Both the position numbers and the translations under genes were made by a program. A stretch of DNA of 64,000 bases from Olivibacter jilunii (GTDB taxonomy: Bacteria; Bacteroidota; Bacteroidia; Sphingobacteriales; Sphingobacteriaceae). The DNA is taken from assembly GCF_900607235.1 (NCBI RefSeq), contig NZ_LR027855.1, positions 1 through 64,000 on the forward strand. The letters run 5' to 3'. A model generated the notes under the pieces. It saw only the letters and a program-made list of their open reading frames with translations. It was not told where the DNA came from and did no database searches. This document shows positions 1 through 64,000 of the stretch, one piece after another (positions within the stretch are counted from its first letter, which is position 1; each line of letters begins with the position of its first letter).

Positions 1-146
1 ATATATTATAGCAATTTTTAAATAAAAAACATCTAAAAAAAATACGATAAAAATCTATTATGAAAAAAATAAAGCAAAAAACAAACGAATATTCACAACA
101 AAAAATAAAAAAATTCAAAAAATATCTTGATAATTGATTTTTTTAC

Positions 147-154
147 TATATTTG
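147..154 (+). promoter_or_regulatory. -7 promoter box TATATTTG
   Basis: A perfect match to the Bacteroidota -7 consensus TAnnTTTG, with a TTG triplet at 127-129 about 20 bp upstream that fits the -33 element. No start codon of a credible gene follows closely. The predicted transcript would begin near 158 and meet a strong terminator at 243-275. Confidence 0.55.
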
Positions 155-157
155 CAT

Positions 158-275
158 CAACAAAACGATATAAAATAAAAAAATATCATTTTGTTTGTCA
201 TATTGCCCCTCAGTTTAATATAGGTTTATAATTGGTTAGCAGAATAGCCCCTTTCCCAGAGGGGCTATTTCTTTT
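158..275 (+). ncRNA. Candidate small RNA, about 118 nt
   Basis: A short interval between a good -7 box (147-154) and a rho-independent terminator (stem 243-251 with 261-269, then a T-rich tract). It contains no credible open reading frame. I do not recognise the family: it lacks the SRP RNA core motif and I could not fold it convincingly as 6S RNA. It may instead be the leader or 3' end of something that starts left of the window. The flanking DNA from 1 to 150 is extremely A/T-rich and shows no gene. Confidence 0.35.
243..275 (+). terminator. Rho-independent terminator
   Basis: The 9-bp stem AATAGCCCC/GGGGCTATT (243-251 with 261-269) encloses a 9-nt loop and is followed by a T-rich tract. 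It ends the candidate small RNA and insulates the arginase-family gene downstream. Confidence 0.75.
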
Positions 276-415
276 AGTATAGATTTATGGCATTTATTTT
301 TTTGTTATTTCCACAAAAGCTTCTCTTTATTAAAAAACCACACCAAAAGACATTGAAAAATAGACCTTGATCTGTGAGATGATCTGGAACAAATTTTGCA
401 CATAATATCCCGTAT

Positions 416-1324
416 ATGGGCACACAAAACCTCGACATACAGATCCTAGCGGCACCTTCTATATTAGGGCTCCGTACAAATGGCGTGCAAGATTTGCCAG
501 CCGCCCTGTTGAAAGCTGGCCTCGGCTGGCAGCTACAGCAAGAACATCCTGTACTACACCTTGCTACCCTCAATGCGCAGTACAGCGACAAAAGAGATCC
601 TGACACTCGTTGTCTTAATCCAGTATCAATTCGCAATTTCTCTATCAAACTCGGAAAAGCCGTTGATTTACTGCTTGACAAAGGCCGCTTCCCGCTGATA
701 TTGGGCGGTGATTGCAGCATTCTTCTAGGTATCATGTCTGGCCTCAAAGTCCGCGGTAAATATGGGCTGATCTTTATCGATGCGCATGCAGACTTCTACG
801 AACCCGAAAAGTCGGTGACCGGCGAAGTGGCCGATATGGATCTAGCAATTGTTACCGGTCGCGGACCGGACATACTCACCAACATTAACAACATAAAACC
901 CTATGTAGAGGATGGCCACGTGATTCATATCGGTCAGCGGGATTGGGAAGAGACAAAAAAATATGGCTCGCAGGATATTCGCGATACCACCATCACTCGC
1001 TATGATCTGGAAAACATAGAAAAAGAGGGGATAGAACAAGTTGCAGCTGCTGTAATAACAAACCTTGACTCCTCCCTAGATGGCTATTGGATGCATTTTG
1101 ATACGGATGTACTAGCCGATGAGCTAAACCCTGCAGTAGAATATCATTTGCCCGGCGGACTTGATTTTGAGCAGTCAGAATATTTTATTAACCAACTTTT
1201 ATGCACCGGAAGAATCATAGGTTTTGATATCACCATCTTCAACCCCCGCTTCGACACCAACGGACAGATTGCCCAAAACATCAGTGATACCATCGTCCGC
1301 GCCTTTCGTTCCATTAAACGATAA
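416..1324 (+). CDS. Arginase/ureohydrolase-family protein
   Basis: A 302-residue protein with the ureohydrolase fold, the family of arginase, agmatinase and formimidoylglutamase, which hydrolyse C-N bonds of guanidino-type substrates at a dinuclear Mn centre. Visible metal-site motifs are GGDCS (97-101), DAHADF (122-127) and HFDTD (227-231). The first motif is normally GGDHS, whose His binds a metal; here it is Cys. The third lacks the usual D-P ending. The substrate is therefore uncertain and I would not call it a true arginase. No arginine or histidine catabolic genes are adjacent. It stands alone, ending in a hairpin shared with the convergent tRNA-Lys. Confidence 0.8.
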   Translation: MGTQNLDIQILAAPSILGLRTNGVQDLPAALLKAGLGWQLQQEHPVLHLATLNAQYSDKRDPDTRCLNPVSIRNFSIKLGKAVDLLLDKGRFPLILGGDCSILLGIMSGLKVRGKYGLIFIDAHADFYEPEKSVTGEVADMDLAIVTGRGPDILTNINNIKPYVEDGHVIHIGQRDWEETKKYGSQDIRDTTITRYDLENIEKEGIEQVAAAVITNLDSSLDGYWMHFDTDVLADELNPAVEYHLPGGLDFEQSEYFINQLLCTGRIIGFDITIFNPRFDTNGQIAQNISDTIVRAFRSIKR

Positions 1325-1410
1325 ATACGGGGAAAAGCATTTACTTAATACCGTGGCTTTGCAGTCCAAATTAGAAGCATTACAATCTAATCTGCCCTTA
1401 TAAACAGAAA

Positions 1411-1437
1411 AAGCCATTTTTTCTAGAAAAATGGCTT
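1411..1437. terminator. Bidirectional terminator between arginase-family gene and tRNA-Lys
   Basis: A perfect 11-bp inverted repeat, 1411-1421 with 1427-1437 (AAGCCATTTTT and its complement), separated by 5 nt. T-runs within the arms make it usable in both directions, and it lies between two convergent transcripts. Confidence 0.7.
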
Positions 1438-1443
1438 CCCCTG

Positions 1444-1519
1444 TGGTGACCCCGGAGAGATTCGAACTCTCGACCCACTGATTAAGAGTCAGTTGCTCTA
1501 CCAACTGAGCTACGGAGTC
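1444..1519 (-). tRNA. tRNA-Lys(CTT)
   Basis: Read on the minus strand it folds as a full cloverleaf. The acceptor pair is GACTCCG/CGGGGTC, the D-stem is GCTC/GAGC, and the anticodon stem ACTGA/TCAGT encloses loop CTCTTAA, so the anticodon is CTT. The T-arm is GAGAG-TTCGAAT-CTCTC. The discriminator A and the CCA end are encoded in the DNA at 1447-1444. Confidence 0.95.
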
Positions 1520-1580
1520 GTTATACTTTTCTTATTGGGAGCCCAAAGTTAGACTTTTTCTCAAAAAAAAGAACATTTTT

Positions 1581-2222
1581 TTATAATAATCTTTGCTGAA
1601 GCGCCTCTTTGATCAACTCTGCCACATTTTTTACTTCGAATTTTTGCAGCAAATTCCGCCTATGTGTTTCCACGGTTAAAGGGCTAAGAAAGAGTGTTTC
1701 AGCCATATTAGCCGTTGTCTTTCCTTCAGCGATCATAGACAGAATCTGTTTCTCCCTTTTCGTAAGCTGCGGAGGGCCTTTAAGTTCATTTAGAGTGGGT
1801 TTGGCAATAATTTCATTTACTTCCCTGCTAAAAGCGATTTCACCTTTATAGGCCGCCTTAATCGCATGAACGAGGTCGTCAACCGATACATTTTTCAACA
1901 AATAACCACTTGCTCCATTTTGCAGCATCTTCATAACAAAACTTCGTTCGGCATGATTACTCAGCGCTAACACAGAGACATTTGGAGCTTTAATCTTGAT
2001 CTCTTTACACCAATCGATACCACTACCGTCCGGTAACATGACATCTAACAGCACAACATCCACTTCATGACCGGTTAAAAACGCCATAAACTCTGCGCCA
2101 CTTATAAAGCAGTCGACAACTTCAATCTCGCTATGATTTGTCAAGAGCGTTTTAAGACCCTCGATAACGATCTGGTGGTCATCCACGATGGCTAACCGGA
2201 TATTGCTATTAAGATATGACAT
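1581..2222 (-). CDS. LuxR/NarL-family response regulator
   Basis: A 213-residue two-component response regulator. The N-terminal receiver has the acidic pair D14-D15, phospho-acceptor D60 in LLDVMLPDG, and K110. The C-terminal GerE-type HTH (about 150-213) carries the L-T-x-R-E hallmark and the LSPLTVETHRRN recognition region. It would bind DNA as a phosphorylation-induced dimer. No histidine kinase is adjacent, so it is an orphan regulator whose partner must be elsewhere. It is transcribed divergently from rluD. The ATG start is preceded by no clear ribosome binding site, as is usual in this phylum. Confidence 0.92.
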   Translation of the reverse strand: MSYLNSNIRLAIVDDHQIVIEGLKTLLTNHSEIEVVDCFISGAEFMAFLTGHEVDVVLLDVMLPDGSGIDWCKEIKIKAPNVSVLALSNHAERSFVMKMLQNGASGYLLKNVSVDDLVHAIKAAYKGEIAFSREVNEIIAKPTLNELKGPPQLTKREKQILSMIAEGKTTANMAETLFLSPLTVETHRRNLLQKFEVKNVAELIKEALQQRLL

Positions 2223-2352
2223 GAATGTTCTATTCGTTTAATGCCTGTTGGATACAACCGCTAAAATGCAAAGAAATTTCCTTAAAGTAAAAGAAAAAGT
2301 CTGAACGGAAAGCTTATTTTTATCAGACTACTTATGAAAACTAAATAATATT

Positions 2353-2360
2353 TACTTTTG
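2353..2360 (+). promoter_or_regulatory. -7 box of rluD, four bases before ATG
   Basis: TACTTTTG matches TAnnTTTG and is followed by only four bases (CACC) before the rluD ATG at 2365. With a transcription start about four bases after the box, the mRNA would begin at or next to the start codon. Confidence 0.55.
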
Positions 2361-2364
2361 CACC

Positions 2365-3411
2365 ATGGCAGAAGAAGTAGAAGCATTCGACATAGAAGAT
2401 AACGGCGAACAGGATTTATTTGAACATTTACGGATAGTGGTCGATAAGGGCCAAACGCTGTTGCGCATAGACAAGTTCCTTATGCACCGTGTTGAAAATG
2501 CTTCTAGAAACAGGGTGCAAAATGCCATTGAAGCAGAGAATGTCTTGGTTAATAATAGACCGGTTAAATCCAGTTACAAAGTAAAACCTGGCGATCTAAT
2601 AACAGTTGTATTACCTCATCCGCCAAGAGATACTGAAATTTACCCGGAAAATATTCCCTTAGATATTCGATATGAAGATGATGATCTGCTAATCGTAAAT
2701 AAACCAGCGGGGATGGTGGTTCATCCAGGTTACAATAATTACACAGGGACACTGGTGAATGCGTTGGTTTATCACTTTAATCAATTACCTCAGCTACCAG
2801 GTAACGATGGCCGACCGGGGCTGGTGCACCGGATAGACAAAGACACCAGCGGTTTATTGGTCATTGCTAAAAACGAGTGGACGATCACAAATCTCGCCAA
2901 GCAATTTTTTGACCATACCATTCAGCGTAAGTATTTAGCATTAGTTTGGGGCGACCTTCAAGAGAACGGTACAGTTTCCGGATATATTGGCCGAAGCCTT
3001 AAAGATCGTCGTGTAATGTCGGTTTACGAAAATGAAGATAAAGGTAAGTGGTCCGTCACGCATTATAGGGTTCTTGAGCGTCTAGGCTATGTCACACTCA
3101 TCGAGTGCCAACTGGAAACCGGCAGAACACATCAGATCCGGGCGCATATGCAGTCCATTGGCCACCCCTTATTTAATGATACACTTTATGGCGGTGATAA
3201 AATTTTAAAAGGAACTGTTTTTACTAAGTACAAACAATTTGTAGACAACTGCTTCTCCATCTTACCCCGTCAAGCCCTACATGCAAAAAGCTTAGGGTTT
3301 ACACATCCTAAAAGTAAAGAACTCATGCACTTTGAAAGTGATTTACCGGATGACTTCGCCATATGCTTAGATAAATGGAAATCCTACGTGCAGTACGAAC
3401 GAAGCAAGTAA
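2365..3411 (+). CDS. rluD: RluA-family pseudouridine synthase (RluD-like)
   Basis: A 348-residue enzyme that isomerises uridines to pseudouridine in RNA, in E. coli RluD at 23S rRNA helix 69. An acidic N-terminus precedes an S4 RNA-binding domain (about 33-90), followed by the catalytic domain with HRIDKDTSG (155-163; D158 is the expected catalytic Asp) and the later GRTHQIRAH motif. The order S4 plus RluA domain is typical of RluC/RluD, and the length is close to family norms. Which 23S positions it modifies cannot be read from sequence. It may be transcribed with the aminotransferase gene 43 bp downstream. Confidence 0.9.
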   Translation: MAEEVEAFDIEDNGEQDLFEHLRIVVDKGQTLLRIDKFLMHRVENASRNRVQNAIEAENVLVNNRPVKSSYKVKPGDLITVVLPHPPRDTEIYPENIPLDIRYEDDDLLIVNKPAGMVVHPGYNNYTGTLVNALVYHFNQLPQLPGNDGRPGLVHRIDKDTSGLLVIAKNEWTITNLAKQFFDHTIQRKYLALVWGDLQENGTVSGYIGRSLKDRRVMSVYENEDKGKWSVTHYRVLERLGYVTLIECQLETGRTHQIRAHMQSIGHPLFNDTLYGGDKILKGTVFTKYKQFVDNCFSILPRQALHAKSLGFTHPKSKELMHFESDLPDDFAICLDKWKSYVQYERSK

Positions 3412-3454
3412 TTTTTTACAGAATTTTTTCCCTTTTTTTTCGTTAAATTAAACA

Positions 3455-4321
3455 ATGAACGATAGATATATAAATCATAACGGAAGTTTGATGCTGGAAA
3501 ATCAGCCCGCTATACAAAGTAGCAATAGAAGTTTAAGATATGGAGACGGAATTTTTGAAACCATGCGTTGGACAGATGGCGATATTCGTTTTCTTCAGTA
3601 CCATGTTGAGCGACTTCAAGCCAGTATGGAACTTCTCCATTTAGAAGGTTTTGCAAAATTTGACACCTATTTTATCCGTGAAAAGGCGGCAGAGCTGGTT
3701 AGAAAAAATAAACTGGGGGCAGATGCTAGAATTCGGTTAAACGTCTACCGGGCAGGAGCAGGTCTCTACAGCCCTGAAACGAACAAAGCAAATTATCTTT
3801 TGGAAGCAAATCCGCTTGATCATGATGGATATCGGCTAAATAAAACAGGGGTAATCATCGATGTCTATCGAGAGCATAAAAAGTCGATTAACAGCCTCTC
3901 TCATCTGAAGAGCAATAATGCACTTATTTATATATTGGCCGGTATAGAGCGAAAACGCTTAGGTTGTGATGATATTCTTATCCTAAATAATGACGGGTTT
4001 CTCTGCGAATCGCTGAGTTCTAACATCTTCGTTTGGTATAACAAAACATTATATACACCGGCTTTAAGCGAAGGTTGTATCGCAGGTGTTATGCGTAAAG
4101 TTGTCATCGAAATGGCTAATGAGTACGGCATCGAAGTGGTTGAGGCACAAATAAGCCCTGAGATACTGCATGAGGCCGACGAAATGTTCTTAACGAATGC
4201 AATACATGGTATTTATTGGGTGATGGGATACAAAAAGAAAAGGTACTTCAACCATCTATCCAAAAGTTTACAAGAAAAATTGGGGAAATGGCAACTTGCC
4301 TCCGATTTAAATGAAGAGTAA
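3455..4321 (+). CDS. Class IV aminotransferase / 4-amino-4-deoxychorismate lyase-like
   Basis: A 288-residue PLP enzyme of fold type IV, the group that includes branched-chain aminotransferase (IlvE), D-amino acid transaminase and aminodeoxychorismate lyase (PabC). The likely PLP lysine is K152 in SHLKSNN. The N-terminus shows the usual RYGDGIFETMR start, and an ESLSSNIF stretch that holds the cofactor phosphate follows the lysine. The size suits PabC, which makes p-aminobenzoate for folate, but IlvE-like activity is equally possible and no folate genes are adjacent. It follows rluD closely and ends at a strong terminator shared with fmt. Confidence 0.8.
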   Translation: MNDRYINHNGSLMLENQPAIQSSNRSLRYGDGIFETMRWTDGDIRFLQYHVERLQASMELLHLEGFAKFDTYFIREKAAELVRKNKLGADARIRLNVYRAGAGLYSPETNKANYLLEANPLDHDGYRLNKTGVIIDVYREHKKSINSLSHLKSNNALIYILAGIERKRLGCDDILILNNDGFLCESLSSNIFVWYNKTLYTPALSEGCIAGVMRKVVIEMANEYGIEVVEAQISPEILHEADEMFLTNAIHGIYWVMGYKKKRYFNHLSKSLQEKLGKWQLASDLNEE

Positions 4322-4333
4322 CGGTCATGAATT

Positions 4334-4370
4334 TAGAGAGCAGCGTAATTTTAGTCATTACTGCTCTCTA
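4334..4370. terminator. Bidirectional terminator between convergent genes
   Basis: A perfect 10-bp inverted repeat TAGAGAGCAG/CTGCTCTCTA (4334-4343 with 4361-4370), with an A/T-rich tract on the right. It sits between the class IV aminotransferase gene and fmt, which converge. Confidence 0.7.
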
Positions 4371-4387
4371 TAAAAATTCCGAGATAA

Positions 4388-5314
4388 TCACTCAAATCGC
4401 GCGCCTCTTAAAAATTCTTCGACGGACATCTTTTTCTTTCCCTCTAATTGAAGTTGGAGTACATCTAAGTAACCATCTCGTGTGGTAAATCGTAAGTAAT
4501 GCTTACCGTCGGTCACGATGCTGCCAGGTTCCTTTTCCGGTGGTACGGGTCCCTTCAATGGACGACAAGCGAAAATCTTTAAAGTTTTACCCTGAAATAC
4601 CGTAAAAGCAGCAGGGTAGGGACTCAGTCCCCTAATAAAATTATACACCTCCTCAACCGGCCTTTCCCATTGTATTTTACAGTCATCTTTAAAAATCTTT
4701 GGAGCATGCTTTAATTTCTGTTCATCGGCAATACTTGCTTGTGGTATTTCGTGATGTTTGTCCTCCTTAATAAGTTGCACCGTTTTAACCAATAATTCAG
4801 CTCCCACATACATTAATTTATCGTGTATGTCGCCGGCAGTGTCATCCGCTTCAATGGACACGCGTTCACTCAATAAAATATTACCTGTATCTATCTCATG
4901 TTGTAAAAGAAAAGTAGTGACGCCTGTTTCTCGCTCTCCGTTCATCACTGCATGATTTATTGGTGCCGCACCCCGATATTGAGGAAGGAGAGAGGCATGC
5001 AGGTTTACCGTTCCCTTAGGAGGCATATTCCAGACAACTTCCGGTAACATTCTAAAAGCTACCACCACTTGTAAGTCCGCCTGATAAGCGGCTAAAGCAT
5101 TGATAAAATCGGGGTCTTTTAATTTATCGGGCTGTAAAACAGGAATACCTCTTGATAAAGCAAATTTTTTAACTGCTGATTCTTGTACCTTTTGTCCCCT
5201 TCCTGCCGGTTTATCCGCTACCGTAACGACAGCTACCACATTTTCTCCTGCCTCCAACAGCGCTGACAAAGAAGCAACTGCAAATTCAGGAGTGCCCATA
5301 AATATAATTCGCAT
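4388..5314 (-). CDS. fmt: Methionyl-tRNA formyltransferase
   Basis: A 308-residue enzyme that formylates initiator Met-tRNA using 10-formyltetrahydrofolate. The N-terminal formyltransferase domain starts with IIFMGTPEFA and has the catalytic trio N104, H106 (in NLHASLLPQYRG) and D142. The C-terminal OB-like tRNA-binding domain covers about 208-308. Length and motif spacing match the family closely. The def (peptide deformylase) gene often found beside fmt is not here. It is divergent from the FtsX-type permease gene. Confidence 0.95.
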   Translation of the reverse strand: MRIIFMGTPEFAVASLSALLEAGENVVAVVTVADKPAGRGQKVQESAVKKFALSRGIPVLQPDKLKDPDFINALAAYQADLQVVVAFRMLPEVVWNMPPKGTVNLHASLLPQYRGAAPINHAVMNGERETGVTTFLLQHEIDTGNILLSERVSIEADDTAGDIHDKLMYVGAELLVKTVQLIKEDKHHEIPQASIADEQKLKHAPKIFKDDCKIQWERPVEEVYNFIRGLSPYPAAFTVFQGKTLKIFACRPLKGPVPPEKEPGSIVTDGKHYLRFTTRDGYLDVLQLQLEGKKKMSVEEFLRGARFE

Positions 5315-5354
5315 TATTTTTCTGTTTACGTTTCTTTAAAAACACTTCAATCTT

Positions 5355-5362
5355 TACCTTTG
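5355..5362 (+). promoter_or_regulatory. -7 box of the FtsX-type permease gene
   Basis: TACCTTTG is a perfect TAnnTTTG match about 27 bp before the TTG start at 5389, giving a short leader. No TTG-type -33 element is clear. Confidence 0.5.
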
Positions 5363-5388
5363 CTAAGGTACAAAATATATAGTCAGAC

Positions 5389-6609
5389 TTGAATTTTCCC
5401 TTATACTTAGCAAATAGGATTTCCAAAAGCGGTGCACGCAAGTACTCTAGGCTAATCGTGAGAGTAGCAATAGCGGGTATCATGCTGGGACTAGCCGTAA
5501 TGATACTAGCTATTGCCATTTTAAAGGGCTTCAAAGGAAGTATAATCGAAAAAGAAAGAGGCTTTAATGGCGATATTACTATTTATAAACACAACTTGAA
5601 CAATTCATACGAAAGCTCACCCTTTAGCATACGAACCGACAGCCTGCTACTAATTAAAAAAATAGCCGGTGTTAAAGAGCTTAATGCGTTTGCTACTAAG
5701 CCGGGAATTATTAATGCTGAAGACGAAATAGAAGGCGTTGTGCTGAAAGGGATTGACAGCGCCTATAATCAGGAAAAGTTGCGCAAGATACTGGTTGAAG
5801 GAAACGTAATCAATTTTACGGATAGCATACCTGCGCAACAACAAATACTTATTTCGCGTTATACTGCTAATAGGCTTAAACTTAAACTCGGAGATGACTT
5901 TCTCATGTACTTTGTTCAAGAACCGTTGCGAAAAAGGAAGTTCACAATCGTGGGTATTTATAACTTAGGTGTTGAGGAAATTGATAAAACCTATGTAATT
6001 GGCGACCTATCACTCATAAGACGACTAAATAAATGGTCGGATAACGAAGTGGGCGGTTATGAAATCATGACAAGCCATTTCGGAAAAGTAGAAGAAATAA
6101 ATCAGCGAATATTGGATGCTTTACCCATTCAGCTACTATCGGTCACTGTAGTCTCTCAATTTCCTGAAATTTTTGATTGGCTTGCGTTACTTGATATTAA
6201 TTCGCAAATTATCCTTATCCTGATGATTTTAGTGGCCAGTATTAATATGATATCTGCCTTGCTAATTCTCATTCTCGAACGAACAAATATGATCGGGATA
6301 TTGAAAGCACTAGGACTTACCAACCTATCTATTCGAAAAGTATTTCTCTATAATGCACTTCGTCTTATTGGTCTGGGACTTTTACTTGGAAATATATTGG
6401 GTATCGGTCTATGTGTTTTACAGTACTATACGCACTGGTTTAAATTGGATGAAAAGGATTACTATATTTCATATGTCCCCATCGACATTGGTATTCAAGA
6501 AATTATGCTACTCAATATCGGCACAACATTATTGTGTTTATTGGCCCTTTTAGTTCCATCCGGTTTAGTAAGCCGAATCACACCTATTAAGGCCATTAGA
6601 TTTAAATAG
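5389..6609 (+). CDS. FtsX/LolE-family ABC transporter permease
   Basis: A 406-residue inner-membrane protein with the LolC/LolE/FtsX topology: one N-terminal membrane segment (about 26-47), a large periplasmic domain, and three C-terminal segments (about 270-400) forming the FtsX domain. Such permeases work with a LolD/MacB-type ATPase to extract lipoproteins or drive envelope processes. No ATPase is adjacent; a candidate partner lies at 40174-40929, but the pairing is only a guess. I chose the TTG start because no ATG lies nearby and the N-terminus NFPLYLANRI matches the usual family start. The gene ends four bases from the end of mazG. Confidence 0.85.
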   Translation: MNFPLYLANRISKSGARKYSRLIVRVAIAGIMLGLAVMILAIAILKGFKGSIIEKERGFNGDITIYKHNLNNSYESSPFSIRTDSLLLIKKIAGVKELNAFATKPGIINAEDEIEGVVLKGIDSAYNQEKLRKILVEGNVINFTDSIPAQQQILISRYTANRLKLKLGDDFLMYFVQEPLRKRKFTIVGIYNLGVEEIDKTYVIGDLSLIRRLNKWSDNEVGGYEIMTSHFGKVEEINQRILDALPIQLLSVTVVSQFPEIFDWLALLDINSQIILILMILVASINMISALLILILERTNMIGILKALGLTNLSIRKVFLYNALRLIGLGLLLGNILGIGLCVLQYYTHWFKLDEKDYYISYVPIDIGIQEIMLLNIGTTLLCLLALLVPSGLVSRITPIKAIRFK

Positions 6610-6613
6610 ACAC

Positions 6614-7417
6614 CTATTGTTGTTTTGCCTCGTTCCAGTAGACATCCATTTCTGCCAAAGACATATCTTTTAAACTTTTTCCATCCTCCTGTGCCCTTTT
6701 TTCGAGATGGCTAAAGCGTTGTATAAATTTTTTATTCGTTTTTTCCAATGCATTTTCCGGATTAATACCTAAAAACCGAGCATAATTGATCAACGAAAAC
6801 AAAAGATCACCAAATTCCTGTTCCGCCTTCTCTAAATCGACCGCTTCACTTTTCGTGATATCCAGTTCACTTTTAAATTCCGCTAATTCTTCCTCCACTT
6901 TTTCCCATACCTGACTTTTGTCCTCCCAGTCGAAGCCAACGCCTCTGGCTTTATCTTGAATTCGATAGGCTTTCACCAAAGCCGGCAGACTTTTCGGAAC
7001 TCCTGCTAAAACCGATCGGTTTCCCTCTTTTAACTTCAGCTGTTCCCAATTACGTTTTACATCTTCTTCATCTGTTACTTCAATATCTCCATAAATATGT
7101 GGGTGTCTATTGATAAGTTTGTCGCATACACTGTTAAGGACATCTACAATATCAAAATCATTCGTTTCTTCAGCAATACGGGCATAAAACACCAGGTGCA
7201 TCATCAGATCGCCCAATTCCTTCTTTATCTCCGGCAGGTCTTTATCCAAAATAGCGTCCGCTAATTCGTAGGTTTCTTCGATCGTTAAGTGCCTTAACGA
7301 TTCCATGGTCTGTTTTCTGTCCCAAGGGCACTCTAAACGCAATGTATTTAAAACTTCCAGTAAACGTTCAAAGGCTCTGGCGGGCGTATCTTGTTTAACA
7401 GGCGCAGTATGTGGCAT
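6614..7417 (-). CDS. mazG: Nucleoside triphosphate pyrophosphohydrolase
   Basis: A 267-residue all-alpha NTP pyrophosphatase that removes non-canonical or excess NTPs. Two MazG domains in tandem are visible. The N-terminal one (about 12-100) has LRLECPWDRKQT, the EETYELADAI metal-binding pair and KELGDLMMHLVFYA. The C-terminal one (about 165-250) has EEELAEF and EQEFGDLLFSLINYAR. This is the standard long MazG. It begins two bases after the stop of the upstream aminopeptidase P gene, so the two are almost certainly cotranscribed. Confidence 0.93.
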   Translation of the reverse strand: MPHTAPVKQDTPARAFERLLEVLNTLRLECPWDRKQTMESLRHLTIEETYELADAILDKDLPEIKKELGDLMMHLVFYARIAEETNDFDIVDVLNSVCDKLINRHPHIYGDIEVTDEEDVKRNWEQLKLKEGNRSVLAGVPKSLPALVKAYRIQDKARGVGFDWEDKSQVWEKVEEELAEFKSELDITKSEAVDLEKAEQEFGDLLFSLINYARFLGINPENALEKTNKKFIQRFSHLEKRAQEDGKSLKDMSLAEMDVYWNEAKQQ

Positions 7418-7419
7418 AT

Positions 7420-9198
7420 TTAAATGATTTGTGTTTTATGGGCTAACCATTGCCGATGTTCTTCATCTAAATGGGGAGATAAGCGTTCATAAACCATGTT
7501 ATTATATTGGTTTAACCAATCGACGTGCTTTTGATCCAACAGCGTTTTATCAACCAAACCCGTATCAATATAGCACAATGTCAACGTCTCAAAAGCCATA
7601 AATTCACCAAATTCAGTTTCCTGATCGCGGATACTTAAGACTAAATTTTCGATTCGTATACCATAACGACCCTCACGGTATAAACCAGGTTCTATGGAAG
7701 TAATCATTCCTTCCTCAATGGCAATATCTATATTGGCCGTATTGAACACATGTGGTCCTTCATGAACGTTTAGAAAAAAACCAACGCCATGTCCGGTACC
7801 ATGGCCATAATTTCTCAGTCTATCCCAAAGGGGCTTTCTAGTAATAGCATCTATTTGATACCCTTTGCTTCCTTTTGGAAAAATGGCAGTACTCCCTTCA
7901 ATCATTGCTTTCAGCACCAATGTGTAGTCCATACGTTCAGCATCTGTTGTAGCTCCTAACGAGATCACCCGTGTAATATCGGTCGTTCCTGTTGTATATT
8001 GTCCGCCCGAGTCAATGAGTAACAGTCCTTCTCCTTTTAAGGAAGCATTACTCTCGTCCGTCGCTTTATAGTGGGGGAGCGCACCGTGTTCTTTGTAACC
8101 AGCGATGGTGTCAAAGCTCTCATTTACAAAGCCTTCTTGTTCTTTGCGAAATGTCAGCAATTTCTCAGCAATATTAATCTCAGTAAGTTCTTCTTTCCCA
8201 ATTCTCCCTTCAAGCCACCTGAAAAATTTGGTAAGGGCAATGCCATCTTTAACCATCGTCTGCCTTGTATGTTCAGCTTCAATATCATTCTTAGATGCCT
8301 TTAGTTTTGTGCTGGGATTTAGCGCTTCGATAATACGTTCATATTGCGGAATCTGCGTATATACGGCATAACATGTCCGTTTGGGATCCAATAAAACAGT
8401 TTCACCGGCAGGCAATTGACTAAGCGCCTCTTCCAGTGTATCATATTCGGCAACCGCCACACCTTGTTCTTCGAGCCTTGTCTTATCGCTTTGGTCTAAC
8501 TTGCTACGATCGATAAATAAAGTTGTTTTTATAGGTTCCAAAAGGGCGAAACCTAAAACCACCGGATTACATTTGACATCACTTCCCCGCAAATTAAAAA
8601 TCCAAGCTATATCATCTAAAGATGAAACCAAGTGGTAACTGGCATTAAACTTTTGCATGGCCGCTCTTACTTTCGATATTTTCTCCGTAATAGTTGCACC
8701 AACAAGCTCTTTTTCAAGAATGTATGCTCTTTCTTTAGGCAGCTCGGGTCGGTCTTGCCAAATTTTATCTAACAGGTCAACGGTTCCATTGATCAAAATT
8801 TTGCGTGGCTGCAGTCGATTAATAAGTTGTTCAGCGATATAAACCGAGGCAAGCTTTCCATCAAATGCAACGGTATTCCCCGGTTCTAAACGTTCCGCAA
8901 GCCACTCAATATATTCGGCAGTACCCTGTGTTTTCAGCTTTACCAACTCAAATCCACTGCTTTTTAACTGTTCGTCGGCTTGTACAAAATAGCGCGAATC
9001 GGTCCATAAACCGGCAAAATCCTGGGTGATAACCAATGTCCCTGCCGAACCTGTAAAACCGGAAACAAAAGCGATGCATTTGAAGCGATCCGGAAGATAT
9101 TCACTAATATGTGGGTCTGATGAAGGAATGATATAAGCATCTATCTGCTGCTCCGACATCTGTTTACGGATAGCGGACAGCTTCTCAAAATATGTCAT
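7420..9198 (-). CDS. pepP: Aminopeptidase P (Xaa-Pro aminopeptidase, M24B)
   Basis: A cytoplasmic metallopeptidase of 592 residues that removes N-terminal residues before proline. It has the three-domain architecture of eukaryotic-type aminopeptidase P: two creatinase-like N-terminal domains, then the pita-bread catalytic domain with LLIDSGGQY and TDITRV (metal Asp residues), HGTGHGVGF and NVHEGP (His), and EPGLY and RIEN (metal Glu residues). The open frame runs upstream to 9315, but the Cys-rich extension does not fit the family. The Met at 9198 gives the expected TYFEKLSAIRKQM start. It probably forms an operon with mazG. Confidence 0.93.
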   Translation of the reverse strand: MTYFEKLSAIRKQMSEQQIDAYIIPSSDPHISEYLPDRFKCIAFVSGFTGSAGTLVITQDFAGLWTDSRYFVQADEQLKSSGFELVKLKTQGTAEYIEWLAERLEPGNTVAFDGKLASVYIAEQLINRLQPRKILINGTVDLLDKIWQDRPELPKERAYILEKELVGATITEKISKVRAAMQKFNASYHLVSSLDDIAWIFNLRGSDVKCNPVVLGFALLEPIKTTLFIDRSKLDQSDKTRLEEQGVAVAEYDTLEEALSQLPAGETVLLDPKRTCYAVYTQIPQYERIIEALNPSTKLKASKNDIEAEHTRQTMVKDGIALTKFFRWLEGRIGKEELTEINIAEKLLTFRKEQEGFVNESFDTIAGYKEHGALPHYKATDESNASLKGEGLLLIDSGGQYTTGTTDITRVISLGATTDAERMDYTLVLKAMIEGSTAIFPKGSKGYQIDAITRKPLWDRLRNYGHGTGHGVGFFLNVHEGPHVFNTANIDIAIEEGMITSIEPGLYREGRYGIRIENLVLSIRDQETEFGEFMAFETLTLCYIDTGLVDKTLLDQKHVDWLNQYNNMVYERLSPHLDEEHRQWLAHKTQII

Positions 9199-9395
9199 AA
9201 TACACGTAGATTTTGCGCAATTTACTAATTGTGGCACCATTACTAAAGCATTTTTTTGAAAAATGACAAGATACACAGAACATGTGTAGCACTTGTTTCT
9301 CCAATACGTTATCAAGAAAGGATAAAGCTATTTTTTATCAATTAAATTTTTATCTTTATCCTAAATAAGAAAGCAAATATATTACTCGATTTATA

Positions 9396-9416
9396 AATGT
9401 GGCTCACCACACATTT
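9396..9416. promoter_or_regulatory. Inverted repeat upstream of lipoprotein gene
   Basis: Short arms AAATGTG and CACATTT, separated by a few bases, lie about 20 bp before the start of the lipoprotein gene. This could be a leader hairpin or an operator. No decisive feature distinguishes the two. Confidence 0.25.
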
Positions 9417-9434
9417 TAAAAAAAACAATTAAGT

Positions 9435-9866
9435 ATGTCTCTTAAAATAACATTTTCTTTAACCGCTTCTTTGGCTGTACTATTATCGTGTGCAGCTAAA
9501 AAGAATCAACAGGCAGAAGCCGATTGTCCGCCGAAGCCCTGTACGATGGAATTTAGAACCGTCGGCGTAGTTTTTACAGATAGTAAAGGTGATACACTTC
9601 AGGTGAAAGACTTTTCCGTTACGCTTAAAGCTACGGGCAAAAAACTTCCAAGTGGCGCTGAACAGTCAACTGATGCTGCAAATCCCTTTTATATGATTGC
9701 ATCTGATGGTGACAAAAGTGCACTTAGTGTGGAGGGAGATACGGTAGTCGTCAGTGGTACACATCCAAGTAGTGGACAAGTCAAGAAGACCGACTTTGTG
9801 ATTAGCGGCGGACGCTGTGAATGTCATATAAATAAAGTTTCCGGACCGGAAAAGATCGTCTTTTGA
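9435..9866 (+). CDS. Putative lipoprotein, unknown function
   Basis: A 143-residue exported protein. A hydrophobic signal (about 5-18) ends in the lipobox LLSC with C19 as the lipidation site, and is followed by a charged linker. The mature part is probably a beta-rich domain with several Cys residues (DCPPKPC near 30, GRCEC near 128), which suggests disulfides in the periplasm or on the outer membrane. I do not recognise the family. It stands alone and ends at a strong terminator shared with the convergent epimerase gene. Confidence 0.75.
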   Translation: MSLKITFSLTASLAVLLSCAAKKNQQAEADCPPKPCTMEFRTVGVVFTDSKGDTLQVKDFSVTLKATGKKLPSGAEQSTDAANPFYMIASDGDKSALSVEGDTVVVSGTHPSSGQVKKTDFVISGGRCECHINKVSGPEKIVF

Positions 9867-9875
9867 TAAAAAAAC

Positions 9876-9911
9876 GGCAAAAGCTTCTCCATGAGAAGGC
9901 TTTTGCTGTTT
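9876..9911. terminator. Bidirectional terminator
   Basis: A hairpin with outer arms GCAAAAGC (9877-9884) and GCTTTTGC (9899-9906) and an inner TTCTC/GAGAA stem, with A-run on the left and T-run on the right. It separates the lipoprotein gene from the convergent epimerase gene. Confidence 0.75.
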
Positions 9912-9914
9912 ACA

Positions 9915-11012
9915 CTATACCGTCCAGCGTTCACAGCGTTCCAGAAATGCCGCATCTACTTCTGCACCTATTCCCGGACTTTCCTCGAGACTGATATCGT
10001 AGGCATCAAAGTGAGGCCCTCCAATAATGGGATCTTCAAGATGACCAATCATACAAGTGTCCATATCATGGTATATAACACCTTCACAGGCATAAGCGAG
10101 ATGTACATTTGCTCCTAATGCCAGGCGGCTTTCCAACATACCGCCGATCATGCAAGGAACACCGTGTTGCTTTGCAACCCGGTGAATTTTCAGTGCTTCA
10201 AAAATACCGCCCGATTTAGCCAATTTAATATTAATAGCATCGCAACTTTTTGTCCCTATCAAACGTTCGGCATCCCAATGGTCGTAACAACTCTCATCTG
10301 CCATAATCGGTATACGAACCTTTTCCCTTAAAAAAGGCAATAAATGATCATCATAAGACCGCATGGGCTGCTCACAAAACTCGATGTTATAACTAGTTAA
10401 AGCCCCAAGCACCTTTAACGCTTCTTCGTAAGTCCAACCCTGGTTGGCATCTAAACGTATCGGAATATCATCTCCAACCGCCTGACGGATTGCTTGGATT
10501 CTTAAAATATCTTCCTCAGGGTTCTTCCCAAGCTTTACTTTTAAAATGGATGCGCCGTTTTTAACAAAAGACAACGCTTTCTCTGCCATAATGGTTGGAG
10601 CAGCGATGCCCACTGTAATATCGGTTGTTATGGGCCGAACTATGCCCTGTAAGTATTTGTAGAGCGGCTTATTTTCGTACTTAGCGGCTAAATCGTATAG
10701 TGCCATATCGAACGCGCTTTTTATTGTAGAATTTTTGGCAATAAAGGCATGAAGCTCGTTCATCCGTTCTTCTAATAAAAGTGCATTTTTACCTTTCCAT
10801 AGGCGACTAAAGTCCCGCGCAAGCGTTAAACAGGTATCTTGTGTCTCTCCAACAATCATCGGAAACGCTGAACATTCCCCGTATCCGATTAATCCTACAT
10901 CTGTGTGTATCCTTATCAAGGTGTTTTGAGCATAATCCATCGTGCCTGTCGCGATTGCAAAAGGCTCCATTTTGATACTAAATCTAAAAATTTCGATATG
11001 TGAAATCAGCAT
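9915..11012 (-). CDS. Enolase-superfamily dipeptide epimerase
   Basis: A 365-residue member of the mandelate racemase/muconate-lactonizing group, closest in motifs to L-Ala-D/L-Glu epimerases that recycle murein peptides. The capping domain (about 1-125) precedes a TIM-barrel with the K158-V-K160 pair, metal ligands D188 (LDANQGW), E214 (CEQP) and D239 (ADES), and the opposing K263/K266 in IKLAKSGG. GGMLESR follows. These match the known acid/base and Mg sites of Ala-Glu epimerase. Exact dipeptide specificity cannot be deduced, and no other murein-recycling gene adjoins. Confidence 0.85.
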   Translation of the reverse strand: MLISHIEIFRFSIKMEPFAIATGTMDYAQNTLIRIHTDVGLIGYGECSAFPMIVGETQDTCLTLARDFSRLWKGKNALLLEERMNELHAFIAKNSTIKSAFDMALYDLAAKYENKPLYKYLQGIVRPITTDITVGIAAPTIMAEKALSFVKNGASILKVKLGKNPEEDILRIQAIRQAVGDDIPIRLDANQGWTYEEALKVLGALTSYNIEFCEQPMRSYDDHLLPFLREKVRIPIMADESCYDHWDAERLIGTKSCDAINIKLAKSGGIFEALKIHRVAKQHGVPCMIGGMLESRLALGANVHLAYACEGVIYHDMDTCMIGHLEDPIIGGPHFDAYDISLEESPGIGAEVDAAFLERCERWTV

Positions 11013-11228
11013 AGTTAAAAACGTAAAAAATGAAAAAGCCGGTCGTCCGTCGAGACCGAAAAAAGTTAATACATCCGACCATCAATCAATATAATTCGCA
11101 AGATAACTGTTTTCACCGAAGTGACCTTATTTTAAGACGAAATCCTTATTCGATCTAAAGAAGGTCAGCAAAAAGAAAAACCATTAATAATCATAAAATA
11201 ACATTATAATACTACCTTTACATCTATT

Positions 11229-13247
11229 ATGGCAAATCACCTTCAAAACGAAAGCTCTCCATACCTTAAACAACACCAACATAACCCGGTTGACTGGTAT
11301 CCTTGGGGAGATGAAGCTTTAAGTAAAGCCAAAGCCGAAAACAAATTACTTATTGTTAGCATTGGCTATTCCGCGTGCCATTGGTGCCATGTGATGGAAA
11401 GAGAAAGTTTTGAAAACAAAGAGGTTGCCCAAGTAATGAACCGTCACTATATTTCTATCAAAGTGGATAGGGAGGAACGGCCCGACATCGATCAGATTTA
11501 TATGACTGCCGTTCAGTTGATGACAAACAGTGGTGGCTGGCCATTAAATTGCATCTGCCTTCCGGACGGTCGACCGGTTTATGGCGGGACTTATTTTCGG
11601 CCGGCCGATTGGGTAAATGTATTGAACCAAGTGCAGGCACTTTGGGCAAACGAACCGGAAACGGCAATCGAATATGCTGAAAAGCTGGCACAGGGAATCA
11701 CGGAAAGCGAAACTTTCAGAATCAGTAAGATTCCCGAGAAATACAGTGAAGATGATCTAAAAGAGATCGTAAAACCTTGGCAGCAAACTTTCGATCCGAT
11801 AGATGGAGGCTACAAAAGGGCTCCTAAATTTCCTTTGCCAAACAACTGGTTATTCTTTCTTCGTTACGGCCACCTGGCAAATGACGCGGATATACTGGAG
11901 CATACGCATTTTACACTGCAACATATAGCTGCCGGAGGCTTATACGATCAGGTAGGTGGCGGCTTTGCCCGTTATGCGGTTGATGGACAATGGCATATCC
12001 CACACTTCGAAAAGATGCTTTACGATAATGCGCAACTCATAAGCTTATATGCCGAGGCTTATCTGCAAAAACCGGAGCCGCTTTATAAACGTGTGGTAGA
12101 GGAGACCCTTCAATGGGTCGATCGTGAAATGACGTCAGCAGAAGGCGCCTTTTATAGCGCACTGGACGCAGATAGCGAAGGTGTTGAGGGAAAGTATTAT
12201 ACTTTTCAACAAGAAGAAATCGACAATCTGCTGGGAAAAGATGCCGATTTATTCATCTCGTATTTTTCAATAACAGCAGCAGGTAACTGGCCGGAAGAAA
12301 AAACGAATGTACTGAAAACAAGGCTTGATGCAGACAAATTGGCAGAACAAGCCGGCTACAGTAAAGAGGAGTGGGAAACTTATTTAAAAGATATCAAAAA
12401 GAAAATACGCCACTACAGAGAGCAGCGTATACGTCCCGGCCTCGATAATAAAATATTGACAAGCTGGAACGCCATGATGTTAAAAGCTTATATAGATGCT
12501 TATCGAACATTCAATAAGAAGGAATACCTTACCGTAGCAGAACGAAATGCGCATTTTATTCTTCGTAAGTTGATCACTGAGGAAGGCACACTTTTACATC
12601 AACCTCAAACTCCTTTTAAAACGATAACGGCGTTTTTGGATGACTATGCGTTTGTTATTGAGGCCTTCATCGCACTTTATGAGGTAACCTTTAATAAAGC
12701 GTGGTTGGATCAAGCTAAATCATTGGCAGATTACACACTTGCACAATTCTATGACCGGCAGGCCGGTGCATTTTACTATACCTCCGACTTAACAGAAGTG
12801 CTGATTACACGGAAATTTGAAATAATGGACAACGTGATTCCATCCTCCAATTCAGTGATGGCACATCAACTAAATAAGTTAGGCGTAATTTTTGAGGATT
12901 CAACTTATAAGGAAATTGCAGCGCAGTTATTGGCTAATGTTTTTCCACAGATTAGAACTTATGGGTCTGCATACTCCAACTGGGCAATCCGCTTACTTGA
13001 AGAAGTGTACGGTTTCCATGAAATAGCGATTACCGGACCGCAATCAAATGATTTACGGATCGCTATCGATCAAAAGATTTATAGTCCCAATAAAGTTATT
13101 TTGGGCGGCGTAGAGGAGAACCTGCCACTTTTAAGAAATAGAGTTACTGAACGTAGTCTAATTTATGTTTGTAAAAACAATACATGCAGTTTACCAGTTG
13201 ATAATTTAAAGGACGTAGAAAATTTAATTCTTAAACAGGAGGCCTAA
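11229..13247 (+). CDS. DUF255 thioredoxin-like / YyaL-type protein
   Basis: A 672-residue protein of the YyaL / spermatogenesis-associated protein 20 family. The N-terminal thioredoxin-like domain contains the conserved SACHWCHVM motif (Cys50 and Cys53). The remainder is an (alpha/alpha)6-barrel like that of N-acylglucosamine epimerases and glycosidases. The biochemical role of this widely conserved family is not established. The length and N-terminus ([17 protein letters not shown]) are typical. It starts 8 bases after a -7-like TACCTTTA and is followed 27 bp later by the FKBP gene, so they may share a transcript. Confidence 0.9.
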
Positions 13248-13274
13248 CAAGAAGGTTTCCATAATTTTATAAAA

Positions 13275-13772
13275 ATGACCATTACACCAAACAGCGTAGT
13301 AGCGCTTACTTACAAATTGCACACCATCAACAACGGAGAAAAAGAGTTTGTTGAAGAGGCAGACAAATCGAATCCGCTTGTGTTTCTATATGGAGTAGGA
13401 ATGATGCTTCCAAAATTTGAGGAGAATATCGAAGGTCTTAAGCAAGGAGACACCGTTGATTTTGAATTGTTAGCAGTGGATGCATATGGTGAAAAAGATG
13501 ACAGTGCCGTTGCACAGCTTCCTGCTGATATGTTTAAAGAATCGGGCATTCCTCCGGTTGGTGAAATTCTTCCCTTGCAAGACAATCAGGGTAATCAGTT
13601 CCGTGCACGCGTGGTAGAAGTTAGTCCCGAAGCGGTCGTTGTCGATCTTAATCACCCGATGGCCGGACAAAATTTACATTTCGATATCGAGATTTTAAAT
13701 GTACGTGAGGCTACCGAAGACGAACTGTCGCATGGACACGCGCACGGAATTGACGGAGATAGTGGACACTAA
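13275..13772 (+). CDS. FKBP-type peptidyl-prolyl isomerase (SlyD-like)
   Basis: A 165-residue protein with the SlyD architecture: an FKBP domain split by an insert-in-flap domain (about 70-130). It starts with the common VVALTYKL strand, has a GVGMMLPKFEENIEGLKQGD segment, and ends in a short His-rich tail (HGHAHGIDGDSGH) that could bind Ni or Zn. SlyD-type proteins act as folding helpers and sometimes as metal carriers for metalloenzymes. No hydrogenase or urease genes are nearby, so the metal role is only suggested by the tail. Confidence 0.88.
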   Translation: MTITPNSVVALTYKLHTINNGEKEFVEEADKSNPLVFLYGVGMMLPKFEENIEGLKQGDTVDFELLAVDAYGEKDDSAVAQLPADMFKESGIPPVGEILPLQDNQGNQFRARVVEVSPEAVVVDLNHPMAGQNLHFDIEILNVREATEDELSHGHAHGIDGDSGH

Positions 13773-13799
13773 TATTAGAAATTTCTTGTTCTTTTAAAC

Positions 13800-13825
13800 G
13801 GGGCGCCATTGCGGCGCTCCTTTTT
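13800..13825 (+). terminator. Rho-independent terminator after the FKBP gene
   Basis: The G/C-rich stem GGGGCGCC/GGCGCTCC (13800-13807 with 13813-13820, one G-T pair) is followed by TTTTT. Confidence 0.8.
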
Positions 13826-13942
13826 ATTTTTATATCTCTTCTAATTTGAAGCATTAGCGGAGCGATCTTGAACTACAAAATGAGCACTTGTGAAAAAAAG
13901 TGAATTTACGTAAGTTCGCAGCAGCGATAGACTTTATTACAT

Positions 13943-14347
13943 ATGAATTATTTCCTGGTTAAATCAGAACCCTTTAAATATAGCTGGCAACAATTTTTAA
14001 AAGATAAGCAAACCTTTTGGGATGGCGTCCGAAATTACCAAGCGCGCAATAACTTGAAAGCAATGAAAAAGGGCGACTTAGTGTTATTTTATCATAGCAA
14101 TGAAGGGAAAGAAGTCGTCGGAATTGCGAAAGTTGTGAAAGAAGCTTACCAAGACCCAACTACCAGCGATGAACGTTGGGTTGTTGTAGATCTGGCTCCG
14201 CTTCAAACCTTGAAGAAGCCTGTCACGCTGGAGACAATAAAAGCCGATGAGCAGTTGCAGGATATAGCTCTTGTAAGACAGGGACGTTTATCCGTGATGC
14301 CCTTAGCACCAGAAGAGTTCGATCGTATCGTAGCGCTTGGAAGCTAA
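13943..14347 (+). CDS. EVE domain-containing protein
   Basis: A 134-residue single-domain protein of the EVE/PUA-like family, which binds modified bases in DNA or RNA. Diagnostic stretches are the YFLVKSEP start, the WDGVRNYQARN segment and KGDLVLFYHSN. Stand-alone EVE proteins of this thymocyte-nuclear-protein-1 type are widespread and mostly uncharacterised; some EVE domains belong to restriction systems, but no nuclease or McrB-like gene is adjacent here. It has its own short intergenic spacers on both sides. Confidence 0.9.
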   Translation: MNYFLVKSEPFKYSWQQFLKDKQTFWDGVRNYQARNNLKAMKKGDLVLFYHSNEGKEVVGIAKVVKEAYQDPTTSDERWVVVDLAPLQTLKKPVTLETIKADEQLQDIALVRQGRLSVMPLAPEEFDRIVALGS

Positions 14348-14362
14348 TTGTAGAAGGTTGGG

Positions 14363-14410
14363 AGGATAAAGGTAAATGTGTAAGAGATTTTACCTTTAAC
14401 CTTATATCCT
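14363..14410. terminator. Probable bidirectional terminator
   Basis: An inverted repeat AAAGGTAAA/TTTACCTTT (14368-14376 with 14389-14397), extended outwards by AGGATA and TATCCT, lies between the convergent EVE and thioesterase genes. Confidence 0.5.
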
Positions 14411-14422
14411 AAACCATATACC

Positions 14423-14947
14423 TTATTTAGCGCCTATTTGGTTAAAGAAATTGTATAGTTCACTGGCTTCTTCGGGTTTCATCTTCCCTGCAAGTATCAA
14501 ACGTAACTGGCGGCGACGTAAAGCACCATCAAATAATTCTTTTTCTTCCTCTGTCTCCGGCACCAATTCGGGAACCGCAATCGTACGTGAATTCTGGTCA
14601 ATTGCTACGAAAGTGTAAAAAGCCTCGTTTGACTTAATTCTACTTCCAGATGGAATATTCTGGGCATATACCTGAAGCTGCACTTCAACCGATGTATTAA
14701 AAGCTCTCGTAACCTTTGCCTCTATACTAATCACATCTCCCAACTTAACAGGATGGCGAAATGATACGTTATCAACGGACGCTGTTACGACAATCCGATT
14801 GCAATGCTTCTGAGCGGATATAGCTGCGGCTATATCCATCCAATGCAATAGCCTTCCGCCCATCAAATTATTAAGCGTGTTGGTATCATTTGGTAAAACC
14901 AGTTCATTCATAATAGTGAATGATTCCTTTGCAAATTTCTTGTTCAT
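14423..14947 (-). CDS. Hotdog-fold acyl-CoA thioesterase
   Basis: A 174-residue thioesterase of the YciA/BACH type that hydrolyses acyl-CoAs in the cytoplasm. Typical features are NTLNNLMGGRLLHWMD near 23-38 (the helix with the catalytic acidic residue), SVDNVSFRHPVKLGD, and a single hotdog domain. The N-terminal MNKKFAKESF start fits relatives. The -7 box TATCTTTG (14952-14959) lies exactly four bases upstream of ATG, predicting a leaderless transcript. Natural chain-length preference cannot be inferred. Confidence 0.88.
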   Translation of the reverse strand: MNKKFAKESFTIMNELVLPNDTNTLNNLMGGRLLHWMDIAAAISAQKHCNRIVVTASVDNVSFRHPVKLGDVISIEAKVTRAFNTSVEVQLQVYAQNIPSGSRIKSNEAFYTFVAIDQNSRTIAVPELVPETEEEKELFDGALRRRQLRLILAGKMKPEEASELYNFFNQIGAK

Positions 14948-14951
14948 GCCG

Positions 14952-14959
14952 CAAAGATA
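14952..14959 (-). promoter_or_regulatory. -7 box of thioesterase gene, four bases before ATG
   Basis: On the minus strand TATCTTTG is followed by CGGC and then ATG. The match to TAnnTTTG is perfect, and the spacing predicts transcription starting at or next to the start codon. Confidence 0.55.
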
Positions 14960-14977
14960 GGTAAACCCAACAAGATA

Positions 14978-16306
14978 TTAATCGCGAATCGGCCCCTTAC
15001 TGGATGTATTTACGGTACCAAATCCGATTAATTCTTCCCAGCGTGTAGCCGGCTTCCGATAATACACAAATACATCGTAGGTATTGCCTGTTTCAAAATG
15101 ATGTCCATCATACCTATTTAACTGTTCTTTACCATTTATCTTGCTGATATAAGTGTAATGATAAAGCCCTTGTTTAAGAAGCAGCTCTCCTTGCCATTGC
15201 TTTTGATCCGGATCATATTTCATTTCGTTAGTCCCATCTGTCGCAAAGTTGTTAAATAATCCGGCAATGTAGATCTTTTCGTTCGCAGCAGGAGGCGATG
15301 ACGTTTTTAAGGTGAAAGTCACAGCTGCATAATCGCCTTCAAAGTCACTATTCTCAAAATCGCTATTACGCAAAAAAAACTTTCCATCCTCGTCGTAAGA
15401 GAAGCTATAAGATTCTTGAGACAGGTCATGATCCAACATAACGGACATTCGCCGTATGCTATCTTTGCTGCTTGCACTGATCTGACCGGATAATAGACGG
15501 AAACTTCTTAAATCTAAATTTCTGAACTCATTTCCTCCATCAAAGTCTAAGGTCGCATTATTATTATAGATAAGTTGTCCGTCCCTTACAAACATTGGCT
15601 TCGTCAGTACTTCTTGCACATCATCCCTACGATTTTGCTTTACAACCAGTTTGATATCCTGATAAGGGTTATTAAGTTGGATGTTACCCAGATTGATCTC
15701 AAGGTTTAGTTTTTGGTTTTCCTTCCTTTTTATCACATTAAAAGAGGGAAGTGTCTTAATACCCACACTTACATCTTGTCTTAAAACGTAAAACCTTCTG
15801 GTTAAAATCAATCTTGCTTTATCCGCATCCTCATAAACCTTTAGGAGATAGTTGCCGGGCAGCTTCGGCATCATACTGCCTTCATTAGGAAATCGAAGTT
15901 CGTAATGCGTATATGCCTGGAGCGTATTAACGGAACTTTTATAATCATACAAGCGATCTTCCGTAAGGCCATCGATATACTCAATAGTGGAAAGATTGCT
16001 ACTACGCCAGTCAGAGGTGCAGTGTTCGATTGTGTAATAATAAGTACGATTATCTGCTCGCAAATCATCAAAGGAAAGAAAAAACTGATCTCCTCCACCC
16101 AATGTCATCAGGGGAAGCGATTGTTCTTCCTTCGCGTGATAAAATTGAACTGATTTTATCACGGGTAAATAGTTTACATCTTCGTATCGAAGGTCTTGCT
16201 CCGGAGAGCGTTCCATTCGAACCCGTTTTTTCTCTTTTTTCTGCGCAGACACCTGTGTTGCATTGAATACAACAAGCATAAAGAAGAGGCCTAAAGAAAA
16301 TCTCAT
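14978..16306 (-). CDS. DUF5103 / type IX secretion plug-domain protein
   Basis: A 442-residue exported protein with a signal peptide (about 1-21, ending VSAQ). It has an N-terminal beta-sandwich about 50-150 and a C-terminal Ig/carbohydrate-binding-like module with SPPAANEKIYIAGLFNNF. It resembles DUF5103 proteins, the family that includes the Plug protein which closes the SprA translocon of the type IX secretion system. This is a Bacteroidota-specific envelope function. The family assignment is from recalled sequence character; a profile search would confirm it. Monocistronic as far as can be seen. Confidence 0.75.
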   Translation of the reverse strand: MRFSLGLFFMLVVFNATQVSAQKKEKKRVRMERSPEQDLRYEDVNYLPVIKSVQFYHAKEEQSLPLMTLGGGDQFFLSFDDLRADNRTYYYTIEHCTSDWRSSNLSTIEYIDGLTEDRLYDYKSSVNTLQAYTHYELRFPNEGSMMPKLPGNYLLKVYEDADKARLILTRRFYVLRQDVSVGIKTLPSFNVIKRKENQKLNLEINLGNIQLNNPYQDIKLVVKQNRRDDVQEVLTKPMFVRDGQLIYNNNATLDFDGGNEFRNLDLRSFRLLSGQISASSKDSIRRMSVMLDHDLSQESYSFSYDEDGKFFLRNSDFENSDFEGDYAAVTFTLKTSSPPAANEKIYIAGLFNNFATDGTNEMKYDPDQKQWQGELLLKQGLYHYTYISKINGKEQLNRYDGHHFETGNTYDVFVYYRKPATRWEELIGFGTVNTSSKGPIRD

Positions 16307-16363
16307 GTATCAATTGGTATTAGTGCCGCCTAATTTACAAGAATTTCGATACAATAGTCCGAT

Positions 16364-18289
16364 TTAAGTCCCTTCTAGTGTCAAAATTTCATCGGCCAGC
16401 GTTTCCCATCTCTGCTGAAATTGAGAGAGCTCCGCTTTCTTGCTGTCATAGCGTAAATTAATTTCTTTTAATTGTTGCGGGTTATTGTACAAAGCCTGAT
16501 CGGTTAATTGCTCTTCAATAGCTGTAACCTCCTTTTCCAATTCCCCCACTTTTTCTTCTAAAACACTCAATTCTTTATTCAGCTTCTGCAATTGTTTGTG
16601 CTTATCCGGCGTTTCTGCATGATAAGTATTAATTTTTTTATTTTCCTCTTTCTTAGGAGTTGTATTTACCAGCGGCTTTTCTTTTACTATCGGTCTTTTC
16701 CACTGCCACTCTTCATACTCCTTATAGGTTCCGGGATATTCTTTTATTTCCTGATTTTCAATGTACCAGATCTTGTTAGCTACACTATCTAAAAAGAAGC
16801 GATCGTGCGAAACGGTGATCAATGTACCCTCGTATTGTTGAAGTGCTTGGATGAGGATATTAACCGATTGGATATCCAAATGGTTGGTAGGCTCATCAAG
16901 AATCAGAAAATTTGCATCCGCTGTCAATGCCTTTGCTAACGCCACACGCGACTTTTCACCGCCGGAAAGTACTTTAATTTTTTTAAAGGCGTCATCACCT
17001 GTAAATAGAAAGCATCCCAAAATGGAGCGTAACTCTGTTTCCGTGTGTTTTGGGGCAAATGCCTGTAACTCCTGCAAGATCTCATTTTCCAAATGTAGCG
17101 CTTCCAACTGATGCTGAGCGAAAAAGGTGGTCGTTACATTATGACCGGTTTCACTCTTTCCTTCAAAATCTTTATCTGCATTAGCAATAATACGTAATAG
17201 GGTGGACTTCCCCTTTCCATTTGCACCGATTAAGGCAATCTTATCGCCCTTCTCAATCACTGCATGTGCGTTCTTCAAAATAGGCACACCGGGATAAGCT
17301 TTTGTAATATGCTCCAGTCGGACTACATGACGGCCGGATTGTTTGCTAAATTTGAAGCTAAAATTGACGGTGGGGTTGTCGTCATCCACATCGTCCACAC
17401 GTTCCATCCGTTCAAGCGCTTTTATACGTGACTGTGCCATTTTTGCCTTGCTCGCTTTAGCCCGGAAACGTTCTATCAACCGTTCTTCTTGTTTAATTTT
17501 AGCTTGCTGATTTTTAAATTGGCCAGCCTGAATCTCGTTACGCAAAGCCTTCTCTTCTAGGTAAAAACTATAGTTTCCTGCATATAGCGTAAGCTTTCCT
17601 TTTCTAGATTCTACTGTTTTATTAATAACGCGGTCCAAAAAATAACGGTCGTGCGAAACAATGACAATGGCCCCTTCAAATGCCTGCAAATAAGCTTCCA
17701 ACCATTTAATGGAAGGTAAATCCAAGTGGTTGGTCGGTTCATCCAGCAACAAGATATCAGGTGCCTGTAATAAAATACGAGCCAGCATAACACGCATTCG
17801 CCATCCACCTGAAAATTCCGAGAGCTTTCGGCTCTGTTGCTCATCATCAAATCCCAGGCCCGCTAAAATCTCGTGGGCCCGGTATTCAATATTATATCCA
17901 TCCAATGCTTCAAATTCAATTTGCTTATCGCTAAGCTTATGAATTAATTCCTCGCTATAATCCGTCTCCATCTTTTTCAGCAAGGTTTCTATCTCAGCAT
18001 GCAGCTGGTTCTGTCTTTCAAATGCTTCCATGGCTACATGGAGAATACTCTTTTCCGATTCGTAAGAAAGCAAATCCTGATTAAGGTAACCGATCTTCAA
18101 GTCCTTTGCCATCGAGATGGTTCCGGACGTTGGCGTATATTCGCCTACTATGATGCGCAGCAGCGTTGTTTTTCCTGTTCCATTAGCGCCAATAAGGCCT
18201 ACTTTATCACCTGGTTTTATATGCCAATTTGCATCGTCATACAATGCTCGGGCTCCTATTTCGAAAGTTAAATTATTAATAGCTATCAT
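16364..18289 (-). CDS. ABC-F family ATPase (Uup/EttA-like)
   Basis: A 641-residue cytoplasmic protein with two ABC ATPase domains and no membrane segments, the ABC-F layout of ribosome-acting translation factors. Walker A motifs GANGTGKTT (about 34) and GANGKGKST (about 358), signature sequences FSGGW and LSGGE, and DEPTNHLD twice are visible. A charged linker joins the domains, and a C-terminal coiled coil (about 565-640) resembles the Uup tail. It is a housekeeping candidate; an antibiotic-resistance role is not suggested by context. The -7 box TACTTTTG lies eight bases before ATG. Divergent from pyrD. Confidence 0.9.
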
Positions 18290-18358
18290 TGCGGGTGCAA
18301 AAGTACGATTTTTTTACGTTGCCTCAGTCAGTCAATTGTTTCATTGCCTAATTTTCAT

Positions 18359-18366
18359 CATCTTTG
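18359..18366 (+). promoter_or_regulatory. -7-like box of pyrD, four bases before ATG
   Basis: CATCTTTG keeps the TTTG half of the consensus and lies exactly four bases (CGCC) before the pyrD ATG, the same spacing as at rluD, queG and the thioesterase gene. Confidence 0.4.
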
Positions 18367-18370
18367 CGCC

Positions 18371-19405
18371 ATGTATAAACTAGTTAAACCGCTATTTTTC
18401 TTAATGAATCCTGAGTCGGCCCATCATAATGTTACGGGAGGCTTAAAAGCAGCTAATAAAATTTGGGGAGGCAGTAAACTGATCAGAGCCGCTTTTAATT
18501 ATGAAGACGCTCGTCTACAGAAAACAGTTTTTGGTTTAACTTTTAAAAATCCGATCGGTTTAGCCGCAGGCTTTGACAAAAACGCTGAATATGTGGATGA
18601 ACTTGTGGATCTAGGCTTCGGCTTTATTGAGATTGGGACGGTTACTCCAAAACCTCAATCCGGTAACGACAAACCGCGCATGTTCCGACTAACGGCAGAC
18701 GAAGCTTTGATCAACCGAATGGGTTTCAATAATCAAGGCGTCGACGTTGCTGCAACGAGACTAAAGTTTTTGAAAAAAAGGAGCGAAGTCATTATCGGTG
18801 GAAACATAGGAAAAAACAAACTAACTCCTAATGAAGAAGCGGTAAATGATTATATTTTGTGTTTTGATGCACTTTTTGATGTGGTCGACTACTTTGTCGT
18901 AAACGTCAGCTCGCCTAATACCCCTGGGTTACGGGATCTACAGGAAAAGGCACCGTTAATGCATATCTTAAACACTTTACAGCAACGTAATCTTAAAAAT
19001 GGCATATCTCGGCCGATTCTTTTAAAAATAGCTCCTGATTTAACAAACAGCCAGCTGGATGATATTATAGAAATTGTTACCACTACAGGAATTGCAGGCG
19101 TTATTGCTACGAATACAACCATTGACAGAGAGGGGCTCCGCTCGCCGATCAACTTAACTAGGGAAACAGGTGGGCTAAGCGGAAAGCCTTTAACCAAGCG
19201 TTCTACGGAAGTAATACGCTATCTGTCGGAAAAATCAAACAAAGCGTTTCCCATTATCGGAGTAGGGGGTATACACAGTGCAGAAGATGCGCTGGAAAAA
19301 CTGGAAGCCGGTGCTTCTTTGGTACAGCTGTATACCGGATTTATTTACGAAGGTCCGGGGTTGATTAAGCGAATCTGTAAAAAGTTGAGTAGTCAAATAG
19401 GATAA
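18371..19405 (+). CDS. pyrD: Dihydroorotate dehydrogenase (quinone), class 2
   Basis: A 344-residue membrane-associated flavoprotein that oxidises dihydroorotate to orotate with a quinone, the fourth step of UMP synthesis. The N-terminal amphipathic helices ([19 protein letters not shown]) are the class 2 quinone tunnel. The FMN barrel shows [31 protein letters not shown] (catalytic Ser) and [11 protein letters not shown]. The open frame extends nine codons upstream, but the Met at 18371 matches relatives and the promoter. The gene ends in an octamer-repeat spacer shared with queG. Confidence 0.94.
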
Positions 19406-19543
19406 TAGGTAAGTAGGTAAGTAGGTAAGTAGTCGAAGCGAAAACACTCAACGACTTAACAACTCAACCGGTGCGCCAAGAGCAGTAGTCAAATAGGAAA
19501 ATAGGTAAGTAGTCGAAGTGAAACCACTCAACGACTCAACGAC
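19406..19543. repeat. Octamer-type simple repeats between pyrD and queG
   Basis: This convergent spacer is built of period-8 tandem words: AGGTAAGT repeated near 19410-19433, and ACTCAACG/ACTTAACA words near 19446-19470 and 19525-19543. A longer phrase containing TAGTCGAAG(C/T)GAAA occurs twice. The right-hand block runs into the queG stop codon. It has no coding potential. Confidence 0.7.
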
Positions 19544-20479
19544 TTAACTTTTCCCCAGGAAACGGATATTCCTCGTCAACCCCGAAAATTTTGCCCGCTT
19601 GACGGCAGACTTTTTAAAAACGCGTTGAAAAGTTTCCTCAGTAATTTCTTCCCAATCCTTCTTCGTCATCTCCAATAAGTCTGGATGTGGTTTAAAGGAC
19701 TCTTCCGTATGAGGTTCAGCAAAACGATTCCAAGGACAAACATCTTGGCATACATCGCATCCAAACATCCAGTTGTCCATTTTACCTACAAACTGATCAG
19801 GAATCTCGTTCTTAAGTTCAATGGTCAGGTAGGAGATGCACTTACTTCCATCTACAATTTGCGGCGCAACAATAGCCTCCGTGGGGCACGCATCGATGCA
19901 TCGCGTACAAGTTCCGCAATAGTCTTTTGTGGGAGCAAGATCGTAATCCAACTCAATATCAACTATCAGTTCACATAAAAAGAAGAAAGATCCTTTTTTT
20001 CTATTAATTAAGTTACTGTTTTTGCCAATCCAACCTAAACCCGAACGTTTAGCCCAAGCACGGTCCAGCACCGGAGCCGAATCCACAAATGCCCGTCCTC
20101 CTACTTCCCCAATCTCGTCCTGCATAAAGTGCAGTAACGACTTAAGTTTATTTTTAATTACCGTATGATAATCGACGCCATAAGCATATCTGGATATCTT
20201 TGGAGAATCTTTATCTATCTGTATATCAGAAGTAAAATAATTAAAACCTAACGATATAATAGACTTAGCACCTTCCACAAGGAGACGAGGATCCAATCGC
20301 TTATCAAAATGGTTTTCCATATAGTACATTTCGCCATGCATTTCCTCCTTTAGCCATTTTTCCAAACGCGGTGCCTCTTCCTCCAAAAAATCAGCTTTGG
20401 CAATGCCACAGAAAGCAAAACCTAAGCGCTTTGCTTCATCCTTGATTAATTTCGAGTACTTTTCTGCAGCAATTAACAT
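19544..20479 (-). CDS. queG: Epoxyqueuosine reductase
   Basis: A 311-residue cobalamin-dependent iron-sulfur enzyme that converts epoxyqueuosine to queuosine in tRNA wobble position 34. The N-terminal cobalamin-binding region includes [23 protein letters not shown] with the expected catalytic Asp. It is followed by two ferredoxin-like clusters, [12 protein letters not shown] and [11 protein letters not shown]. Length is slightly short because the C-terminal HEAT-like extension seen in some QueG proteins is missing. The -7 box TAAGTTTG lies four bases before ATG. Confidence 0.93.
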
Positions 20480-20483
20480 AGTG

Positions 20484-20491
20484 CAAACTTA
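20484..20491 (-). promoter_or_regulatory. -7 box of queG, four bases before ATG
   Basis: On the minus strand a perfect TAAGTTTG is followed by CACT and then ATG. The transcript should be leaderless or nearly so. Confidence 0.55.
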
Positions 20492-20533
20492 GTTAAATCG
20501 GGTATTAAATACAATGTAGCAATTACTGCTTGC

Positions 20534-20866
20534 TTATTGTTGTCGACTCAGCGCTTCGTTATGCTTCAATGATAAGGAGATCCAATGATCAAAAGCAGCT
20601 CGATCTTTAAATGCCTCTTCATAGACGAAAACGTAACCTTTCACCAAACGCTTTCCGTGTACCATAGGTTCACAGCCAGGTATTTCTAAGCACTCCTCAT
20701 AAACAGCTGGTCCGATGCGACACATCAATCGATTGTCTCTCGCGCAGATACACATTTTATCGTTTACTAAAAAACAAATGCCCCCAAACATCGTTTTTTC
20801 CTTAATTGTTGGGATATCCATTAAAGCTTCCCTTAGTCTGTTTAATAATTTTTCATTAACTTTCAT
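20534..20866 (-). CDS. TfoX/Sxy N-terminal domain protein
   Basis: A 110-residue protein matching the TfoX N-terminal domain, with the typical KTMFGGICFLVNDKMC core and a C-terminal GYVFVYEEAF stretch. In proteobacteria TfoX/Sxy activates competence genes, but stand-alone N-domains like this are common in other phyla and their role is unknown. No competence gene is adjacent. It lies just upstream of queG on the same strand, separated by about 55 bases that contain the queG promoter. Confidence 0.85.
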   Translation of the reverse strand: MKVNEKLLNRLREALMDIPTIKEKTMFGGICFLVNDKMCICARDNRLMCRIGPAVYEECLEIPGCEPMVHGKRLVKGYVFVYEEAFKDRAAFDHWISLSLKHNEALSRQQ

Positions 20867-20981
20867 TGAAATATTACTTTTGATGGCAACAAAACTGATT
20901 TTTATCCGACAATACTGAAAATGGACAAGAGATAATATGGATTCGTACTTCTAATATAAAAAATTAAACACAAAATTTAAT

Positions 20982-21100
20982 AACTAATAGCCAATAACTA
21001 ACAACTAATAACTAACAACTAATAATTAACAACTAATAACTAACAACTAATAACTAACAACTAACAACTAATAACTAATAACTAACAACCAACAACGAAT
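20982..21100 (+). repeat. 17-unit heptamer array (AACTAAY) in the leader of the Rieske gene
   Basis: Seventeen consecutive 7-bp units of the form AACTAAT/AACTAAC, with a few variants (AGCCAAT, AATTAAC, AACCAAC, AACGAAT), occupy 20982-21100 without phase breaks. The array contains almost no G and ends five bases before the ATG of the Rieske gene. The same heptamer, in the sense orientation, precedes four other genes in this window. Confidence 0.9.
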
Positions 21101-21105
21101 AATCC

Positions 21106-21444
21106 ATGCTTTATTGGCACAAGATAGGTCCGGATTTGCTCCCTGCCGTAAACACAATTAGAAAAGTTAGGATTGGAGGAAAAACGATATGTTTGATCGA
21201 CTACGAACAGGAACTTTTTGCTACAAGCTACAAATGCCCACATGCCGGTGCAGATCTAAGCGCAGGCTGGTGTGAAAATAAACAGATCATCTGTCCGTAT
21301 CACCGGCATGCTTTTGATCTATCTAATGGACATGGAGCAGCCGGGCAGGGTAATTATATTAACGTATATGCCTTGGAAAAACGGGGAGAAGACTGGTATG
21401 TAGGTATTAAACGGAATTTTTTTCAACGTATATTTCGCGGGTAA
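21106..21444 (+). CDS. Rieske [2Fe-2S] protein, single domain
   Basis: A 112-residue soluble ferredoxin-like Rieske domain. The cluster ligands are clear: C44-P-H46 in CPHAGAD and C63-P-Y-H66 in CPYHRHAF. It has no signal peptide or membrane anchor, so it is not a bc1-type Rieske subunit and more likely serves as an electron carrier or oxygenase ferredoxin. The usual partner oxygenase or reductase is not adjacent. It converges with the last gene of the cbb3 oxidase island, ending two bases from it, and its leader is a heptamer array. Confidence 0.88.
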   Translation: MLYWHKIGPDLLPAVNTIRKVRIGGKTICLIDYEQELFATSYKCPHAGADLSAGWCENKQIICPYHRHAFDLSNGHGAAGQGNYINVYALEKRGEDWYVGIKRNFFQRIFRG

Positions 21445-21445
21445 T

Positions 21446-22132
21446 TTAATGACACAGCGTTGTTCCTGACTTTGGATAGAGTAGTGGGCTCAAGTAGGCT
21501 ATATCTAAGTTTGCCCCCCTAAGAATAAACCAGACACCCATTATAAGAAACAAGAATGGAATCAATCCGATAAAATTCAAACGAATTCGTTTTCGAAAAT
21601 AATGACCGCAAACAAGAGCGATGAGTAGGAGGGGAACTGTTCCTAAACCAAAGAATGCCATAAAAATAAACCCATTAACAGGAGACCCCGTGTTCAAAGC
21701 TGCTGCCAAAGCAAGATAAACCATTCCACAAGGAAGCAAGCCATTCAACAGACCTACAACAAAATGTCCCCCGGGACGTTGGATCCAATAGCCCATTTTA
21801 TTGAACAACGGTTGCCAAAAAGTGCCTCCATATGAAAATGAGCCTTTTCCATACCGCTGTAAAAAATAATACAGGGCAAATAAGAGCAAGATAATGCCGG
21901 TAACAAGACTCATATATTGTTGCCAGCCCCGTATTAAAGTGCCAGCTCCAAGTAATCCCAATACAAAGCCCAAAAGACCATAAGTGAGAATCCTTCCTAA
22001 CTGATATAACAGATGTATACCTACTTGCTTTGCCCACGATACGTTCATTGCCGGTAAAGCGAACATAAGAGGTCCGCACATGCCTACACAATGAACACTT
22101 GAAATTACTCCAATAAAGAAAGCAAGAATCAT
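21446..22132 (-). CDS. TauE/SafE (DsbD_2-like) membrane protein of the cbb3 cluster
   Basis: A 228-residue integral membrane protein with about six hydrophobic segments. It begins with a helix carrying HCVGMCGP (residues about 14-21), the Cys/His signature of the family at the end of Bacteroidota and epsilonproteobacterial cbb3 gene clusters. Its position after ccoH suggests a role in oxidase assembly, for instance copper or redox handling. That is an inference from context, since the family as a whole is described as sulfite exporter or DsbD-like. It follows ccoH by 17 bases. Confidence 0.8.
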   Translation of the reverse strand: MILAFFIGVISSVHCVGMCGPLMFALPAMNVSWAKQVGIHLLYQLGRILTYGLLGFVLGLLGAGTLIRGWQQYMSLVTGIILLLFALYYFLQRYGKGSFSYGGTFWQPLFNKMGYWIQRPGGHFVVGLLNGLLPCGMVYLALAAALNTGSPVNGFIFMAFFGLGTVPLLLIALVCGHYFRKRIRLNFIGLIPFLFLIMGVWFILRGANLDIAYLSPLLYPKSGTTLCH

Positions 22133-22149
22133 ACTTTAATATTTAAAGT

Positions 22150-22575
22150 TTAGTTCAAATATAATTGCTCTTCCTGGAGGTAAGACCGCTGCTGACTTTC
22201 CCAATCGAGCTTAATATGCCATACCCCTTTTTTCAGGTTTTTAATTGGGAGACGGTAGACCGACTTTGATGTAATAAAATGAATACGTTGGTCTAAAGAT
22301 CTGTTGGATGACCTTATAAAATCGACCATTCCCTTATTATTTTCTTCTGCAAAAGAAAGCACCAAACTATCTCTCACGACGTTCAAGGTAACTTTTCGTT
22401 GATACCGAACAAGATTTTCCTTCTTTTTATAGACACGCTCATAGTCCAACCCCTTCTCATAATAGTCTGTCTCTTCAAGCGTGTCTGTGTCTTGGTTGAC
22501 CATATAGATTCCAACAGCAACGATGGATGACATGGCGATGGCCATTCCTATAACGATTCTCATTCCCCAATTCAT
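22150..22575 (-). CDS. ccoH: Cytochrome cbb3 assembly protein FixH/CcoH
   Basis: A 141-residue protein with one N-terminal membrane segment (about 5-24) followed by a periplasmic domain. DYYEKGLDYERVYKKKENL is typical of FixH. CcoH interacts with the cbb3 complex during assembly. Gene order ccoN-Q-P-G-H supports the call, since FixH sequences are otherwise weakly conserved. It starts 22 bases after the ccoG stop. Confidence 0.87.
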   Translation of the reverse strand: MNWGMRIVIGMAIAMSSIVAVGIYMVNQDTDTLEETDYYEKGLDYERVYKKKENLVRYQRKVTLNVVRDSLVLSFAEENNKGMVDFIRSSNRSLDQRIHFITSKSVYRLPIKNLKKGVWHIKLDWESQQRSYLQEEQLYLN

Positions 22576-22597
22576 ACCCTAATTATTAATACAATCT

Positions 22598-23983
22598 TTA
22601 TTTACGTGAGGCTGCGGGCGGTGCGACAAAATTGGTCCTCATTTTTTTCAGGATTTTCCCTTCAGAACTAATATTTACTACGACATCGGTTTTATATACG
22701 TTGATAGATTTTTTAGGTCTTATCAAGAATAGGGAAAACCGTACCGTTTCACCTGGTACCAATACCTTTTTAGCTTGAAGCACTTGAACTGAAAAATGCT
22801 TATCAACGCAGCTAAGATCAAAAGGGATATCCTTGGACGATTTATTTGTAAGCTCCATATTATACAGATTGGTAACAGTACCATCATCTCTGAAAATATA
22901 ACTTGTACCGCTTGCCCGTAGCAAGGTTCCGTCTACTACATTTCTAGTGATCAGCAAGCTCAAAAATACACCGATAAGTACAACCAGAACCGCACTATAA
23001 GCAACCGCACGTTTATTTTTCTTTTGCGCCGATCCAAATTCAATCTCATTCTGTGAATAAAAACCGATTAGATTTTTTGGACGATGAATTTTTTCCATAA
23101 CTCCATTGCACACATCAATGCATGCGGTGCAATTAACGCACTCCATCTGAATCCCGTTTCTGATATCTATTCCGGTAGGACATACGTGCACACATAAGTG
23201 ACAATCCACACAATCACCACGCAAGTCGGCTTCTTGCCCTTTTCGAATAGGCCCTCTTGGTTCCCCACGTTTATAGTTATAGACAACGGAAATGCTCTGC
23301 TCATCCAGAAGTACCCCCTGCAATCGTCCATAAGGACAAATCGTTGTGCATACAATTTCGCGAACAAAGCTGAATACCGCGTAAAATACGAGCGTAAACA
23401 GCATAATGAAAATAAAACCGACGAGATGATTCTGTACGGGTTCGGTTATGATAGAAAAAAGCATATCAATACCGATAATGTAGCTCAAAAGTAAATTAGC
23501 AATCACGAAGGAAATAAGAAAAAACATGGTATGTTTACTTATTTTTTTCATCAATTTCTCTTTGGTCCAATCCCCTTCATTTAAGCGCCGCTGCTCGTTG
23601 GCATCACCTTCTATCCAATATTCAACGCGCCTGAAAACCAATTCCATAAAAATAGTCTGTGGACAGGCCCAGCCACACCAAACCCTCCCATATACAACCG
23701 TAAAAAGCACAATGCAGACCATGGCTATCAGCATGCCAAATACAAAAATGTGTAAATCCTGTGGATAAAATACCGCTCCGAAAACACAAAACTTGCGCTC
23801 AATTATATTGAACATTAAAAAAGGTTCACCCTCAATTTTGAGAAAGGGAGCTAGTAACAACAGCGTTAACAGGAAATATCCGACATATTGTCGATAGCTG
23901 AAAAGTCTACCGGTAACCTTTTTTGCATAAATCCAGCGCCTCTTATTCTTTTGTGTATTGGTTGCTAAGGCCATTTGTTTCAT
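22598..23983 (-). CDS. ccoG: cbb3 oxidase accessory ferredoxin CcoG (FixG/RdxA)
   Basis: A 461-residue membrane iron-sulfur protein. Five or so membrane segments alternate with a polyferredoxin portion: GWACPQTIFMELVFRRVEYW near 105-125, then two 4Fe-4S motifs around 265-300 (CVDCHLCVHVCP and CVNCTACIDVC). The C-terminal domain is an Ig-like periplasmic module. CcoG has been shown in proteobacteria to reduce Cu(II) for oxidase assembly. It is part of the contiguous minus-strand cco run. Confidence 0.94.
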   Translation of the reverse strand: MKQMALATNTQKNKRRWIYAKKVTGRLFSYRQYVGYFLLTLLLLAPFLKIEGEPFLMFNIIERKFCVFGAVFYPQDLHIFVFGMLIAMVCIVLFTVVYGRVWCGWACPQTIFMELVFRRVEYWIEGDANEQRRLNEGDWTKEKLMKKISKHTMFFLISFVIANLLLSYIIGIDMLFSIITEPVQNHLVGFIFIMLFTLVFYAVFSFVREIVCTTICPYGRLQGVLLDEQSISVVYNYKRGEPRGPIRKGQEADLRGDCVDCHLCVHVCPTGIDIRNGIQMECVNCTACIDVCNGVMEKIHRPKNLIGFYSQNEIEFGSAQKKNKRAVAYSAVLVVLIGVFLSLLITRNVVDGTLLRASGTSYIFRDDGTVTNLYNMELTNKSSKDIPFDLSCVDKHFSVQVLQAKKVLVPGETVRFSLFLIRPKKSINVYKTDVVVNISSEGKILKKMRTNFVAPPAASRK

Positions 23984-24010
23984 CTGTTCTTTTGTTCATT
24001 AGCATATCGC

Positions 24011-24865
24011 TCAATTCGCGCTTTGATGCTGTTCATTAAGATTTCCTTGGGGAGCCTTTGCGTTTGGCGGATTGGTACCCTGAAGTGATAAAATATAATT
24101 GGCTACTTGTGCTATTTTAGAAGGTGATAACTGCTGCTCCCAAGCGATCATGCCTTTATCGGGCACGCCGCGTTTTATGGTCTTAAATACGTCTTTTATA
24201 CTAGCCCCATGAAGCCAATAATTGTCCGTGAGATTCGGACCGATTCCCCCTTCTCCAACGGCACCATGACAAGCAATACAGTTTTGATCGAAGATCGCCT
24301 TTCCTTCGGCAATTACCTCCGGACTTTTGTCTACTTCAACGGAATTTTCATCCACATTGTCTACTTGGCTCGCTAAATAGGCTTTACGCTCTTGTTCGGC
24401 CACGCGCATTTCCTTCTTATATTCATCGTTCTGATTCATCCCCCAACCAAAAACGTGATAAACGGATAAATAAACGACACCAAATACCATGGTAGCGTAA
24501 AAAAGCCCCATAAACCAGGCGGGTGTTGGATTATCCAATTCCCTGATATCATCATAAGCATGGTCAATTACTAAGTCTTCTTCCTCCGAAAGCGGACGTA
24601 ATCCCATTACATTATTCCACCATTGTTTTAAGTGCGCACGCTTTTCCTTTTGTTTAGCCTTGGTAGCCGCTTTCGCAGCAGCCTCAATTTCAGGCATCAT
24701 CACATGAACAATCGTCTTAAACGCCTTATTTAGTACGATCGCCGCAATTAGCACCGTCAACACCACGATTAACAGGCTTATCAGTAAAACATCCTGATGG
24801 ATATTTCCGCTTCCCCAGCCCCTTTCGGACGTCGCATTATTTATCTGTAATAATAAGTTATTCAT
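24011..24865 (-). CDS. ccoP: cbb3 oxidase subunit CcoP, mono-haem form
   Basis: A 284-residue membrane cytochrome c. Two hydrophobic segments (about 22-46 and 117-139) flank a charged cytoplasmic loop. The PTPAWFMGLFY stretch before the second segment is the CcoP N-terminal domain hallmark. Only one haem c motif, CIACH (about 195), is present, followed by an axial-Met candidate in KGMIAW. Proteobacterial CcoP normally has two haems. The C-terminal tail is low-complexity. It lies ten bases after ccoQ. Confidence 0.92.
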   Translation of the reverse strand: MNNLLLQINNATSERGWGSGNIHQDVLLISLLIVVLTVLIAAIVLNKAFKTIVHVMMPEIEAAAKAATKAKQKEKRAHLKQWWNNVMGLRPLSEEEDLVIDHAYDDIRELDNPTPAWFMGLFYATMVFGVVYLSVYHVFGWGMNQNDEYKKEMRVAEQERKAYLASQVDNVDENSVEVDKSPEVIAEGKAIFDQNCIACHGAVGEGGIGPNLTDNYWLHGASIKDVFKTIKRGVPDKGMIAWEQQLSPSKIAQVANYILSLQGTNPPNAKAPQGNLNEQHQSAN

Positions 24866-24874
24866 ACCTGATCG

Positions 24875-25060
24875 TTAATCTAAAACCTGTTCGTTTTCCA
24901 TTTTTTCATTTTCCAGTGGAAGTTGGCTCATGTAATCGCTGTATGGCTTTCTCATGCGAAACAGCCATATGGCCACAAAAACAAAAAACACAAAGAAGAT
25001 CCATAACGAGAGGATAAGATACCACTCATCTCCTCCTAAATCTATTATTTGCTTAAACAT
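24875..25060 (-). CDS. ccoQ: Small cbb3 oxidase subunit CcoQ-like
   Basis: A 61-residue protein with a single membrane helix (about 15-34) and a cytoplasmic tail (FRMRKPYSDYMSQLP). CcoQ/FixQ stabilises the cbb3 complex. Sequence identity in this family is low, so the call rests on size, topology and location between ccoNO and ccoP. Confidence 0.85.
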   Translation of the reverse strand: MFKQIIDLGGDEWYLILSLWIFFVFFVFVAIWLFRMRKPYSDYMSQLPLENEKMENEQVLD

Positions 25061-25070
25061 ATTTAAATAT

Positions 25071-27182
25071 TTATTTTTCAGTTACTTTTATATCCGTACC
25101 TAACCGTTGTAAGTAAGCTATTATGGCAATAATTTCTCGGTCATTTAGCACGTCTACCTCACTTTGTTTCAAATCGTCTACAATAGATTTCGCTTGCTGT
25201 AGCAGGTCTTTATTTGCGTAATTTTCATACTCCTTCGGGTAGGGAACGCCCAATTTACGCATGGCTGTAATTTTTGCAGCGGTACTCGCCGTATCTATTT
25301 TTTGATTGATCAACCAGGGATAAGGAGGCATAATACTCCCTGGTGAGGTGAGGGTAGGATCTAGCAAATGGTCATAGTGCCATTTATTTGGGTATTTTTT
25401 ACCAACACGATGCAAATCGGGCCCTGTGCGTTTTGATCCCCAAAGAAAGGGGTGGTCATAGACAAATTCGCCCGCCTTACTGTACTCTCCGTATCGAACG
25501 GTTTCTGAGCGAAAGGGACGAACGGTCTGTGAGTGACAATTAACACAACCTTCTCGGATATAAATATCCCGACCTTGCAGTTCTAAAGGCGTGTAGGGCT
25601 TCACGCTACTGATGGTAGGAACATTCGATGAAATCATGAAAGTTGGCATCATTTCAACCATACCACCGATCAGTATAACAATAAGGGCAATGACCATAAA
25701 AAGTGCCGGTTTACGTTCCAGTCTTCTATGAATTGATTTCTCATTCGTATGGACGGGAGGAAGCGCCATCGCTTCTGCCGGTTCATTGGCAATTAATTTC
25801 CCCTTCTGCATGGTACGAATAAGGTTATAGGTCATTAGTAAAGCACCGCTAAGGTATAAAGCACCACCTATTGCCCGCAACATATGCATAGGAAGGATCT
25901 GTAGAGTCGTCGACAGAAAAGTGGGATATTTCAACACACCCTCTGGCGTAAATTCCTTCCACATAAGCCCTTGAACGACCGCGGCCCAGTACATTGGTAT
26001 GGCATAAAAGAGAATACCGAGGGTACCAACCCAAAAATGCACACTAGCCATTTTTTTAGAGTGTAAAGTCGTGCCATATATCTTCGGAATAGCCCAATAT
26101 AAAATGGCAAAGGTCATGAAACCATTCCAACCCAATGCACCTACGTGCACATGTGCTACAATCCAATCGGTAAAGTGCGCAATTGCATTTACCTGTTTTA
26201 AAGAGAGCATCGGTCCTTCAAAAGTTGCCATGCCATAAGCAGTTAGCGCAACCACCATAAATTTTAGAGTAGGTTCCGTACGTACCTTATCCCAAGCACC
26301 TCTCAAGGTCAATAAACCATTAATCATACCGCCCCAGCTTGGAGCGATCAGCATGATTGAAAACACAACACCTAACGATTGGGCCCAACTTGGCAAAGAG
26401 GTATACAGCAAATGGTGTGGCCCGGCCCATATATAGATAAATATGAGCGACCAAAAGTGGAGTATGCTTAGTTTATACGAGTAAACCGGTCTGTTCGCCA
26501 TTTTTGGAAGAAAATAGTACATCATACCTAAATAGGGTGTTGTCAGAAAAAAAGCCACGGCGTTATGGCCATACCACCATTGTACCAGTGCATCTTGTAC
26601 TCCTGCATATAAATAATAACTTTTCCAAGCAGCAATCGGTAATTCAACGGAGTTTACGATATGAAGCACTGCAATCGTTACGAAGGTTGCTATATAAAAC
26701 CAGATGGCAACATACATATGACGCTCGCGTCTTTTGATAATCGTTCCGAACATATTGATGCCAAATACGACCCAGATAAGCGTTATCGCAATGTCAATTG
26801 GCCATTCAAGCTCAGCATATTCGTGTGAAGTGGTGAAACCGAGCGGTAAAGTGATCGCGGCTGCGAGAATAATCAATTGCCAGCCCCAAAAGTGAATACG
26901 GCTCAATAAATCGCTATACATACGGGCCTTGAGAAGGCGCTGTAGGGAGTAGTAGACGCCCATGAAAATTCCGTTACCGACAAAGGCGAAAATAACGGCA
27001 TTGGTATGTAGAGGTCGTATTCTTCCGAAGGTTGTAAAGGGTGTATTAAAATTCATGAAAGGCCAGACTAATTGTACTGCTACGAGAAGTCCGACAGACA
27101 TGCCTACAATTCCCCAGAAAATAGTGGCTATACCAAAATTTCTTACAATTTTGTTATCGTAATTGAATGTTTCAAGCTGCAT
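25071..27182 (-). CDS. ccoNO: Fused cbb3 cytochrome oxidase subunits I and II (CcoN-CcoO)
   Basis: A 703-residue fusion. The N-terminal 470 residues are CcoN, with about twelve membrane helices and the haem b/CuB histidines (including WYGHNAVAF and the HH of GPHHLLY). They are joined to CcoO, which has a membrane anchor (about 495-515) and one haem c motif, CVNCHSQ, near 545. It is the catalytic core of a high-affinity O2-reducing, proton-pumping oxidase. Fusion of N and O is common in Bacteroidota. The upstream gap holds tandem FNR-like dyads. Confidence 0.95.
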   Translation of the reverse strand: MQLETFNYDNKIVRNFGIATIFWGIVGMSVGLLVAVQLVWPFMNFNTPFTTFGRIRPLHTNAVIFAFVGNGIFMGVYYSLQRLLKARMYSDLLSRIHFWGWQLIILAAAITLPLGFTTSHEYAELEWPIDIAITLIWVVFGINMFGTIIKRRERHMYVAIWFYIATFVTIAVLHIVNSVELPIAAWKSYYLYAGVQDALVQWWYGHNAVAFFLTTPYLGMMYYFLPKMANRPVYSYKLSILHFWSLIFIYIWAGPHHLLYTSLPSWAQSLGVVFSIMLIAPSWGGMINGLLTLRGAWDKVRTEPTLKFMVVALTAYGMATFEGPMLSLKQVNAIAHFTDWIVAHVHVGALGWNGFMTFAILYWAIPKIYGTTLHSKKMASVHFWVGTLGILFYAIPMYWAAVVQGLMWKEFTPEGVLKYPTFLSTTLQILPMHMLRAIGGALYLSGALLMTYNLIRTMQKGKLIANEPAEAMALPPVHTNEKSIHRRLERKPALFMVIALIVILIGGMVEMMPTFMISSNVPTISSVKPYTPLELQGRDIYIREGCVNCHSQTVRPFRSETVRYGEYSKAGEFVYDHPFLWGSKRTGPDLHRVGKKYPNKWHYDHLLDPTLTSPGSIMPPYPWLINQKIDTASTAAKITAMRKLGVPYPKEYENYANKDLLQQAKSIVDDLKQSEVDVLNDREIIAIIAYLQRLGTDIKVTEK

Positions 27183-27203
27183 AGTTTAGTATTTTTACGG
27201 AGG

Positions 27204-27211
27204 TAAAAGTA
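27204..27211 (-). promoter_or_regulatory. Putative -7 box of the ccoNOQPGH operon
   Basis: On the minus strand TACTTTTA matches TAnnTTTG at seven of eight positions and is 21 bp upstream of the ccoNO ATG. With the start about four bases downstream (near 27200), the two dyads upstream would be centred near -40 and -62. Confidence 0.45.
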
Positions 27212-27233
27212 CGATGGTCCAAATAGCCGACGA

Positions 27234-27247
27234 GTGATATTGATCGG
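27234..27247. promoter_or_regulatory. FNR/Crp-like dyad, proximal
   Basis: GTGAT-ATTG-ATCGG keeps one intact GTGAT half-site and a degenerate second half with the N4 spacer of FNR-type operators. The centre is 22 bp, two helical turns, from the distal dyad. Confidence 0.45.
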
Positions 27248-27255
27248 ACTAAAAG

Positions 27256-27269
27256 GTGATTGTTATCAC
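27256..27269. promoter_or_regulatory. FNR/Crp-like dyad, distal, perfect palindrome
   Basis: GTGAT-TGTT-ATCAC is a perfect dyad with the TGAT-N4-ATCA core of FNR/FixK operators; the outer base is G/C instead of T/A. It overlaps the ccoS stop codon, directly upstream of ccoNO. The receiver-Crp/Fnr protein encoded at 31792-32835 is the obvious candidate binder. Confidence 0.6.
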
Positions 27270-27463
27270 TTATTTAATTCGCTCTCATCTACCCCTTTTT
27301 CGTTTTCTTGCCCATCGAAAATAACATCATCTTCGAAAAGAATACGTATGGCCGGGGTGTAGGTATCATCGTGTTGTCCATTCTTATTCGCCCAAAAAAA
27401 AGCGCCTAAAAAGAATAACGCGATGAACACACTACAAGCTATCAAAAAGAATATTGCGCTCAT
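27266..27463 (-). CDS. ccoS: cbb3 oxidase maturation protein CcoS
   Basis: A 65-residue protein with one N-terminal membrane helix (about 2-24) ending FWANKNGQHDD, the usual CcoS/FixS pattern, and an acidic tail longer than typical. CcoS is needed for cofactor insertion into cbb3 oxidase. Its start codon overlaps the end of the CcoI gene, so translation is probably coupled. The distal FNR-like dyad overlaps its stop codon. Confidence 0.9.
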   Translation of the reverse strand: MSAIFFLIACSVFIALFFLGAFFWANKNGQHDDTYTPAIRILFEDDVIFDGQENEKGVDESELNK

Positions 27464-29859
27464 TACAAAGTATATTTACGAGCATAAAGCCTGGTTGTCA
27501 AACTGGTGAAACTAATAATGGTGATGGTGCTTAAAGGCATTAAAATCGCAGCTAACAAGGGCGATAGATTGCCTTGTGTCGCGAAATACATACCCACTAT
27601 ATTGTATAGAAGGGAAATAGCAAAACTACAGTAAATAATATGCATTGCTTTTTTTGAAAATCCGAGAAACCGACAGAACTTACTAAAAGATGTTCCGCTC
27701 ATAATGGCATCACAAGCCGGTGAAAAATTATTAACATCATCACTCACCGCTAGTCCTAAATCAGCACACTTGAGGGCTCCTGCATCATTTAAACCATCAC
27801 CGATCATCGCAACTTTTTTTCCATTTTGCTGTAAGCCGCTTATGTAATGCAACTTGTCGGCCGGTAGCTGATTAAAATTCAAATAATCTCGCTGAGGAAA
27901 AATAGACGATAAGGCGCTTGAATCTCGATCAACATCCCCTGATAACAAATGTAGTTCGTACGAACTGCTGAGTGCTTTGATAAGCGATTCCAGTCCATCT
28001 CGCCATTTTTGCTCCATGGAGAAAACACCTCTTACATGTCCACCAATTCGTACATAGGTGCCAGGCCCTTTATAGAACTGCTCATCGGTACCAACAACAA
28101 AAGAATAACTTCCGATTAAAACTTCCTTATTTTTTATGATCGCCCGTATTCCCTTTCCCGGTATTTCAGCATAAGAGCTTATCGGCAACATTTCGCAAGT
28201 ACCCTGTAATGATTGAACTATTTTACGACTGAGTGGATGGTTGGAATTTCGACATACAGAAAACACCATGGATGCTTCCGTAGCTGGCAAGCTACCTTTG
28301 AATGGGAGTTCCTCCTGATGAAGCGTACTGATGGTCCCTGTTTTGTCAAACACCAGCGTGTCGATCCCCGCCATTTTTTCAATAGCCAAGGTATCCTTCA
28401 TAAATAGACCATTCCGATCAAAAACGCTAAGTACCGCTGATAGCGTAAACGGTGAGCTTAAAGCCAGTGCACAGGGACAACCGATAATGAGAACGGCCGT
28501 AAAGGCCGACCATGCTCGCCTGGGTTCGCCTATGTAAAACCAAAAAAATAAGCTTATAAAAGCAATCAATAAGAGAATGGGTGTAAAATAACGACTGATT
28601 TTATTGCTGAACGATTGAAAGGAAACTTGCCCTTTCTTATTTTTCTGATCATTCCAAAGGCTTGTTAAATAACTTTGTGACACGGGTTTCACCACCTCCA
28701 ATTCAATTGCTTGTTCGGTTTGTTTGCCACCTGCATAAATAATTTCGCCAAGTATTTTATCAACAGGGTTTGATTCACCAGTGACAAAACTGAAATCAAT
28801 ACAGGCAGCTCCTTTTAACAAAATCGCATCTGCCGGAATAATTTCATTGTTTCTGATCAAAATACGATCACCAACCTGTAACGCGGACAATGCCACTGTT
28901 TTTTCTTCGCCTGCATCAATTTTGGTAACCGCTACCGGAAAGTAAGATCGGTAGTCTCTTTCAAATGAAAGATGATGATACGTCTTTTGTTGTACCCATC
29001 GCCCAATCAGTAAAAAGAATAGTAAGCCACAAAGTGTATCGGAAAACCCAGCTCCCGAGCCAGTTAAAATCTCCCACACAGAGCGAAGAAAAAGAACGAT
29101 TATACCTAAAGTGAGCGGAATATCTAAGTTTAGACGCCCTTGCCGGATACTTTTAATACTAGAAACGAAATAATCTTGCCCGCTATAGAGCATAATGGGC
29201 AAGGTAAAAAGCAAATTGACAACACCAAATAGCTGGGCATAGTTTCTCTCAAAAGTCCCTAGTCCAAAATACTCCGGAAAACTGATCATCATTGAATTGC
29301 CAAAACAAAAACCCGCAACAGCTATTTTTCTCACCAGTCTATTGCTGTCTTTTTTCTTCCTTTTCGACGATGTGTCTTTCAGGGTAATGATCGGTGCATA
29401 ACCGATTTCTGTGAGTAGTTCAACTAGTTGCTTTAGTTTTATGATGTCGTGGCAAAATGTAATACGTACCTCTTTCCGTAGAAAATCGGCACGTGTGTTG
29501 GTTATACCTCGATGAAGCTTATGAAGTTTTTCCAATAACCATATGCAAGAACTACAATGTATAGTAGGGACATAAAAAGTAACGACGGCTATATGATCAT
29601 CTTTATAGTCCAACAAGCTATTTGCGATGCTTTCATCTGCCAAATAAAAGTACTGGCTCTTATCTTTACGGACGGAGATGCCTGGATGTGTATTGTACTT
29701 GTAATAATGCGTAAGTTTATGCTGGTTTAATACCTGATAAACGCTTTTGCAACCTAAGCAACAGAAATCATGGCCGTCAACCTCATAATTCGCTTTTACA
29801 ACTACGTCACCACAATGGAAACAATGCTGTTCCTTTTGTATGTCCTTAAGCGGGGTCAT
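27463..29859 (-). CDS. ccoI: Copper-transporting P1B-type ATPase CcoI/FixI
   Basis: A 798-residue membrane ATPase that delivers copper towards cbb3 oxidase assembly. The N-terminus has a Cys-rich metal-binding module (C13, C16, C33, C34, C37) and an HMA-like domain with CSSC (C102-C105). The P-type core shows the CPCALALS intramembrane metal site, phosphorylation site DKTGT and the GDGLNDAGAL hinge. The extra N-terminal zinc-ribbon-like module separates CcoI/FixI from CopA at 56807. It starts four bases from the hemN stop. Confidence 0.93.
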   Translation of the reverse strand: MTPLKDIQKEQHCFHCGDVVVKANYEVDGHDFCCLGCKSVYQVLNQHKLTHYYKYNTHPGISVRKDKSQYFYLADESIANSLLDYKDDHIAVVTFYVPTIHCSSCIWLLEKLHKLHRGITNTRADFLRKEVRITFCHDIIKLKQLVELLTEIGYAPIITLKDTSSKRKKKDSNRLVRKIAVAGFCFGNSMMISFPEYFGLGTFERNYAQLFGVVNLLFTLPIMLYSGQDYFVSSIKSIRQGRLNLDIPLTLGIIVLFLRSVWEILTGSGAGFSDTLCGLLFFLLIGRWVQQKTYHHLSFERDYRSYFPVAVTKIDAGEEKTVALSALQVGDRILIRNNEIIPADAILLKGAACIDFSFVTGESNPVDKILGEIIYAGGKQTEQAIELEVVKPVSQSYLTSLWNDQKNKKGQVSFQSFSNKISRYFTPILLLIAFISLFFWFYIGEPRRAWSAFTAVLIIGCPCALALSSPFTLSAVLSVFDRNGLFMKDTLAIEKMAGIDTLVFDKTGTISTLHQEELPFKGSLPATEASMVFSVCRNSNHPLSRKIVQSLQGTCEMLPISSYAEIPGKGIRAIIKNKEVLIGSYSFVVGTDEQFYKGPGTYVRIGGHVRGVFSMEQKWRDGLESLIKALSSSYELHLLSGDVDRDSSALSSIFPQRDYLNFNQLPADKLHYISGLQQNGKKVAMIGDGLNDAGALKCADLGLAVSDDVNNFSPACDAIMSGTSFSKFCRFLGFSKKAMHIIYCSFAISLLYNIVGMYFATQGNLSPLLAAILMPLSTITIISFTSLTTRLYARKYTL

Positions 29860-29862
29860 ATC

Positions 29863-31212
29863 TTATACAGCTTTACTAAATAATGGTTTATTTGCCGTTT
29901 CAGCATGATGATATTCGTCAAAAGCCATACAAATAACGCGTAGGAATGACTTACCAAGATCTGTTACAATCAGTTCTTTTGCTCCAAGTAAAACTAAACC
30001 ATCTGCAATAAGCGGTTTTAGCCTTTTTAGAACTCCCGGTGAACCTTGTACGTCAGACAAAGGAAGCCTACCTTCACACATTAGGCGAAGTATCTGTTTT
30101 TTTACGGAAAGATCGTGCTCCGTTTGTAAATGGCCTTTTTGAAGCGGAAACTGTCCTTTTTCGACCATGCCTCGGTATTCTTCTACTGTTTTTACATTTT
30201 GGGCGTAGGCTGTTCCTACATCACTGATCGCCGAAACACCCAGTCCCAATAGGAGGGAAGGCCTGATATCGGTATACCCCATAAAGTTGCGATGAAGTTT
30301 ACCTACTCTAGCTGCAAGTGCTAAACTATCGGTCGGAAAAGCAAAGTGGTCCATGCCAATATCTATGTAGCCCGCATTTACAATCATCTCCTTTCCAACA
30401 TAATAGAGTTCCAATTTTGCTTCATCCGATGGCAGATCATCTTCCGTATATAGGCGCTGCCCTGGTTTCATCCATGGAACATGCGCATAACTATAAAAAG
30501 CGATTCGATCCGGATGCATAGCGATAGTCATTTGAATGGTGTCTTTAATCCGCAACAAAGATTGCTTTGGTAAGCCATAAATAAGATCAAAATTGATCGA
30601 TGTATAACCGATTCGTCTTGCTTCTTGCGTAACACGAATAACGTCCGCAGGGCTTTGTTTTCTATTGATTATACGTTGCACTTCGGCGTCAAAATCCTGA
30701 ATTCCTAAACTTAAACGTCGAAACCCCAGCGCAAACAATGCATCCAGGTGTTCACGTGTTGTATTTGCAGGGTGGGCTTCAAAAGAAAAAGCTGCATGTT
30801 CATCAACATGCGCATACTGGATAATTTCTTTGATGAGATAGCTTAAGTTCTCCGGACTAAAAAAAGTTGGGGTTCCACCTCCTAAATGAAGATCTACAAT
30901 TTTTGGTTTTACGCTCATTTGTGCCAAATACAGTTGCCATTCTTGAAGTACCGAATCGATATAAGGTCTCTCAACGCTATGATTTTTTGTAATCCGTGTA
31001 TTACAACCACAATAGGTACATAATCGCTCACAGTAGGGTAGATGTATATACAAACTGATTTCACCGGCCACATTAGCGGCAACTCGCATAGCTGATACCC
31101 ACTGGTCAACTGTCCAATCAGTAGTTACCCAATATGGGACAGTCGGATAACTCGTATAACGCGGTGCAGCTATATTATATTTTTTCGCGCAGTTGATCAA
31201 TTGCTTTTCCAT
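29863..31212 (-). CDS. hemN: Oxygen-independent coproporphyrinogen III oxidase
   Basis: A 449-residue radical SAM enzyme that oxidatively decarboxylates coproporphyrinogen III without O2, supplying haem under low oxygen. The cluster cysteines are C61, C65 and C68, plus the family-typical C70 in CERLCTYCGC. HLGGGTPTF follows about 50 residues later, and a HemN C-terminal domain is present. True HemN is distinguished from HemW by the CxxxCxxCxC pattern and the long C-terminus. Its place between the regulators and ccoI fits the classic fix regulon. Confidence 0.94.
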   Translation of the reverse strand: MEKQLINCAKKYNIAAPRYTSYPTVPYWVTTDWTVDQWVSAMRVAANVAGEISLYIHLPYCERLCTYCGCNTRITKNHSVERPYIDSVLQEWQLYLAQMSVKPKIVDLHLGGGTPTFFSPENLSYLIKEIIQYAHVDEHAAFSFEAHPANTTREHLDALFALGFRRLSLGIQDFDAEVQRIINRKQSPADVIRVTQEARRIGYTSINFDLIYGLPKQSLLRIKDTIQMTIAMHPDRIAFYSYAHVPWMKPGQRLYTEDDLPSDEAKLELYYVGKEMIVNAGYIDIGMDHFAFPTDSLALAARVGKLHRNFMGYTDIRPSLLLGLGVSAISDVGTAYAQNVKTVEEYRGMVEKGQFPLQKGHLQTEHDLSVKKQILRLMCEGRLPLSDVQGSPGVLKRLKPLIADGLVLLGAKELIVTDLGKSFLRVICMAFDEYHHAETANKPLFSKAV

Positions 31213-31221
31213 ACTACTTTG

Positions 31222-31653
31222 CTAGATTTCTTCTGTATTATGTTTATTCGTACTAATGCAGTCATGACAGCAACAGGCACGGCCGACACAGCGGCCAGCC
31301 TCCCATAAATCTAAATTGTGAATGGTCTGTTTGGCTGTATTTTCAATCGACTGATCGTTGCTGGGATTATTGGCTACTTTAATACCTAGTTCCGCAGCAC
31401 TTGCTAAGTCGATATGGGCAGTTGATTTCGATCGGGTGATCACATTCTTTACGCCCATTTGTTTGAGAGAAATAAGTAAGGACTTGTCCAAAACATCTGT
31501 TCCGGAAATAATAATAACAGTCTTTCCTGCGCAATAAGGTAGAGTGGAAGCATTCAACGCATTCGAAATAAGCGTTAAATCATGCGTTTTGGCATTTGAT
31601 CGAACAAGGTGTTCTTTTTCATCGACATTTATACTGTAAGCGGTGGCTTTCAT
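31222..31653 (-). CDS. Small protein related to the N-terminus of D-2-hydroxyacid dehydrogenases, Cys-rich tail
   Basis: A 143-residue protein. Residues 1-100 resemble the first part of the catalytic domain of D-lactate dehydrogenase-type enzymes, ending in IDLASAAELGIKVANNP, but the NAD-binding domain and catalytic Arg/Glu/His are absent. Residues 120-132 hold five cysteines and a histidine (C122, C127, C128, C129, H130, C132), likely a metal or redox site. It is the first gene after the promoter at 31692-31699 and lies nine bases before hemN, so it belongs to the microaerobic operon. Function unknown. A perfect reading frame and good operon spacing argue against a decaying pseudogene. Confidence 0.7.
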   Translation of the reverse strand: MKATAYSINVDEKEHLVRSNAKTHDLTLISNALNASTLPYCAGKTVIIISGTDVLDKSLLISLKQMGVKNVITRSKSTAHIDLASAAELGIKVANNPSNDQSIENTAKQTIHNLDLWEAGRCVGRACCCHDCISTNKHNTEEI

Positions 31654-31669
31654 AGTGCTGATTCGTTAT

Positions 31670-31685
31670 CGCTATTTTTATAGCG
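31670..31685. promoter_or_regulatory. Hairpin at the 5' end of the hemN operon mRNA
   Basis: A perfect 6-bp stem CGCTAT/ATAGCG with a TTTT loop lies just where transcription from the 31692-31699 box would begin. It could stabilise the mRNA 5' end or be an operator. No further support. Confidence 0.35.
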
Positions 31686-31691
31686 CCTAAA

Positions 31692-31699
31692 CAAAGCTA
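31692..31699 (-). promoter_or_regulatory. -7 box of the hemN-ccoI-ccoS operon
   Basis: On the minus strand TAGCTTTG is a perfect TAnnTTTG match, about 38 bp upstream of the first gene. No convincing TTG -33 element or correctly spaced FNR-like dyad is visible nearby. Confidence 0.55.
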
Positions 31700-31725
31700 A
31701 ATTGAATCGAGCACGAACACGATGA

Positions 31726-31775
31726 ATCCTGTCATACAAAAAAGTAATATTCATTACTTTTTTGTATGACAGGAT
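31726..31775. terminator. Perfect 23-bp hairpin after the regulator genes
   Basis: Two perfect 23-nt arms (31726-31748 and 31753-31775) with a 4-nt loop. They include A6/T6 tracts that give a U-run near the stem top in either direction. It lies 17 bases beyond the stop of the receiver-Crp gene and before the hemN-operon promoter, so it most likely ends the sensor-regulator transcript. Confidence 0.7.
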
Positions 31776-31791
31776 AAACACACTTCAATAA

Positions 31792-32835
31792 TTATTGTTT
31801 AATGGTACTCAGCTTAGAAATGGAATGAATACGAATTGCATTCCCCTCTTTTGAAAGTAATTTTTCCTCTTTAAAATCCGCTAAGGTCCGGCTAATCGTT
31901 TCATTAGCTGTTCCCGCGAGGGCTGCCAGATCATCCCTGGAAATACGGATCACACATTCGTCGGCATTTTGGTCTCCTAAAAATTTTTTCGATACAACCA
32001 CCAAGGCATCGGCAACCCTTTTTCGTACGGTGTGATAGGCCAACCGTAATAATTGCTCCTCCTTTTCCCGTATGTTTTCAGAAAGTAAACCAATAAATTT
32101 CTGAGCAATGGCCGGATTTTGGTATAGCAGCTCAAAAAATACATCCTTATTAATCAAACATAGTTCCGTTTCCTCAATCGTTTGGGTATTATCAGAATAT
32201 TTTTCGTGTGCCAAAAGTGCCTCATAACCAAAGTAATCCCCCGTTGTAAAGATATTAGTAGATAATTCGCGTCCATCATGATAAAAGAGATAGCTCCTAA
32301 CTTTTCCGGATTTAACCTTGTAGATATAAAGTGGTTTATCCCCTTCCTCATAAATGCTCTGCTTTTTTTTATAATTTTTTGCCCTTCCTTTAAGATGCAA
32401 ATCGTTGAGGAGATGATTTTGATCTTCTTCACTTGCTATATGCAAGGGCTTCCTTTTATCAGTAATCTCCTTCTTTCTAAGTCTCGTTTCGATCGCATTA
32501 AGCAATTCTACATCATCAAAAGGTTTCGTCAGGTAATCATCGGCCCCCATTTCCATTGCTTTTCGCATATCGGCACGCTCTGCCTTTGCTGTAAGGAAAA
32601 TAAAGGGAATGCTTGCAGTTTCCTGATGCTTTCCTAACAGGAACAAAACACCGTAACCATCCAGGTTAGGCATCATAATATCGCAAAGTATAATATCAGG
32701 TTTATTTTTTAGCGCCAGTTCAACACCTGATCTGCCTTCTGTAGCACTAAACACCCGATACCCGGCCAGTTCCAAAATCTCCACTGTGCTTTCTCTAAAA
32801 TCATCGTTATCTTCAATGATCAATACGTTTTTCAT
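31792..32835 (-). CDS. Response regulator: receiver fused to Crp/Fnr cNMP-binding and HTH domains
   Basis: A 347-residue fusion. The receiver (about 1-120) has E8/D9/D11, phospho-acceptor D52 in CDIMMPN, and K104. A Crp/Fnr beta-roll (about 145-255) and dimerisation helix follow, then an HTH (about 295-345) with recognition helix NETISRTLADF. E312, S315 and R316 reproduce the E--SR pattern that lets FNR and FixK read TTGAT. The N-terminal cysteine cluster of FNR is missing (only C51, C226 and C294), so direct Fe-S O2 sensing is unlikely. I infer control by phosphorylation from the adjacent FixL-like kinase. It would regulate the neighbouring cco and hemN genes. Confidence 0.92.
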   Translation of the reverse strand: MKNVLIIEDNDDFRESTVEILELAGYRVFSATEGRSGVELALKNKPDIILCDIMMPNLDGYGVLFLLGKHQETASIPFIFLTAKAERADMRKAMEMGADDYLTKPFDDVELLNAIETRLRKKEITDKRKPLHIASEEDQNHLLNDLHLKGRAKNYKKKQSIYEEGDKPLYIYKVKSGKVRSYLFYHDGRELSTNIFTTGDYFGYEALLAHEKYSDNTQTIEETELCLINKDVFFELLYQNPAIAQKFIGLLSENIREKEEQLLRLAYHTVRKRVADALVVVSKKFLGDQNADECVIRISRDDLAALAGTANETISRTLADFKEEKLLSKEGNAIRIHSISKLSTIKQ

Positions 32836-32883
32836 GAAAACTATTTTTTATCTGCTTACCAAAGACATGAAACCATTAACTAA

Positions 32884-34071
32884 TTAATTTTTAAAGATCA
32901 ATGTAAAAGTCGTTCCTTTATTAACTTCGCTCTTACACATTACTTCACCTTTCATTAAATGTACGTATCGCTTTACGATATTCAATCCAAGCCCCGTCCC
33001 TGGAATATTTCCTGTGTTATTCGCTCTAAAAAAGGGTTCAAACAGGTTTTTTTGTTCATCAAATGGAATTCCTATCCCATTATCTTTGATCGTAATAATA
33101 CAGGAATCTCCGTTTATTTCGCTATTAAACTCAATAAACGTGTTTTCACCCGAATATTTAATAGCGTTTGAAATGAGATTAAGAATGCTATTCTTAAGAA
33201 GATTTGGGTCGATCCGAAATTTGCCAATCTCGCCGGTATGCTGGTAAACAATATGTTGATTCTGCTTTGCCAAAAGCTGCATTTCTTCAATAATATCTTC
33301 TGCTAATCTGATTAAATTGACTTCTTCCTCAACAGCAGTGACTTTTCCTGCTTCCAGACGTTCCAAGGATAGAAAATCGTTGAGAATATTCGTAAGCAAT
33401 TGAACGGACCCTTTAATTTTGTTCGTATGCTTGGTAATATTATCAAAATCATGTTTGTCCAGATACTTTTCAATTAAAGATGCTGAAAGTTGTACGGAGC
33501 TAAGGGGAGTTCTAAATTCATGAGAAGCCATAGAAACAAATCGGGATTTCATTTGGTTAAGATCCTTTTCCTTTTCTAAAGATAGGCTAACATCCGCTTT
33601 AGCTTCCTCTAACTCACCAATCAGTTTAATAAGATCCTTGGTTCGTTCTGTAACCTTCATCTCTAGTTCCGCGGTATATTCTTTCAATTTCTCTTCAGCC
33701 TCTTTTTGCTTAGAAAGATCATGAATAAAACCCGTAAAGATTTTCCGATCTTTATAATTCACTTCACTTACTGCTAAACGAAACGGAAAGGTCGTCCCAT
33801 CTCGACGTTTTCCTCTTACTTCACGACCTATTCCTATAATATGTTTTACACCGGTCGTCAGGTAATTGTGGATATATGAATCGTGCCGACTGCGGTCGGG
33901 TTCGGGCATTAACATCGAGATATTATTACCAATGATTTCGCTGTTATCGGAGTAACCGAATAAGGCCATAGCAGCCGGATTGATTGACTCTACAATCCCT
34001 TTGTTGTCAATTGTAATAATACCATCAATCGCATTGCGAATAATCGCCTCAAGTAATTTCCCTGTTTCCAT
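32884..34071 (-). CDS. FixL-like haem-PAS oxygen-sensor histidine kinase (predicted)
   Basis: A 395-residue cytoplasmic kinase with no membrane segment. The PAS domain (about 5-120) carries the FixL-type run MLMPEPDRSRHDSYI, then HIIGIGR and FTGFIHDL. By alignment from memory to Bradyrhizobium FixL, H63 corresponds to the haem-ligating H200, H77 to H214 and R83 to the O2-contacting R220. A coiled coil (about 121-175) leads to the HisKA H-box (MASHEFRTPL, H184), then the HATPase domain with NLISNAIKYS, DNGIGIP and GTGLGLNI. It is followed 48 bases later by the receiver-Crp regulator, a natural pair. Haem binding is inferred, not shown. Confidence 0.88.
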   Translation of the reverse strand: METGKLLEAIIRNAIDGIITIDNKGIVESINPAAMALFGYSDNSEIIGNNISMLMPEPDRSRHDSYIHNYLTTGVKHIIGIGREVRGKRRDGTTFPFRLAVSEVNYKDRKIFTGFIHDLSKQKEAEEKLKEYTAELEMKVTERTKDLIKLIGELEEAKADVSLSLEKEKDLNQMKSRFVSMASHEFRTPLSSVQLSASLIEKYLDKHDFDNITKHTNKIKGSVQLLTNILNDFLSLERLEAGKVTAVEEEVNLIRLAEDIIEEMQLLAKQNQHIVYQHTGEIGKFRIDPNLLKNSILNLISNAIKYSGENTFIEFNSEINGDSCIITIKDNGIGIPFDEQKNLFEPFFRANNTGNIPGTGLGLNIVKRYVHLMKGEVMCKSEVNKGTTFTLIFKN

Positions 34072-34113
34072 ATAAGCACCTTAAGCACCCAATATAAACA
34101 CTTTTACCGTAAC

Positions 34114-34139
34114 AAAAAAGGCGCGTTGAAACGCGCCTT
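34114..34139 (-). terminator. Rho-independent terminator after yidC
   Basis: A 9-bp G/C-rich stem AAGGCGCGT/ACGCGCCTT (34118-34126 with 34131-34139), followed on the minus strand by a T6 run. It ends the yidC transcript just before the sensor-kinase promoter region. Confidence 0.8.
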
Positions 34140-34163
34140 CCGATTTCTTTCAAGTGCAAAATT

Positions 34164-35993
34164 TTATTTTTTATTTTTGCCCGCTTGTTGTTGCTGACGC
34201 ATATACTCTTCCATTCTTTTTTGGAAGGTTGATTTTTTACTTGCCTCAGGTTTCTTTTTATTGGCTTGTATCATCGCGTGTATCTTCTCATCATTAATTG
34301 ATTGTCTAATGAAGAACTGTATTACAAACGTTAAACAGGTCGATAAGAAGTAGTAATAATTAAGACCCGCAGGATAACTATTCAATACAAAGAAAAATAT
34401 TAATGGCATAAAATAACCGATATATTTCATTTGTCCTGTTGCTCCGGACACCATATTGTTATACCAGGTGGATAGTAGCGTGGCACAAGTCATCAATATA
34501 CACATTAAACTAATGTGATTTATATTGATGATCGGGATCATCGGAAAATTAACTATTGAATCGTAGGTTGACAGATCTTTCATCCATAAAAAACTTTCCC
34601 CCCTCAGTTCAAAAAGATTAGGAAAGAAAAAGAAGAAGGCGATCATGAAAGGCATTTGTAAAAGCATCGGAATACAGCCTCCCATCGGATTCACACCGGC
34701 TTGTTTGTAGAGTTTAAGATATTCCTGCTGTAATAATGTTTGGTTATCTTCACCTACCTTTGCTTTAATCTCATCCATTTCAGGCTTCAGTACCCGCATT
34801 TTAGCCATCGAAACATAGGACTTATAGGTAAGCGGAGAAAGTACAATCTTTAATAATACCGTCAACACCAAAATAATGAGACCATAGTTCCAATTAAAGC
34901 CTTCCAATAGGTTAAACACTGGTAGCGTAATAAAGCGGTTGATCCATTTCATTGGTCCCCAACCCATATTGATCTGCTTTTCCAAATCGTGTCCTTGATC
35001 CTTTAATATGCTGAACTTATTAGGTCCAAAGTAAAAAGACATTGGATACGTATTAACGTCCTGTCTGTTAAAATCAAGGCTCATATTAGCAGCAAACGAT
35101 TTTACAATTTCGTCACTATTAACAGTGCTTACCTTAAGCGTACCTCCATTAAAGCTATTCTTTGCGATCAAGACATTAGAAAAGTAATGCTGCTTAAAGG
35201 ATATCCAATCAGTTTTTCCTACATCCTTTGTTTCATCCTTGGTGGTACTTAATTCATTAACATCGCCGTCAAATTCCTTAAAGTAAGCGGTCGAACGATT
35301 CCGCTCATCCTTCATATCTTTTTCTTTCTGCGGAAGATCGGCTTGCCAATTCAGTACTAATTTAGTCTCGGTAGGAGCCACCACATCTTGCATACCTTTG
35401 GTTACAATGGTAAATCCTAACTGATGGCTGTTACCTTTCAGGCTATAGACATAGTCGATATATTTATTCTCAGCATAAGACAGTCGCATAACCAAAGAAG
35501 CCGAATCCGTATTCTCTACCACAATGGGCTCTTTAGCCTGCGGAATAAAATAAAGGTCATTCGTATTAATGTTGACACCGGCCGTTGAAAACTGTAAACC
35601 AAAGCGATTTTTGTCACCTCCAAATAATACCAAAGGTTTTCCAAGGTAATCTTTTTCTCCTTTTACTTCAACAGATTTAACGCGGCCACCCTTTGTACTG
35701 ATTGTTGCTTTGATAAATTCATTTTCAAGTGAAATAAGTTCTTCGTTTCCTACTTTCGCGCCACCAAAAGGACCCGACATTTGCGTCGAATCTACTGTAG
35801 AGGCCTCTAAACCTTGTTGTGCTGCAAAAAGACTATCCGTCGTTTTTTTTGTTTCAGGACTTTTGGCCTGCGCTATGGAATCCTGTAGCTGTTGTTCCTT
35901 TTTAATCTCCTCTTCCGAGGGTTTCATAAAAAATACCGAACCTGCCAAGATGATCATAATCAGGAACAGGCCAGTAAAGGTATTTCTATCCAT
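34164..35993 (-). CDS. yidC: Membrane protein insertase YidC
   Basis: A 609-residue Oxa1-family insertase. It has an N-terminal membrane segment (about 7-24), a large periplasmic beta-domain (about 60-350), and a C-terminal insertase core (about 370-585) with five hydrophobic segments including NWGLIILVLTVLLKI-like and MGGCIPMLLQMPFMIAF stretches. The tail is basic (ending KNKK), as in ribosome-contacting YidC. It is the long form typical of diderm bacteria. It follows pyrG on the same strand with a gap of 65 bases. Confidence 0.95.
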   Translation of the reverse strand: MDRNTFTGLFLIMIILAGSVFFMKPSEEEIKKEQQLQDSIAQAKSPETKKTTDSLFAAQQGLEASTVDSTQMSGPFGGAKVGNEELISLENEFIKATISTKGGRVKSVEVKGEKDYLGKPLVLFGGDKNRFGLQFSTAGVNINTNDLYFIPQAKEPIVVENTDSASLVMRLSYAENKYIDYVYSLKGNSHQLGFTIVTKGMQDVVAPTETKLVLNWQADLPQKEKDMKDERNRSTAYFKEFDGDVNELSTTKDETKDVGKTDWISFKQHYFSNVLIAKNSFNGGTLKVSTVNSDEIVKSFAANMSLDFNRQDVNTYPMSFYFGPNKFSILKDQGHDLEKQINMGWGPMKWINRFITLPVFNLLEGFNWNYGLIILVLTVLLKIVLSPLTYKSYVSMAKMRVLKPEMDEIKAKVGEDNQTLLQQEYLKLYKQAGVNPMGGCIPMLLQMPFMIAFFFFFPNLFELRGESFLWMKDLSTYDSIVNFPMIPIININHISLMCILMTCATLLSTWYNNMVSGATGQMKYIGYFMPLIFFFVLNSYPAGLNYYYFLSTCLTFVIQFFIRQSINDEKIHAMIQANKKKPEASKKSTFQKRMEEYMRQQQQAGKNKK

Positions 35994-36058
35994 CTTTTAA
36001 TATTACTGAATCAGTCTAAAATATATTTATTGAAATTGACTATATTTATTTCAAATTG

Positions 36059-38101
<2,043 letters not shown>

Positions 38102-39364
38102 TTGGATTTTAGTGAATTTAATTTTGATGACAGGCTTTTAGAGGGGCTCATGAGTATGGGTTTCAAGATACCCACCCCCATCCAACAGCAAGCAATACCT
38201 GTCATCGCGGAGAAACATGATCTTATAGCCTGCGCACAAACCGGCACCGGAAAAACGGCGTCTTATTTATTACCTTTAATGGATGCCATTTGCAAAAATG
38301 ACGATCGGCCATCAATAAGTGCGCTCATTTTAGCGCCGACGCGTGAGTTGGCTTTACAAATTGATCAGCAGATTCAAGGCCTGGCTTATTTTACGGGAAT
38401 AACATCAATTGCCGTATACGGTGGAGGAGATGGTGTTGGTTATGAACAGCAACGGCGCTCATTAAAAGAAGGGGTAGATATCGTTATTGCTACCCCCGGG
38501 CGACTTATAGCTCATATGTCATCGAGCACTGTTCGGTTGGAAAAAATAGACTTCTTGATTTTGGACGAAGCGGATCGTATGCTGGACATGGGTTTCAAGG
38601 ACGACATATTAAGGATTGTGAGGCAACTGCCGGAACAAAGACAAACGTTGCTATTTTCAGCAACCATGCCACAGAAGATACGCTTATTCGCAAAGGCCTT
38701 ACTGAAAAATCCGCAACAAGTTAATATAGCCATTTCTCAACCTGCCGAAAAAATAAAACAACAATATTACAGAACCTTCGATGAACAGAAAGTAACGCTT
38801 CTAAAGCATATTTTATCTACCGATAGTTTTTATAGTATTATTATTTTCTGTAGCACGAAAGAAAATGTAAAGCTTCTAGAAAAAGAGTTATTTAAAAATG
38901 ACCTGAAGGTCCGGTCTTTTCACTCAGACTTGCAGCAAGACGAACGCGAACAAATTTTACTTGATTTTAAAAACCGAAAATTAAATATATTGGTGGGCAC
39001 CGATGTGCTTTCACGAGGAATTGATATCGAGGGAATCGATTTGGTCGTTAATTACGATGTGCCGGGTGATCCGGAAGACTATATTCATCGCATAGGTCGA
39101 ACGGCCAGAGCAGAGCGAACAGGAACGGCTATTACTTTTGTTAATAACAGAGACTTCAGAAAGTTATTGTCTATTGAAAAAATGATGGACAGGACAATCG
39201 AAGAAGTTCAGCTTCCTGAATTTATCGGAGAAGGACCACAGATTATTCCTATCCAGAACAAAAAAAGGAAAAAGAAACGATCAAATTTCAAAAAGAGAAA
39301 CGATAAATTTCGAAATAAGCGTACAGCAGTCGGAGGCGATAATGAAGATTCTAAAGCATCTTAA
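38102..39364 (+). CDS. DEAD-box RNA helicase (RhlE-like)
   Basis: A 420-residue ATP-dependent RNA helicase. In order: Q motif (FKIPTPIQQQAIP), AQTGTGKT (Walker A), PTRELA, DEAD, SAT, and the domain 2 motifs ending HRIGRTARAERTG. The C-terminal 45 residues are very basic (KKRKKKRSNFKKRNDKF), as in RhlE-type proteins that act on ribosome assembly or RNA decay. The start codon is TTG at 38102; no ATG fits, and the N-terminus DFSEFNFDDRLLEGL matches relatives. The acyltransferase gene follows 22 bases downstream. Confidence 0.92.
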   Translation: MDFSEFNFDDRLLEGLMSMGFKIPTPIQQQAIPVIAEKHDLIACAQTGTGKTASYLLPLMDAICKNDDRPSISALILAPTRELALQIDQQIQGLAYFTGITSIAVYGGGDGVGYEQQRRSLKEGVDIVIATPGRLIAHMSSSTVRLEKIDFLILDEADRMLDMGFKDDILRIVRQLPEQRQTLLFSATMPQKIRLFAKALLKNPQQVNIAISQPAEKIKQQYYRTFDEQKVTLLKHILSTDSFYSIIIFCSTKENVKLLEKELFKNDLKVRSFHSDLQQDEREQILLDFKNRKLNILVGTDVLSRGIDIEGIDLVVNYDVPGDPEDYIHRIGRTARAERTGTAITFVNNRDFRKLLSIEKMMDRTIEEVQLPEFIGEGPQIIPIQNKKRKKKRSNFKKRNDKFRNKRTAVGGDNEDSKAS

Positions 39365-39385
39365 AATCTTGGCCTTATACGGTTT

Positions 39386-40123
39386 ATGTTTAAAAGGTTA
39401 TTAAAAAAAATACATTTAGGAATTTATATTTTTTGGGTTGTCTTTTTTTTTGTGCTGTTTTATCCGGTTTTATGGGCAGCGGCAAAAAATCAGCAAAAAA
39501 ATTTCTCCTTGATAGGCCGTATTCGTAAACAAATCGCCTGGCTAAGTACGTTTCTAAGCGGATTCTATTTTAGGATCAAAATATCCGAAAATATGGATTG
39601 GAGCCGCCCATATATTATTTGTTCAAATCATACTTCCATTCTGGATATTTCGGCGTTAGCAATCCTCTGCAAGCAGGATATTCTATTTATGGGAAAGGCA
39701 GAACTGCTAGAGAACCCGATCACTCGTATGTTTTTCAAGACGATTGATATTCCGGTTGATAGAAATAGTAAGATATCTTCCTACAGAGCTTTTAAAGCAG
39801 CTCAACAAAAATTAGCAGAAGGTAAAAGCATTATCATTTTTCCCGAAGGGAAAATAGACGACACCTATCCCCCCGTCTTACAGCCATTTAAAAACGGGCC
39901 TTTTAGGTTGGCCATCGAAAATCAAGTTGCTGTACTTCCAATAGTTATTCATAATCTATGGAAACTTCTATGGGATGAAGGAGCTACGGGTAGCCGGCCC
40001 GGTCGTTGTTTGATAGAAGTACTGAAACCAATAGAAACGCAGGATTTTGGCGTTGATGATACTGACGCACTTAGAGATCATACACACGCCTTATTTAAGG
40101 CCCACTTAAATTCCGATATTTAG
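39386..40123 (+). CDS. plsC: 1-acyl-sn-glycerol-3-phosphate acyltransferase
   Basis: A 245-residue membrane-associated acyltransferase that makes phosphatidic acid. An N-terminal hydrophobic helix (about 10-32) precedes the NHTSILD motif (the HX4D catalytic dyad) and FPEGKID. Other conserved blocks are present in order. It could instead act on ornithine lipids or other acceptors, as several PlsC paralogues do in this phylum. Close spacing behind the helicase gene suggests cotranscription. Confidence 0.88.
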   Translation: MFKRLLKKIHLGIYIFWVVFFFVLFYPVLWAAAKNQQKNFSLIGRIRKQIAWLSTFLSGFYFRIKISENMDWSRPYIICSNHTSILDISALAILCKQDILFMGKAELLENPITRMFFKTIDIPVDRNSKISSYRAFKAAQQKLAEGKSIIIFPEGKIDDTYPPVLQPFKNGPFRLAIENQVAVLPIVIHNLWKLLWDEGATGSRPGRCLIEVLKPIETQDFGVDDTDALRDHTHALFKAHLNSDI

Positions 40124-40173
40124 TGTAACAAAAGAATGCTTTCGAAGTCTCATCTATATATCATTAACAATTT

Positions 40174-40929
40174 ATGTCATCACCGCTCATAGATATCAAA
40201 GAAATAGGAAGAAAATATGTCATTGGAGCCGAGACCATTCACGCACTAAAATCCGTAACCCTTCAAATTAATAAGGGCGAATTTGTTGCGCTCATGGGCC
40301 CTTCAGGCTCAGGCAAATCTACTTTGATGAATATCTTAGGCTGCTTGGACACGCCCACAAGGGGCGAATATGTCTTAAATGGTATAAAAGTAAGTGATAT
40401 GACAGACGATGAACTGGCAGAAGTACGCAATAAAGAAATTGGATTTGTTTTTCAGACGTTCAATCTGCTGCCCCGTTCTACCTCATTGGACAATGTTGCA
40501 CTTCCTTTAATATACGCTGGCCTAAGTAAAACAGAAAGAATTGAAAAAGCTCAGAAAGCGTTAGAAAGTGTAAATTTGGGAAACCGTGTGGATCATAAAC
40601 CTAACGAATTGTCGGGCGGACAAAGGCAACGTGTAGCGATTGCCCGTGCTTTGATAAATGATCCTTCCATTATTCTCGCAGACGAACCGACTGGAAATCT
40701 CGACACAAAGACTTCCGTTGAAATTATGGGCTTATTGGAAGAAATTCACTCTAAAGGTAATACCATTGTCTTGGTAACCCACGAGGAAGATATCGCGCAA
40801 CACGCCCATCGTATTGTCCGTATGAGAGATGGTCTGATAGAAGATGATTATCCAAATCCCGAAATTAAGAACGTATCTCCTCGCTTAGCAGCACTAAAGG
40901 AAAAGGGCTCTGATTTCGAAGGAATCTAA
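40174..40929 (+). CDS. ABC transporter ATP-binding protein (LolD/MacB type)
   Basis: A 251-residue ATPase with Walker [10 protein letters not shown], the Q-loop [10 protein letters not shown], signature [15 protein letters not shown] and DEPTGNLDT, the last being the hallmark of the LolD/MacB/FtsE branch. It would energise an FtsX-type permease for lipoprotein release, efflux or envelope work. No permease gene is adjacent; the orphan permease at 5389-6609 is of the right class but distant. Confidence 0.88.
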
Positions 40930-41040
40930 CCGATTGCATTGCTTATTTTAATACGCCCGTCTCCTCTAAGTAAGTCTACTTGGAGTTTTCAGGCACGCGC
41001 AATGTATGATCATCAAAACAATGAACTTAACCAACGTAAA

Positions 41041-41586
41041 GTGAAAATATACACAAAAACCGGAGATACTGGATTGACCTCCCTGATAGGAGGTACCAGG
41101 GTACCAAAACATCACTTGAGAGTGGAATGTTATGGTACGATAGACGAACTGAACGCTTACATTGGCCTAATTCGGAGCTATGAAATAAGTAACGACTTGA
41201 AAGATGAACTATTAGAAATACAGTACTTGCTTTTTGCAATTGGAGCTTTACTCGCTGCGGATCCTGAAAAATCAAAAATGAAACTATACAATATTGCGAA
41301 TGATGATGTTAAATTTTTGGAAAGGGCGATTGACCGCATGGACCATGAACTTAAACCATTAAAGAACTTTATACTTCCCGGAGGCAATACCGTCGTCTCA
41401 CATGTACACGTTGCGCGCTGTATTTGCCGGAGAGCAGAACGTATTGTTGTTCATTTAGCCGCTTCATCTGAAGTATCGGGAAGTATTATTATCTATCTTA
41501 ATCGTCTAAGCGACTATCTTTTTGTTTTAGCAAGGAAAATTGCCAAAGACAGCAATACGCAAGAAGTAATCTGGAATCCTCGTTAG
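41041..41586 (+). CDS. Cob(I)alamin adenosyltransferase, PduO type
   Basis: A 181-residue helical-bundle enzyme that converts cob(I)alamin to adenosylcobalamin with ATP. The N-terminal KIYTKTGDTGLTSLIGGTRV motif is diagnostic, as is the later RRAERIV segment. I chose the GTG at 41041 because it gives exactly the family N-terminus. An in-frame ATG at 41002 and a TTG at 40939 would add residues without family support. The organism therefore uses or scavenges B12, consistent with QueG. It follows the ABC ATPase gene on the same strand. Confidence 0.85.
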   Translation: MKIYTKTGDTGLTSLIGGTRVPKHHLRVECYGTIDELNAYIGLIRSYEISNDLKDELLEIQYLLFAIGALLAADPEKSKMKLYNIANDDVKFLERAIDRMDHELKPLKNFILPGGNTVVSHVHVARCICRRAERIVVHLAASSEVSGSIIIYLNRLSDYLFVLARKIAKDSNTQEVIWNPR

Positions 41587-41690
41587 CACTTTAAATTGAT
41601 CTGATTCGGATTTAGATTTCCTATTACAGCCAAGGTTACGGGTTAGGGTAGTAGATCGTTATTTATAGTTTAATACACTGGATTCCTTCG

Positions 41691-42425
41691 TTATTTTAAT
41701 TGTTTAACTTTATGCAGATCCTTCGGTTCGTCAATAGCTACTGTTTCGACCAGCGTTTCCGCTGTTTTAATACGATAACCATTTTCTATCCAGCGTAACT
41801 GCTCCAAGGATTCCGCCTTTTCCAGACTCGAAATCGGAAGTGCCGTTAAAAGCTTTAATATTTCGCAACGGTATCCATAAATACCAATATGCTTATAGAA
41901 TTTATGATGATCAAGCCATTTTTCTGTCGGAACTCCTCTTAAAAAGGGTAAGGTCGCGCGACTAAAATAGATCGCTTCTCGATCCATATTTAGCAACACT
42001 TTAGGGCTGTTATTATTAAACAGCTCCTCATGGTCTCTTATTTCCTTCACAAGTGTCGCAATCTGCGTCTCCTTATCTTCAAAACAGCTCGCCAGCAAAT
42101 CGATTTGGGCGGGATCTATATAAGGCTCGTCTCCCTGTATATTAATAGCAATATCGAAAGAATTCTCTTTAGCAATCACTTCTGCACAACGATCCGTTCC
42201 GCTTTGGTGCGAACTTGCCGTTAAGATTACATTACCGCCGAAGTTTTGCACATGATGAGCGATCCGCTCGTCATCCGTTGCTACCACCACACGTTTGAGG
42301 GAAGAAGCCTTAAGCGCCTGTTCATAGACCCGCCGGATCATACTTTTTCCGTTAATATCTATTAATGGCTTGCCTGGAAACCGTGTCGACGCATAACGCG
42401 CGGGAATAATACCTATAATGTTCAT
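41691..42425 (-). CDS. kdsB: 3-deoxy-manno-octulosonate cytidylyltransferase
   Basis: A 244-residue enzyme that activates Kdo as CMP-Kdo for lipopolysaccharide inner core. It starts with IIGIIPARYASTRFPGKPL (nucleotide binding) and contains NIQGDEP with the Mg-binding Asp. It confirms an LPS-bearing outer membrane. It is the last gene of a minus-strand series (trpS, deoxynucleoside kinase, kdsB) with spacers that contain simple repeats. Confidence 0.94.
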   Translation of the reverse strand: MNIIGIIPARYASTRFPGKPLIDINGKSMIRRVYEQALKASSLKRVVVATDDERIAHHVQNFGGNVILTASSHQSGTDRCAEVIAKENSFDIAINIQGDEPYIDPAQIDLLASCFEDKETQIATLVKEIRDHEELFNNNSPKVLLNMDREAIYFSRATLPFLRGVPTEKWLDHHKFYKHIGIYGYRCEILKLLTALPISSLEKAESLEQLRWIENGYRIKTAETLVETVAIDEPKDLHKVKQLK

Positions 42426-42465
42426 TTTCTATAGTATCAAGTAGTAAGATAAAAGTAACCAGACT

Positions 42466-42518
42466 CGATGCACAAACATTCATTGTCTTGCATCTTATGT
42501 CTTTATATCTTGCATCTG
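42466..42518. repeat. Simple-sequence words between the deoxynucleoside kinase gene and kdsB
   Basis: CTTGCATC and TTATGTCTTTATA-like words recur (CTTGCATCTTATGTC, then ATCTTGCATCTG). The complementary words, such as GACATAAGA, are found at 50430-50450 after apbE, so this is a shared low-complexity family and not coding DNA. Confidence 0.5.
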
Positions 42519-43133
42519 TTAGAACAATCCATTGAGATTCTTTTCAATTTCCTGGATAACAAAACCAAGATCCTCCGGATTATTCGCAAAATCCAACTTA
42601 TCCTTATCCAGAATAAGCAGCTTGCCTTCCTTATAACCACTGATCCATTTTTGGTATTTGTCATTCAGCTTAGAAAGGTAATCCAAGCGAATGCCTGCTT
42701 CATAGTCACGACCCCTAAGCTGTATATTATCAACTAAGGTGGGGACTGAAGCCTTTAGGTAAATCAATAAATCAGGAGCCTTAATAAAAGAAACGATACT
42801 CTCGAATATATTACTATAGTTTTGAAAATCGCGCGTGGTCATTAATCCCATGTCATGCAAGTTCTCGGCAAAAATATAAGCATCTTCATAAATAGTACGG
42901 TCTTGAATAATGTTAGCGTTTCTTTTTTGCAGTTCAACAATATGGCGAAAGCGACTATTGAGAAAAAAGATTTGAAGATTAAAAGACCAGCGTTTCATGT
43001 CACTATAAAAATCCTCTAGATAAGGGTTGTCTTCGACCTCTTCAAATTGCGGCTCCCAACCCAAGTGTTTAGCTAACAAACCGGTCAAAGTTGTTTTGCC
43101 TGCGCCTATATTTCCTACAATCGCTATATGCAT
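42519..43133 (-). CDS. Deoxynucleoside kinase
   Basis: A 204-residue enzyme of the dNK/dGK family that phosphorylates deoxynucleosides for salvage. The P-loop GNIGAGKTT (about 7-15), the EEVEDNPYLEDFY substrate region, DRTIYEDAYIFAE, and the RGRDYEAGI lid arginines are visible. Base preference (dA, dG or dC) cannot be read. Its leader consists of five AACNNAT heptamers running to the ATG. Confidence 0.9.
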   Translation of the reverse strand: MHIAIVGNIGAGKTTLTGLLAKHLGWEPQFEEVEDNPYLEDFYSDMKRWSFNLQIFFLNSRFRHIVELQKRNANIIQDRTIYEDAYIFAENLHDMGLMTTRDFQNYSNIFESIVSFIKAPDLLIYLKASVPTLVDNIQLRGRDYEAGIRLDYLSKLNDKYQKWISGYKEGKLLILDKDKLDFANNPEDLGFVIQEIEKNLNGLF

Positions 43134-43170
43134 TTTTTGTTATTCGTTACAAGTTATTTGTTATTCGTTG
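43134..43170 (-). repeat. Heptamer array in the leader of the deoxynucleoside kinase gene
   Basis: In the sense (minus) direction five 7-bp units, AACGAAT, AACAAAT, AACTTGT, AACGAAT and AACAAAA, run directly into the start codon at 43133. They belong to the same family as the array before the Rieske gene. Confidence 0.7.
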
Positions 43171-43204
43171 CTTTATCTACCAACCTCTTTATGCTCTTGT
43201 CTTC

Positions 43205-44200
43205 TTAAAACTCTTTAAATCCAATGATTTCCCTTACATCCTTGATGGTTCTTTTAGCACTTTCCCTCGCTTTTTCCGCACCCATAGCGACAACTCTTCG
43301 AATATACGCTGTATCAGCTTCTATCTCTTCAATTCGTGAGCGCATGGGTTCCGTAGCTATTACCATGTCTTCTGCCAACTGTTTCTTAAAATCTCCGTAT
43401 CGTATCTGGCATTTGTTATAGAGGTCGTCAAAATGCGCAACTGTATCAGCAGATGAAACAACTTTCATTAAGTCAAATAAATTCTGTATTTCTACGGGCT
43501 TTACTTGATTTTCCTCCGTTGGACCGCTATCGGTGACGGCACGCATGACTTTCTTACGAATCGCCTCCGGCTTATCTGATAAATAGATGCAATTAGCATC
43601 TCCTTCTGATTTACCCATTTTTCCTTTACCATCCAAACCGGGTATTTTCACCAAATTATGACTATAGCTAAAAGCAAAAGCCTCCGGAAAATAATCATGC
43701 TTGTACATTCTGTTAAAACGATTCCCAAAGGTACGCGTCATTTCCAAATGCTGTTCCTGATCCTTTCCAACCGGTACCTTGGTGGCTTTATGCAATAGAA
43801 TGTCGGCCGCCATCAAGACAGGATAGGTGAGTAATCCCGCATTAACGTTATCCGGATTGGCGCGCACTTTATCCTTGAAAGAGGTAGCTCGTTCCAATTC
43901 ACCCAAGTACGCGTTCATATTTAAATAGAGATATAATTCAATAACTTCCGGTACGTCCGACTGAACATAAATGGTGGCCTTCTCAGGATCGATACCCGCT
44001 GCCAAATATTCTACAACAACCTGTTTCACATTGCCATGTAAGTTATCGGGAGTAGGATGGGTTGTTAATGAGTGTAAATCAGCAATAAAGAAAAAGCAGT
44101 TGTATTCTTCCTGCATTTTGATAAAGTTCTTAATTGCGCCATAGTAATTTCCTAAGTGTAATTTTCCGGTGCTCCGGATTCCACTGACAACTGTTTCCAT
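43205..44200 (-). CDS. trpS: Tryptophanyl-tRNA synthetase
   Basis: A 331-residue class I aminoacyl-tRNA synthetase. The HIGH-type motif is TGKLHLGNYYGAI (near 11-23), and the KMSKS loop appears as KMGKSEGD (about 199-206). The DILLHKATKVPVGKDQEQH segment is typical for tryptophan. Length is normal for bacterial TrpS. It ends about 70 bases upstream of the deoxynucleoside kinase gene. Confidence 0.95.
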   Translation of the reverse strand: METVVSGIRSTGKLHLGNYYGAIKNFIKMQEEYNCFFFIADLHSLTTHPTPDNLHGNVKQVVVEYLAAGIDPEKATIYVQSDVPEVIELYLYLNMNAYLGELERATSFKDKVRANPDNVNAGLLTYPVLMAADILLHKATKVPVGKDQEQHLEMTRTFGNRFNRMYKHDYFPEAFAFSYSHNLVKIPGLDGKGKMGKSEGDANCIYLSDKPEAIRKKVMRAVTDSGPTEENQVKPVEIQNLFDLMKVVSSADTVAHFDDLYNKCQIRYGDFKKQLAEDMVIATEPMRSRIEEIEADTAYIRRVVAMGAEKARESAKRTIKDVREIIGFKEF

Positions 44201-44400
44201 ATAGGGGCGAAAATAAAGAATTCTTCCTATATTTTATCTATAAAAGTAAAACCATCCATTGAGATCGGACTTGTCGAAATCGAAGTTTTCATTGCAAATT
44301 AACGGGGACTAATACCGTTTAAAGGGAACTCGTTATACAGGAAAATCCATTTAATTTTCTTCGATTTCTTCGTAAAAGGAGAGAAGGTGAATATTTTTAC

Positions 44401-44408
44401 TACTTTTG
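44401..44408 (+). promoter_or_regulatory. -7 box of the small gene at 44430
   Basis: TACTTTTG matches TAnnTTTG and lies 21 bp before the ATG, giving a leader of about 18 nt. Confidence 0.5.
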
Positions 44409-44429
44409 GCTGTTTTTTGAAGATCCCTT

Positions 44430-44645
44430 ATGACACCGCAAGAGCTTAAAGAATATTTTGACAGCAATCCGCCACCCTTTGAAGTAGAATGGAAACCGTG
44501 GGCGAAGGTTATTAATACAAAAAAATTTTTAGAAGCTTGCTATACTGCTATTAGTGTTTACAAGGGCAATTACCAAAACTGTCCTGATTACTGGCACTTG
44601 TTGGAATTTTACAATCATATAATCGGCCAAAAAGCCGATAATTAG
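44430..44645 (+). CDS. Small protein, DUF6965-like
   Basis: A 71-residue protein that begins TPQELKEYFDSNPPP and has a mixed acidic and aromatic composition with no signal peptide or membrane segment. The pattern recalls the small DUF6965 family of Bacteroidota, but this is from memory and uncertain. It has its own -7 box and a strong terminator that overlaps its last codons, which supports a real monocistronic gene. Function unknown. Confidence 0.65.
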   Translation: MTPQELKEYFDSNPPPFEVEWKPWAKVINTKKFLEACYTAISVYKGNYQNCPDYWHLLEFYNHIIGQKADN

Positions 44646-44670
44646 CACTATCGGCCTTTTGGCCGATTAT
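44619..44670 (+). terminator. Long hairpin overlapping the end of the small gene
   Basis: Arms 44619-44640 and 44649-44670 are 22 nt with a single mismatch. Each arm is itself nearly palindromic (ATCGGCC...GCCGAT), so two smaller hairpins can form instead. The stop codon lies in the loop. Confidence 0.65.
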
Positions 44671-44771
44671 TACTTCTTTGGAGGGCAATAAAAGATTATA
44701 TATATTAGCAATAATTACCTTCTTTCGTTTTATTCTGACAAGAAATCATACGGTGAACTACATCCATAAGA

Positions 44772-44797
44772 TGACCAAGGGTAAAGCTCCTTGGTCA
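44772..44797. promoter_or_regulatory. Inverted repeat upstream of the alginate-lyase-like gene
   Basis: A perfect 9-bp stem TGACCAAGG/CCTTGGTCA with an 8-nt spacer, about 85 bp before the start codon. It may be an operator or a transcript end; a -7-like TACCTTTA near 44866 lies downstream of it. Confidence 0.35.
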
Positions 44798-44881
44798 ATT
44801 ATTCAAATTTGACAACACTGTTTGCTGTATGCCATCTCCCTATGGTGGAAGAAGAAATAGGAATTACCTTTAAAGAGCGCA

Positions 44882-46111
44882 ATGTATCTACTTAGAAAAT
44901 TACTAATATACACTCTTTGCATCCTCTGCCATATCCCTGCTTTTAGCCAGGAGGTTATGAATATTAAAAAAATAGCAGACGAGGCACTTGAACAATCGAA
45001 GGTGGCCTCTTTAAAGCGGCTTATAGCGGATGCGGATCTGACGCTAAAAGTTCAGGCCTTGTCGGTGACAGATAATCCACCCATGCCAGCCAGCAAAGAT
45101 ATACATGATTATTACAGTTGGTCGCCGTACAGTTGGCCTAATCCGAACGCTAAAGATAGTTTATCGTATATCACCAAAGATGGAGAGACAAACCCCGAAA
45201 CCGAAAAAGTGTCTGATAAACCATTGCTTCGCAAAATGTCGGTCTCAGTTCATACATTGGCACTTGCTTATCATTTTACAAAAGATAAAAGATATGCACA
45301 AAAATCCGCTGAATTGATTAGGACGTGGTTCTTAAATCCTAAAACCAAAATGAATCCCAACTTGAATTTTGGTCAGTGTAAACCAGGTGTAGAAGTGGGC
45401 ACGCCCACAGGCATTATTGATTCGAGATGGTTCATACTGGTGATTGATGCTCAAGAGATGCTTCAAGGAGCTGATGTGTTCCAAGAAGCAGAAAGAAGGG
45501 AACTGAAAGTATGGTTCAATACCTTTTTGAATTGGCTGTTAACCAGTGAAATTGGAAAAGAGGAAAGGAAGAAGAAAAACAATCACGGAACTTGGTATGC
45601 TGCCCAAACGGCTTATTATGCTTTATATACCGGCGATAACCAACTAGCGACAAAAATAGTTAGCGATAGCAAAAAGTTTTTTGACACCCAGATCGATTCA
45701 ATGGGTCGGCAGATATACGAACTGAACCGCACTAAATCCTACGATTACAGTTTGTATAATGTGCATGCGTTGATAACCTTGGCAAAGGTCGGTAGTAAAG
45801 TTGGCATTGACTTATGGCATTACAATACGGACAATGGAAATTCTAAAAATATATTAGAATCCATTAAATACCTTGCAGGCTTTGTCGAGCCTGGTTCGAT
45901 ATGGCCGTTTAAACAAATTACCGATAAAGCTATTAGCCTGGATGTTGATGATGGCGGTCATTTTTCCGTCTATTATCCTTATGATCTATACAGCGCGCTA
46001 TTATCTTATTATCACGTGTATAAAGATGCATCGCTGCTGCATTTATTAAGGAAATTAAGTGAGGGGGTAGCGAAAGAAAATCGGGCAAATCTTTTAGTTT
46101 TCAGGAAATAA
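44882..46111 (+). CDS. Exported alginate-lyase-family protein
   Basis: A 409-residue protein with a signal peptide (about 1-22, ending PAFSQ). The mature part has the helical toroid of the alginate lyase Pfam family (PF05426): DYYSWSPYSWPNP near 78-90, RTWFLNP, and NNHGTWYAAQ near 236-245, which carries the catalytic Asn-His-Tyr type residues. PL5 or PL38-type beta-elimination on alginate or a related uronic polymer is plausible. No SusC/SusD pair, sulfatase or sugar transporter is adjacent, so substrate is uncertain. Probably periplasmic. Confidence 0.82.
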   Translation: MYLLRKLLIYTLCILCHIPAFSQEVMNIKKIADEALEQSKVASLKRLIADADLTLKVQALSVTDNPPMPASKDIHDYYSWSPYSWPNPNAKDSLSYITKDGETNPETEKVSDKPLLRKMSVSVHTLALAYHFTKDKRYAQKSAELIRTWFLNPKTKMNPNLNFGQCKPGVEVGTPTGIIDSRWFILVIDAQEMLQGADVFQEAERRELKVWFNTFLNWLLTSEIGKEERKKKNNHGTWYAAQTAYYALYTGDNQLATKIVSDSKKFFDTQIDSMGRQIYELNRTKSYDYSLYNVHALITLAKVGSKVGIDLWHYNTDNGNSKNILESIKYLAGFVEPGSIWPFKQITDKAISLDVDDGGHFSVYYPYDLYSALLSYYHVYKDASLLHLLRKLSEGVAKENRANLLVFRK

Positions 46112-46159
46112 CACATAGACGAAAATCTCCAACTTCAGGCGGTGTGTAGTCTATAATCT

Positions 46160-46231
46160 TTCTGTCCGCATCCCTGCTAAATGAAAAAAGTCTCAGTTTT
46201 CACTGAGACCTTATGTACCCCGGAAGGGATT
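46160..46231. repeat. Direct repeat copy 1: partial tRNA-Arg 3' end plus terminator
   Basis: About 72 bp nearly identical to 46293-46364 (offset 133). It holds the terminator hairpin GTCTCAGT/ACTGAGAC (46190-46209) and the last bases of tRNA-Arg (ACCCCGGAAGGGATT, 46217-46231). The tRNA body is missing: 46232-46292 is unlike tRNA-Arg, except for a T-loop-like GTTCGAAC when read on either strand near 46274. Confidence 0.8.
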
Positions 46232-46292
46232 GTCGGCGTCCCTGTTGGCCCGCACTCGACCCGCCGAGAAAGTGTTCGAACCCGACCGACCC

Positions 46293-46364
46293 TTCTGTTC
46301 GCATCCCTTTTAAATGACAAAAGTCTCAGTTTTCACTGAGACCTTATGTACCCCGGAAGGGATT
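46293..46364. repeat. Direct repeat copy 2: tRNA-Arg 3' end plus terminator
   Basis: The intact copy. It overlaps the 3' end of the functional tRNA-Arg gene and its terminator hairpin (46323-46342, an 8-bp perfect stem with TTTC loop). The differences from copy 1 are a few substitutions only. Confidence 0.8.
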
Positions 46365-46422
46365 CGAACCCCTGACCCACGGTTTAGAAAACCGTTGCTC
46401 TATCCAACTGAGCTACCGAGGC
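46349..46422 (-). tRNA. tRNA-Arg(TCT)
   Basis: The minus strand folds as a cloverleaf: acceptor GCCTCGG/CCGGGGT, D-arm GCTC/GAGC, and anticodon stem ACGGT/ACCGT with loop TTTCTAA, so the anticodon is TCT. The T-arm is AGGGG-TTCGAAT-CCCTT. CCA is not encoded in the DNA, unlike in tRNA-Lys at 1444-1519. The terminator hairpin follows at 46323-46342. Confidence 0.94.
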
Positions 46423-46491
46423 ATGCTCCCTAAAAGCGATGCAAAGCTAATAAAATCTTTTATTTCCTACACATTTTAGACAAATATTTTT

Positions 46492-46845
46492 TCAAAAATA
46501 GGCCTCTAAATATTCCTTTAAGGCTTTTGCATTGTTATGTTCTTTATTATGAGCAGCATAAAGCAAGGTAATCACTTCATGCTTCTTTAACTCGTTAATG
46601 ATTTCTTTTGATTCACTATTGCCACTGATCTCTCGATAATAATCTCTTTTAAATTCATCCCAACTTTCCGCATCTTGATGATAACGTTTCCTCAAGTCCG
46701 TTGAAGGTGCTAAATTTTTCAACCATTCATCAATTTGCGCACGTTCTTTTTTAATACCTCGTGGCCATAGCCGATCAACCAAAATCCGATAACCATCCGA
46801 TTTATCGGGTTCATCATAAATGCGTTTTATTTTAAAGCTGGGCAT
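46492..46845 (-). CDS. DUF488 family protein
   Basis: A 117-residue cytoplasmic protein of the DUF488 (YeaO-like) family, recognised by the DGYRILVDRLWPRGIKKE motif near 18-35 and the C-terminal TLLYAAHNKEHNNA segment. Function is not established. It is a single gene with no operon partner, separated from tRNA-Arg by about 70 bases. Confidence 0.88.
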   Translation of the reverse strand: MPSFKIKRIYDEPDKSDGYRILVDRLWPRGIKKERAQIDEWLKNLAPSTDLRKRYHQDAESWDEFKRDYYREISGNSESKEIINELKKHEVITLLYAAHNKEHNNAKALKEYLEAYF

Positions 46846-47048
46846 ATCCTTTATATTTTCGAATCAACTTATTAACAGTTATTCGGTCGCATTGTGTTGA
46901 ACCTAACCTACACAACCGATTGCATGTAACCGAAAGTGTTCAGCATACACAATTATTTCATATAACTCTTGTATATCTTCCAAAATATGACTTATTTAGT
47001 GGACTAATCAATGCAAAACTAATTAAGCAGAGCCAATTAAAACAACAA

Positions 47049-48005
47049 ATGAATAGAAAACTTGCCATTTTATCCATTCTAACATTCACAAGTTTCACTC
47101 TTTCCGCCCAAGAAGTAGCAGACTATACGCAAGCCATCAACGGAACCAAACTTAGCTTTCCGATGAAGGCCATTCCGAAAGGAGATTTTAAAATGGGAAG
47201 CGAAAATGGAAATCCTGATGAAAAGCCTGTTCACGAAGTATCCTTAGATGCCTTTTGGATAGGTGTTTACGAGGTTACTTGGGATCTTTTCGAACCTTTC
47301 CTTTATAAGGATTACGAAGTGACCCAAAGCATAGATGGAAAAGTTCCGGCCAATGTAGATGCCGTTACCCGTCCTACAAAACCTTACTTAGACATGACTT
47401 TTGGCATGGGTAAAGAGGGACATCCGGCAATCGCCATGACCCACTATAATGCCATACAATTTTGTAAATGGCTCTATGAACGAACCGGGGTATTCTATCG
47501 ACTACCTACTGAAGCAGAGTGGGAGTATGCTTGCAGGGCCGGTAGTACAGGAAGCTATACTTTTGGAGATGACGCGAGCAAGCTGAGCGAATATGCATGG
47601 TTTACGGACAACAGCAATGGAACGACACATAAGGTAGGAGAGAAGAAGCCAAATGCATGGGGATTATATGATATGCATGGCAATGTATCGGAATGGACCT
47701 ACGATCAATATGATGAGCAGTTCTATGCGTCGTCACCGGCTAAAAACCCGGTAAATAAACCAACTAAGTTATATCCCCACAGCGTACGTGGCGGCGCCTA
47801 CGACGACGAAGCGGCTGCATTGCGCTCGGCAGCTCGCTTTGCTTCCGATCCGGCCTGGAAACAATTGGATCCACAGATACCAAAAAGCAATTGGTGGTTT
47901 CCGGAAGCACCTTTTGTCGGTTTTCGCTTGGTACGACCCGCTGTCCAGCCTGCTAAAGCCGAAATTGAAGCTTACTACAACCAAGCGCCTATACCAGATA
48001 AATAA
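47049..48005 (+). CDS. Exported SUMF1/formylglycine-generating-enzyme-like protein
   Basis: A 318-residue protein with a signal peptide (about 1-20, ending LSAQ) and an FGE-sulfatase domain: FKMGSENGNPDEKPVHEV, YEVTWDLF, RLPTEAEWEYACRAG, GNVSEWTYD and a final VGFRLVRP. In this family some members activate sulfatases, while others are structural or oxidoreductase-like; no sulfatase gene is near. The frame is open upstream to 46920, but the Met at 47049 gives the signal peptide. It heads a run of four exported or Tat-like enzymes. Confidence 0.87.
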   Translation: MNRKLAILSILTFTSFTLSAQEVADYTQAINGTKLSFPMKAIPKGDFKMGSENGNPDEKPVHEVSLDAFWIGVYEVTWDLFEPFLYKDYEVTQSIDGKVPANVDAVTRPTKPYLDMTFGMGKEGHPAIAMTHYNAIQFCKWLYERTGVFYRLPTEAEWEYACRAGSTGSYTFGDDASKLSEYAWFTDNSNGTTHKVGEKKPNAWGLYDMHGNVSEWTYDQYDEQFYASSPAKNPVNKPTKLYPHSVRGGAYDDEAAALRSAARFASDPAWKQLDPQIPKSNWWFPEAPFVGFRLVRPAVQPAKAEIEAYYNQAPIPDK

Positions 48006-48041
48006 TCAATTAACAGATATAATAACAAACAATAAACCGAA

Positions 48042-49364
48042 ATGAATAAATTAAATCTTCATCAACAGCGCCGGGATTTCTTAAAAACCTCCGCAGTCAT
48101 TGCCGGCAGCACGATGTTAAGTAGCATTCCCTTCATGGGACATTCTTCCGTAAATGATACCATTAAGATTGCGTTGGTTGGATGTGGAGGACGAGGCACA
48201 GGAGCAGCCTCTCAGGCACTTTCAACCAAATTCAACATTCAACTTGTCGCTATGGCCGATGCATTTAGGGATCAACTGGATAACAGTTTCAAAGATCTTT
48301 CAGAAAAGTTCAAAGAAAAGGTCAATGTACCGGAAGATCATAAATTCGTCGGTTTTGATGCATATGCTAAGGCCATTGCCTTGGCGGATGTTGTTATCCT
48401 TGCTACTTCACCTGGCTTTAGGCCGACTCATTTCGAAGAAGCCATCAGACAGGGAAAACACGTATTTATGGAAAAACCGGTAGCCGTCGACGCACCTGGT
48501 GTGAGGAAAGTACTGGCAGCTGCTGAAGAAGCAAAGAAGAAAAAACTAAATGTCGTTGTCGGTCTACAACGCCGCTATCAAAAAAATTATAGAGAGGCAA
48601 TTAAACGTATACATGCCGGTGAAATAGGCGACATTGTAGGCGGCCAGGTTTACTGGAATAGTGGAGGGGTGTGGGTACGACCGCGCAAGCCGGAACAAAC
48701 TGAAATGGAATATCAAATGCGTAACTGGTTTTATTTTAACTGGCTCTGCGGCGATCATATAGTAGAACAGCATGTTCACAATATCGATATTGCGAACTGG
48801 GTTAAAGGTTCTTATCCTGTATCTATTCAGGGTACAGGAAGCCGGGCTTGGCGTACCGGAAAAGAATACGGTGAAATTTATGATAATCATTCGATTGAAC
48901 TTACTTATGCTGATGGTTCGGTTATTTACAGTCAATGCCGGCATTTCGAAGGAACGCAGAACCGAGTAGATGAAACTTTCTTTGGTACGAAAGGAAAGGC
49001 CTATTTATCAGCGGGAAACACAGGTAAACTGTGGGATCATCAAGGCAACTTATTGTTTAATCACCCAACAAAAGGCCAGGCAAATCCCTATCAAACAGAA
49101 CACGATGAGTTGTTCGAAACGATCAGTAAAGGGGAGTATAAGCATTGGGATGCGGAATATGGCGCTAAAAGCACCCTTACCGGCATTATTGGGCGTTATG
49201 CTACTTATTCCGGTCAAGTAATAAAATGGGACGATGCATTAAACGCCAACAATTCCCTCATGCCCGAAACGCTAGCTTGGGATGCTAAGCCAAAAATATT
49301 ACCAGATGAAAATGGCCTTTATCCTGTAGCTCAACCGGGGTTATTTCACTGGGAAAAAGCATAA
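48042..49364 (+). CDS. Gfo/Idh/MocA-family oxidoreductase with Tat-like signal
   Basis: A 440-residue NAD(P)-binding oxidoreductase. The N-terminus QQRRDFLKTSAVIAGS is a twin-arginine export signal. The Rossmann domain follows with ALVGCGGRGTGAA, then EKPVAVDAPG (the EKP motif) and GDHIVEQHVHNID in the substrate domain. Exported Gfo/Idh/MocA enzymes in Bacteroidota often act on sugars with a tightly bound nicotinamide cofactor. The true substrate is unknown. Spacing of 36 bases from the SUMF1-like gene suggests an operon. Confidence 0.9.
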   Translation: MNKLNLHQQRRDFLKTSAVIAGSTMLSSIPFMGHSSVNDTIKIALVGCGGRGTGAASQALSTKFNIQLVAMADAFRDQLDNSFKDLSEKFKEKVNVPEDHKFVGFDAYAKAIALADVVILATSPGFRPTHFEEAIRQGKHVFMEKPVAVDAPGVRKVLAAAEEAKKKKLNVVVGLQRRYQKNYREAIKRIHAGEIGDIVGGQVYWNSGGVWVRPRKPEQTEMEYQMRNWFYFNWLCGDHIVEQHVHNIDIANWVKGSYPVSIQGTGSRAWRTGKEYGEIYDNHSIELTYADGSVIYSQCRHFEGTQNRVDETFFGTKGKAYLSAGNTGKLWDHQGNLLFNHPTKGQANPYQTEHDELFETISKGEYKHWDAEYGAKSTLTGIIGRYATYSGQVIKWDDALNANNSLMPETLAWDAKPKILPDENGLYPVAQPGLFHWEKA

Positions 49365-49376
49365 CATAGGCATCTT

Positions 49377-50426
49377 ATGAGCAAAACAAGCACGACTAAT
49401 ACTTGGCAAAAGCTTTCTTTTTCCCTGTTTATGCTATGCTTGTTTTGCTCTTTCTCCGAACCTTCCCTCGAAGAAGATAAACATCGGATAACGGGCTATG
49501 CTCAAGGTACTAGCTATCAAATCACGTACTACAGTCCTTTACCTAGTATTCGAAAAGAAAGTATTGATAGCCTACTGGCAGGCATTGATAGCTCCATGTC
49601 GATCTACAAACCTTACTCGCTGATTAGCCAATTTAACAACAGTGAAAAAGGGATATCCATTGACGCTGATTTTCGCAAGGTTATCGAAAAATCACTACAA
49701 ATAGCTCAGGAAACCGAGGGTTTATTTGACGTTACCGTAGGCCCGCTAGTAGAAGCCTGGGGTTTTGGCCATGAGGCAATAACGCATTACCCCGATAGCT
49801 TGGAAATTGCCGCTATTAAAAAGTGCATTGGTTATACTAAATTAAAATTGAAAGGAAATTTCCTCCATAAGGCAAGGCCCTGTGTTAAGATAGATGTGAA
49901 TGGCATTGCCCAAGGATATAGTGTCGACAAAGTGGCAAATTATCTGGTAGAAAAAGGAATAAAATCATTTATTGTCGAAATAGGGGGAGAACTGCGTATT
50001 CATGGCAAAAAGAAAGATGGTAGTGCTATGAAAATTGGCATCGAAGGTCCTGCCGAAAATAACGATGAACCGATTATTCGACATGTCGTAGCACTAAGTC
50101 AAGGCGCCATCACCACCTCGGGGAACTATCGAAAGTTCAAACAAAACGGATCCAAAAAAATTTCGCATCTTATTGATCCGCGTACGGGCTTTCCACTGGA
50201 TAACGAACTAATAAGTGTTACGCTTTATGCAGAGGATGCAATAACCGCTGATGGCTATGATAATGCGGTAATGGCGATGAGTTTAACAGATGCTCTTAAT
50301 TTTGTAACAAAACGCCCTTCACTTGAGGCGTATATTATTTATCATGATCAGCAAGGAAATGTGCGGGACACCATGACCAATGGATTTAAGCAATTTTTGG
50401 TAGAGGAAGATAAAGGATATAGATAG
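49377..50426 (+). CDS. apbE: FAD:protein FMN transferase (ApbE-like)
   Basis: A 349-residue exported flavin transferase that attaches FMN to Thr/Ser of target proteins. A hydrophobic N-terminus (about 12-28) may be a signal or lipoprotein signal (LFCS). The ApbE domain shows SIYKPYS, DVTVGPLVEAWGFG, KIDVNGIAQGYSVD, IVEIGGELR, HLIDPRTGFP and ADGYDNAVMAM (metal-binding Asp). The usual clients, Nqr/Rnf subunits or FMN-binding domain proteins, are not in this window. It lies 12 bases after the Gfo/Idh/MocA gene. Confidence 0.92.
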   Translation: MSKTSTTNTWQKLSFSLFMLCLFCSFSEPSLEEDKHRITGYAQGTSYQITYYSPLPSIRKESIDSLLAGIDSSMSIYKPYSLISQFNNSEKGISIDADFRKVIEKSLQIAQETEGLFDVTVGPLVEAWGFGHEAITHYPDSLEIAAIKKCIGYTKLKLKGNFLHKARPCVKIDVNGIAQGYSVDKVANYLVEKGIKSFIVEIGGELRIHGKKKDGSAMKIGIEGPAENNDEPIIRHVVALSQGAITTSGNYRKFKQNGSKKISHLIDPRTGFPLDNELISVTLYAEDAITADGYDNAVMAMSLTDALNFVTKRPSLEAYIIYHDQQGNVRDTMTNGFKQFLVEEDKGYR

Positions 50427-50537
50427 AAGACATAAGACACAGGATTAACTATAGACATAGGAAAAAGATCTAAGAACAAAACAAGGGAGAAGGACATCAT
50501 GCTTGATACCTGATACCCGATACTTGATACAAAAAAG
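50427..50537. repeat. Simple repeats between apbE and the TIM-barrel gene
   Basis: The spacer has GACATAAGACAC and GACATAGG words, then a period-8 block (TTGATACC, TGATACCC, GATACTTG) at 50501-50529. It is not coding and has no clear -7 box, so the downstream gene may be read through from apbE. Confidence 0.5.
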
Positions 50538-51458
50538 ATGAAAAGAAGCGAATTTTTACAGAAAGGATTAATGGCTACAGGCGCACTGGTTGCCGGTAGT
50601 TCGCTAACAAGCAACGCGTCCACGCAAACGGTTAACAAAGCCGCAAAAACCTTCAATCTAAATTATGGACCACACGATGGTATGTTTAAGAATCTGGCAG
50701 GCAATAATTTTTTAGATCAGATTCAGTTTATGTACGATCAAGGCTTTCGGGGTATTGAAGACAATGGTATGTCGGGTAGATCGCCGCAGGAACAGGAAAA
50801 AATAGGTAATTTATTAGCAAAGTTGGGCATGGCAATGGGAGTATTCGTCTTAAATAAGGGCGGAAACGGTGCAAACACCTTGGCTGCAGGAAAAAAAGAC
50901 CACATCGACATCTTCTTAAAGGGTTGTCATGAAGCGGTGGAGATATCAAAAAGATGCGGCGGCAAGTTTACTACTGTTGTGCCGGGCGATTTTGCAAGAA
51001 ATCTATCACTGGATATGCAAACAGCACACGTTATCGACGCGCTACGGAAGGGCGCAGAAATACTTGAACCGCATGGCATCGTCATGGTGCTGGAACCCTT
51101 GAGCGATACACCCGACTTATTTTTGCGTACTTCCAACCAAACCTATCTTATTTGTCGTGCGGTAAATAGCCCATCTTGTAAAATACTGTATGATATATAT
51201 CACATGCAACGGAATGAAGGCGATTTAATAGCGAACATGGAACGCACCTGGAGCGAAATTGCTTATATACAAACGGGAGATAACCCCGGCAGAAAAGAGC
51301 CAACCACGGGCGAAATCAACTATAAAAACATATTCAAATACCTTTACGAGAAGGGTTATAAAGGTGTTGTCGGAATGGAACATGGTGTCTCCGGCAGCGG
51401 CAAGGACGGCGAACAACGGTTAATTGAAGCCTATCGCGAAGTTGACGCGTTTATGTAA
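50538..51458 (+). CDS. Sugar phosphate isomerase/epimerase-type TIM-barrel protein with export signal
   Basis: A 306-residue xylose-isomerase-like barrel (AP endonuclease 2 family) related to hydroxypyruvate isomerases and sugar epimerases. The N-terminal MKRSEFLQKGLMATGALVAGS is a Tat-like or Sec-like signal with KR instead of RR. Later motifs include VMVLEPLSD, LYDIYHMQRNEGD and YIQTGDNPGR (metal-binding Glu/His residues). It probably acts with the upstream exported oxidoreductase on a common sugar, by analogy with other Bacteroidota loci. It ends at a terminator shared with the lipoprotein gene. Confidence 0.85.
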   Translation: MKRSEFLQKGLMATGALVAGSSLTSNASTQTVNKAAKTFNLNYGPHDGMFKNLAGNNFLDQIQFMYDQGFRGIEDNGMSGRSPQEQEKIGNLLAKLGMAMGVFVLNKGGNGANTLAAGKKDHIDIFLKGCHEAVEISKRCGGKFTTVVPGDFARNLSLDMQTAHVIDALRKGAEILEPHGIVMVLEPLSDTPDLFLRTSNQTYLICRAVNSPSCKILYDIYHMQRNEGDLIANMERTWSEIAYIQTGDNPGRKEPTTGEINYKNIFKYLYEKGYKGVVGMEHGVSGSGKDGEQRLIEAYREVDAFM

Positions 51459-51464
51459 ATAAAA

Positions 51465-51489
51465 TGGGGCACTGAATCAGTGCCCCATA
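51465..51489. terminator. Bidirectional terminator
   Basis: A strong inverted repeat ATGGGGCACTGA/TCAGTGCCCCAT with a one-base centre lies between the convergent TIM-barrel and lipoprotein genes. Confidence 0.75.
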
Positions 51490-51518
51490 GATTGGTTATA
51501 AATGTAAAATACCGATTA

Positions 51519-51911
51519 TTACTTTGTACTATCTTTTTTCAAGCTTTCTTTGATATTATTATAACCTTCCTTCGTCTTGTCGGCTACTTTGTTTGCTGCA
51601 TTCTTAATATCCGTTCCGGCAGCTTTAGCAGCGTCACCTACATCTTCCTTCGCAGCGTTCAGGTCGTTTTTAATATTTTCTCCGGTCGTCTTAGCATCCG
51701 CCTTTGCCTCATCTGCAGCAGCATTAATATCGCTTTTTGCTTCTTCTCCAGCTTCTTTCATACTGTCAATGCCCTGATCTATGTGCTCGCCAAGTGTAGT
51801 TGTATCGGCAACAATCGTATCCGAAGTACCTTCACCACTATTGGAGGAATTATTGCAGGCCGCGAATGTAAATGCCAACGCCAAGACAGCTAATAAACTT
51901 AATTTTTTCAT
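51519..51911 (-). CDS. Lipoprotein with Ala/Lys/Asp-rich helical repeats
   Basis: A 130-residue lipoprotein: signal (about 1-18) with C19 in FAAC as the lipidation site, a Ser/Gly/Asn linker, then a long helical region (about 45-125) of alternating A, K, D and E. Eleven-residue-like repeats (for example AAKAAGTDIKNAA) resemble LEA or apolipoprotein-type amphipathic helices. It may be a surface or periplasmic stress protein. I do not recognise a specific family. The abundance of Ala-Lys-Asp codons makes frame shadows on the other strand. Confidence 0.8.
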   Translation of the reverse strand: MKKLSLLAVLALAFTFAACNNSSNSGEGTSDTIVADTTTLGEHIDQGIDSMKEAGEEAKSDINAAADEAKADAKTTGENIKNDLNAAKEDVGDAAKAAGTDIKNAANKVADKTKEGYNNIKESLKKDSTK

Positions 51912-51995
51912 TTGAATAAATTGTTTTTGTTTACATTTTCAGACATAACAATAAAAATGCCAGATTGTTTGTAGAACCCGTTACTACTAATATTA

Positions 51996-52139
51996 GTTGT
52001 CAAATAGTCGAGTTGTTATGGTTGGTTGTCAAATAGTCGAGTTGTTAAATGGTCCTATTTTTTCTACAGTTTTTTTCGTAACGACGATCAACCGATCACT
52101 AATAACCAACAACTAATAACTAATAGCTAATACGAACAA
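51996..52139. repeat. Duplicated phrase and heptamer array downstream of folD
   Basis: GTTGTCAAATAGTCGAGTTG occurs twice (51996 and 52025, offset 29). From about 52090 to 52139 the plus strand shows AACCAAC, AACTAAT, AACTAAT and AGCTAAT heptamers, which run into the folD stop codon in the orientation opposite to folD. No gene is present. Confidence 0.65.
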
Positions 52140-53024
52140 CTAATAACGATAAACCTCTTTCTTAGCTGCTGCAAGTGTATTTTTCAACAATCCAATAATC
52201 GTCATTAAGCCAACACCTCCGGGTACGGGTGTGATATAAGAAGCCTTAGACGATACCCGCTCAAAATCGACATCTCCAAACAGTTTATAGCCGGATTTTG
52301 TCAACGTGCTTATTTCCCGATTGATTCCCACATCAATGATGATAGCACCTTCTTTCACCATATCTGCTGTAACAAAATTCTTTTTACCGATAGCGGCGAC
52401 AATTAAGTCAGCACGTAAAATTTCTTCTTTTAAATTCTTAGTACGGCTATGTGTCAATGTCACGGTACAATTGCCGGGCTGTGCGTTACGTGCCAATAGA
52501 ATGCTCATCGGACTCCCAACAATATTGCTTCTTCCTACAACTACCGCATGCATACCCGCAGTTTGAATGCCGTAATGGTCTAACATAAGCATAATGCCGT
52601 AGGGAGTAGCAGGAATGAAACAGGGAAGGTTCCGCTGCATCCTTCCTAAATTAACTGGATGGAAGCCATCCACATCCTTACGGTGATCGATAGCTTCGGT
52701 CACCACTTCCGGATCAATATGCTTCGGTAAAGGAAGTTGCACAATAATACCATCAACCGCATCATCTTGGTTGAGCTCTTTTATTTTCTTAATGAGTTCC
52801 TCTTGTGTAATATCATCTTCATAGCGAATATTAGTGGATTCGAAACCAACTTGCTGGCAATTTCTCATCTTACTGGCTACGTAAGTTTCACTACCACCGT
52901 CATGGCCTACTAAAATCGCCACCAAATGCGGTTTCCGACCGTTTGAAGTCAAAAACTCTGCCGCTTCCCGAGCAATATCCTGTTTAATCTTCTCAGATAC
53001 AAGTTTACCGTCTAGTAATTGCAT
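52140..53024 (-). CDS. folD: Bifunctional methylenetetrahydrofolate dehydrogenase/cyclohydrolase
   Basis: A 294-residue enzyme that interconverts methylene- and 10-formyl-tetrahydrofolate. The motifs are SETYVASK (Lys56-type catalytic lysine), [15 protein letters not shown], the NAD(P) motif GRSNIVGSP and a C-terminal [10 protein letters not shown]. The one-carbon product supports fmt at 4388 and purine synthesis. Its leader is a heptamer array. It lies downstream of lepA on the same strand. Confidence 0.95.
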
Positions 53025-53120
53025 TTCTTATTAGTTATAAGTTATCGGTTATTCGTTATTGGTTATAATGCAGTTAATTACACAGCTAATAACTCATAAC
53101 GAACAACAAATAACCAAAGA
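53025..53120 (-). repeat. Inverted pair of heptamer arrays between lepA and folD
   Basis: Next to folD the sense (minus) strand has AACCAAT, AACGAAT, AACCGAT, AACTTAT and AACTAAT (53030-53064), ending five bases before ATG. Next to lepA the plus strand has AGCTAAT, AACTCAT, AACGAAC, AACAAAT and AACCAAA (about 53080-53114). The two arrays can base-pair as a long imperfect hairpin that may also end the lepA message. Confidence 0.7.
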
Positions 53121-54908
53121 TTAATCTAATTTCAACACCGCCATAAAGGCCGATTGAGGAATTTCCACATTTCCAACCTGGCGCATTCTTTTCTTACCTT
53201 TTTTCTGCTTTTCCAACAGCTTGCGCTTACGTGAAATATCCCCTCCGTAACATTTAGCCGTTACATCTTTTCGCAAGGCACGTACATTCTCCCGCGCGAT
53301 AACCTTAGCTCCTATAGACGCTTGGATGGCAATCTCAAATTGCTGCCTTGGTAAAAGCTCTTTCAATTTCTCACAAATCTTTTTTCCGAACTCGTAGGCA
53401 TTGCTTCGGTGAATAAGCGAAGAGAGCGCATCTACCGGTTCTCCGTTTAATCGAATGTCTAATTTAACCAAATCCGATTGCCTATAGCCAATTTGATGGT
53501 AGTCAAATGAGGCATACCCTTTCGAAATGGTTTTCAGTTTATCGTAGAAATCAAATACAATCTCACCCATTGGCATTTCAAATACCAATTCTACACGATC
53601 GGCAGTTAAATAACTCTGGTTAATAATAACTCCTCTTTTTTGGATACAGAGTGACATAACAGGTCCGACAAACTCCGACTTGGTAATGATATTAGCTTTG
53701 ATAAAAGGTTCTTCTACAAATTCTAATTTACTGGGATCAGGCAAATCAGAGGGGTTGTTTACCTTTATCTCACCATCTTTGGTCGTATGAGCAATGTAGG
53801 AAACGTTTGGAACCGTTGTGATAACAGTCATATCAAACTCCCGTTCCAAACGTTCCTGAATAATTTCCATATGGAGCATTCCCAAGAAACCGCATCGGAA
53901 ACCGAAACCAAGGGCAGCTGATGATTCGGGTTCAAATACGAGAGAAGCGTCATTCAGCTGCAATCGGTGCATGCTCTCTCTTAACTCTTCGAAATCTTCC
54001 GTATCTACCGGATAAATTCCGGCAAAAACCATGGGCTTAACCTCTTCGAATCCTTTGATTGCCTCTTTGCTCGGACGGTTTACATGGGTAATTGTATCAC
54101 CCACTTTAACTTCACGTGCCTCTTTTATACCGGAGATAATATATCCTACATCTCCCGTACGAATAACGTCTTTCGGCACCTGGTTGAGTTTCAGCGTTCC
54201 TATTTCATCGGCCGTATATTCTTTACCTGTTGCGATAAATTTGACCTTATCATTCTTTCTAATTTCCCCATTTTCTACCTTAAAATAAGCCATAATTCCG
54301 CGAAAGGAGTTAAAGACGGAGTCAAAAATTAAGGCTTGGAGGGGGCCATCCGGATCACCTACGGGTGCCGGTACGCGCTCAACAATTGCCCGAAGGATGT
54401 CTGAAACACCCATCCCTGTCTTTCCCGACGCAGGAATAATATCTTCGCGTTTTCCACCGATCAAATCCACAATCTGATCCTTTACCTCCTCGGGCATTGC
54501 TCCCGGTAAATCCATCTTATTCAGAATGGGAATGATTTCCAAATCGTGTTCCAAAGCCAAATACAGGTTGGAGATCGTTTGTGCCTGAATCCCTTGGGAA
54601 GCGTCCACAATCAGCAAAGCTCCTTCACAGGCGGCAATCGAACGGGACACTTCGTAAGAAAAATCGACGTGCCCGGGTGTATCAATCAGGTTAAGAACAT
54701 AGTCCTGTCCATCATAATTATAATTCATTTGGATGGCATGGCTCTTAATCGTAATTCCACGCTCACGTTCCAAATCCATATCGTCCAAGAGCTGCGCCTG
54801 CGCCTCTCTCTGTGTGATGGTATTGGTGTACTCCAATAAACGATCTGCCAAGGTGCTCTTCCCGTGATCGATATGTGCAATGATACAAAAATTGCGAATG
54901 TGCTTCAT
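53121..54908 (-). CDS. lepA: Elongation factor 4 (LepA)
   Basis: A 595-residue translational GTPase that back-translocates or helps ribosomes under stress. G-domain motifs [14 protein letters not shown] and NKMD are at the N-terminus, followed by the EF-G-like domains II, III and V, and the LepA-specific C-terminal domain with [20 protein letters not shown]. Full length. A -7-like TATCTTTG is about 30 bp upstream of the start. Confidence 0.96.
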
Positions 54909-55566
54909 GTAGGCAATAATGCGTATTAAACGGCAAAGATAAATTATTAACCAGAATATTTACCATCTCTTTTACTTTTTCTCCGGCAAAACCGTGTCTT
55001 ACAAAAAAGAACGTTTATTTTAAATAATTTTTCATTTAATATAATGTTCTTTATCCTTGATGATAAAGAACCAAACAATCAAGGCTCTGTAGGCTACCTT
55101 GCACCTGATTGCAAAGCATTCATGGCGCGTATTGGAGCCGTTTCACTTCCTCAATCCGCTTGGATATTGCGATATGAACGATGGTGCACATGCTTTGCTG
55201 CTCGTTGCTTCGGTATCCTCCAAGGCCGATTTTCCCCACGCACAGGACTATATTTAGGGCTGAAGAAATGATACGTCTGGTTAAACGCATGATTCGTTGG
55301 CTTTGGAAAATGTCGCCTAGGAAATTTGCGGTCTGCACCTTGATGCACACTGTTTGTAGCAAATTTCCAAGCGACGAGATTCTGCGTCACTTTTTGCGGA
55401 AACCACGAAGTAGCATGAGTACCTTTTAAAACAAACAATAACGAATAAAAGTGACAAAGAAAAGGTTCTTTTAAAACTATCAAAATCACATAAAATTTAA
55501 AACCCCTACCTTATTTTCTCCTTTTTACATACATTTATCCATAGGTTTATTCAACAAGTTCAAAAA
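54909..55566. repeat. Non-coding, hairpin-rich element between lepA and the fructosamine-kinase-like gene
   Basis: About 650 bp without a credible gene. The left end (55046-55084) has two competing hairpins: GTTCTTTATC/GATAAAGAAC with a 6-nt loop, and CCTTGAT/ATCAAGG. In the middle GGAAATTTGC (55320-55329) pairs with GCAAATTTCC (55359-55368). The right end (about 55440-55475) has AAAGGTTCTTTTAAAAC, whose complement repeats AAAGAACC of the left end. Overlapping open frames on both strands have unlikely, Cys- and Trp-rich products and look fortuitous. Probably an interspersed repeat or a remnant of a non-autonomous element. Confidence 0.5.
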
Positions 55567-56451
55567 ATGTTTTTATCGGTTGATTTTATAAAAAACTTAG
55601 AGGAAGTCATAAGTAAGTTGATCGGCACTAGCTTTCAAATCCTCCATATGTTACCGGTATCCGGAGGTGATATCCATCGAAGCTATCAAATCCAGGGGCA
55701 CCGGGAATCTTTTTTTATTAAAATCAATGATGCCGATACCCTGCCGAATATATTTGTATTGGAGCGGGAAGGCTTAAAGCTGCTAAAACGTGTGGGCGGA
55801 GCCGTAGTACCGGAGCTGCTGATAGCAGGGCAATTCAATAGGGATGCTTTTTTGCTTATGCCATGGATAGAAAAAGGCGATAATAGTAAGAACGCACAAG
55901 CGAATCTAGGCCGCATGCTCGCTTTTGTCCATAAAAACAGCCACGATTATTTTGGTTTAGAATACGACAATTACCTAGGTTCATTACCTCAATATAATCG
56001 ACCGCATATATCCTGGTCAGATTTTTTCATTGAAGAGCGTTTAAAAAAACAACTGGAACGAAGTGAGTCAAAGGGGCTGATAGACAAAATATTACATCAT
56101 AAATTCGAACAACTCTTCCAGCGACTGCCTTCTCTTTTCCCCACTGAACCGCCCGCTTTATTACACGGAGACCTTTGGAATGGAAATTATATGGTCAATC
56201 AAGCAGGGGTACCTTTCCTGATCGATCCGGCAGTTTATTACGGACATCGCGAAATGGACCTTGCATTAACGCAACTTTTTGGTGGATTCGATCAAGTTTT
56301 CTATGACGCTTATCAAGAAGTTTTTCCCTTGGAGAAGGATTGGAAGAAACGAATCGATTTATGGAATCTCTATATTCTATTGTTCCATGCCAATGTCTTC
56401 GGAGGAAGTTACCTGAAACAGGTAGCGCATATAATCGATAAATATAGCTAG
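55567..56451 (+). CDS. Fructosamine kinase family protein
   Basis: A 294-residue kinase-like-fold protein related to fructosamine-3-kinase, which phosphorylates protein-bound ketosamines so they detach. Visible are ESFFIKIND (ATP-binding Lys), LLHGDLWNGNYM (catalytic Asp/Asn loop) and FLIDPAVYYGHREMDLA (metal Asp). The C-terminal NLYILLFHANVFGGSY segment is typical. It stands alone between the non-coding element and a small gene. The match to the family is strong. Confidence 0.9.
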   Translation: MFLSVDFIKNLEEVISKLIGTSFQILHMLPVSGGDIHRSYQIQGHRESFFIKINDADTLPNIFVLEREGLKLLKRVGGAVVPELLIAGQFNRDAFLLMPWIEKGDNSKNAQANLGRMLAFVHKNSHDYFGLEYDNYLGSLPQYNRPHISWSDFFIEERLKKQLERSESKGLIDKILHHKFEQLFQRLPSLFPTEPPALLHGDLWNGNYMVNQAGVPFLIDPAVYYGHREMDLALTQLFGGFDQVFYDAYQEVFPLEKDWKKRIDLWNLYILLFHANVFGGSYLKQVAHIIDKYS

Positions 56452-56530
56452 CCAAATAATGTAATGAGAGCAAACAAATAAGCTCCTCAAATGTTTTCAA
56501 AAAACTATTGACAACATTAAAACAAAAGGC

Positions 56531-56758
56531 ATGGAAAAATTAGTAAACGAGCTGATTCAGAAAGTAGGTCTTTCCCCCGAATTAGCGCAAAAAGCAACTT
56601 CAGTTGTGCTCGATTATGTAAACAACAATTTACCTGATGCATTAAAAGGCAAAGCTGAAGGCCTATTAAATGGCAACTTCGACATGCAATCCTTATTGGG
56701 AAATAGTGAAGGGGGAGGGGATAGTATCATCGATAAAGTAAAAGGAATGTTTAATTAA
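56531..56758 (+). CDS. Small helical protein, unknown function
   Basis: A 75-residue cytoplasmic protein: helical first part (MEKLVNELIQKVGLSPELAQK), a Gly/Ser-rich hinge (SEGGGDS) and a short final helix. The pattern resembles DUF2780 or DUF937-like short proteins, but I cannot be certain. It follows the kinase gene by about 80 bases and has its own terminator. Such small proteins are conserved in relatives as far as I recall, with no known role. Confidence 0.7.
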   Translation: MEKLVNELIQKVGLSPELAQKATSVVLDYVNNNLPDALKGKAEGLLNGNFDMQSLLGNSEGGGDSIIDKVKGMFN

Positions 56759-56762
56759 TAAA

Positions 56763-56795
56763 AATGCCTCAGTGGAAACACTGGGGCATTTTTAT
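56763..56795. terminator. Rho-independent terminator
   Basis: A hairpin with arms AATGCC-CAGTG and CACTG-GGCATT (each with one unpaired base), followed by TTTTTATTT. It separates the small gene from the convergent copA. Confidence 0.75.
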
Positions 56796-56806
56796 TTGGC
56801 ATTCGC

Positions 56807-58909
56807 TTATAGCTTTTTAAACTTCAATCGGATGGAATTACCAATTACCACTACATCCGAGCAAGCCATGGCTAGTGCTGCTAACATCGGACTTAAAAAA
56901 CCAAATGCGGCCAAAGGGATTGCAAAAATATTATAAAAAAATGCCCAGAAAAGGTTCTGTTTGATCGTAAGCAACGTATGCTTACCTATCTTAAGTAAAG
57001 TCGTGATCGATTGCAAATCGTTGTTCAACAATACTACTTTGGCAGATTGGATGGCGACCTGACTTGCATCGCCTAAAGAGACGCCTACATCGGCTGTTGT
57101 AAGCGCCGGACCATCGTTAATACCATCTCCAACCATTGCTACTTTACCTCCTTGCTTTAATGACTCAATCAATTCTAATTTTTCATGGGGTAACTTTTCG
57201 GCATAAACTTCTGTAATTCCTATCGACGCCGCAAGTGCGTCGCATTTCTCTTTTCTGTCACCACTTAAAATGACCGGTATTATCTGCTGTCCCTTCAAAG
57301 TCTGTACAAGCTCTTTTGCTCCTGCTTTAATTTCATCGTCGATTGCGATTCTGACAACCAGCTCGTCATCCCTCAATAAAAATACATCATAGTTGCCAAG
57401 TTCCTTGCTATCTTCTACAAGCTGTTTTGAGCCAATTTGATAGCGGTGCCCTTCACTATCCATCGCTTTTATCCCTAATCCTTTTTCTTCCTTTACCTGC
57501 GTAAAAACGATCTTTCTCTTTTCCCGGTTGGCAAATGCATTAACAAGTGACTTGGCGATCGGATGGTTCGAATAGCTTTCTAAACCATGGATCAGCGTCG
57601 CGGTCTCTATATCACTCAGCTCGCTTTTTATGTCCCTTATCTTGAACTTGCCGGTGCTTAATGTCCCCGTCTTGTCGAACACCATATATTTTAAATTGGT
57701 CATTTCTTCTACCGTATCACCGCCCTTTATAAGCACACCTTGTTTAGCACTTCTTCCCAGGCCAACCATCACTGCGGTTGGTGTGGCTAACCCCATGGCA
57801 CAAGGACAGGAGATTACCATCACAGCAATGGCATTTAATAGGGCTTGACGGAAACCTATATCAAAGGCAAAATATGCAAGGACAAACGTTAATAATGCGA
57901 TGCCAATTACCACCGGTACAAAAATCGCCGCCACCTTATCACCTAAGCGTTGTATGGGTGGCTTTGCGGCCTGTGCTCTTTTCATTAAATCAATGATTTG
58001 TGCCAACACCGTTTTGTTACCCACTTTCGTCACCAGCATTCGAATGCTACCTCGTTCAAGTATGGTTCCACCAATAACCGCATCATATTTTCCCTTTTCA
58101 ACCGGAATGCTTTCGCCAGTTAACATCGACTCGTTCACAGATGCGTCTCCCCATACAATATCACCATCGGTCGGTATCTTGTCGCCTTCATTGACTAATA
58201 AGGTATCACCAATTTTTAATTGATTTATATCGACGCGTTCGGCTTGACCGTTTACAATACGGACGGCGCTGTCGACCTGGATTTTCATCAGATCTTTGAC
58301 GGCCGAAGTCGTTTGTGTTACCGATCGCTTTTCAAATACATTTCCTAAAAGTACAAGCGTAATAATGGTAGCTGTTGTTTCGTAGAACATATAATTAGGC
58401 CCTAAGCCCAACAAAGTACCTATTATACTGTAGATAAATGCCGACGTAGAGCCAACAAATATCAGGACATCCATATTGGGCACACCTGCCTTGATTGAAT
58501 TAATAGCACTTTTTCCAAAATAAGCACATCCTAAAACAAATACAGGAAGACATAAACTCAATTGAACATAGGGGTTATGCAGCCAATGAAAAGGTAAAAA
58601 CATGTGCAGGAAAAGCGGCAAAGTAAACAATAGACTAAAAATAAATTTATGTTCTATTTTTCCTAAAAAACCTTCTTTCACAAAGCCCTGTTCTTCCTGC
58701 TGCACCTTGAAACCTAAACCTTCAATATCTTGTATTACATTATTTACGTTCAGTCCCTTATCGGCTGTAAATTTTACTTCCTCATTTGCAAAACTCACGA
58801 AAACGTTTTGGTAACCTTTTTTCTCCAACATTTTATGTACGGAGAGCGCACAATTATTACAATGCATGCCGGTTACGTGTAATTCGACTAATTGATTTTC
58901 TCCTTGCAT
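56807..58909 (-). CDS. copA: Copper-exporting P1B-type ATPase
   Basis: A 700-residue transporter that removes Cu(I) from the cytoplasm. One HMA domain at the N-terminus carries GMHCNNC (C17, C20). The membrane metal site is CPCAMGLA, the phosphorylation site DKTGT and the hinge GDGINDGPAL. Compared with ccoI it lacks the additional zinc-ribbon module, supporting a detoxification role. It faces an AraC-type gene across a 270-bp spacer that contains a dyad. Confidence 0.94.
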   Translation of the reverse strand: MQGENQLVELHVTGMHCNNCALSVHKMLEKKGYQNVFVSFANEEVKFTADKGLNVNNVIQDIEGLGFKVQQEEQGFVKEGFLGKIEHKFIFSLLFTLPLFLHMFLPFHWLHNPYVQLSLCLPVFVLGCAYFGKSAINSIKAGVPNMDVLIFVGSTSAFIYSIIGTLLGLGPNYMFYETTATIITLVLLGNVFEKRSVTQTTSAVKDLMKIQVDSAVRIVNGQAERVDINQLKIGDTLLVNEGDKIPTDGDIVWGDASVNESMLTGESIPVEKGKYDAVIGGTILERGSIRMLVTKVGNKTVLAQIIDLMKRAQAAKPPIQRLGDKVAAIFVPVVIGIALLTFVLAYFAFDIGFRQALLNAIAVMVISCPCAMGLATPTAVMVGLGRSAKQGVLIKGGDTVEEMTNLKYMVFDKTGTLSTGKFKIRDIKSELSDIETATLIHGLESYSNHPIAKSLVNAFANREKRKIVFTQVKEEKGLGIKAMDSEGHRYQIGSKQLVEDSKELGNYDVFLLRDDELVVRIAIDDEIKAGAKELVQTLKGQQIIPVILSGDRKEKCDALAASIGITEVYAEKLPHEKLELIESLKQGGKVAMVGDGINDGPALTTADVGVSLGDASQVAIQSAKVVLLNNDLQSITTLLKIGKHTLLTIKQNLFWAFFYNIFAIPLAAFGFLSPMLAALAMACSDVVVIGNSIRLKFKKL

Positions 58910-58940
58910 CTTTTTGTCTTAATGTTTCTTAATGCCAACT

Positions 58941-58948
58941 CAAACCTA
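58941..58948 (-). promoter_or_regulatory. -7 box of copA
   Basis: On the minus strand TAGGTTTG is a perfect TAnnTTTG match about 32 bp before the copA start. The dyad at 58963-59013 lies just upstream of it. Confidence 0.5.
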
Positions 58949-58962
58949 ACGTAGTGAGATTG

Positions 58963-59013
58963 AGAGATCGGGTATATCCGCCATAAACAAGCAATTAGCA
59001 TTTACCGATCTCT
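58963..59013. promoter_or_regulatory. Dyad upstream of copA, possible operator
   Basis: AGAGATCGG (58963-58971) and CCGATCTCT (59005-59013) form a perfect 9-bp inverted repeat with a 33-bp spacer. It lies directly behind the copA -7 box, and a further GATCGAGAGA lies nearby at 59027-59036. A copper-responsive or AraC-type regulator could bind here; the sequence alone does not say which. Confidence 0.4.
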
Positions 59014-59150
59014 TCCTATCTGCCGCAGATCGAGAGAACAAACAAGTGATACCTTTGGGTAACTTCTTCTTTGTTGTACAAATGTAAGTTTAGAGCGGTA
59101 GCTCCTTCATAACAAAACAAGGTATTAATGGTACTTTTCATGGATTTTAA

Positions 59151-59158
59151 TAACTTTG
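59151..59158 (+). promoter_or_regulatory. -7 box of the AraC-type gene
   Basis: TAACTTTG is a perfect match, 21 bp before the chosen ATG at 59180. It overlaps the alternative TTG start at 59156, which argues against that start. Confidence 0.55.
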
Positions 59159-59179
59159 CACTGTAAAACTAGCTTAAAA

Positions 59180-60043
59180 ATGGTAAAGCAGAACATTCCG
59201 ATATATAATGTACCGAGTACCGGTGAAGGATATTCGGACGAATTCGATATCAAAAGATTAAGCTATGGTCACGACCGCTATGAAAAAACCACGGCTCCGC
59301 ATCGGCACGATCATTATACCTTGATCATTCTTTGTCAAGGAACGACGCGTCAATTTATCGATTTCAAAGAATATGAAGCGAAAGATGCTGCGCTATTATT
59401 TATGCGCCCCGGGCAGGTTCATTATGAAGTTGACCCGGGTAATGCGGAAATGTACTTGGTTACCTTTAAAGGCGACTTTCTATTTTCTTATTCGGCAGAC
59501 AATCACTGGGAACAGCAGTTTAGCAGTAATCTGTTATCCTTAAAGAAACATGAACTTGAACGAATTTTGGCTTTTGTTGCATTAATCGAGGAAGAATATA
59601 CACTCTTTAAACAGAATAGAGCGGTTGTAGCTCAACTTTTACTGGCGCTGTTGGAAAAAACAGAAAGCTATGTCAGTCCGCATACCCATATCACCGGTCG
59701 GAAGCGCTATAGTACCTTAATGCGTCAATTTATAGCTTTAGTGGAAAAAGACTTTCTTAGCCATACGAAAGTTGCTGATTATGCATCTAAATTGTTTATC
59801 TCGGCAGGCCATTTGAATGATGTAGTTAAAGAAATGACAGGGACAAACGCTAAAACGGTCATTGATGAACGGCGTGTGCTGGAGGCGAAACGCCTTCTGT
59901 TTTGGACGCAGCTCCCGATTCGCGAAGTGGGCTGGAAAATCGGCTTTGAAGATCCTGCTTACTTCACTCGATTTTTTAAAAAACATACCGGCAAGCTGCC
60001 AGCTAGTTTTCAACGCGATCTGCAAAAAAAGATACATCATTGA
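59180..60043 (+). CDS. AraC-family transcriptional regulator
   Basis: A 287-residue regulator. The N-terminal cupin-like sensor domain starts with APHRHDHYTLIILCQG (metal- or ligand-binding His residues). The C-terminal double HTH (about 185-285) has KVADYASKLFISAGHLNDVVKEMTG-like and GWKIGFEDPAYFTRFFKKHTG segments. The ligand is unknown. Divergence from copA makes a metal response possible but unproven. The following mscS-like gene begins within a few bases. Confidence 0.9.
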   Translation: MVKQNIPIYNVPSTGEGYSDEFDIKRLSYGHDRYEKTTAPHRHDHYTLIILCQGTTRQFIDFKEYEAKDAALLFMRPGQVHYEVDPGNAEMYLVTFKGDFLFSYSADNHWEQQFSSNLLSLKKHELERILAFVALIEEEYTLFKQNRAVVAQLLLALLEKTESYVSPHTHITGRKRYSTLMRQFIALVEKDFLSHTKVADYASKLFISAGHLNDVVKEMTGTNAKTVIDERRVLEAKRLLFWTQLPIREVGWKIGFEDPAYFTRFFKKHTGKLPASFQRDLQKKIHH

Positions 60044-60047
60044 AAAT

Positions 60048-60929
60048 ATGAATAGTCAACAAGAATATATACAACGTAGCATTCATCTGAAAAAAGACTT
60101 GCTCATACTGGTAATCAAAATCCTTGTATTCATTCCGATAACATACACTTTAATAGAGTATGAGTCCTACTATAACGACAAGAGGGTTTTACAACGATTG
60201 GTGTATGCTTTGAATGTCTTTCTATCCAGTAATATCATCATTTCAACTGTCCGAATCATCCTCTTGTCTTGGTATAAACGACGCTCTCTTTACTTTCATA
60301 CCAGTTCGCGCGGTAGCTTCGTATTAGGTATTAACCGCATTGCCTCGGTGCTCAACGCCGTCGTCATTATTTTTAGTCTGATGTTGGCCTTTGGAATCAA
60401 CCCCAGAGATTTCCTAACCAGTATCACCATCGTTGCAGCGGCTATAGCCCTTATTTTTAAGGATTACATCACGAATATGATCAGTGGTTTAATTATCATG
60501 TTTTCTGATCAATTGACATTGGGTGATTATGTTAAGATCGGCGAGTACCAAGGGCAAATTATTGACATCACCCTGGTTAATATTGTTATCAATAATGATG
60601 ATGATGATATTGTCATGGTTCCTAATAACTTTGTTTTTACGACAAACATTGTCAACCAGTCTTTTCAGAACTCCCGCAAGGTGAGCGTCGAATTTGAATT
60701 AGCCATTAACCATACCATGGACCGGGAGGACCTCAAAAAGCGTCTTAATGATCTGCTTAACAAACACAGCAATGAAGTACTCGAAAATAGTATGAAATTA
60801 AAGGTATTGGCTGTACAAAAGGATGTTGTCAAGTATAAGGTACAGTTCACCTTAACCAATTTGGGAAAAACGCAATCGCAGTTTATCAAAAACATTGTGC
60901 TAAATGAAGTACTAAAAATTGGGAATTAG
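60048..60929 (+). CDS. Mechanosensitive channel, MscS family
   Basis: A 293-residue small-conductance channel homologue with about four membrane segments (two before residue 70, then about 95-125 and the pore helix region near 130-150) followed by the MscS beta-domain (FSDQLTLGDYVKIGEYQGQI, then VPNNFVF). It protects against osmotic downshock in relatives. The open frame extends upstream to 59862, but the ATG at 60048 fits the family and lies four bases after the AraC stop, suggesting cotranscription. A dispersed repeat begins at its stop codon. Confidence 0.9.
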   Translation: MNSQQEYIQRSIHLKKDLLILVIKILVFIPITYTLIEYESYYNDKRVLQRLVYALNVFLSSNIIISTVRIILLSWYKRRSLYFHTSSRGSFVLGINRIASVLNAVVIIFSLMLAFGINPRDFLTSITIVAAAIALIFKDYITNMISGLIIMFSDQLTLGDYVKIGEYQGQIIDITLVNIVINNDDDDIVMVPNNFVFTTNIVNQSFQNSRKVSVEFELAINHTMDREDLKKRLNDLLNKHSNEVLENSMKLKVLAVQKDVVKYKVQFTLTNLGKTQSQFIKNIVLNEVLKIGN

Positions 60930-61004
60930 CCAATGAGCCAATGTGATGATCGGTTTGTACGAGCTTAAGCATACTGCTTATAGGTTAAAGCCTAATGTAA
61001 AGCT
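60925..61004. repeat. Dispersed repeat, copy 2, starting at the mscS stop codon
   Basis: About 80 bp that align with 37874-37971, sharing ATTAGCCAATG, TTAAGC-TACTGCTTATA and TAAAGCTGA-like stretches with scattered differences. The TAG stop of the mscS-like gene is part of the repeat word ATTAGCC. Confidence 0.65.
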
Positions 61005-61112
61005 GAGATCAATAATTAACCAATGTGATAATGCTCTGAAGCTTGTCTGCCGATTCACTCTTTACTCATCACTCATCATTTATCACTCATCATTCATGCT
61101 CGCAACCGACAA

Positions 61113-62069
61113 CTACACCTTCCGTAATTTGACGCCTGTTACGAAATGATTGCTTCCCTTTTCCAATATAAGATTAGCGCGAAAGCGCGTCGGCAGTATG
61201 TTTTTAATAAGGTTTGGTTTATTGATGAGATCCCAAATGCTATTTGCTCGCGCGATAGCTTCTTCTTCGGAAAGACTGGCGTATCTATGAAAATAGGAAT
61301 TAGGATTCCGGAAAGCAGTTGTTTGCAATTGTCTGAATCGAGACACATACCATTCGAGTAAGTTTTTTTCGTTAGCATGCACGTAAATGGAGTAATCAAA
61401 AAAATCAGACACGAAAACCTGCGGTCCTTTGTGTTTTTCGCTCAAATTTACTTGTAAGACATTGATCCCCTCCACAATGACAATATCGGGATTATAAATC
61501 TCCTGCATTTGATCCGGCATCACATCATATTCAAGATGCGAATAAATAGGCACTTGAAGGCTTTCCTTGCCCGCCTTCACATCCGCCAGAAAATTGATTA
61601 ACTTCTTCGTATCATAACTTTCCGGAAAGCCTTTTCGATTCATTATTCCGCGTTGTTCCAACACACTATTGGGATATAAAAAGCCATCAGTGGTTACTAA
61701 AGCGACATTTGGCTTATCGGGCCATAAAGACAAGACCTTTTGTAATACGCGTGCGGTGGTGCTCTTACCCGCCGCCACGCTGCCTGCTATACCAATAATA
61801 AAGGGCGAGCGTTTGCGTCCGCTGTTCAAGTAAGCATTTTCAGCGTCGTAAAGCTTATGTGCGTGGTCAATATGGATATTCAGGAGATGACAAAGCGGGA
61901 AATAAACTTCCTGAATCTCTTCCATATTTAATGGCTCATTCAGCGCATGTAACCTTCCAATATCCTCATTTGAAAGAGAGAAATTCAGTGATCCGTTCAG
62001 TAATTTCCATTCGTCTCGCGTAATGCTCACGTACGGAGAATACTGTTCCTTCATTGCCATATCAGTCAT
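61113..62069 (-). CDS. coaA: Pantothenate kinase, type I (CoaA)
   Basis: A 318-residue P-loop kinase that phosphorylates pantothenate in the first step of CoA synthesis. It shows [17 protein letters not shown] (P-loop), [19 protein letters not shown] and a conserved C-terminal [12 protein letters not shown] region. Type I in length. The start could instead be the next in-frame Met (62057 or nearby), since the first two Met codons are close together. It overlaps no other gene; a -7-like TACGTTTG is about 30 bp upstream. Confidence 0.94.
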
Positions 62070-62198
62070 ATTCCAAGTTTAAGCTTGCACGCGCAAACGT
62101 AATAATTCAAAAGCCAAAAATCAAAATTCGTCCCCGCCAGGGGCTCCAATACAATCCATTTAACTACTTAACTATTCCCCCACTTAACCACGTAACTA

Positions 62199-62606
62199 TT
62201 AGGGAACCAAATTACTGTCAACTACGATTGGATTTGATAATATTTTATGTACCGGGCAGAGCTCCGCAATCTGAAGCAGCCGTTGCCGTTGGTCATCATC
62301 CAAATTGCCAACCAATTTAATATGATTTTTTATGTAAGTCGTTTGCTGATGACTGCTTGGTACTACCTCCATTTTTACCGTTATGATAACTTCCTGCAAA
62401 TCCCATTGCTTTCGATCGGCATACATCCTTAATGTAATAGCCGTACAAGAACCTAAACTCGAAAGTAACAATTCCTTCGGTCCTAATCCCTGATCAGTAC
62501 CTCCCATAGACTCCGGTTCATCCGCTATTACGATATTTCGTCCATTGCTGACTTCTGTTTTATACCGTTCCTTTCCGATGGTAACTGTTACATTTACTTC
62601 CGCCAT
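62199..62606 (-). CDS. OsmC/Ohr-family protein
   Basis: A 135-residue thiol peroxidase-like protein. The two redox cysteines sit in LSSLGSCTAITLRM and LCPVHKILSN, and the GPKELLLSSLGSC run is typical. OsmC proteins reduce organic hydroperoxides, while YhfA-type members are less clear. Its leader is a heptamer array that ends four bases before ATG. No OhrR regulator gene is adjacent. Confidence 0.9.
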   Translation of the reverse strand: MAEVNVTVTIGKERYKTEVSNGRNIVIADEPESMGGTDQGLGPKELLLSSLGSCTAITLRMYADRKQWDLQEVIITVKMEVVPSSHQQTTYIKNHIKLVGNLDDDQRQRLLQIAELCPVHKILSNPIVVDSNLVP

Positions 62607-62704
62607 GCTAGTTGTTAGTTATTCGTTGTTAGTTGTTAGTTATTCGTTGTTAGTTGTTAGTGAAAATTTACTTTTTACTTTTTACTTTTTACTTTTTACT
62701 TTTT
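62607..62704 (-). repeat. Two heptamer arrays before the OsmC gene
   Basis: On the plus strand GTTGTTA/GTTATTC units fill 62611-62659 (seven units; in the sense direction TAACAAC and GAATAAC, which is the AACNAAY family). Then ACTTTTT repeats five times from 62670 to 62704. Both have period 7. The first is sense-oriented to osmC; the second runs into the stop codon of the SpmAB-like gene. Confidence 0.85.
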
Positions 62705-62705
62705 A

Positions 62706-63938
62706 CTATCCAAAAAAGATGTAAGCGATAATAATGGCTGCAATTATCCCTGCGAGTTCGGCTAAGAGAGCAGCAGGTAAAGCATGTCGCGTTCTTTTAA
62801 TGGCCACTGATCCGAAGTATACTGCTAACACATAAAAAGTTGTTTCCGTACTTCCTTGAATGACACAAGCCACGCGCGACGCAAAATCATCGGCACCTTT
62901 GGCATGCATTAAATCAATCATCAATCCACGCGCACCGCTTCCGCTCATCGGTTTCATAAAAGCGACAGGAAGCGCCTCCACAAAGCGCGTATCCAAACCC
63001 GCCCAGCTAACAATTGCACTGACGCCCTGAACCAGGTAGTCCATCGCACCGGATGCTCGAAAAACTCCTACAGCTACCAAAATCCCTACTAAATAGGGGA
63101 TAATTTTTACAGCAACTTCAAAACCCTCTTTAGCCCCCTCAATAAATGATTCAAAAACATTCACTTTGCGGTAGAAGGCTAGGGCAATGAATGAAATAAT
63201 TACCGTGAAGAGAATGACATTGCTTGCAACCTGCGATATAGCATTGATTTCTTCCTGGCTCAGCGTGGAAAAGTAGTACAAGAGTCCGCCGATCAAGATT
63301 GTCAGACCGCCCACATAAGCTATGATAACTTTATTGAACAGGTTAATACGCTGATAAATAGCGGTCACTACCAAACCGACCAAAGTAGAAAAGAAGGTTG
63401 CCAGCAGGATGGGAATGAACACATCGGACGGATCTATAGCTCCTGCTTCCTTCCGGTAAGCCATGATGGTAATTGGCAAGAGTGTCAAACTTGACGCATT
63501 CAATACTAAAAACATGATTTGCGCATTGCTTGCCGTATCTTTATTTGGGTTCAGTTCCTGTAGTTCTTTCATAGCCTTTAGACCTACCGGTGTCGCCGCA
63601 TTATCAAGGCCCAACATATTAGCCGAGAAATTCATCAAAACCGAACCCAACGCCGGGTGATTTTTAGGAATCTCCGGAAAAAGTTTATTAAAAAAAGGCC
63701 CTACTAAACGAGCAAAAATGTTAATCATGCCGCCCTTTTCGCCAATTTTCATGATGCCTAGCCAAAAAGACATTAAACCGATCAGGCCCAGGGAAATCTC
63801 GGCGCCTGTCTTTGCCGTATCGAAAGTTCCATTTACAATCGCCTGAAAAATCTCCTGGTCTCCAAGAAAAATCAGCTTAAAAAGCGCGACAACAAAAGCA
63901 ATTAAGAAGAAGGCTATCCAAACGTAATTTAAAGCCAT
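62706..63938 (-). CDS. Fused SpmA/SpmB-like nucleoside-recognition membrane protein
   Basis: A 410-residue membrane protein with two homologous halves, each with a Gate/nucleoside-recognition domain. The first half resembles SpmA (MNFSANMLGLDNAATPVG near 107-125), the second SpmB (KPMSGSGARGLMIDLM and QGSTETTFYVLAVYFGS). Fusions of this kind occur in non-spore-forming Bacteroidota. A transport role is assumed but the substrate is unknown. Its leader is a heptamer array that leaves the window. Confidence 0.88.
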   Translation of the reverse strand: MALNYVWIAFFLIAFVVALFKLIFLGDQEIFQAIVNGTFDTAKTGAEISLGLIGLMSFWLGIMKIGEKGGMINIFARLVGPFFNKLFPEIPKNHPALGSVLMNFSANMLGLDNAATPVGLKAMKELQELNPNKDTASNAQIMFLVLNASSLTLLPITIMAYRKEAGAIDPSDVFIPILLATFFSTLVGLVVTAIYQRINLFNKVIIAYVGGLTILIGGLLYYFSTLSQEEINAISQVASNVILFTVIISFIALAFYRKVNVFESFIEGAKEGFEVAVKIIPYLVGILVAVGVFRASGAMDYLVQGVSAIVSWAGLDTRFVEALPVAFMKPMSGSGARGLMIDLMHAKGADDFASRVACVIQGSTETTFYVLAVYFGSVAIKRTRHALPAALLAELAGIIAAIIIAYIFFG

Positions 63939-63946
63939 TATTAGCT

Positions 63947-64000
63947 AGTTGTTAGTTATTAGTTGTCAGCTATTAGTTGTCAGCTATTAGTTATTAGTTG
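63947..64000 (-). repeat. Heptamer array in the leader of the SpmAB-like gene, runs off the window
   Basis: On the plus strand AGTTGTT, AGTTATT, AGTTGTC, AGCTATT, AGTTGTC, AGCTATT and AGTTATT follow each other in phase from 63947 to 63995, plus a partial unit. In the sense direction these are AACNAAY-type units beginning eight bases upstream of the start codon. Confidence 0.85.

Follow-up and report, generated by a model that had tools for sequence, protein, structure and literature searches.

Does one protein that joins a response-regulator receiver to a Crp/Fnr module carry the oxygen signal from a FixL-like kinase to the cbb3 oxidase genes? The question arises from a 64,000-nucleotide stretch of Olivibacter jilunii contig NZ_LR027855.1 (the window), in which a sequence-only reading described such a fusion as FixJ and FixK merged. 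The frame occupies exactly 31792–32835 on the minus strand, a strand which that reading left out, and the plus strand of the same interval holds 13 stop codons. Pfam confirms the joined modules in the 347-residue translation with three matches, all above the curated cut-offs and all on the minus strand: Response_reg at residues 4–116 (8.4e-29; 32488–32826), cNMP_binding at 153–239 (3.4e-17; 32119–32379), and HTH_Crp_2 at 273–343 (3e-13; 31807–32019). The closest named relative is in Olivibacter sp. XZL3 (L009; 84%). Just past the fusion stop codon, at 31733–31783, CCTGTCATACAAAAAAGTAAT and its complement form a long inverted repeat that is nearly perfect and is perhaps a terminator.

The receiver has the complete response-regulator set, E8 and D9, D52, T82, and K104. 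The residues singled out earlier (D52 and K104, with E312, S315, and R316 in the helix-turn-helix) are all correct in the translation. Alignment of 93 fusions, the window's included, finds D52 in 92 and K104, E312, and R316 in all 93. Position 315 is Ser in 56, Ile in 34, and another residue in 3; the window fusion and all 44 named loci have Ser. Ser315 was rejected as a mark of FixL partners: FixL-like kinases also accompany L120 and L147 (Ile) and L148 (Thr), and L128 combines Ser with no such kinase. The sequence-only reading was right that Fe-S cysteines are missing; the window fusion has three scattered Cys and no Fnr-type cluster, and 80 of the 93 fusions have one or two Cys. It had also left room for control by a bound nucleotide. 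Crp contacts cAMP through a Glu and an Arg. The alignment places Y204 and Y213 at these positions, so the cNMP-binding fold lacks both contacts of the cAMP pocket, and Arg213 occurs in none of the 93 aligned fusions. These residues make cAMP control of the fusion unlikely.

A literal merger of FixJ and FixK finds no support. FixJ is absent among the best 25 of the 107 NCBIfam models matching the receiver, which include CseB, PhoB, PleD, and others, and the output domain is HTH_Crp_2 rather than the LuxR-type helix-turn-helix of FixJ. The Crp half scores 79 bits with FixK (NF050806, cut-off 300) and 85 bits with Fnr. As a protein family, the fusion is neither FixJ nor FixK nor Fnr. An AlphaFold2 model from 26 sequences (pLDDT 83.5, pTM 0.43) consists of a receiver, a weak linker at 127–132, and a Crp-like half; at this pTM the domains can be trusted and their arrangement cannot. 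The best Foldseek matches to the predicted structure are Crp and Fnr structures.

The fusion gene directly follows the gene for a FixL-like PAS-HisKA-HATPase kinase (395 residues; 32884–34071, minus strand), as the sequence-only reading stated, with a gap of 48 bp. Kinase residues 7–131 match the PAS domains of solved FixL structures with E values of 6.9e-35 and 7.8e-35. The segments MPEPDRSRHDSYI, HIIGIGR, and GKRRDGTTFP are identical in FixL PAS, and 13 of 13 residues around the haem-ligand His are identical in Bradyrhizobium FixL, so that the likeness extends over the whole haem pocket. We take H63 to be the equivalent of the haem-ligand His and R83 that of FixL R220, the distal Arg, which is also present in the window PAS; the phospho-acceptor is H184. 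The full-length FixL model NF041777, which was built on the longer rhizobial protein, gives 174.5 bits against a cut-off of 850. The haem-ligand His is present in 83 of 84 aligned kinases adjoining fusions (the window's included), and the distal Arg in 42 of the 43 named-locus kinases, L048 being the exception. Outside this family, the kinases that adjoin fusions frequently look less like FixL, so that the His by itself is no proof of haem. The likeness to FixL suggests that the window kinase binds haem and would be inhibited by O2.

Downstream of the fusion, and in the same direction, lie a 143-residue frame, hemN, ccoI, ccoS, ccoNO, a small frame, and ccoP. The 143-residue frame (31222–31653) opens the hemN unit, and Pfam and comparison of relatives mark it as an apparent D-2-hydroxyacid dehydrogenase remnant with a cysteine-rich tail. 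hemN (29863–31212) scores above the TIGR00538 cut-off. The P-type ATPase gene at 27463–29859 is ccoI-like by Pfam and NCBIfam and presumably deserves that name. ccoS (27266–27463) matches Pfam FixS at 1.8e-20, ccoNO (25071–27182) encodes fused cbb3 subunits I/II by Pfam and NCBIfam, and ccoP (24011–24865) is identified by Pfam and falls under the NCBIfam ccoP cut-off. All are on the minus strand, and the order kinase, fusion, 143-residue frame, hemN, ccoI recurs across the named loci. Compared at L103, L105, and L106, the 143-residue frame resembles the dehydrogenase minus its NAD domain. Most relatives have 138–157 residues, L103 has a full 347-residue D-2-hydroxyacid dehydrogenase in its place, and many carry a C-terminal cysteine cluster such as KCVGKACCC..DC.

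Genome samples were used to determine how common the fusion is and what it accompanies. A sample of 296 phylum genomes holds 49 full-length homologous fusions (E ≤ 1e-35), spread over 43 genomes that all belong to the window's class, so the joining is not chance. Outside Bacteroidota, a search of 349 genomes from the phylum of L068 (Vreelandella, which we take for Pseudomonadota), with six candidates scored per listed genome, found no match of full length at E ≤ 1e-28. Six plasmid records reached 80% cover or more, and all belong to Hymenobacter, Spirosoma, or Runella. A tree of 82 Crp halves, rooted on one other Crp of the window genome, separates a group of 57 fusions (support 0.85) from one of 24 stand-alone cco-linked Crps (support 0.90), the pattern expected from one origin of the fusion.

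The sequence-only reading proposed to test whether such fusions always neighbour FixL-like kinases and cbb3 genes. A family sample of 81 genomes, assigned to Sphingobacteriaceae on the strength of the named loci, holds 62 fusions in 49 genomes and 49 FixL-type kinase genes (E ≤ 1e-95) in 47. The kinase half of this rule stands for the 48 of these 49 kinase genes that have a fusion within 150 bp. It fails for fusions without FixL in two family genomes (G320, G346) and for seven of 92 fusions; a distance rule gave no kinase for nine, of which L051 and L106 actually have an overlapping one. The cbb3 half stands for 30 of the 42 family genomes with FixL, fusion, and ccoNO, where the fusion lies within 10 kb of ccoNO; the distance is 21–23 kb in three, and the fusion is not near ccoNO in nine. 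It fails elsewhere. A ccoNO match (1e-100) is absent in 5 of the 43 phylum genomes with the fusion, 5 of the 27 family genomes that lack a ccoNO match have FixL and fusion, and some fusions adjoin other genes (phosphoenolpyruvate enzyme, Hsp20, MBL-type RNase, or cation ATPase, L108 included). The fusion is widespread in the class and some copies stand beside other genes, which in part bears out what the sequence-only reading had named as refuting it.

The window genome itself has one FixL-type kinase at E ≤ 1e-95 and two further fusions, C2:416123 (48%) and C9:105192 (31%), neither with a kinase match within about 10 kb. C9:105192 (L149, G000) has Asn at the phospho-acceptor position of D52, Gly for E8, and Lys for T82, and is probably a pseudo-receiver. 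The C2 fusion (L201/L116) stands without an adjacent kinase in an island (G000 C2:412495–417166) of zinc alcohol dehydrogenase, Usp, cation P-type ATPase, and MBL-type RNase, and between the dehydrogenase and Usp genes lies a box whose partner, 22 bp off, has one mismatch. Since the genome has one FixL-type kinase, our guess is that the orphan C2 fusion might share it.

Other cco operons are accompanied by a different regulator. A stand-alone Crp is encoded within 5 kb upstream of the cco operon in 24 of 40 genomes examined, and eight of these proteins, when aligned, share four invariant Cys (C10, C13, C59, C112) that point to an Fe-S Fnr. The 54 family genomes with ccoNO divide into 42 with FixL and fusion and 12 with the stand-alone cysteine Fnr (scored at E ≤ 1e-80, two of the 12, G303 and G332, being incomplete with partial ccoNO); none has both and none has neither. 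The 12 Fnr genomes are the most distant in CcoNO identity, 66–75% compared to at least 77% in the others, so one switch may explain the whole exclusion. Outside the family, G222, G174, G025, and G210 have a FixL-like kinase and fusion alongside a cysteine-type Crp near ccoNO. None of 18 further stand-alone Crps taken from FixL genomes shows the four-Cys pattern (two of two controls do), and 17 of the 18 have a cysteine-rich N terminus of another type. This second kind of stand-alone Crp (L283–L299), which starts like C-x4-C-F-x-C, is a possible Fe-S sensor.

The ccoNO and hemN promoters of genomes with the kinase and fusion carry Crp/Fnr-type operators in fixed geometry. In the window, operator 1 (TGATAACAATCA, 27257–27268, minus strand) has the flanks GTGAT...ATCAC and overlaps the ccoS stop codon, and operator 2 (CGATCAATATCA, 27235–27246, minus strand) has one mismatch and lies exactly 22 bp on. 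A sigma-A −7 type element, TACTTTTA (27204–27211, minus strand), is at +57 from operator 1. The element TAnnTTTG occupies −12 to −5 in Flavobacterium psychrophilum (PMC9723704). Applied here, that position predicts a start at about 27199 and centres operator 1 at −63.5 (or −64.5) and operator 2 at −41.5. Two further boxes in the window fall inside genes, and a search of the window for TTGAC/TTGAT boxes found no exact TTGAT-N4-ATCAA.

The same geometry recurs in other FixL genomes, where GTGAY-N4-RTCAY boxes stand before ccoNO and the hemN unit. The core TGAY-N4-RTCA, which was derived from the hemN unit, is found ahead of that unit in 43 of 49 loci, ahead of ccoNO in 7 of 18, and ahead of the kinase gene in 24 of 87, compared to 1.0, 0.3, and 2.4 expected from shuffles; L122, L135, and L139 are inside the 49-locus count and left out of the hemN-unit counts of the element and the flank base given below. 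Counting perfect 5-bp palindromes blindly ahead of ccoNO gave no signal. The window's own hemN-unit promoter has a one-mismatch site only, and the exact box is missing in 9 of 38 ccoNO promoters of FixL genomes (the 42 minus G099, G261, G214, and G122), several Parapedobacter among them. With boxes de-duplicated by sequence, the element TAnnTTT[GA] lies at +57/+58 from 43 of 43 hemN-unit boxes and 28 of 30 ccoNO boxes. A weaker second site follows at +22 from 26 of 44 hemN-unit boxes (10 more at +23) and 18 of 30 ccoNO boxes, against a background averaging 0.8–0.9 per spacing, which gives it a predicted centre of −41.5.

Fnr-type ccoNO promoters share the core and differ in flank and geometry. 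Their element lies at 35/36 in 20 of 24 class promoters and at 35 in 6 of 12 family promoters, which puts the box itself, mostly a single ATGAY box, at −41.5. These promoters are upstream of a ccoS-like frame in 25 of 26 cases and the window's is between ccoS and ccoNO, so neither is merely a shifted copy of the other. In de-duplicated boxes, G comes before TGAY at 48 of 57 sites of FixL genomes; of 45 Fnr sites, none has G and 38 have A. Fisher tests on these flank counts and on the box and element counts ignore relatedness. Several simpler descriptions were rejected. Among the 28 ccoNO boxes whose element is at 57/58, three, one of them in the window, owe the G flank to the ccoS stop codon, and 23 of the other 25 have G (the hemN part of this check was also de-duplicated). 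The 22-bp pair is not private to FixL genomes, occurring in 2 of 11 family and 3 of 24 class Fnr promoters. The +35 element is not in every Fnr promoter; 2 of 12 family ccoNO promoters have it at 57, and 0 of 22 ccoI boxes have it at +35. Another 13 ccoNO promoters of Fnr genomes include three with the exact box and show no element at a fixed distance. Outside the family, the 84 strand-oriented boxes of S315-fusion loci include 6 with the element at 35 and 5 with it at 57. In Ile315-fusion loci (L107–L147), TAnnTTT[GA] stands at +35 in 67 of 364 strand-oriented TGAY-N4-RTCA boxes, compared to an average of 1.8 per offset; this arrangement is a frequent promoter type there.

The box alone does not prove that the fusion reads it, as the same core is found at promoters near the cysteine Crp. 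Box and element are present in 13 of 19 FixL-genome ccoNO promoters without a stand-alone Crp (E ≤ 1e-40) and in 15 of 19 of the others. Their retention without a stand-alone Crp favors the fusion as the reader and is not proof. The kinase pairing (48 of 49), the exclusion (42/12/0/0), and the operator geometry together suggest that FixL and the receiver-Crp fusion probably replace Fnr as the cbb3 oxygen switch in Sphingobacteriaceae.

The gene pair, the haem-pocket residues, the intact receiver and recognition helix, the operator geometry, and the Fnr exclusion, all read from sequence, make it likely that the haem-PAS kinase and the fusion form a two-protein oxygen switch for the cbb3 oxidase, as a stand-in for Fnr. 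Oxygen would bind to the haem and inhibit the kinase; as oxygen drops, the kinase would autophosphorylate at H184 and pass the phosphate to D52 of the fusion. The phosphorylated fusion would bind the GTGAY-N4-RTCAY operators, through a strong site at about −63.5 and a weaker one at about −41.5, and activate ccoNO(QP) and, in relatives, also the hemN unit. The outcome would be cbb3 and haem synthesis switched on at low oxygen, with the pair standing in for a stand-alone, probably Fe-S, Fnr in the window's family. In F. psychrophilum, cbb3 and haem-synthesis genes are up under oxygen limitation (PMC9723704). More tentatively, displacement of Fnr by the kinase and fusion may have gone with rebuilt promoters, in which a G-flanked operator at about −63.5 and a weak partner two helical turns on at −41.5 would take two Crp dimers held by phosphorylated receivers.

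Other readings were weighed against this switch. The −41.5 site might be repressing or vestigial, with a single dimer at −63.5 acting alone. In most cases the second site is degenerate, and often one of its halves is good; of the two anaeroboxes of Rhizobium fnrN, the proximal one represses (PMC7888657). However, two unrelated promoters keep the 22-bp spacing within the same genomes, and where other fusion genomes have no Fnr at cco, 8 of 10 of their ccoNO promoters keep it as well; Fnr-type ccoNO promoters by their geometry use −41.5 too. We regard a non-activating site as rather doubtful. A smaller chance attaches to the idea that the fusion mainly drives a broader response to oxygen limitation or stress (Usp, Hsp20, MBL-type RNase, cation ATPase, and alcohol dehydrogenase), with cbb3 and hemN as minor targets or under another Crp. 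Its close linkage to ccoNO in most such family genomes, its exclusion of the cco-type Fnr, and the persistence of promoter boxes where no stand-alone Crp was found speak against this, even though three f4/g9 genomes (taken for Flavobacterium by likeness to the named L048) have FixL and fusion in such an island and a cysteine Fnr at cco. The C2 paralogue with its box pair also fits this broader response, as does the further cysteine-bearing Crp of many FixL genomes, which might sense oxygen too.

It is improbable that the kinase senses redox state or a signal other than oxygen through a PAS domain that only looks like FixL. A His at the haem-ligand position is common among PAS domains, and it is kept in neighbouring kinases lacking other FixL features, but the window PAS equals FixL across the haem-proximal helix and has the distal Arg. 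A strict-box reading of the regulon in the window genome was rejected: it covered 20 stretches, picked out of 99 strand-oriented matches, and 14 of their 22 boxes are inside genes.

The work done by this pair resembles that of the rhizobial FixL-FixJ-FixK and hFixL-FxkR-FixK cascades, which share the haem-PAS kinase, the phosphorylated regulator, the Crp/Fnr-type activator, cbb3 (fixNOQP) as target, and the Fnr-type palindrome (PMC7888657). In contrast to them, receiver and Crp are in one chain without a separate fixK transcription step, the receiver is not FixJ-like, and the box is GTGAY with a partner site 22 bp on, not TTGAT. Unlike FixK, the fusion is not stand-alone. It shares the Crp/Fnr fold and the E-x-x-S-R recognition residues with rhizobial FnrN and E. 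coli Fnr, and a receiver takes the place of their Fe-S cysteines. The four-Cys stand-alone Crp/Fnr at cco of other Bacteroidota has the same fold, core, and target operon, whereas it lacks a receiver, presumably senses directly through its Cys, has Ile at the S315 place in eight aligned proteins, and goes with A-flanked promoters upstream of ccoS, mostly with one box at −41.5. The cyclic-AMP receptor proteins Crp and GlxR are the nearest solved folds, and their cAMP contacts are missing in the fusion. Titles and abstract starts listed by searches of an open-access library yielded no mention of the fusion, the chain order, the exclusion with the cysteine Crp, or the operator pair; the domain order may have been mentioned earlier.

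The simplest reading is that one phosphotransfer replaces transcription by FixJ and then FixK, and, if true, the FixL-FixJ-FixK relay is shortened to that single step. The family then offers a natural experiment in which related bacteria run the same enzyme by a haem kinase or by a cysteine Fnr, and operator flank and geometry vary with the regulator. The two regulators are expected to respond at different oxygen levels, as in Rhizobium, where hFixL works at 1% oxygen and FnrN close to anoxia (PMC7888657).
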